DNA from: a virus
Strand: one strand, 5' to 3'
Virus record (IMG/VR): IMGVR_UViG_3300021375_002080
Location: 1-21,493 of that record
Length of the DNA: 21,493 bases
The notes under the pieces: generated by a model
The model's database searches: none
What the model was told of the DNA's origin: nothing
What the model saw: only the letters and a program-made list of their open reading frames with translations
Shown: positions 1 to 21,493 of the stretch, piece after piece
Layout of the letters: every line of letters begins with the position of its first letter
How positions within the stretch are numbered: the stretch's first letter is position 1
Program-made: the position numbers and the translations under genes

Positions 1-1542
1 AGAGAATTTTCAGCATCTCCGCTGAATGAACATGTAGGAACACATGGAATTGGTATTATTGGGTACGATAATTATGGAGCAAGCGCAGTTGCCACATTAT
101 ATCTGACAGTAACCAATGTAAATGATGTTCCAACTGTAACTCAAATACCGAATAATACTGGATACGAGGAGTTATATCACGAAATTGATATTTCGAGTTA
201 CTTTACAGATGTTGATTATAATATTCCAAATTCTACGGAACAACTAAGCTTCGCTGCTGAAGGATTACCACCAGGTTATACGATTAATAGCACAACTGGT
301 ATTATAAGTGGCACTTCGACAAGTAATGATGTTGGCAATTATTCGGTTTCTGTCACAGGTACTGATTTGGAAAATGAGAGTGTAACTTCCACATTTACCT
401 TACGTATTGAAAATGTAAACGATGCACCATTCGTAGTTGGTTCGCTAACAAATCAAGCATTAACTGATGCTGATAGTTTATCATATCAATTCCCATCTAA
501 TACTTTCTCAGATGAAGATTTAATACATGGCGATGTACTAACATATAGTGCGAGTGGTTTGCCAAGTGGTATAACACTTGATTCAAACAGTAGAACATTT
601 AGTGGAACCCCTGTCGCAGGATCATATAATGTAACCGTAACTGCAACTGATACTGCTGGTGAAACCGCTTCGCTGAGTTTTAATATAGAAGTAGAAAAAT
701 CTTCTGTAGTAGCTACTTCGGGTCCAACAATTGGCGGGTTACAAAATATAACTGGAAATATCTATGCATCATCAATGACAGGAACACCAGGCACTGATAG
801 TGTTTTGGGTAATGGAGGCGGCGGAACCGCTGTAAATACGGGCGGCACTCTTGAGATACCATCTAACTTCTGGATATGGTCAGATAATCCATCACAGCCA
901 GCCCTTATAATTGATGTTCTAAATATGACTCTTGCAAATAATGGTTATATCATTGGCAGAGGGGGCAACGGTGGTAGTAAAAGTTCGTCAGGTGGTGCAG
1001 GCGGAACAGCTATTAATGTAATCGCCGATGGTGTAACAATTTTAAATAACGCTGGTGCTTACATAGCAGGCGGAGGTGGTGGTGGCGGCGGCGCACTTGA
1101 TAATACAGATTCAGATGGTGTTGGTGGCGGCGGCGGAGCCGGTGGTGGCATAGCTGGCACTAGTTATGGTGGCGCAGGTAGTACTCCAGGTAGCATCGGA
1201 GAATCAGCAGGAGATGGCGCCAGAAAGACTCACAACTCTCCTAATAGTGTCGCAGGTATTGGTGGACCACACGGTGGCTTCGGTGGTACACTTTCATCAC
1301 AAGATGGTGGCGCGGATAGTTGGACTACTGCTATCAGTGGTGGTAGAAATCCAAGTAGTTCCGATACGGGTTCAGCACCTTCGGGCGGTAATGTTAGTGG
1401 TGGTTATGGAGGATTCTGGGGGCAAGCAGGCGGGCCTGGTATTGGCAGGAATGCCAAGCCAGGTGGATCAGGCGGCTCGGCTATCACAGGTATCAGCCGT
1501 ACATTAACAAACAGCGGCACCATTTACGGAGCGACATCATAA
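1..1542 (+). CDS. Adhesin / tail-fibre protein with Ig-like repeats and glycine-rich tip (5' partial)
   Basis: The frame is open from base 1 with no stop, so the gene begins upstream; the ATG at 367 is internal. The first ~230 residues hold cadherin/He_PIG-type beta-sandwich repeats, shown by two NVND(V/A)P boundary motifs and GLPPG / GLPSG turns followed by SGT. From about base 811 the protein becomes extremely glycine-rich (runs of 4-9 Gly, GRGGNGG, GGSGGS) and ends in a conserved-looking tail (GISRTLTNSGTIYG). Gly-rich segments of this kind form the distal receptor-binding part of T-even gp38-type adhesins, where they pack as polyglycine II helices. I infer a distal host-recognition protein on the virion. 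It could instead be a gp37-like fibre with its own adhesive tip. The stop lies 3 bases before the stop of the convergent gene. Confident for a virion adhesin, less so for the exact T4 equivalent. Confidence 0.72.
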   Translation, partial: REFSASPLNEHVGTHGIGIIGYDNYGASAVATLYLTVTNVNDVPTVTQIPNNTGYEELYHEIDISSYFTDVDYNIPNSTEQLSFAAEGLPPGYTINSTTGIISGTSTSNDVGNYSVSVTGTDLENESVTSTFTLRIENVNDAPFVVGSLTNQALTDADSLSYQFPSNTFSDEDLIHGDVLTYSASGLPSGITLDSNSRTFSGTPVAGSYNVTVTATDTAGETASLSFNIEVEKSSVVATSGPTIGGLQNITGNIYASSMTGTPGTDSVLGNGGGGTAVNTGGTLEIPSNFWIWSDNPSQPALIIDVLNMTLANNGYIIGRGGNGGSKSSSGGAGGTAINVIADGVTILNNAGAYIAGGGGGGGGALDNTDSDGVGGGGGAGGGIAGTSYGGAGSTPGSIGESAGDGARKTHNSPNSVAGIGGPHGGFGGTLSSQDGGADSWTTAISGGRNPSSSDTGSAPSGGNVSGGYGGFWGQAGGPGIGRNAKPGGSGGSAITGISRTLTNSGTIYGATS

Positions 1543-1545
1543 AAA

Positions 1546-2253
1546 CTAACCAGAATTAAAAAAATTGCTTAATGTATTAGATAGCCAAGATTTTGTTTCA
1601 TCCGTTTTATTTTCTAAGATCCAGTCTGGAAATCTTTCGAATAGTTTTTTCCATTGGATTAATTGATTATGCATCTCGAAAACACGCATAGCATATTCAC
1701 TACTATTAGATATCGATGAAGAAGTGGAGATTGATTTTAGTTGCTCCTTGCAATTATGCAAGGCTGATATATCTTTATCAATTGCTAAAATTATATTTTC
1801 AAAATCTGAACTATTAGAAAATTTTTTAATTAAGAATTTGTGATGTTCTTTTTTAGGTTTACCATCATACAGAAACATTATCTCTTGTAAATCATAATAT
1901 AATGCTTTTACTGGATTTATAGTATCTCTGTAACGTTCTATAACTTCTGGTATGATAAATGATTTATCTAATGTACTTAAATTTTCAAGCGCACTAATTG
2001 CTAGAATATTTATTTTTTGTCTTTGTGAAGTAATATTTTTTTTAAATACACTTCTAATTTTTTTAACAACAATATCAACTATGTTTTTTTCATCTACTGT
2101 CATGTCAGATTTTAAAAATTCTATATGTCCGGGTGTTGAATTATTAATAGTCACACGTAATGAATCAGATACATAGCCGTTTTTAAGATATGATCTGCAT
2201 TCTTTCAGAAATTTTTGTTTTTTAAAATCAATGATTTTCAATACGTATCTCAA
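1546..2253 (-). CDS. Unrecognised 235-aa late protein
   Basis: I do not recognise this protein. It is soluble-looking, rich in Lys, Ser, Ile and Asn, has no signal peptide or membrane segment, and is probably mainly helical. The C-terminal part contains the W-rich stretches QLIQWKKLFERF and PDWILENK. The reading frame has no ATG near its 5' end: the first usable start is TTG at 2253, and a second TTG at 2241 has a weak GAG about 6 bases upstream. A perfect minus-strand TATAAATA lies at 2274-2281, about 20 bases before the start, so late expression is likely. The gene sits immediately downstream of, and convergent with, the adhesin gene, so a fibre-assembly or chaperone role is possible but is only a guess. 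Its homopolymer A/T runs make it look more AT-rich than its neighbours. Confidence 0.6.
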   Translation of the reverse strand: MRYVLKIIDFKKQKFLKECRSYLKNGYVSDSLRVTINNSTPGHIEFLKSDMTVDEKNIVDIVVKKIRSVFKKNITSQRQKINILAISALENLSTLDKSFIIPEVIERYRDTINPVKALYYDLQEIMFLYDGKPKKEHHKFLIKKFSNSSDFENIILAIDKDISALHNCKEQLKSISTSSSISNSSEYAMRVFEMHNQLIQWKKLFERFPDWILENKTDETKSWLSNTLSNFFNSG

Positions 2254-2273
2254 TAAATTAATTGTTGTACATA

Positions 2274-2281
2274 TATTTATA
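2274..2281 (-). promoter_or_regulatory. T4-type late promoter (TATAAATA)
   Basis: On the minus strand this reads TATAAATA, the exact T4 late-promoter -10 element. Using T4 spacing, transcription would start near 2268, giving a leader of about 15 bases before the TTG at 2253. No -35 element is expected for sigma-gp55-type promoters. Confidence 0.7.
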
Positions 2282-2714
2282 GAGAATTTATGATTGATCT
2301 AAGTATATTTAATTTCTTTTTCTTAAATAGGGTTCTATGTGCGCCTGGATGTAAGGGTTTGGGAAAATAATCTAAATTTATCCAAGCATAACCACCACTT
2401 TCATCGTTTATCGTAGGGACAAATTCTTTATCTATTATGACTACAAAAGTGTAGTAACTGAATGTTTTGTCTCTCGCATGATATTGATCTAATGGGTAAA
2501 CTTTTGTAACGCATTTTTCTACATCAATTCCAATTTCTTCTTCTAATTCTCGCAGAAGTCCTTGTGAAACATTTTCATTATCTTCAATTTTTCCACCCCA
2601 AAAGGCCCAGTTTCTTGAATATGAACTTTTAAGAGATCTATTCTGTAATAAAATTCTTTGCGTATCTTTTGCTACAATACAAGCACCTGCTGCCTTAATC
2701 ATCTTCATTGTCAT
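2277..2714 (-). CDS. Nudix hydrolase
   Basis: The 145-aa protein contains a perfect Nudix box (GX5EX7REUXEEXGU) running from Gly41 to Ile63: Gly41, Glu47, then R55-E56-L57-E58-E59-E60-I61-G62-I63. The glutamates bind the Mg2+ that catalyses pyrophosphate hydrolysis of nucleoside-diphosphate-linked substrates. The substrate cannot be read from sequence; oxidised (d)NTPs, ADP-ribose, dinucleoside polyphosphates and capped RNA are all known for phage Nudix enzymes, including T4 NudE. The length is typical of a single-domain enzyme. The start overlaps the 3' end of gp15 by about 20 bases and offers three closely spaced Met codons (1, 3, 5), which suggests translation coupled to gp15. It is the last gene of the gp14-gp15-nudix transcription unit. 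Confidence 0.9.
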   Translation of the reverse strand: MTMKMIKAAGACIVAKDTQRILLQNRSLKSSYSRNWAFWGGKIEDNENVSQGLLRELEEEIGIDVEKCVTKVYPLDQYHARDKTFSYYTFVVIIDKEFVPTINDESGGYAWINLDYFPKPLHPGAHRTLFKKKKLNILRSIINSL

Positions 2715-4092
2715 TTAATAATTCTAGTCTCCAGTAACCACCTTCATACAATCCTTGAAACGTATCTACCCATTCATTGTTTATAAGTTTGAATTGTTGT
2801 GATGTGAATACGTTTGTTACATAATGGGTATCAGATGTTTCACTTGCATCCATGCTTACGACCCAATTATTGCCATTGTATTCAATTATATCATTTGTGG
2901 ATATATCGATTCCCCATTGTGACAATGCTGGTTCTGTATTCAAGCACAAGTAACGTTGGCCCAAATTAGCAAATGGTAAGCCATCAAAACCTGGACTAGT
3001 TTTTGCTGGATCGATTACTCTATCTATTGGATTTATTGTATTTCCAGGCAAGGTATCTACGTCAATTTGCAATGATAGAACAGTTGGATCACTGGTTGCT
3101 GATAGAATTCCTATAATATCTTCATCTATATTTTCTAACATACCATGATACTTCAGACGCATACGTGATATGCCATCATTAAATAATCCATATTTGGATA
3201 TTACTTTTTCCCAACTATTAGTATCATCTTTATAGTTTCCATTTTCTAATAATTGTACTGTCACATTGCCACTATTATTTGTGACTTGTATCGCATTGTT
3301 TCCTGGCGTTACGACAACACTAGTTTGTGCCTGTAAATCAGCAAAGAATTCAAATGCGTTTGGATCGTAATCCAATGTATCGATTTCATTATATTCATAA
3401 ATATTATGGATGATATTTCTAATAACATTTTGTCTAGTAACAAGCGCAGGTGGATTAATCCAAATTGGTATTTGAAAGAATAAACTAGCAATATCAATTT
3501 GATCCTCTATGCCTGATGGAATCGATCTACTAGTCCATTGAATGTCAGTAAGTTCTACAGTAGTAATTGTAGTCCAGTCAACGGGATTGTCATTTTGTTG
3601 GATCTCCAGTGCTGGATTAAATAGAACTAAGATTTGTTCAAGTAGTTGTAATTTCTGATCTGTATTTGATGTCCATATATCAACTTGCATATTTAATAGA
3701 TATGGGACTGGCATTAATCTGCCTACGCTGTATCTATTTCCCTGTTCATCATTATAGGAACTACTTACAGGATCCCATTGTCTTTCATTTACCTTAACAG
3801 TGTCACTAAAAAATGGCTCTTGTAATCTTTGTCTGTCGGGTTGTAAACTTTGGATATATGAAGAAATAAATGGTGCAGAATTTACGATATTTTCACTATT
3901 GCCCTTCATGATAGTTGCAGCCATACGCGATACATCGCCATACCGACTTGGCACCTTGATATAGTAATCACTTGTCCCGTCATTTAATTTTTTGCCAGTT
4001 TTGACATTAAAGCCACTGAATATACGAATAAACTGAAGCAAGTAGCGTCTTACTTGTTCATCATAAAAGTGTAGTTGTCTTAAATCTGCCAT
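2695..4092 (-). CDS. 15: Tail terminator / proximal sheath stabiliser, gp15-like
   Basis: In T4, gp15 forms the hexameric ring that caps the tube and sheath and joins the tail to the neck. The N-terminal half here follows the gp15 pattern: an opening HFYDEQVRRYLLQF (T4 has an F-Y-x-RRY-type start), IKVPSRYGD, a central PYLLNMQVDIWTSN followed by LLEQILVLFNPAL, and an IPIWINPP segment. At 465 aa it is much longer than T4 gp15 (272 aa). The extra C-terminal ~190 residues include W/Y-rich stretches (EYNGNNWVVS, KLINNEWVDT, YWRLEL) that resemble segments in gp14 and gp18 of this window. It is preceded by gp14 (63-base gap) and overlaps the Nudix gene. The start ATG at 4092 has a GGAT about 6 bases upstream. 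Confidence 0.8.
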   Translation of the reverse strand: MADLRQLHFYDEQVRRYLLQFIRIFSGFNVKTGKKLNDGTSDYYIKVPSRYGDVSRMAATIMKGNSENIVNSAPFISSYIQSLQPDRQRLQEPFFSDTVKVNERQWDPVSSSYNDEQGNRYSVGRLMPVPYLLNMQVDIWTSNTDQKLQLLEQILVLFNPALEIQQNDNPVDWTTITTVELTDIQWTSRSIPSGIEDQIDIASLFFQIPIWINPPALVTRQNVIRNIIHNIYEYNEIDTLDYDPNAFEFFADLQAQTSVVVTPGNNAIQVTNNSGNVTVQLLENGNYKDDTNSWEKVISKYGLFNDGISRMRLKYHGMLENIDEDIIGILSATSDPTVLSLQIDVDTLPGNTINPIDRVIDPAKTSPGFDGLPFANLGQRYLCLNTEPALSQWGIDISTNDIIEYNGNNWVVSMDASETSDTHYVTNVFTSQQFKLINNEWVDTFQGLYEGGYWRLELLNDNEDD

Positions 4093-4155
4093 TTTTAATC
4101 CAATCCATATTGTAATTTGTGATTTACAGTGAATAATTTTGTCATACTATTTTTC

Positions 4156-5157
4156 TTAGTCTATTCTGGGTTTAATTGCTTTAGACAAATTAACACGTGA
4201 TTTAATCTCTGTGCCATCATCTAATGTAACTATTCCATCATTATTAATAAATTTATGATGTAGATAGTTTCCAACTTGCCAAGAACCATCATCGTCTTCT
4301 ATTTTGTACCATTTATTATCCCTGTACTGAAATAATCTTTGTGGTGAATAATCTGTTCTTAGAAAAAATGCGTTATCATCTGGATATTGTGGGAAAGATA
4401 TTCCCGTATCAACAGTTGAAAAATCTACATCGCTAGGATGTGCCGAGCCTTCTACTGCATATTCCAAATTGTTCTTTCTATAATCATAATATTTACCAGG
4501 AACATTTTCTTGAGCCTCTTGAATTATAGCTTCATTAATGTTAAGCTCTTTATTGTACGTTGATAATAAGTTTTTTAGATCATTTACTTCTTCGCCAGTT
4601 CCGAATATATCAGAGTACTCTTGTGTGTCCTGTAATTGTTTACAGCGAATACGCCAAATGTGTGGCCACCAACCTGGATCAAATCCCTCAGATGATTTTG
4701 ATCCTTCTTGGACTACCCAATATTGATTTACTGCATCTGCTTCTTCATCAAGTAATAAATCTTCCCGCATATGCGGAAGTTCTATAACATCGCCTGTCAT
4801 TAATTTACGCCCTATACGTTCTACCATGTCATTTATATGTACTTGAAATATACTTTGGTCAGTTCCTAAGAACATACCAAATTGTGATAAATCAAAATCT
4901 TGGTCGCTAACTGTATATGTGCCTCGTAATTCGAATATTGTAGTTTCATATTTTCTATCACGATTTTCCATAAACAGCAGATCCTGTATAGGAGGATTTG
5001 CTGGATCATAGTTTGGATCAGTTTCATCTACTGATCCTACATATTTGTGTACAAGTAATGCTGTACCGCCATGTTCAAAATGTGCTTTCACCATTTTGTC
5101 AATGAACTTATAGTCATTACCTTTGCGTGGGTTCCATAAACTTAATCTTGGCATCAT
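4156..5157 (-). CDS. 14: Neck protein gp14-like
   Basis: gp14 of T4 builds the neck that closes the filled head and receives the tail. Residues ~18-150 fit the family: a helix (FIDKMVKAHFEHGG) followed by the LLVHKYVG strand, then FGMFLGTDQSIFQVHINDM, GDVIELPHMRE and the NQYWVV strand, matching the T4 order of FGM-QVQDE / GDLIYFP / NWV. The protein is 333 aa against about 256 in T4. The extension includes a module near residues 260-290 (AFFLRTDYSPQRLFQYRDNKWYKIE) akin to repeats in gp18. There are two adjacent Met codons; AAGGAA (minus strand, 5161-5166) lies 3 bases from the first ATG (5157) and 6 from the second (5154), so the second may be the true start. It heads the minus-strand unit with gp15, behind a late promoter at 5179-5186. 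Confidence 0.78.
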   Translation of the reverse strand: MMPRLSLWNPRKGNDYKFIDKMVKAHFEHGGTALLVHKYVGSVDETDPNYDPANPPIQDLLFMENRDRKYETTIFELRGTYTVSDQDFDLSQFGMFLGTDQSIFQVHINDMVERIGRKLMTGDVIELPHMREDLLLDEEADAVNQYWVVQEGSKSSEGFDPGWWPHIWRIRCKQLQDTQEYSDIFGTGEEVNDLKNLLSTYNKELNINEAIIQEAQENVPGKYYDYRKNNLEYAVEGSAHPSDVDFSTVDTGISFPQYPDDNAFFLRTDYSPQRLFQYRDNKWYKIEDDDGSWQVGNYLHHKFINNDGIVTLDDGTEIKSRVNLSKAIKPRID

Positions 5158-5164
5158 TTTTTCC

Positions 5165-5193
5165 TTGACTTCTAATTGTATTTATCATATAGT
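5165..5193 (+). promoter_or_regulatory. Sigma70-type promoter for the oxygenase
   Basis: TTGACT (5165-5170) and TATAGT (5188-5193) are separated by 17 bases, five of six matches at each box. It points toward the oxygenase start at 5217 and physically overlaps the late promoter (5179-5186) and the Shine-Dalgarno of the opposite-strand gp14. Confidence 0.6.
5179..5186 (-). promoter_or_regulatory. T4-type late promoter (GATAAATA) for gp14-gp15-nudix
   Basis: The minus strand reads GATAAATACAA, seven of eight bases of the T4 late consensus, followed at the usual distance by AAGGAA and the gp14 start codons. It is the only late-type element seen upstream of the three-gene minus-strand block. Confidence 0.7.
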
Positions 5194-5216
5194 AGTACTA
5201 ACACATGGAGAATTTA

Positions 5217-5903
5217 ATGATATATGATGGAACACTACTACTACGAAACGTAATCAACCCTACGACTATTGCGCAATTTAAGATGTGGGCTACTAATCCA
5301 GAGCGTTATCATCGTGGCAATGGAATCGATGGTATATATTATAGCGAGCATGATGGCGAGCGAGAGTACGATGTGTGGTGGACAACCCAACCGCCTAGAG
5401 AAATGTGGGAACCAGTTGTTTGGCAATTATATGATTCGATAACCCGAATGTTTAATAACAAAGAATGGGATATACATGCAGTTGATTGTATTTCAACTCG
5501 GCCATCATCAAATAAAATATATGCCCATATTGATACTCCATATCGTTTTGCTGAATTTGCCGAAAGTAATGAAACTCTTGGTGTACAAATTATTATTCCA
5601 CTAGACAAATTCACGTTAGATAATGGGGGGACTTCTTATCTGCCTGGTTCTAGTCTAGAGAGGATTAATTATAAAGATATAGAAGAAAATCGAGAACATT
5701 ATAATCAGAGATTGATAAATGAAGGACAGCAATTACTTGCAAATCCCGGAGACGTATTGATGTATGATGGCAGAACTTTACACAGTACCATGCCCAACAA
5801 CTCAACTGAATTTCGCAGTGCATTACTAATAAATGTACTCAAGTCTGATATTATTCCAAGAGTAAAAGAACTCGACTGTAATACTGATTTTGTTAAAAAT
5901 TAA
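5217..5903 (+). CDS. 2-oxoglutarate/Fe(II)-dependent oxygenase (PhyH-like)
   Basis: The facial triad of the non-haem iron oxygenases is visible: H104-x-D106 in the segment YAHIDTPYRF, and H189 in YDGRTLHST, followed by a basic residue (Arg200 in FRSALLINV) positioned to bind the 2-oxoglutarate carboxylate. The intervening NGGTSYLPGSS and NPGDVLMYDG turns are typical of the phytanoyl-CoA dioxygenase branch. Length (228 aa) fits a stand-alone enzyme. The substrate is unknown; phage members have been linked in various cases to modification of nucleic acids, proteins or small metabolites. I chose ATG 5217 rather than the upstream ATG 5205 because GGAG (5207-5210) sits 6 bases before 5217, while no ribosome site precedes 5205 (using 5205 gives 232 aa). 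It has its own sigma70-type promoter and lies alone between divergent gp14 and the 415-aa gene. Confidence 0.88.
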   Translation: MIYDGTLLLRNVINPTTIAQFKMWATNPERYHRGNGIDGIYYSEHDGEREYDVWWTTQPPREMWEPVVWQLYDSITRMFNNKEWDIHAVDCISTRPSSNKIYAHIDTPYRFAEFAESNETLGVQIIIPLDKFTLDNGGTSYLPGSSLERINYKDIEENREHYNQRLINEGQQLLANPGDVLMYDGRTLHSTMPNNSTEFRSALLINVLKSDIIPRVKELDCNTDFVKN

Positions 5904-5911
5904 TAAAAAAC

Positions 5912-5939
5912 TTGACAAATCATTATAAAAGTATATACT
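5912..5939 (+). promoter_or_regulatory. Sigma70-type promoter for the 415-aa gene
   Basis: A perfect TTGACA (5912-5917) and TATACT (5934-5939) are spaced by 16 bases. The expected start would be near 5946, just ahead of a strong AAGGAG (5956-5961) and the ATG at 5971. Confidence 0.7.
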
Positions 5940-5970
5940 AATATTAAATAGGGTTAAGGAGTGATTCGAA

Positions 5971-7218
5971 ATGGTAGCAACTTTAAAACGTAAGAAATCT
6001 AAGCCTACAAGAACGCCCAAGTTTGTAGATGAAAAATATACTGGACCAGAACCAGAGTGGCTGTATGCAGAAGACATGACAGCAGAACAATATTATAAGG
6101 AGCGATGCCGGACTGCTTTTTATTATAACTATTTCTTTACACCTAAAGACGGAAAGCCTTGGATAATTGATTGGATGAAGCGTAACGAATATACAAAAGA
6201 ACAAATTTCCGCTATTAAAAATCTGGGCGATACTTGGATTCCAATGACAGTGTGTTCATATGCAAGGGCACTAGTAAAAGGTATGCCCATAAATCATGAT
6301 GATATTTCTGATTATCTTGCAACATTACCAGGTGTGGGCAGTAACGTAATGCGTGATGCAGATATTTATGTTAAGGAAAAACTAGAATTACTTATTGAAA
6401 AAGGTATGCAAGTCAAGATTGAAAAGCAAGAAGTAGCAAAAGCAAAAGATATTCCACGCCCATCAATACAGCAATTATTACGTGACAAATCGGCTCAAAT
6501 GTCAGAAGAAATTGATAAATTTGTAGATTATTTTGATTACAAATCTTCCACACTTAAACAGTTTGATCCACTTAAAATACTAAGAAAAGCAGAAGCAAAA
6601 GGCAATCATGCTAAAGTAATCAAGTCATTTTATGAAGCAGAATATGAAGAATATGATGAACTTCTTAATCCTCCGAAACGTATGAATGAAGCAAAAAAAG
6701 AAGATTACGAACAACTTAAAGAAGGATTCAAGCATCTTAAAAAAGATCAAATAAAAAACACATGGTCAATGTATCGTAATATTTTAGATGCGTGTGATAT
6801 GATCATTCAGGAAAGTAAAGTAAATCGTACTCCTCGTAAATCCAAACCACAAAATAAAGAAAAGATCGTATCTAAGGTGAAGTATTGCAAGCAAGATACT
6901 TTAACTAAGAGTGTGAGCCAGAAACCATTGGATTGTTTAGATGCACAGGCAATCATGGTATATAATACAAAGACACGTAAGTTGGGTATGTATTATCCTG
7001 CAGATAAAAACTCATTGTCATTTAAAGGAACAACACTTATTAACTTTGATGAAAAAAAGAGTGTTCAAAAAACTATGCGAAAACCGATAGAACAGGTATC
7101 TATGTTCAAAAAGGTTGCAAAGAGATCACTACAGAAAGAGTTTAGTGCAGTTAAGAGTGTTGAGACAAAAATGAATGGACGGTTTAACGAACAAACGATG
7201 ATACTACGGATTTTTTAG
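5971..7218 (+). CDS. Conserved-looking 415-aa basic protein of unknown function
   Basis: I cannot assign a function. The N-terminus is strongly basic (KRKKSKPTRTPK), a low-complexity tail that could contact nucleic acid. Residues ~40-130 look helical and include GKPWIIDWMKRN and LPGVGSNVMRD. The middle (~170-290) is Lys/Glu-rich and probably forms long helices or coiled coil. The C-terminal ~100 residues look like a separate folded domain (LDAQAIMVYNTKTRKLGMYYP, FKGTTLINFDEKKSVQKTMRKP, TKMNGRFNEQTMILRIF); I have an uncertain memory of a similar domain in hypothetical proteins of marine T4-like phages. The start is well supported: AAGGAG at 5956-5961, 9 bases before the ATG. A consensus sigma70-type promoter precedes it, so early or middle expression is likely, unlike the flanking virion genes. 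Confidence 0.75.
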   Translation: MVATLKRKKSKPTRTPKFVDEKYTGPEPEWLYAEDMTAEQYYKERCRTAFYYNYFFTPKDGKPWIIDWMKRNEYTKEQISAIKNLGDTWIPMTVCSYARALVKGMPINHDDISDYLATLPGVGSNVMRDADIYVKEKLELLIEKGMQVKIEKQEVAKAKDIPRPSIQQLLRDKSAQMSEEIDKFVDYFDYKSSTLKQFDPLKILRKAEAKGNHAKVIKSFYEAEYEEYDELLNPPKRMNEAKKEDYEQLKEGFKHLKKDQIKNTWSMYRNILDACDMIIQESKVNRTPRKSKPQNKEKIVSKVKYCKQDTLTKSVSQKPLDCLDAQAIMVYNTKTRKLGMYYPADKNSLSFKGTTLINFDEKKSVQKTMRKPIEQVSMFKKVAKRSLQKEFSAVKSVETKMNGRFNEQTMILRIF

Positions 7219-7223
7219 TTTCT

Positions 7224-7231
7224 GATAAATA
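7224..7231 (+). promoter_or_regulatory. Late promoter (GATAAATA) for gp13
   Basis: GATAAATACT, starting 6 bases after the upstream stop codon, is followed by GGAG (7241-7244) and ATG 7252. T4 spacing would give a 15-base leader. Confidence 0.72.
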
Positions 7232-7251
7232 CTGTATATCGGAGATAAATT

Positions 7252-8004
7252 ATGCCTGAAACCAGAAATAAAATTAAGAATGATGTGATTAAACAAATAA
7301 GACTATTGCTTGGCGATGGAATGATTGATATCGAATTGGATCCAGAGCATTATGATGTTGCATTGGATATCGCGCTTTCTAAAATAAGACAACGTTCAGA
7401 AAATGCAGTTGAAGAAGATTTTTATGCGTTAGAATTAAAAGAAGATGTAGCGGAGTATACGCTACCAGAAGAAATCACAGAAGTAAAGCAAATATGGAAC
7501 CGTTCGTTCGGTAATGGAGTTTCTGGCGGCGTTGACATGGATCCTTTTGAATTAGCATATGCAAATTCATATTTCTTTCTTAATAACCATATTGGTGGGG
7601 TTGCAACATTTGATTTCTTTACTCAGTATCGTGAAACTTTAAATAGAGTAGCAGCAACCGATATTATGTATATCTGGAATCCAGTTACAAAAAAATTAAA
7701 ACTATTAAGAAAAATGAGAGCCGATGCATTAGTTCTTATTCACGTACATGTTGAACGCAATGACGACCAACTGTTGGTTGATCCATATTTAAAATCTTGG
7801 TTGAGAGACTATGCCCTTGCATACTGCAAACGTATGTTGGGTGAAGCACGTGGTAAATTTTCATCATTACCTGGCGCACAAGGTGGTGTGACGTTAAATG
7901 GTGCAGAAATGAAAGCAGAGGCAGATGTTCTAATTGATAAACTTGAATTAGAACTTGCAACTTATGTAGATGGGTCAGCACCACTTGGATTCATAATTGG
8001 ATAA
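7252..8004 (+). CDS. 13: Neck protein gp13-like
   Basis: T4 gp13 joins gp14 in the neck that seals the packaged head. This 250-aa protein follows the pattern I know from marine T4-like gp13: an N-terminal helical segment in which a hydrophobic pair is followed by an acidic helix (IDIELDPEHYDVALDIALSKI), a strand region ending YTLPEEITEV, an aromatic-rich middle with MYIWNPVTKKLKLL, and a C-terminal helical block of the type W-L-x-x-Y-A-x-x-x-x-K / G-x-x-x-x-KF / PGxxGGVTLNG / EA-x-x-x-I-x-x-LE. The last block is the strongest support. In T4, gene 13 sits next to gene 14; here it is about 2.1 kb away on the opposite strand, separated by the oxygenase and the 415-aa gene. A late promoter and GGAG precede the start. 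Confidence 0.75.
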   Translation: MPETRNKIKNDVIKQIRLLLGDGMIDIELDPEHYDVALDIALSKIRQRSENAVEEDFYALELKEDVAEYTLPEEITEVKQIWNRSFGNGVSGGVDMDPFELAYANSYFFLNNHIGGVATFDFFTQYRETLNRVAATDIMYIWNPVTKKLKLLRKMRADALVLIHVHVERNDDQLLVDPYLKSWLRDYALAYCKRMLGEARGKFSSLPGAQGGVTLNGAEMKAEADVLIDKLELELATYVDGSAPLGFIIG

Positions 8005-8058
8005 CTGCTACATTTATATGAAAAGTAGAACAAGTTAGCGATATCTACAATATAACGT

Positions 8059-8066
8059 GATAAATA
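8059..8066 (+). promoter_or_regulatory. Possible late promoter (GATAAATA) upstream of the 88-aa gene
   Basis: The octamer fits the pattern seen elsewhere, but it lies only 8 bases before ATG 8075. With T4 spacing the transcript would start about 3 bases before the start codon, leaving no room for a ribosome-binding site. Confidence 0.45.
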
Positions 8067-8074
8067 AATTTGTT

Positions 8075-8341
8075 ATGACATTAGATGAACTTAAAAAACT
8101 GAATGAAGTGTTTTTTGCAGTCAAGGGACACTTATTTCCAGTATCATACTCTACAAACGAGATGCGTAGTGTATACGAGTCGTATATTAGACGTTTATGG
8201 GGAAACCATGAACGTATGATAAATTCAAATGATGATTTTGAAAAGGTGTGGAATAATCGCACATCATGGTTATACCCAATATCTGAGATTGATGATGATG
8301 ATGATGATATTGAATATGTAGCACATTTAGGTTACGATTAG
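8075..8341 (+). CDS. Small acidic protein of unknown function (88 aa)
   Basis: Not recognised. The protein has an N-terminal helix (LDELKKLNEVFFAVK), an aromatic/Arg-rich middle (YESYIRRLWGNHERM) and an acidic run of six Asp near residues 68-73, with no signal peptide or membrane segment. I prefer ATG 8075; an in-frame GTG at 8057 would give 94 aa but places the promoter-like GATAAATA inside the gene. Neither start has a visible Shine-Dalgarno sequence, unlike almost every other gene here. It lies between gp13 and the kinase promoter. The uninterrupted 88 codons and good gene-to-gene spacing support it as real. Confidence 0.6.
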   Translation: MTLDELKKLNEVFFAVKGHLFPVSYSTNEMRSVYESYIRRLWGNHERMINSNDDFEKVWNNRTSWLYPISEIDDDDDDIEYVAHLGYD

Positions 8342-8343
8342 AC

Positions 8344-8372
8344 TTGACAATAAATTAATACAATGTTATATT
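8344..8372 (+). promoter_or_regulatory. Sigma70-type promoter for the kinase gene
   Basis: A perfect TTGACA (8344-8349) and TATATT (8367-8372) are spaced by 17 bases, just after the preceding stop codon and about 32 bases before ATG 8405. Confidence 0.72.
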
Positions 8373-8404
8373 ACTCTATATAAAGAATCATAGAGGAATA
8401 TAGT

Positions 8405-8905
8405 ATGAGTAATCATAAATTATTAGTTATTGGGCACGGTAGACATGGAAAAGATACTGTGTGTGAATTTTTACGCGATGATTATGGTTATTCTTTTGAA
8501 AGCAGTTCACAGTTTTGCTCAAAACTATTCATTTATGATAACCTAAAAGATAAGTACGGATACACGTGCGAAGAAGAATGTTACGCAGATCGTCATAATC
8601 ATCGTGAAGAATGGTATAATGCTATATGTGATTACAATATTCCTGATGCTGCCACACTTGGTAGAGAAATGTTTGATTCGTATGACATATATTGTGGATT
8701 AAGAAATAAACGTGAGTTCTTTGCTATGAAAAATACTGGTGTATTTGATTATGCGATTTGGGTTGATAGAAGTATGCATTTGTTGCCCGAATCTAAAGAC
8801 TCTATGAGTCTTGAACAATGGATGGCAGATTATACTATTGATAATAATGGTGATTTATCAGAATTAAAATTTAACTTAGACCAATTAATGCGCTATATAG
8901 CATAG
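8405..8905 (+). CDS. P-loop (deoxy)nucleoside monophosphate kinase-like protein
   Basis: The N-terminus is a beta-strand running into a Walker A loop, G10-H-G-R-H-G15-K16-D17-T18, of the form seen in T4 gp1 dNMP kinase (GVKRSGKDT) and in dephospho-CoA kinases. The C-terminal NNGDLSELKFNLDQLM matches the NDGSLEEL-type ending of the same family. These enzymes phosphorylate (d)NMPs to feed phage DNA synthesis. At 166 aa it is shorter than T4 gp1 (241 aa), so the lid or substrate-binding region is reduced, and the substrate is uncertain. The start has GAGG (8393-8396), 8 bases upstream. Its own sigma70-type promoter suggests early expression despite its place between gp13 and gp18. Confidence 0.75.
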   Translation: MSNHKLLVIGHGRHGKDTVCEFLRDDYGYSFESSSQFCSKLFIYDNLKDKYGYTCEEECYADRHNHREEWYNAICDYNIPDAATLGREMFDSYDIYCGLRNKREFFAMKNTGVFDYAIWVDRSMHLLPESKDSMSLEQWMADYTIDNNGDLSELKFNLDQLMRYIA

Positions 8906-8961
8906 TTATAAAACAATTGTCTATGTAGTTAATTCAAAAATACGCATTTTTCTGTATATTT

Positions 8962-8969
8962 AATAAATA
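8962..8969 (+). promoter_or_regulatory. Late promoter (AATAAATA) for the tail sheath gene
   Basis: AATAAATACT keeps the ATAAATACT core found at the other late promoters here. It lies 41 bases before ATG 9011, which has a very strong AAGGAG at 8998-9003. Confidence 0.6.
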
Positions 8970-9010
8970 CTCTTAGCAAACAAATATATGTTTTTATAAG
9001 GAGAAACAGA

Positions 9011-11689
9011 ATGGCGACATTAGTATCCCCAGGTGTATCAGTAATGGTTACGGACGAATCACAGTACGTATCTGCAACACAGGGTACCCTACCGCTAGTT
9101 GTAGTAGCAACGGCATCAAACAAAACAGACGGTTCAGGAACAGCATTAGCAGCAGGCACAATTCCAGCAAATTCTGGCGTTGCATATCTAGTTTCTTCGC
9201 AACGTGAATTAGTAGAAACTTTTGGAGAACCAAAGTTTTATGAAGTAGGCGGTTCAGTAGTACAGGGTTCTGAAACAAGTGAATATGGACTACTAGCAGC
9301 ATATCAATATCTAGGCGTTTCAAATAATGCTTATATTATTCGTGCAGATATTGATCTAGCAGAATTAGAAGCAAGCACCGAAGAACCAGCTGGTGTTTTA
9401 GTAAATGGCACATATTGGCATGAAGCAACTGCTTCAGATTATGGACTATTTGAATATAATGGCACATCTTGGGTTGCAATCACACCATCAGTATTAATGG
9501 ATGAACCAGGCACAGGTAATGTTGAACCTATGAATTCATCTGGTTATGCGGCTCCGGTGAATACATTTGGTTCTGCAGGTGATTTTGCAGTTGTTACGTC
9601 AACAATAAAAATGACCTATTGGAAGAAAATTTCAACTAGTTGGGTTCTACTAGGTGATATTGGTTCGCCAAATTTCTCATTCGCAAACTTTGCACCAGCA
9701 AGTGCAATCACAGGTGATGTTTATGTTCGCTTAACAAAACAAGGCGGCGGATTAGATATCAAACTTGCAAATTATAATTCAGTATCGGGTGCATTCCAAG
9801 CATTACAAGTTTCAATATACGCTAACGATGATATTGCAATGAATAATTCATTGATAACTCTTGGTGACGTATACGCTAGACGCGATGAAACAAAAGGTGT
9901 GTTAGAATTACGTAGACATACTGGTGGAACTACAACTTCAATTCAAAGTGAAATTTCTATAGCAGATACTACATCCATAACTTCATCATTTACTGTTTCA
10001 GTGGATGGCAATGTAACGGCCTTTACTTTTACAACCGCATCAATCGATACTGTGATTACATCAATGCAGAATAACTCTGACTTGAATAATAATAATGTAA
10101 AGATTGAAAAAGTTGGCACAAATAAAATTAGACTCATCAAAACTGATGGTAAAATGCTAACATTGTCATTCTCTGCAGGTGCAAACGATATGGGATTCAC
10201 TTCAGCAAGTACATTTATAGCAACAGTATGGGAAGACCTTTCATATGAATCAAGTACACTAGCGCCAAAAGGCGATATCGCTCCGGATACACTATGGTAC
10301 AATGCTGATTTAAAAATGGAATTACTACGTGTTGAATATGTGGGTGGCGAACAGCAATGGGTAAAATATGCTTGGTCAGAAGACAATGATGGTATATATG
10401 CTAATGAACTACAATTACGTTCAATGCGTCCAATCGCACGTAAAGATGGATCATCTGCGCTGATTGCTGGTGATATTTGGGTAGATACAGATGCAGCAAA
10501 TTATCCAGTAATGTGGCGCTATAGTGGGTTAGAATGGGTAAAACTAGATAATGCTGATCAGTCGTCATCCAATGGTATGATTTTCGGTCACTACTCAGCG
10601 GACGCACCGTATGATACACTGGGCAATGACATTGCGCGTGACGTACATGAAAATACACCAAATGCAGAACTACTTCCAGAAAATATCTTAATGGTTAACA
10701 TGGATTATACAACATACAATGTCAAGCAATATGTAGATGGAAAATGGGAATGGGTATCAGGCGTAAATCTAGATGGTTCAGGCAAATTTGGTTCATCAGC
10801 ACAGCGTCATATGGTTTCTGAAGCAATGTCAGCAGCACTAGTAGCAAACGAAGGTATTCGTGCAGAAGCAGTATACTTCAATTTGATTGCCGCGCCAGGT
10901 TATCCAGAACTAACAGATGAAATGGTTGGTCTAAACAAAGACAAAAAAGAAATAGCATTTGTTATCGGTGATACTCCAATGACATTAAAAGGTACTGCAA
11001 CAGATATTAAAGCCTGGGCAGATAATAATACAGTAACAGATGCATATGCAGGTGTTTATTATCCACATGGTTTAACCACTGATCTATCTGGCAATGAAGT
11101 TGTTATGCCAGCATCAGCAATTGCATTGCGTACTATAGCTTTCTCAGATCAAGTATCTTTCCCTTGGTTTGCTCCAGCAGGTTTAACACGTGGGGTTGTT
11201 ACTAATGCATCACAAGTTGGCTATGTAAATGATGAAAATGAATTTGTTCGGGTTCGTCTCACAGAAGGCCAGCGTGATGTAATGTATGCAAACCGTATGA
11301 ATCCAATCGCAGATATGCCTGGCACAGGCTTAGTTGTATATGGTCAAAAGACGCAGCAATCATTTGCATCTGCACTTGATCGTATCAACGTAGCAAGACT
11401 AGTTAATCACATGCGTTATAGTTTAGATCAACTATCAAGAGGCTTCTTGTTTGAACAAAATGATAAAATCACACGTGACAACATGCGAGATGCGGTTGAG
11501 CGTTTCTGCGGCGGTCTAGTTACTAATCGAGGCCTATATGACTTCCTAGTAGTTTGTGATGAATCAAACAATACACCGGCACGTATCGATAGAAATGAAT
11601 TATGGGTAGATATTGCAATTCAGCCAGTCAAATCAGTTGAATTTATCTATATTCCTCTGCGTATTCGTAATACTGGTGAAGAATTATAA
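9011..11689 (+). CDS. 18: Tail sheath protein gp18-like (enlarged)
   Basis: gp18 forms the contractile sheath around the tube. The N-terminus (LVSPGVSVMVTDES) and the C-terminal domain (~600-892) are diagnostic: GLVVYGQKT, ALDRINVARLVNHM, FLFEQND, VVCDESNNTPARID and the closing VKSVEFIYIPLRI, which is the strand exchanged between sheath subunits. At 892 aa it is well above T4 gp18 (659 aa). The excess lies in the middle (~residues 125-590), which holds several W/Y-rich beta modules of a common type (for example GTYWHEATA..LFEYNGTSWV, GDIWVDTDA..MWRYSGLEWV, VKQYVDGKWEWV), probably surface decorations inserted in the protruding domains. A very strong AAGGAG fits high expression. A late promoter precedes it and a terminator follows. 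Confidence 0.95.
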   Translation: MATLVSPGVSVMVTDESQYVSATQGTLPLVVVATASNKTDGSGTALAAGTIPANSGVAYLVSSQRELVETFGEPKFYEVGGSVVQGSETSEYGLLAAYQYLGVSNNAYIIRADIDLAELEASTEEPAGVLVNGTYWHEATASDYGLFEYNGTSWVAITPSVLMDEPGTGNVEPMNSSGYAAPVNTFGSAGDFAVVTSTIKMTYWKKISTSWVLLGDIGSPNFSFANFAPASAITGDVYVRLTKQGGGLDIKLANYNSVSGAFQALQVSIYANDDIAMNNSLITLGDVYARRDETKGVLELRRHTGGTTTSIQSEISIADTTSITSSFTVSVDGNVTAFTFTTASIDTVITSMQNNSDLNNNNVKIEKVGTNKIRLIKTDGKMLTLSFSAGANDMGFTSASTFIATVWEDLSYESSTLAPKGDIAPDTLWYNADLKMELLRVEYVGGEQQWVKYAWSEDNDGIYANELQLRSMRPIARKDGSSALIAGDIWVDTDAANYPVMWRYSGLEWVKLDNADQSSSNGMIFGHYSADAPYDTLGNDIARDVHENTPNAELLPENILMVNMDYTTYNVKQYVDGKWEWVSGVNLDGSGKFGSSAQRHMVSEAMSAALVANEGIRAEAVYFNLIAAPGYPELTDEMVGLNKDKKEIAFVIGDTPMTLKGTATDIKAWADNNTVTDAYAGVYYPHGLTTDLSGNEVVMPASAIALRTIAFSDQVSFPWFAPAGLTRGVVTNASQVGYVNDENEFVRVRLTEGQRDVMYANRMNPIADMPGTGLVVYGQKTQQSFASALDRINVARLVNHMRYSLDQLSRGFLFEQNDKITRDNMRDAVERFCGGLVTNRGLYDFLVVCDESNNTPARIDRNELWVDIAIQPVKSVEFIYIPLRIRNTGEEL

Positions 11690-11718
11690 TATAGTATTAA
11701 AAACAATAACTTTAAGAG

Positions 11719-11743
11719 ACCCGGCAGCAATGTCGGGTTTTTT
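11719..11743 (+). terminator. Rho-independent terminator after gp18
   Basis: A 7-bp stem (11719-11725 with 11732-11738, one G-U pair) closes a 6-base loop and runs into six Ts. It separates the gp18 transcript from the gp19 promoters. Confidence 0.85.
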
Positions 11744-11764
11744 ATTAACTACAACTTTAATTTT

Positions 11765-11782
11765 AATAAATACTGATAAATA
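11765..11782 (+). promoter_or_regulatory. Tandem late promoters for gp19
   Basis: AATAAATACT (11765) is followed exactly 10 bases later by GATAAATACT (11775), forming a direct repeat of the late element. Both precede AGGAG (11806-11810) and ATG 11819. Doubling would suit the need for many tube subunits. Confidence 0.7.
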
Positions 11783-11818
11783 CTTGTATAACGCAAAACT
11801 ATATCAGGAGATATTATT

Positions 11819-12415
11819 ATGGCAAGAACATTACAAAATTTCGGTGTTCCAACAGATAGCGGTGCATCAACAGGTACAGGTATTCTACAACCTAAATTAA
11901 ACTATCGTTTTAGAGTACAAGTTGCAGGTTTTGGTGGCCTATCAGAGAATACAACAGACTTCACAAGACAAGTTATGAATGTAACCCGTCCCAAAGTCTC
12001 ACACGAGTCTATTCCAATTGATTCATACAACTCTCGTATGTACATGATGGGAAAGCACACTTGGGAACCAATCACAATCACACTACGTGATGATGTCGCT
12101 AACTCACTAACTAAATTAGTTGGCCGTCAAGTACAATCACAACTAGATCACAGAAATCAAACTGGTCCACTTGCAGGAACAAACTACAAATTTTCGACAC
12201 TTATTGAAACACTAAATGGCAATGATGGTAATCCAATTGAACAGTGGCAACTAGAAGGTTGTTTCCTAACAAACACAGATTATTCACAAAGTGATTACTC
12301 AGTGTCAGATGCAGTTACAATCAATTTGACAATTCAATATGATAACGCTGTTTTAACTGATACAGATTTGATGCCATCCCCTGGCTTCACCAATGATTCA
12401 AGTTTAACTGGCTAA
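11819..12415 (+). CDS. 19: Tail tube protein gp19-like
   Basis: gp19 hexamers stack to form the inner tube through which DNA passes. The 198-aa sequence shows the family pattern: an NYRFRVQVAGFGGL strand near the start, the RPKVSHESIPIDSYNSRMYMMGKHTWEPITITLRDD loop and strand, an EQWQLEGCFLTNTDYS segment, and the terminal AVTINLTIQYDNA strand. T4 gp19 is 163 aa, so this version is slightly longer. It follows gp18 in the canonical order, behind a terminator and two late promoters, with AGGAG 8 bases before the ATG. The next gene begins 13 bases after its stop and carries a related fold. Confidence 0.93.
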   Translation: MARTLQNFGVPTDSGASTGTGILQPKLNYRFRVQVAGFGGLSENTTDFTRQVMNVTRPKVSHESIPIDSYNSRMYMMGKHTWEPITITLRDDVANSLTKLVGRQVQSQLDHRNQTGPLAGTNYKFSTLIETLNGNDGNPIEQWQLEGCFLTNTDYSQSDYSVSDAVTINLTIQYDNAVLTDTDLMPSPGFTNDSSLTG

Positions 12416-12428
12416 TAGGTAATATAAA

Positions 12429-14099
12429 ATGGCGAACAAGTCTCTACAAAATGAGAGAACTGACAAAACAATATTAGCTGGTAGCAATCAAGCAACTAGC
12501 AAATATGGATTTGCAGGAAATTCTCAATCTGCAATTACTGCTGCTCCAAAAATGGGAGACATGTGGTTTGTAGAATTTATAGATACTATAACTGGCTTAT
12601 CATCCGATATGTCATCATTCGCCAAAACAGTTTCGCCAATAACTATTTCAACTGAAACAGTAACTGTTGACAAATATGGCAAAAAAGTACATTTGCCCAT
12701 TTATGTTAATTTTCCTGAAGTTTCCATCAGTCTTTATGATAAGACTGATGGAAGTGGATTTACAGTTGCGAATGAACTTTACAGTAACTTTTTCAAAAAT
12801 GCCAATCTTGGCACTGACGCGGGGGTTTTGGATAGTACGATTAGAGATAGAACATCTGGTCGTGGTCTTCCATCAAATGCTGAAGCCACAGGATATTACA
12901 GAAGTTTTAAAAAAATAGTTATCTATCATTTCTTTGGATCATTCGGACAAGGAATAGATAGGGATCCAAGAGGAAGAGAACAATTGGGGGAAGTTAATTC
13001 TAGATCAAATGGTTCTATTCAAAAAATAGAAATAATAAATCCTCTTTTAACCAATATTACATTTAGTGGCAGTGATTATTCAGATTCATCATTGCGAACG
13101 ATTGATCTTCAATTACAACCTGAGAATATTATATTTGGAACACCACAAAATAATGTTGTTGTTCCAGACTGGATGAAACAAGGACTAGAATTTATTTTAG
13201 AAGATTTAGATCCAAGTAATAGTGTGGATAATGCATTAAAACTTCTTTCTAACGTTAGAACTAATGAAAAATTAGACTCGATGATTTCTGGATTAGCAGA
13301 TGGTAAAAACTTAGGACAGATCGATAGTGATCTTAATGGACTAGATCAAATCGCTGAAAACAATGAGGTTTTCGGTGTTTCGTCTGACACCAATGCAAGA
13401 GAACAATTAAGTAGACTTAAAAAATTAAGTGGTACTTTAAAATATGTAAAATCAAATCCAGATGCTACACCAGAAGAAAAAGCAGAAGCCGAAAAGCTAT
13501 TTGCCGATGAGATTGCATCGGCTATACCTATGCCCGCATCGTCATTGAAGCAGTATGATGATTTTGGTGAGATGCAAAATTCTTTAAACAGTAGGAATAG
13601 ATTTCCTGATAATCCATACTCTAGTGATATACTGTATCCCAATGTTGCTGGTTTTCCAGATGCGAGGCTTGCGAATGGTGGCACTGATAGATTCACAGGT
13701 ATTGATCTAGCAAATTTAATATCAAATGAATTGATAACTTCATTTTTAAATGGAAAATCAATTAACTTAGATAATATAACATCGCCGATTGCACAGGGAA
13801 TACTAGGTGGCAATACTGGAATTGGTAGAATACAAACCGCACTAGAAACTTCCCAAAGTAGATTCGGTGTTGGTGGTGATTTTGTGAGAGATGCATTATT
13901 AAAATCTACTAGGCTTGGAAATAATACAACAGGACCGCGTACTACTGTTGTATCAACCGCACCGACATTTTCTACGCCAAGTTCAGATTTCTCAGATAAA
14001 GATTTACGTACGCCTGGAATTCAATTTGATTCTAAATCTCGTTCGGCCACTCAAAATAATATAACAAATTTAAGAAATAAAACGGGAGGCATTAGATGA
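12429..14099 (+). CDS. Tube-fold paralogue, candidate baseplate tube initiator (gp54/gp48-like)
   Basis: Residues ~40-240 look like a divergent tail-tube domain: MGDMWFVEFIDTITGL, VSPITISTETVTVDKYGKKVHLP, FPEVSISLYDK, then FKKIVIYHFFGSFG and IQKIEIINPLLTNITFSGSDYSDSSLRTIDLQLQ, which parallels the end of gp19 (residue, strand and loop order). T4 gp48 and gp54, which start the tube on the baseplate, share this fold, so an initiator or adaptor role is the best inference. The remaining ~315 residues (Asn/Ser/Leu-rich, with predicted helices around 330-360) are not recognised. At 556 aa it is longer than gp48 (364) or gp54 (320). It could also be a decorated second tube protein. The stop overlaps the next start (ATGA, 14096-14099). 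Confidence 0.65.
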   Translation: MANKSLQNERTDKTILAGSNQATSKYGFAGNSQSAITAAPKMGDMWFVEFIDTITGLSSDMSSFAKTVSPITISTETVTVDKYGKKVHLPIYVNFPEVSISLYDKTDGSGFTVANELYSNFFKNANLGTDAGVLDSTIRDRTSGRGLPSNAEATGYYRSFKKIVIYHFFGSFGQGIDRDPRGREQLGEVNSRSNGSIQKIEIINPLLTNITFSGSDYSDSSLRTIDLQLQPENIIFGTPQNNVVVPDWMKQGLEFILEDLDPSNSVDNALKLLSNVRTNEKLDSMISGLADGKNLGQIDSDLNGLDQIAENNEVFGVSSDTNAREQLSRLKKLSGTLKYVKSNPDATPEEKAEAEKLFADEIASAIPMPASSLKQYDDFGEMQNSLNSRNRFPDNPYSSDILYPNVAGFPDARLANGGTDRFTGIDLANLISNELITSFLNGKSINLDNITSPIAQGILGGNTGIGRIQTALETSQSRFGVGGDFVRDALLKSTRLGNNTTGPRTTVVSTAPTFSTPSSDFSDKDLRTPGIQFDSKSRSATQNNITNLRNKTGGIR

Positions 14100-14359
14100 A
14101 TATTGATGTTCTCGTTGCTAAACTTGTAAAAAAAGGATTTTCGGTTGAACGTGCTAAAGTTTTTGCCAATCAAATATTAACAACCGCTAAACAATATGGA
14201 GTTGATGCTTCGTATCTAGTTGACCAAGTATCAACTGATTTTAAACTCAATGATCTAGGATCATTCATTATTAATAACGCTTTGCGATATGGGTATGTTA
14301 CTGGTAAAATGTCAGAAAAAAAACCGAATAAATATATTGCAAGAGCGATTATTAAATGA
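14096..14359 (+). CDS. Conserved-position 87-aa hypothetical protein
   Basis: Not recognised. It is a small basic, mainly helical protein: VAKLVKKGFSVERAKVFANQIL, AKQYGVDASYLVDQV and LGSFIINNALRYGY, ending in KPNKYIARAIIK. It overlaps the preceding stop and the following start by four bases each (ATGA), so it is translationally coupled between the tube-fold protein and gp4, which suggests a virion or assembly role. A strong GGGAGG (14084-14089) precedes its ATG. Its size and continuous frame in a tight operon support it as a real gene. Confidence 0.75.
   Translation: MNIDVLVAKLVKKGFSVERAKVFANQILTTAKQYGVDASYLVDQVSTDFKLNDLGSFIINNALRYGYVTGKMSEKKPNKYIARAIIK
14327..14334 (+). promoter_or_regulatory. 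Possible intragenic late promoter before gp4
   Basis: AATAAATA lies 21 bases before ATG 14356, inside the end of the 87-aa gene. It lacks the CT extension of the better copies, so this is a weak candidate. Confidence 0.35.
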
Positions 14360-14814
14360 CTAAATTTCATCAAGGCAAGTATCCGATAAAAAACGCCCAG
14401 AAATATGCTGGTGGAAAGACTCCTACTTTTAGAAGTAGTTGGGAACATACATTTATGAATTTTTGTGATGAAAATCCAAACATTGTTGCGTGGGCCAGTG
14501 AACCTGTAAAAATAACATATCAGAACCCACTCACCGGAAAAGTAACAGGATATGTTCCTGATTTTGTTATAACTTATATAGATGCAAGCGGTAAAAAGCA
14601 TGCTGAACTTATAGAAATAAAACCATCATCCCAAACAAAACTAGAGTTTGCAAAGGGCAGAGGCGACCAAACACAAGTTGCAATAAATTATGCAAAATGG
14701 GAAGCCGCAACATCCTGGGCTAAAAAAAGGGGTATGAAGTTTAGAGTATTGAATGAAGGTGACATATATCAAAACACCAAGAAACCTAACGCACGTAAAC
14801 CTAAAAAGAAATAA
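14356..14814 (+). CDS. 4: Head-completion nuclease gp4-like
   Basis: T4 gp4 (gp50/gp65 family) is needed to finish heads so that tails can attach, probably by trimming DNA or stabilising the portal end. The 152-aa protein shows the whole family pattern: HQGKYPIKNAQKY at the start, RSSWE with Glu30, NPNIVAWASEPVKITY, the PD-(D/E)xK-type core of Asp69 in YVPDF and E87-I-K89 in LIEIKP, then NYAKWEAATSWAKKRGMKFRVL. This is a TnsA-like nuclease fold. The key residues all look intact. The Lys-rich C-terminus (KPNARKPKKK) may contact DNA. It starts within an ATGA overlap and is followed 12 bases later by gp16. Confidence 0.88.
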   Translation: MTKFHQGKYPIKNAQKYAGGKTPTFRSSWEHTFMNFCDENPNIVAWASEPVKITYQNPLTGKVTGYVPDFVITYIDASGKKHAELIEIKPSSQTKLEFAKGRGDQTQVAINYAKWEAATSWAKKRGMKFRVLNEGDIYQNTKKPNARKPKKK

Positions 14815-14826
14815 TAGGATAATAAA

Positions 14827-15354
14827 ATGACAAAAAAGTTAGAAGAAACATTTAACTTGGCGCCACAGGTAGAAGAAGAACCGACTAATAGCGTGATTGA
14901 ACCTGCGACGGCAATTGAACAATCCACCGAACTTACTGCTATGCTGAATTCTGCAATTGAAACAACTGATAAGATTGATGCAGCACTTCCGATGGTACAA
15001 GATTTAAATCAACACGATAGAGAAATGGATGAAATTCATATAAAAGCACTTAACGCATTTGAAGAGTTGTTTCAGTTGGGCATGAATGTTGAAGTACACG
15101 CAGGCGCTAAACTTATGGAAACTGCAAACTCTATGTTGAAGACTGCGATGGAAGCAAAAGATAGTAAAGTTGATAGAAAATTAAAGATGATCAATCTACA
15201 AATGCAGAAAGCAAAACTTGAACACCAAATTGATAAACAAGAGAAAAAGTCAGATGTTAACGAAATCGACGGTTCCGGATCAGTTGTTATAGATAGAAAT
15301 GAATTATTAAGAAGAATATCAAATGTTAAAGATTCTTCAAATGTTGATAAATAA
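14827..15354 (+). CDS. 16: Small terminase subunit gp16-like
   Basis: gp16 forms a ring that recognises concatemeric DNA and stimulates the packaging ATPase gp17. This 175-aa protein has the expected pattern: a low-complexity acidic N-terminus (~1-60), a central predicted coiled coil from about residue 60 to 140 (DREMDEIHIKALNAFEELF, GAKLMETANSMLKTAMEAKDS, LKMINLQMQKAKLEHQIDKQ), and a C-terminal segment GSVVIDRNELLRRI that parallels the NATVFMGSPTEL tail of T4 gp16. T4 gp16 is 164 aa. The large subunit gp17 is not in this window. The gene is 12 bases after gp4; its stop codon overlaps a late promoter for the next gene. Confidence 0.75.
   Translation: MTKKLEETFNLAPQVEEEPTNSVIEPATAIEQSTELTAMLNSAIETTDKIDAALPMVQDLNQHDREMDEIHIKALNAFEELFQLGMNVEVHAGAKLMETANSMLKTAMEAKDSKVDRKLKMINLQMQKAKLEHQIDKQEKKSDVNEIDGSGSVVIDRNELLRRISNVKDSSNVDK
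15346..15353 (+). promoter_or_regulatory. Late promoter (GATAAATA) overlapping the gp16 stop
   Basis: GATAAATA spans the last codons and stop of gp16. T4 spacing places the transcript start near 15359, followed by GGAG at 15366-15369 and ATG 15376. Confidence 0.6.
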
Positions 15355-15375
15355 GAGTATAAATTGGAGAGACCA

Positions 15376-15951
15376 ATGAAAAGTTTTAGAGAATATTTAA
15401 CAGAGTCTACAAGGGAATGTTGTTTAACCTTGAGATTTGCAGCAGAATTGAATGAAGAAGATGTCAATCGTATTGAACGTTTTCTGGGTAAGTATGACTT
15501 GATTTCTATATCGCGTACATCAACTACACCTATTACCAAAAATCCATTGTTCTTTTCTGATGGTGTAAACAACACAAAAGTTTCAAAGATAGAAATTAAA
15601 ACTGGGTATCCTGTATCTGCAGATATCTTACGAGTTCAGTTATCAGACCTATTGGAAATGAATATTTCACATATCGCTGTTCATCCTGAAGGATGGGAAC
15701 CAATCGAAGAAGTTGAAGAAGATGGTGATAAAAAAGCATTGCTAGATACTCCAGAATATGGCGATGAATCTGATAATGGCGAAAATTACGGTAGAAAATT
15801 TATTGATAATTTCTTAAACTCTCTTAGTAAAAGAGATGAAGTAACCGTCGAGAATGAACTAAGTATTGATCCTAAAAAAGATGCAGCACCAGATCAAATG
15901 AACACAGATGAAAAATCAAGTGAATCTGTTATATCAGGAGATGAAGAATGA
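15376..15951 (+). CDS. Putative capsid-targeted internal/core protein
   Basis: The N-terminus MKSFREYLTE closely resembles the ten-residue capsid-targeting sequence of T4 internal proteins (IPIII begins MKTYQEFIAE), and it ends in L-x-E, the motif cut by the T4 prohead protease gp21. I infer a protein packed into the prohead and trimmed after residue 10. The body (~15-115) looks like an alpha/beta domain (CLTLRFAAELNEEDVNRIERFL, KVSKIEIKTGYPVSADILRVQLSDLL, ISHIAVHPEGWEPIEE), followed by a very acidic tail with YGDESDNGENYGRKFIDNFLNSL. I have an uncertain memory of a similar protein in other large T4-like phages. The ATG at 15376 is preferred over TTG 15364 because GGAG (15366-15369) sits 6 bases before it. 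The stop overlaps the start of the Cys-rich gene (ATGA). Confidence 0.7.
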   Translation: MKSFREYLTESTRECCLTLRFAAELNEEDVNRIERFLGKYDLISISRTSTTPITKNPLFFSDGVNNTKVSKIEIKTGYPVSADILRVQLSDLLEMNISHIAVHPEGWEPIEEVEEDGDKKALLDTPEYGDESDNGENYGRKFIDNFLNSLSKRDEVTVENELSIDPKKDAAPDQMNTDEKSSESVISGDEE

Positions 15952-16352
15952 GCAAACATTATAACTTAACAGTAACTGATAATAACGGCAAAGCTGTTAC
16001 CACAACAAATGTAAGTACTGAGCATCCTGAAGAGCTAATGCGAATGCTAACACTTGCTGGTAAAACAGTTGAAATTACACCAGTTGGATGTGGATGCGGA
16101 TGCGATGGTCCTTGTGGATGCGATGATGATATTGAAGCATTAAATGCAGAAGCAGAATATAGAGCGACACCTGCAAATGATGAACTTGATTTAGATGATT
16201 TTTCTAAAAAGACTGCTAATTCTATTTCTAGACAAAAGAAATCTATTCAGCCAAGCAATGGTGATAATCCACTTGAGTATTCGGTAAATGAAGACGAAAT
16301 ATATGAAGCATTAATGGCTGACTTTGAATTAAACGAAGATGGTTCTATCTGA
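15948..16352 (+). CDS. Cys-rich 134-aa protein coupled to the capsid-targeted protein
   Basis: Function unknown. An N-terminal beta-rich part (YNLTVTDNNGKAVTTTNV) and helix (PEELMRMLTLAG) lead to a cluster of five cysteines in eleven residues (C48, C50, C52, C56, C58) followed by three Asp, a plausible metal-binding loop. The rest is acidic and polar, with KKTANSISRQKKSIQPSNGDNPLEY and an ending NEDEIYEALMADFEL. It has the look of a core or internal head protein partner of the preceding gene, with which it shares an ATGA overlap (15948-15951). I cannot match it to a named T4 gene. Confidence 0.7.
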   Translation: MSKHYNLTVTDNNGKAVTTTNVSTEHPEELMRMLTLAGKTVEITPVGCGCGCDGPCGCDDDIEALNAEAEYRATPANDELDLDDFSKKTANSISRQKKSIQPSNGDNPLEYSVNEDEIYEALMADFELNEDGSI

Positions 16353-16391
16353 TATACGACAAATCATATATCTGATAATTAAAATGTGTCT

Positions 16392-16409
16392 TTTTTATAA
16401 TTATAAAAA
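16392..16409. repeat. 18-bp perfect AT palindrome next to a late promoter
   Basis: Five Ts, ATAATTAT and five As form a perfect palindrome ending one base before GATAAATACT at 16411. It could aid DNA melting or be a weak bidirectional terminator; in this AT-rich DNA it may also be chance. Confidence 0.4.
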
Positions 16410-16410
16410 C

Positions 16411-16418
16411 GATAAATA
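16411..16418 (+). promoter_or_regulatory. Late promoter (GATAAATA) for the 115-aa gene
   Basis: A full GATAAATACT lies in the 128-base gap after the Cys-rich gene. The predicted leader is about 57 bases and could fold through AGCC (16428-16431) and GGCT (16448-16451). GGAG (16469-16472) precedes ATG 16481. Confidence 0.7.
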
Positions 16419-16480
16419 CTTATGAAGAGCCTTTTTAAAATAAAAAATGGCTATTTAAATTATAGTTTGGAGAATATGGA

Positions 16481-16828
16481 ATGGCAACGTATAGAGGTTT
16501 AAGATTACCACATACAATGATCACGCAAATGAAAAATGTTGTAGTAAAAAAATCAGTTGACTTAACATCTTATTTAGATCGCGGTAGTGTAGCAGATGCA
16601 GTGGTTAATGAAGATTCAGGCGCAGGATGGCGCAAGAATGAAAATGGCGGTGGCCAATCTGCAGTTGGAAAAAGCATTGCAATGGGTTCTATAACTGATA
16701 ATCAGATAATTGAAGACCATGATTTTGGTGATATCGAAGTTGCAATTGGTATAAGTAATACTAAATCTTGGGCACAACGCCGTAGAGAAAATCGTACAAT
16801 TGCAAGAGCCCGAGGCGGTAATTCATAA
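16481..16828 (+). CDS. Unrecognised 115-aa protein, probably virion-associated
   Basis: Not recognised. The protein starts MATYRGLRLPHTMITQMKN, has a Gly/Ser-rich middle (NEDSGAGWRKNENGGGQSAVGKSIAMGS), a beta-like stretch (DHDFGDIEVAIGIS) and a strongly basic C-terminus (WAQRRRENRTIARARGG). No signal peptide or membrane segment is present. It has its own late promoter and GGAG, and is followed 27 bases later by the first Mtd-N-type fibre protein, so it probably belongs to the fibre or head-surface group. A tight structural assignment is not possible. Confidence 0.7.
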   Translation: MATYRGLRLPHTMITQMKNVVVKKSVDLTSYLDRGSVADAVVNEDSGAGWRKNENGGGQSAVGKSIAMGSITDNQIIEDHDFGDIEVAIGISNTKSWAQRRRENRTIARARGGNS

Positions 16829-16855
16829 AGTAAAAATAAACATTGGAGATTATAT

Positions 16856-17506
16856 ATGCCAGCATATAGAGTTAAATTACGCCGAGGTACAACGGTTGAG
16901 CATAAAACATTTGTTGGTGCTGAAGGTGAAATAACAGTAGATACTGATCTTAAAAGATTGGTAGTACACGATGGAGTGACGCCAGGAGGACATTACATTG
17001 CCGCACATAGCGATATAAAAACCGATGTGAATGAGTTCACCGATAATGATGCAAAGCTTGGTGACCATACATTTGTGAAACAAGGAACAACAATTGTTAC
17101 TACAGTATCGGCGCCTGTTGTTAACTATGCAGTACAAGTTGCCCCCGGCAGAGGATACAGAAGAACTGCAAGAACAAATGCTCCTACATTTTTCTTAAAG
17201 AATGTAACAGCCGGAGAAACTGAGTTCACTTCAAATCCTAAAGTATATATGACTCCAGGAACAGTATATATATTTGATGTAAGTGAAGAGTCAAACGCTG
17301 GACATACATTTAGATTTACTGACAATTCTGGCCAGACATCATTCACTTCAGGAGTTGTTGCTACCGGAACACCGGGAAGTACTGATGCAAAAGTAACAAT
17401 TACATATCCTACTCCTGCTAAATTTCCATTGTGGTATTATTGTCAGACACATGGATTAAGCATGGGCCAAAGAATTTTACCATATGGAAGAAATATAGCG
17501 TTATAA
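16856..17506 (+). CDS. Mtd-N-type virion protein with C-terminal cupredoxin-like domain
   Basis: Residues 1-50 match the N-terminal domain found in many phage fibres and in the Bordetella phage major tropism determinant: LRRGTTVEHKTFVGAEGEIT followed by RLVVHDGVTPGGHYIA. Residues ~105-216 look like a cupredoxin-like beta-sandwich: AGHTFRF carries His150, and YYCQTHGLSMG gives C196-x2-H199-x3-M203. His, Cys, His and Met in this order are the ligand set of type 1 copper sites. Copper binding is inferred; the domain may be used only as a scaffold or for glycan binding. The small size (216 aa) suggests a short fibre or a decoration protein. GGAG (16845-16848) precedes the ATG, and a strong terminator follows the gene. 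The N-terminus is paralogous to that of the giant fibre downstream. Confidence 0.78.
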   Translation: MPAYRVKLRRGTTVEHKTFVGAEGEITVDTDLKRLVVHDGVTPGGHYIAAHSDIKTDVNEFTDNDAKLGDHTFVKQGTTIVTTVSAPVVNYAVQVAPGRGYRRTARTNAPTFFLKNVTAGETEFTSNPKVYMTPGTVYIFDVSEESNAGHTFRFTDNSGQTSFTSGVVATGTPGSTDAKVTITYPTPAKFPLWYYCQTHGLSMGQRILPYGRNIAL

Positions 17507-17523
17507 TGAAATTGAATATTTTA

Positions 17524-17545
17524 TTATACAAATTATATTGTATAA
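17524..17545. repeat. 8-bp inverted repeat before the terminator
   Basis: TTATACAA (17524-17531) and TTGTATAA (17538-17545) flank a 6-base spacer. It lies in the 3' untranslated region just before the main terminator and could be an RNA hairpin or protein site. Confidence 0.4.
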
Positions 17546-17550
17546 ATTGA

Positions 17551-17580
17551 ACTGCGAGTATATATACTCGCAGTTTTTTT
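17551..17580 (+). terminator. Strong Rho-independent terminator
   Basis: A perfect 24-base palindrome (17551-17574, outer bases ACTGCGAG/CTCGCAGT) is followed by a run of seven Ts to 17580. It ends the 115-aa/Mtd-N transcript and isolates the giant fibre gene. Confidence 0.92.
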
Positions 17581-17594
17581 CGTTTGTCATAACT

Positions 17595-17602
17595 GATAAA
17601 TA
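17595..17602 (+). promoter_or_regulatory. Late promoter (GATAAATA) for the giant fibre
   Basis: CTGATAAATA just after the terminator. The predicted leader of ~69 bases contains a 6-bp hairpin (17626-17631 with 17635-17640) and GGAG at 17664-17667 before ATG 17677. Confidence 0.65.
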
Positions 17603-17676
17603 ATAGGAAGTAATTAGTAATTTATAACACTTATAGTGTTAATCATAATATAAAAGAATCATTGGAGATACAAATA

Positions 17677-20600
17677 ATGGCATATACAGTTCAGTTTAGA
17701 CGTGGTACTACTGCAGAACATTCAACTTTTACTGGCGAAAAAGGGGAAGTTACATTTAATACTACAACCAATAGACTCGTTGTACACGATGGAACAACCG
17801 TCTCGGGAATTGCAATTGCAAGATTATCGGATATTCCTACAGACTTGTCACAGTTAACTGATACTACTAGTTTGGTAACAGAAGCGTGGCAAGCAAAACT
17901 AGCAAAAACAAGTAAAGACTATAAAACTCTGTATATGCCAACAGTGCGTAACATGACAATGAGTGATGACGGTACCAAGGTATTTACTGTGAACCAAAGT
18001 TTTATCTATGGATATGACCTTTCTATTCCATTTGATTTGTCAACCGCAGTATCACAAGGTAGTGGACATAATTATGTAGCGATGGTTGGTTACAGCAATA
18101 GTCATATGATTGAAATCTCTGGCAATGGCGAACACTTATATGTTGCACATAGTGGAAATGGTATAATATATCAACTTGATTTAGCAACTCCATATGATAT
18201 CACAACTGCTACAACTGCAAATAAAAATATTAATATTGGATCATACGAAAATGACACCCTTTCTATGGAAATGAATACATCAGGTACAAAAATGTGGACT
18301 ACAGGCGGAGCATCGGATGAAGTTCATCAATATACCTTATCTACACCATACGATATCACAAGTGCAGTATATGATGATGTTCAATTTGATCTCAATACTG
18401 TAGCAGGAATTACAACTGCACAAAGTGTCATATTGAGTACAGACGGCAGCAAAATGTATGTATTTGATTCAACTTTTGATGAATTGTTCGAATTTGATAT
18501 GTCAACCCCATATGATATATCAACTGCGTCATATAATAATGTTTCTACCTGGATTAAAGGTGCATCACACGCAACATTGTCACCTGATGGTTCAAAACTA
18601 TATGCGTCTGAAGGTAGTGTTGTAGTACAGTATAGTCTGATCTCAACTACAGATGATATAGTCACACCAACAGCATCATCTTCGCCATGGGCATTTAATA
18701 TGACCAGTATATATACCGATGCAAAAACAATTTCTACTAAGGGAAATTTAGCATTTTCAAATAATGGTACAAAAATGTATTCCGTTGATACTGCATCAAA
18801 TGTAAGAGAATATGATTTATCAATCGCATATGATATTGGTTCTTCTGTATATAATCAGTTATGGAATTTTACTGCCCAACTTGATTATCAGGCTACAGCA
18901 GTTAGCCAGTGCCATGTATCACCAGATGGAACGAAATTATATTTGCTTCAGACGACTAGCAGTTACAAATATCTTGCTGAATGGACACTTAATACTCCGT
19001 GGGACATAACAAGCGTTGATAACTCTACTAAAACCATATTAGAATTAGCACATTTAGACAGCAATTTCGTGGGATATGATATAACCGAAGATGGCAAGAA
19101 AATGATCATGATCGGAAGAACTAATGATAGAGTGTATGAATTTGTGATGACAAATCCTTATGATCTTTCAACTGCATATTGGACAGGTGCGAGAACTTAT
19201 GTTGGATTACAATCAACATCTCCAACCTCTACTTTGAAATATTCCAATGATGGTACCAAGTTATATATGGGCGCAAGTAATACGTTGTATGAATATACGC
19301 TAAGTACTCCGTTTGCAGTTGCGACCGCTAATATTTCTTCTAATGTAACCGAATATGAACATGATACTAATTTCACTGCGTCATTTTCACCAGATGGAAA
19401 ATATATATATTTTAACGATGGTTCAACAACATTTCAATATAGAGCAGACGGTTCAGAATATGTTCCATTCGTAGCAGTCTCATCTGGCGATACTTGGACG
19501 TTTGATAAAACTAGTATTGTCAATGACAAGACAACACTAAATTATAACTTAGGGCAAGGTATGACCATGTCATCAGATGGTACAAAGTTGTATGGTATAT
19601 CTGGTAGATATGTCAGACAATATAATCTATCAACCCCATATGATATTGGCACTGCTAGTTATTCAACCCAAAGTGATGTATATCCTCGTATTGGTAATGT
19701 GAATCCATCCTCATTAGAAATCTCATCAGATGGAACTAAGATGTATGTTGGACAAACCAGTAATGACACAATTTATGAATTTACATTGAGTAATCCATTC
19801 GCAGTAAGTAGTAGGAGTACTAATGCTTCTTACTATTTTGAAATTGGCAGTTTAGAAGGCACGATACAGGATATGACACTAAGTCATGACGGCAAGAAAA
19901 TGTTTGTTATTGGTAGTAGTGGTGATAAAATCATTGAATACATATTATCGACTCCTTATCGGATTTCGACTGCATATTGGACTGGTGTTACTTTTGATGT
20001 TTCATCGCAGACAACCAATCCCAAGTCAATTCAGTTTAATTCTGATGGAATGAAAGTTTATGTATTCGGCAGTTCAAAATTACATGAATATTCTATGACT
20101 AACTCATATAGTTTACCAGATATATCATACGTGTCATCAATTGATGTTGATGTTGCTTCTAACATTATGTTATCGCATACAGGTTCACATATGTATATTG
20201 CGTATGGAGACTTTGTAAGACAGTATCTATCAGATGGCACAGCACATGTTCCAGTAGTAGCAGTCTCATCAGGTGATGCATGGACGTTTGATAAAACTAG
20301 TATTGTCAACGACAATATAACACTAAATTATAACTTAGGGCAAGGTATGACCATGTCACCAGATGGCACAAAATTGTATGGTATAAATGGTAGATATGTC
20401 AGGCAATATAATCTATCCACGCCATATGATATTGCTACTGCTAGTTATTCAACCCAAAGTGATGTATATCCTCGTATTGGTAATGTGAATCCATCCTCAT
20501 TAGAAATCTCATCAGATGGAACTAAGATGTATGTTGGACAAACCAGTAATGACATAATTTATGAATTTACATTGAGTAATCCATTCGCAGTAAGTAGTAG

Positions 20601-21493
20601 GAGTACTAATGCTTCTTACTATTTTGAAATTGGCAATTCAGAAGACACGATACAGGATATGACACTAAGTCATGACGGCAAGAAAATGTTTGTAGTTGGT
20701 AGTAGTGGCGATCATGTTGTTGAATACGTATTATCAACTCCTTATCGGATTTCGACTGCATATTGGACTGGTGTTACTTTTGATGTCTCTGGACAAACAA
20801 GCGGACCACTAACAGTTCAGTTTAATTCTGATGGAATGAAATTTTATGTATTCGGCAGTGCAAAATTACATGAATATTCTATGACAACCGCATATAATTT
20901 GTCCACCGCTTCGTTTGTATCATCAATTGATGTTGATGCTGCTTCTAACATTATGTTATCGCATACAGGTTCACATATGTATATTGCTTATGGAAACTTT
21001 GTAAGACAATATCTATCAGATGGTACAGCACATGTTCCAGTAGTAGCAGTCTCATCTGGCGATACTTGGACGTTTGATAAAACTAGTATTGTCAACGACA
21101 ATATAACACTAAATTATAACTTAGGGCAAGGTATGACCATGTCATCAGATGGCACAAAATTGTATGGTATTAACGGCAGATATGTCAGACAATATGGTCT
21201 ATCCACGCCATATGATATTGCTACTGCTAGTTATGTGACCCAAAGTGATGTATATAGTCGTATTGGTAATGTGAATCCATCTTCATTAGAAATCTCATCA
21301 GATGGAACTAAGATGTATGTTGGACAAACCAGTAATGACACAATTTATGAATTTACATTGACTACCCCATTCGCAGTAAGTAGTAGGAGTACTAATGCTT
21401 CTTACTATTTTGAAATTGGCAATTCAGAAGACACGATACAGGATATGACACTAAGTCATGACGGCAAGAAAATGTTTGTAGTTGGTAGTAGTG
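17677..21493 (+). CDS. Giant tail-fibre/adhesin with WD/propeller-like tandem repeats (3' partial)
   Basis: The frame is open from ATG 17677 to the window edge, about 1272 codons without a stop, so the gene continues. It starts with an Mtd-N-type domain (VQFRRGTTAEHSTFTGEKGEVT, RLVVHDGTTVSGIAIA), then a short linker, then repeated ~50-residue blades of the form S-x-DG-x-K-(M/L)-Y-V ... (I/V)-x-(E/Q)-Y-x-L-S-T-P-(Y/F)-D-(I/L), a pattern of WD/YVTN-type beta-propellers. The blades group in units of five. Units 1 and 2 (to 19476) are diverged; from 19477 they become near-identical 262-residue units. The N-terminal domain is the probable virion anchor, and the propellers the receptor- or glycan-binding part. 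GGAG (17664-17667) supports the start. A late promoter and an upstream terminator make it an independent transcript. Confidence 0.85.
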   Translation, partial: MAYTVQFRRGTTAEHSTFTGEKGEVTFNTTTNRLVVHDGTTVSGIAIARLSDIPTDLSQLTDTTSLVTEAWQAKLAKTSKDYKTLYMPTVRNMTMSDDGTKVFTVNQSFIYGYDLSIPFDLSTAVSQGSGHNYVAMVGYSNSHMIEISGNGEHLYVAHSGNGIIYQLDLATPYDITTATTANKNINIGSYENDTLSMEMNTSGTKMWTTGGASDEVHQYTLSTPYDITSAVYDDVQFDLNTVAGITTAQSVILSTDGSKMYVFDSTFDELFEFDMSTPYDISTASYNNVSTWIKGASHATLSPDGSKLYASEGSVVVQYSLISTTDDIVTPTASSSPWAFNMTSIYTDAKTISTKGNLAFSNNGTKMYSVDTASNVREYDLSIAYDIGSSVYNQLWNFTAQLDYQATAVSQCHVSPDGTKLYLLQTTSSYKYLAEWTLNTPWDITSVDNSTKTILELAHLDSNFVGYDITEDGKKMIMIGRTNDRVYEFVMTNPYDLSTAYWTGARTYVGLQSTSPTSTLKYSNDGTKLYMGASNTLYEYTLSTPFAVATANISSNVTEYEHDTNFTASFSPDGKYIYFNDGSTTFQYRADGSEYVPFVAVSSGDTWTFDKTSIVNDKTTLNYNLGQGMTMSSDGTKLYGISGRYVRQYNLSTPYDIGTASYSTQSDVYPRIGNVNPSSLEISSDGTKMYVGQTSNDTIYEFTLSNPFAVSSRSTNASYYFEIGSLEGTIQDMTLSHDGKKMFVIGSSGDKIIEYILSTPYRISTAYWTGVTFDVSSQTTNPKSIQFNSDGMKVYVFGSSKLHEYSMTNSYSLPDISYVSSIDVDVASNIMLSHTGSHMYIAYGDFVRQYLSDGTAHVPVVAVSSGDAWTFDKTSIVNDNITLNYNLGQGMTMSPDGTKLYGINGRYVRQYNLSTPYDIATASYSTQSDVYPRIGNVNPSSLEISSDGTKMYVGQTSNDIIYEFTLSNPFAVSSRSTNASYYFEIGNSEDTIQDMTLSHDGKKMFVVGSSGDHVVEYVLSTPYRISTAYWTGVTFDVSGQTSGPLTVQFNSDGMKFYVFGSAKLHEYSMTTAYNLSTASFVSSIDVDAASNIMLSHTGSHMYIAYGNFVRQYLSDGTAHVPVVAVSSGDTWTFDKTSIVNDNITLNYNLGQGMTMSSDGTKLYGINGRYVRQYGLSTPYDIATASYVTQSDVYSRIGNVNPSSLEISSDGTKMYVGQTSNDTIYEFTLTTPFAVSSRSTNASYYFEIGNSEDTIQDMTLSHDGKKMFVVGSS
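19477..20262 (+). repeat. 786-bp tandem repeat, unit A
   Basis: In-frame 262-codon unit beginning GTCTCATCTGGCGATAC. It encodes five propeller-like blades and is followed directly by a second near-identical copy. Confidence 0.9.
20263..21048 (+). repeat. 786-bp tandem repeat, unit B
   Basis: Same length and frame as unit A, starting GTCTCATCAGGTGATGC. Long stretches are identical at the nucleotide level, with scattered substitutions and no visible frameshift. Confidence 0.9.
21049..21493 (+). repeat. 786-bp tandem repeat, unit C (cut by window end)
   Basis: The third copy starts exactly 786 bases after unit B and runs to the window edge (445 bases seen). Its blade order matches the first half of the other units. 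Confidence 0.88.

Follow-up and report, generated by a model that had tools for sequence, protein, structure and literature searches.

A predicted cupredoxin-like domain with a putative type 1 copper site in an Mtd_N tail protein of a probably marine phage

The locus and its gene products

The window, by which we mean the whole stretch of DNA analysed here, is a 21,493-base IMG/VR virus record (IMGVR_UViG_3300021375_002080) with a T4-like tail gene block that includes a sheath stabiliser, a head-tail adaptor, a long sheath protein, a tail tube and a head closure protein. Because the sheath protein is 39-40% identical to the sheath of PA5oct-type jumbo myoviruses, the phage appears to be a large myovirus with no close cultured relative in the phage collection compared; the phage is uncultured and probably marine.

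The gene of interest encodes a 216-amino-acid (aa) protein that joins an Mtd_N anchoring domain to a C-terminal domain with His, Cys, His and Met at the ligand positions of type 1 copper proteins (Table 1). The original prediction placed these residues at H150, C196, H199 and M203, and this numbering is exact in the 216-aa translation of ORF 16856-17506. It was also right about the fusion to an Mtd-N anchoring domain, which scores 55.6 bits against the Pfam cut-off of 26.3 and resembles that of the Bordetella phage Mtd 1yu0 (E 1.3e-10), while a Pfam search of the C-terminal domain found no family match. Full-length orthologues that keep all four ligand residues are present in five other IMG/VR contigs (L001-L005) at 81-98% aa identity, and dN/dS is approximately 0.16 at dS 0.8, at the larger distances among these orthologues, which together argue that the ORF is a real gene.

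Table 1. Coordinates in the window of the Mtd_N/cupredoxin-like protein gene, its predicted features and its neighbours.
Feature	Coordinates	Strand	Evidence
Upstream 115-aa protein, conserved neighbour in L001 and L004	16481..16828	+	
Whole gene, 216-aa Mtd_N + cupredoxin-like domain protein	16856..17506	+	Translation; purifying selection in orthologues L001-L005
Mtd_N anchoring domain, residues 6-42	16871..16981	+	Pfam PF18454, E 4.9e-15
C-terminal cupredoxin-like domain (predicted), residues 85-216	17108..17503	+	AlphaFold model; VIA-align to 6tfo_C
His150, N-terminal copper-ligand position, before strand 152-155	17303..17305	+	In register with plastocyanin His
Cys196, thiolate ligand position, end of strand 193-196	17441..17443	+	Sole Cys of the 216-aa protein
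His199, second His ligand position	17450..17452	+	
Met203, axial ligand position (replaced by Gln in 4 of the unselected homologues)	17462..17464	+	
Likely intrinsic terminator closing the transcription unit, a strong 12-bp hairpin with a T run	17549..17576	+	
Following gene, which runs off the window: another Mtd_N fibre, containing beta-propeller-like repeats	17677..21492	+	Pfam Mtd_N, E 1.5e-16; SGL/PD40

L001 and L004 share the gene order 115-aa protein, Mtd_N/cupredoxin-like protein, propeller fibre. The 115-aa protein gave no match in the PHROG comparison. The Mtd_N anchors of the 216-aa protein and of the propeller fibre are 52% identical over residues 3-69. The propeller fibre gene itself contains three near-identical 300-nt copies (90-91%) at a spacing of exactly 786 nt, which we read as a sign of recent duplication in the fibre.

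Several other genes in the window were noted. A 134-aa protein (15948-16352) contains a cysteine cluster, GCGCGCDGPCGCDDD, that looks metal-binding; it has no family match, and varied versions of it are found in L001 and L004. In a fibre fragment at 367-1542, a glycine-rich stretch that weakly resembles the T-even Gp38 adhesin, below cut-off, comes after a He_PIG Ig domain, and a PhyH-type 2-oxoglutarate dioxygenase gene lies amid the tail genes at 5205-5903.

Fold prediction and comparison with cupredoxins

The AlphaFold prediction for the whole 216-aa protein was confident for the C-terminal domain only, and residues 85-216, modelled from 78 sequences without templates, gave a pLDDT of 87.7 and a pTM of 0.85. 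When the domain model was compared with known structures by VIA-align, where Z scores of approximately 7-9 can reflect a common arrangement, the highest scores went to the Hyphomicrobium nitrite reductase, whose N-terminal blue-copper domain (6tfo/2dv6) reached Z 8.5-8.8, the best of these being 6tfo_C at Z 8.8 with an rmsd of 2.9 over 105 of the 132 residues. Rusticyanin scored Z 7.5 at 18% identity; laccases were also among the best structural matches, nearly all of which were cupredoxins. Foldseek matches against the PDB were weak (E approximately 0.01-0.05), the best being an unrelated barrel, SO1698, at 0.014, with 2dv6 at 0.016. Because these E-values are weak and the SO1698 barrel scores alike, the reading of the C-terminal domain as a cupredoxin-like beta-barrel, as originally predicted, is supported at moderate strength. 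In the model H150 lies before its strand, C196 ends the strand at 193-196, H199 is in a turn and M203 is in the last strand, a predicted placement on strands and loop that fits the cupredoxin plan.

At the sequence level, a profile comparison against six plastocyanin-type cupredoxins put all four ligands in register with a score of 26.2, compared to a maximum of 17.2 in 200 column shuffles and 16.0 for the reversed profile. Masking the template ligand columns dropped the score to 12.0 and the similarity to plastocyanin vanished, so that the plastocyanin sequence signal is largely the site itself. A phmmer search with the 216-aa protein returned Mtd_N relatives only, and profile searches of the PDB reached pseudoazurin and Cu nitrite reductase at E 0.1-0.3 only, mixed with antibody chains that enter through the YYC motif. 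The ligands had also been described as having the order and spacing style of plastocyanin or amicyanin. The order stands; the loop reads C-x2-H-x3-M, and its second interval, from His to Met, is intermediate between the x2 of amicyanin and the x4 of plastocyanin, with the loops of the wider family using both x2 and x3 (C-x2-H-x2/3-M).

A mostly marine virus domain family and its ligand states

A tblastn search of phage genomes located the C-terminal domain in proteins annotated as fibre or structural from phages of Prochlorococcus, Synechococcus, Pelagibacter and Methylophilales, and at least 600 IMG/VR stretches match it. Cultured phages carrying it include cyanophage S-TIM5, pelagiphage Mosig and Methylophilales phage Melnitz. 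The domain is also part of PHROG models for connector, baseplate-wedge and fibre proteins, for example those of gp9 proteins with a T4_gp9_10_N domain; tail proteins of PHROG_677, 30742 and 27200 hold it as well, and these are annotated just as connector, fibre or unknown, with no function given to the domain. A structure comparison against predicted viral proteins gave 50 matches at E <=0.001, including proteins named as fibres and two beta-sandwich proteins of Marseillevirus. The domain scores above the cut-off of no model in Pfam or NCBIfam: PF00127 (Copper-bind) had no match to it in the Pfam search, and its sub-threshold NCBIfam matches include amicyanin (best E 0.017) and halocyanin (E 0.061). 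On these comparisons the domain is a large unnamed family, found in mostly marine virus proteins, that is carried as a module by marine phage tail proteins and is not confined to one phage.

Cellular copies were sought as well. A few lie in what look like secreted or surface proteins of marine bacteria (L312-L314, L316, L319, L321), all with the full set of ligands, and one bacterial copy sits on a 1.06-Mb Bacteroidetes contig; most of the contigs with putative cellular copies look viral or unsettled. In one locus (L008, 1-6168) the domain seems to be split, the half with the first His and the half with the Cys, His and Met being separated within one frame by approximately 680 residues, which would look like a barrel interrupted by a large insert.

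In alignments of diverse homologues (14 in one, 23 in another) the four ligand residues are among the few invariant columns, which is more than chance would give, and blanking the ligand columns of the search model leaves the picture of ligand conservation the same. For counting, we used 287 complete distinct domains found with the blanked model. Loci L026-L145, which had been fetched by a DNA pattern forcing the Cys, His and Met, were left out of these unselected counts. Among the remaining fetch patterns, one set partly includes the first His and a minority in two other sets include C or C/H, while two further locus sets and the tblastn matches are free of any such constraint; all of the ligand-less members are from such ligand-free patterns.

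All four ligands (H, C, H, M/Q) are present in 261 of the 287 domains. Four of these 261 have an axial Gln in place of Met, which is the known stellacyanin substitution, and one has the azurin-like spacing C-x4-H. The Cys, second His and axial residue are jointly lost in 24 domains, and a mixed state is seen in two. The fold core is conserved in the ligand-less members (F140 1.00, Y138 0.96, N147 1.00, Y194 0.92) where the Cys and second His are at zero; the P-TIM40-type domain is a natural example of such a member. A tree of the family, which is itself weak, gives 10 parsimony changes for ligand loss, of which approximately three independent losses are well supported, too few for significance in an independent-pairs sign test. 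The axial Gln loci are L406, L421, L463 and L223 (C-x2-H-x2/3-Q), and a similar Gln-type loop in which the Cys and/or His is lost occurs in L382, L404, L409 and L419.

C196, H199 and the axial residue are thus kept or lost together in 285 of the 287 domains, with a looser linkage to H150. Because this happens while the fold core stays, the proposal that the retained ligands indicate a metal site is well supported by the comparison of homologues; such a site would be expected to show just this near all-or-none behaviour of C, H and M/Q where the fold can do without them. Since approximately 9% of the relatives live without it, the site is dispensable for the fold. The original prediction had named free loss of these residues from homologues keeping the fold as evidence against it, and had proposed looking for co-variation of all four. 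The outcome is mixed: ligand-less members do exist, and their loss is concerted rather than free; co-variation holds for the Cys, second His and axial residue and fails in part for the first His, which is retained in 13 of the 24 members lacking the other three.

The same counts bear on whether the domain is purely structural, its four residues serving loop packing or surviving as relics of a copper-binding ancestor with no ion in the virion. The fold core kept by site-less members would agree with this, as would virion assembly in a cytoplasm that is poor in copper, but such a domain would be expected to lose its Cys, His and axial Met one by one by drift, as opposed to the two mixed cases found, and the ligand Cys is the one cysteine that the domain tolerates (the rule of a sole Cys holds in 259 of 260 ligand-complete domains). 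We therefore regard a metal-free domain as unlikely. The sole-Cys rule also rules out an intradomain disulfide as the role of the cysteine. The remark in the original prediction that phages often employ cupredoxin-like folds for decoration with no metal bound was unsupported in the literature searched, where cupredoxin combined with phage, cyanophage or virion returned nothing relevant (most subscription papers and preprints lie outside the coverage).

We consider it similarly improbable that the metal in the 2His-Cys-Met cluster, there for stability of the virion, is zinc, iron or a mixture instead of copper. Cupredoxin sites in general accept other metals, but a Met, or rarely a Gln, as the fourth residue suits copper better than zinc or iron. 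A precedent for another metal is the T4 gp37 fibre, which binds iron by HxH motifs (PMC11705849).

Proposed role and comparison with known systems

Our preferred explanation, which taken as a whole we hold somewhat above even, is that the 216-aa protein is a fibre or baseplate-associated virion protein anchored through Mtd_N, and that it presents a cupredoxin-like tail module with an intact type-1-copper-type site where copper has mainly a structural or binding-competence role. The location in the virion is suggested by the Mtd_N domain, the surrounding tail genes and the homologues named as gp9 connector and fibre. The site formed by H150, C196, H199 and M203 would bind a copper ion; free copper is almost absent from the cytoplasm of bacteria, so that the site would be filled outside of the cell, after lysis. 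The bound copper may then mainly rigidify and protect the exposed fibre module rather than run a redox reaction, since type 1 copper adds stability to cupredoxins, which would benefit a fibre module in contact with sea water. With the ligand residues kept or lost together across hundreds of mostly marine virus proteins, copper is probably present on many virus particles.

We favour a role in structure or binding competence over one in redox chemistry, as neither a partner nor a redox neighbour was seen and the domain is spread across many tail proteins. A redox-active virion, with bound copper exchanging electrons with the cell surface or oxygen during attachment, would be in keeping with a preserved site of a type that is classically used for electron transfer, but there is no partner and no neighbouring redox gene within the window, fibre modules are isolated and the proposal is pure inference, making it very improbable. 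Hardly any credence can be given to an immunoglobulin-like domain with a chance YYC-x2-H motif: older records do label the domain as such (a PF07686 note for P-HM2 and, in BFVD, 'immunoglobulin domain-containing' for the MED4-213 protein) and antibody chains do appear in profile searches, but Pfam has no Ig match in the P-HM2 and MED4-213 proteins (truncated sequences), cupredoxins rank first with no Ig among the 50 best by VIA-align, and the domain has a single Cys against the two of Ig V domains, so that membership of the Ig V type, which calls for two conserved Cys and a Pfam Ig match, was rejected.

If the cupredoxin-like site does hold copper, then an unnamed domain that is very common in marine virions would be a metalloprotein module, one that could be followed by its absorption band and metal content, and naturally occurring relatives of one fold, some possessing the site and others lacking it, offer a clean test system. 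A bolder extension is that a large share of marine tailed-phage particles bear type-1-copper tail domains, using the copper actively for copper-dependent attachment or cell-surface redox, so that phages would make up a pool of organic copper ligands in sea water that has so far gone uncounted; this we think doubtful enough to be given little weight.

The nearest published idea is that of iron bound by HxH motifs of phage fibres (T4 gp37; the Ferrojan horse hypothesis), which has been proposed to matter in the sea (PMC11705849). Like T4 gp37, the cupredoxin-like domain would hold metal ions by residues of a phage fibre, although in gp37 paired His surround iron within the fibre, whereas the putative site described here is a globular, one-chain Cys/2His/Met site. 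Were the copper reading true, the iron story of phage fibres would extend to copper, which would matter for the trace-metal chemistry of the sea.

The domain resembles the type 1 copper cupredoxins (plastocyanin, amicyanin, rusticyanin and the Hyphomicrobium blue-copper domain) in its predicted beta-barrel, its ligand placement and its Met/Gln variants. It differs in being fused as a module into larger marine proteins, virion or secreted, rather than a small soluble electron carrier, in a sequence similarity that rests on the ligand columns, and in that its copper is inferred. With the Bordetella phage Mtd and other Mtd_N proteins, the 216-aa protein shares the N-terminal Mtd_N anchor. In Bordetella Mtd a retroelement diversifies a C-type lectin domain, and in place of this lectin the 216-aa protein has the predicted cupredoxin-like domain.
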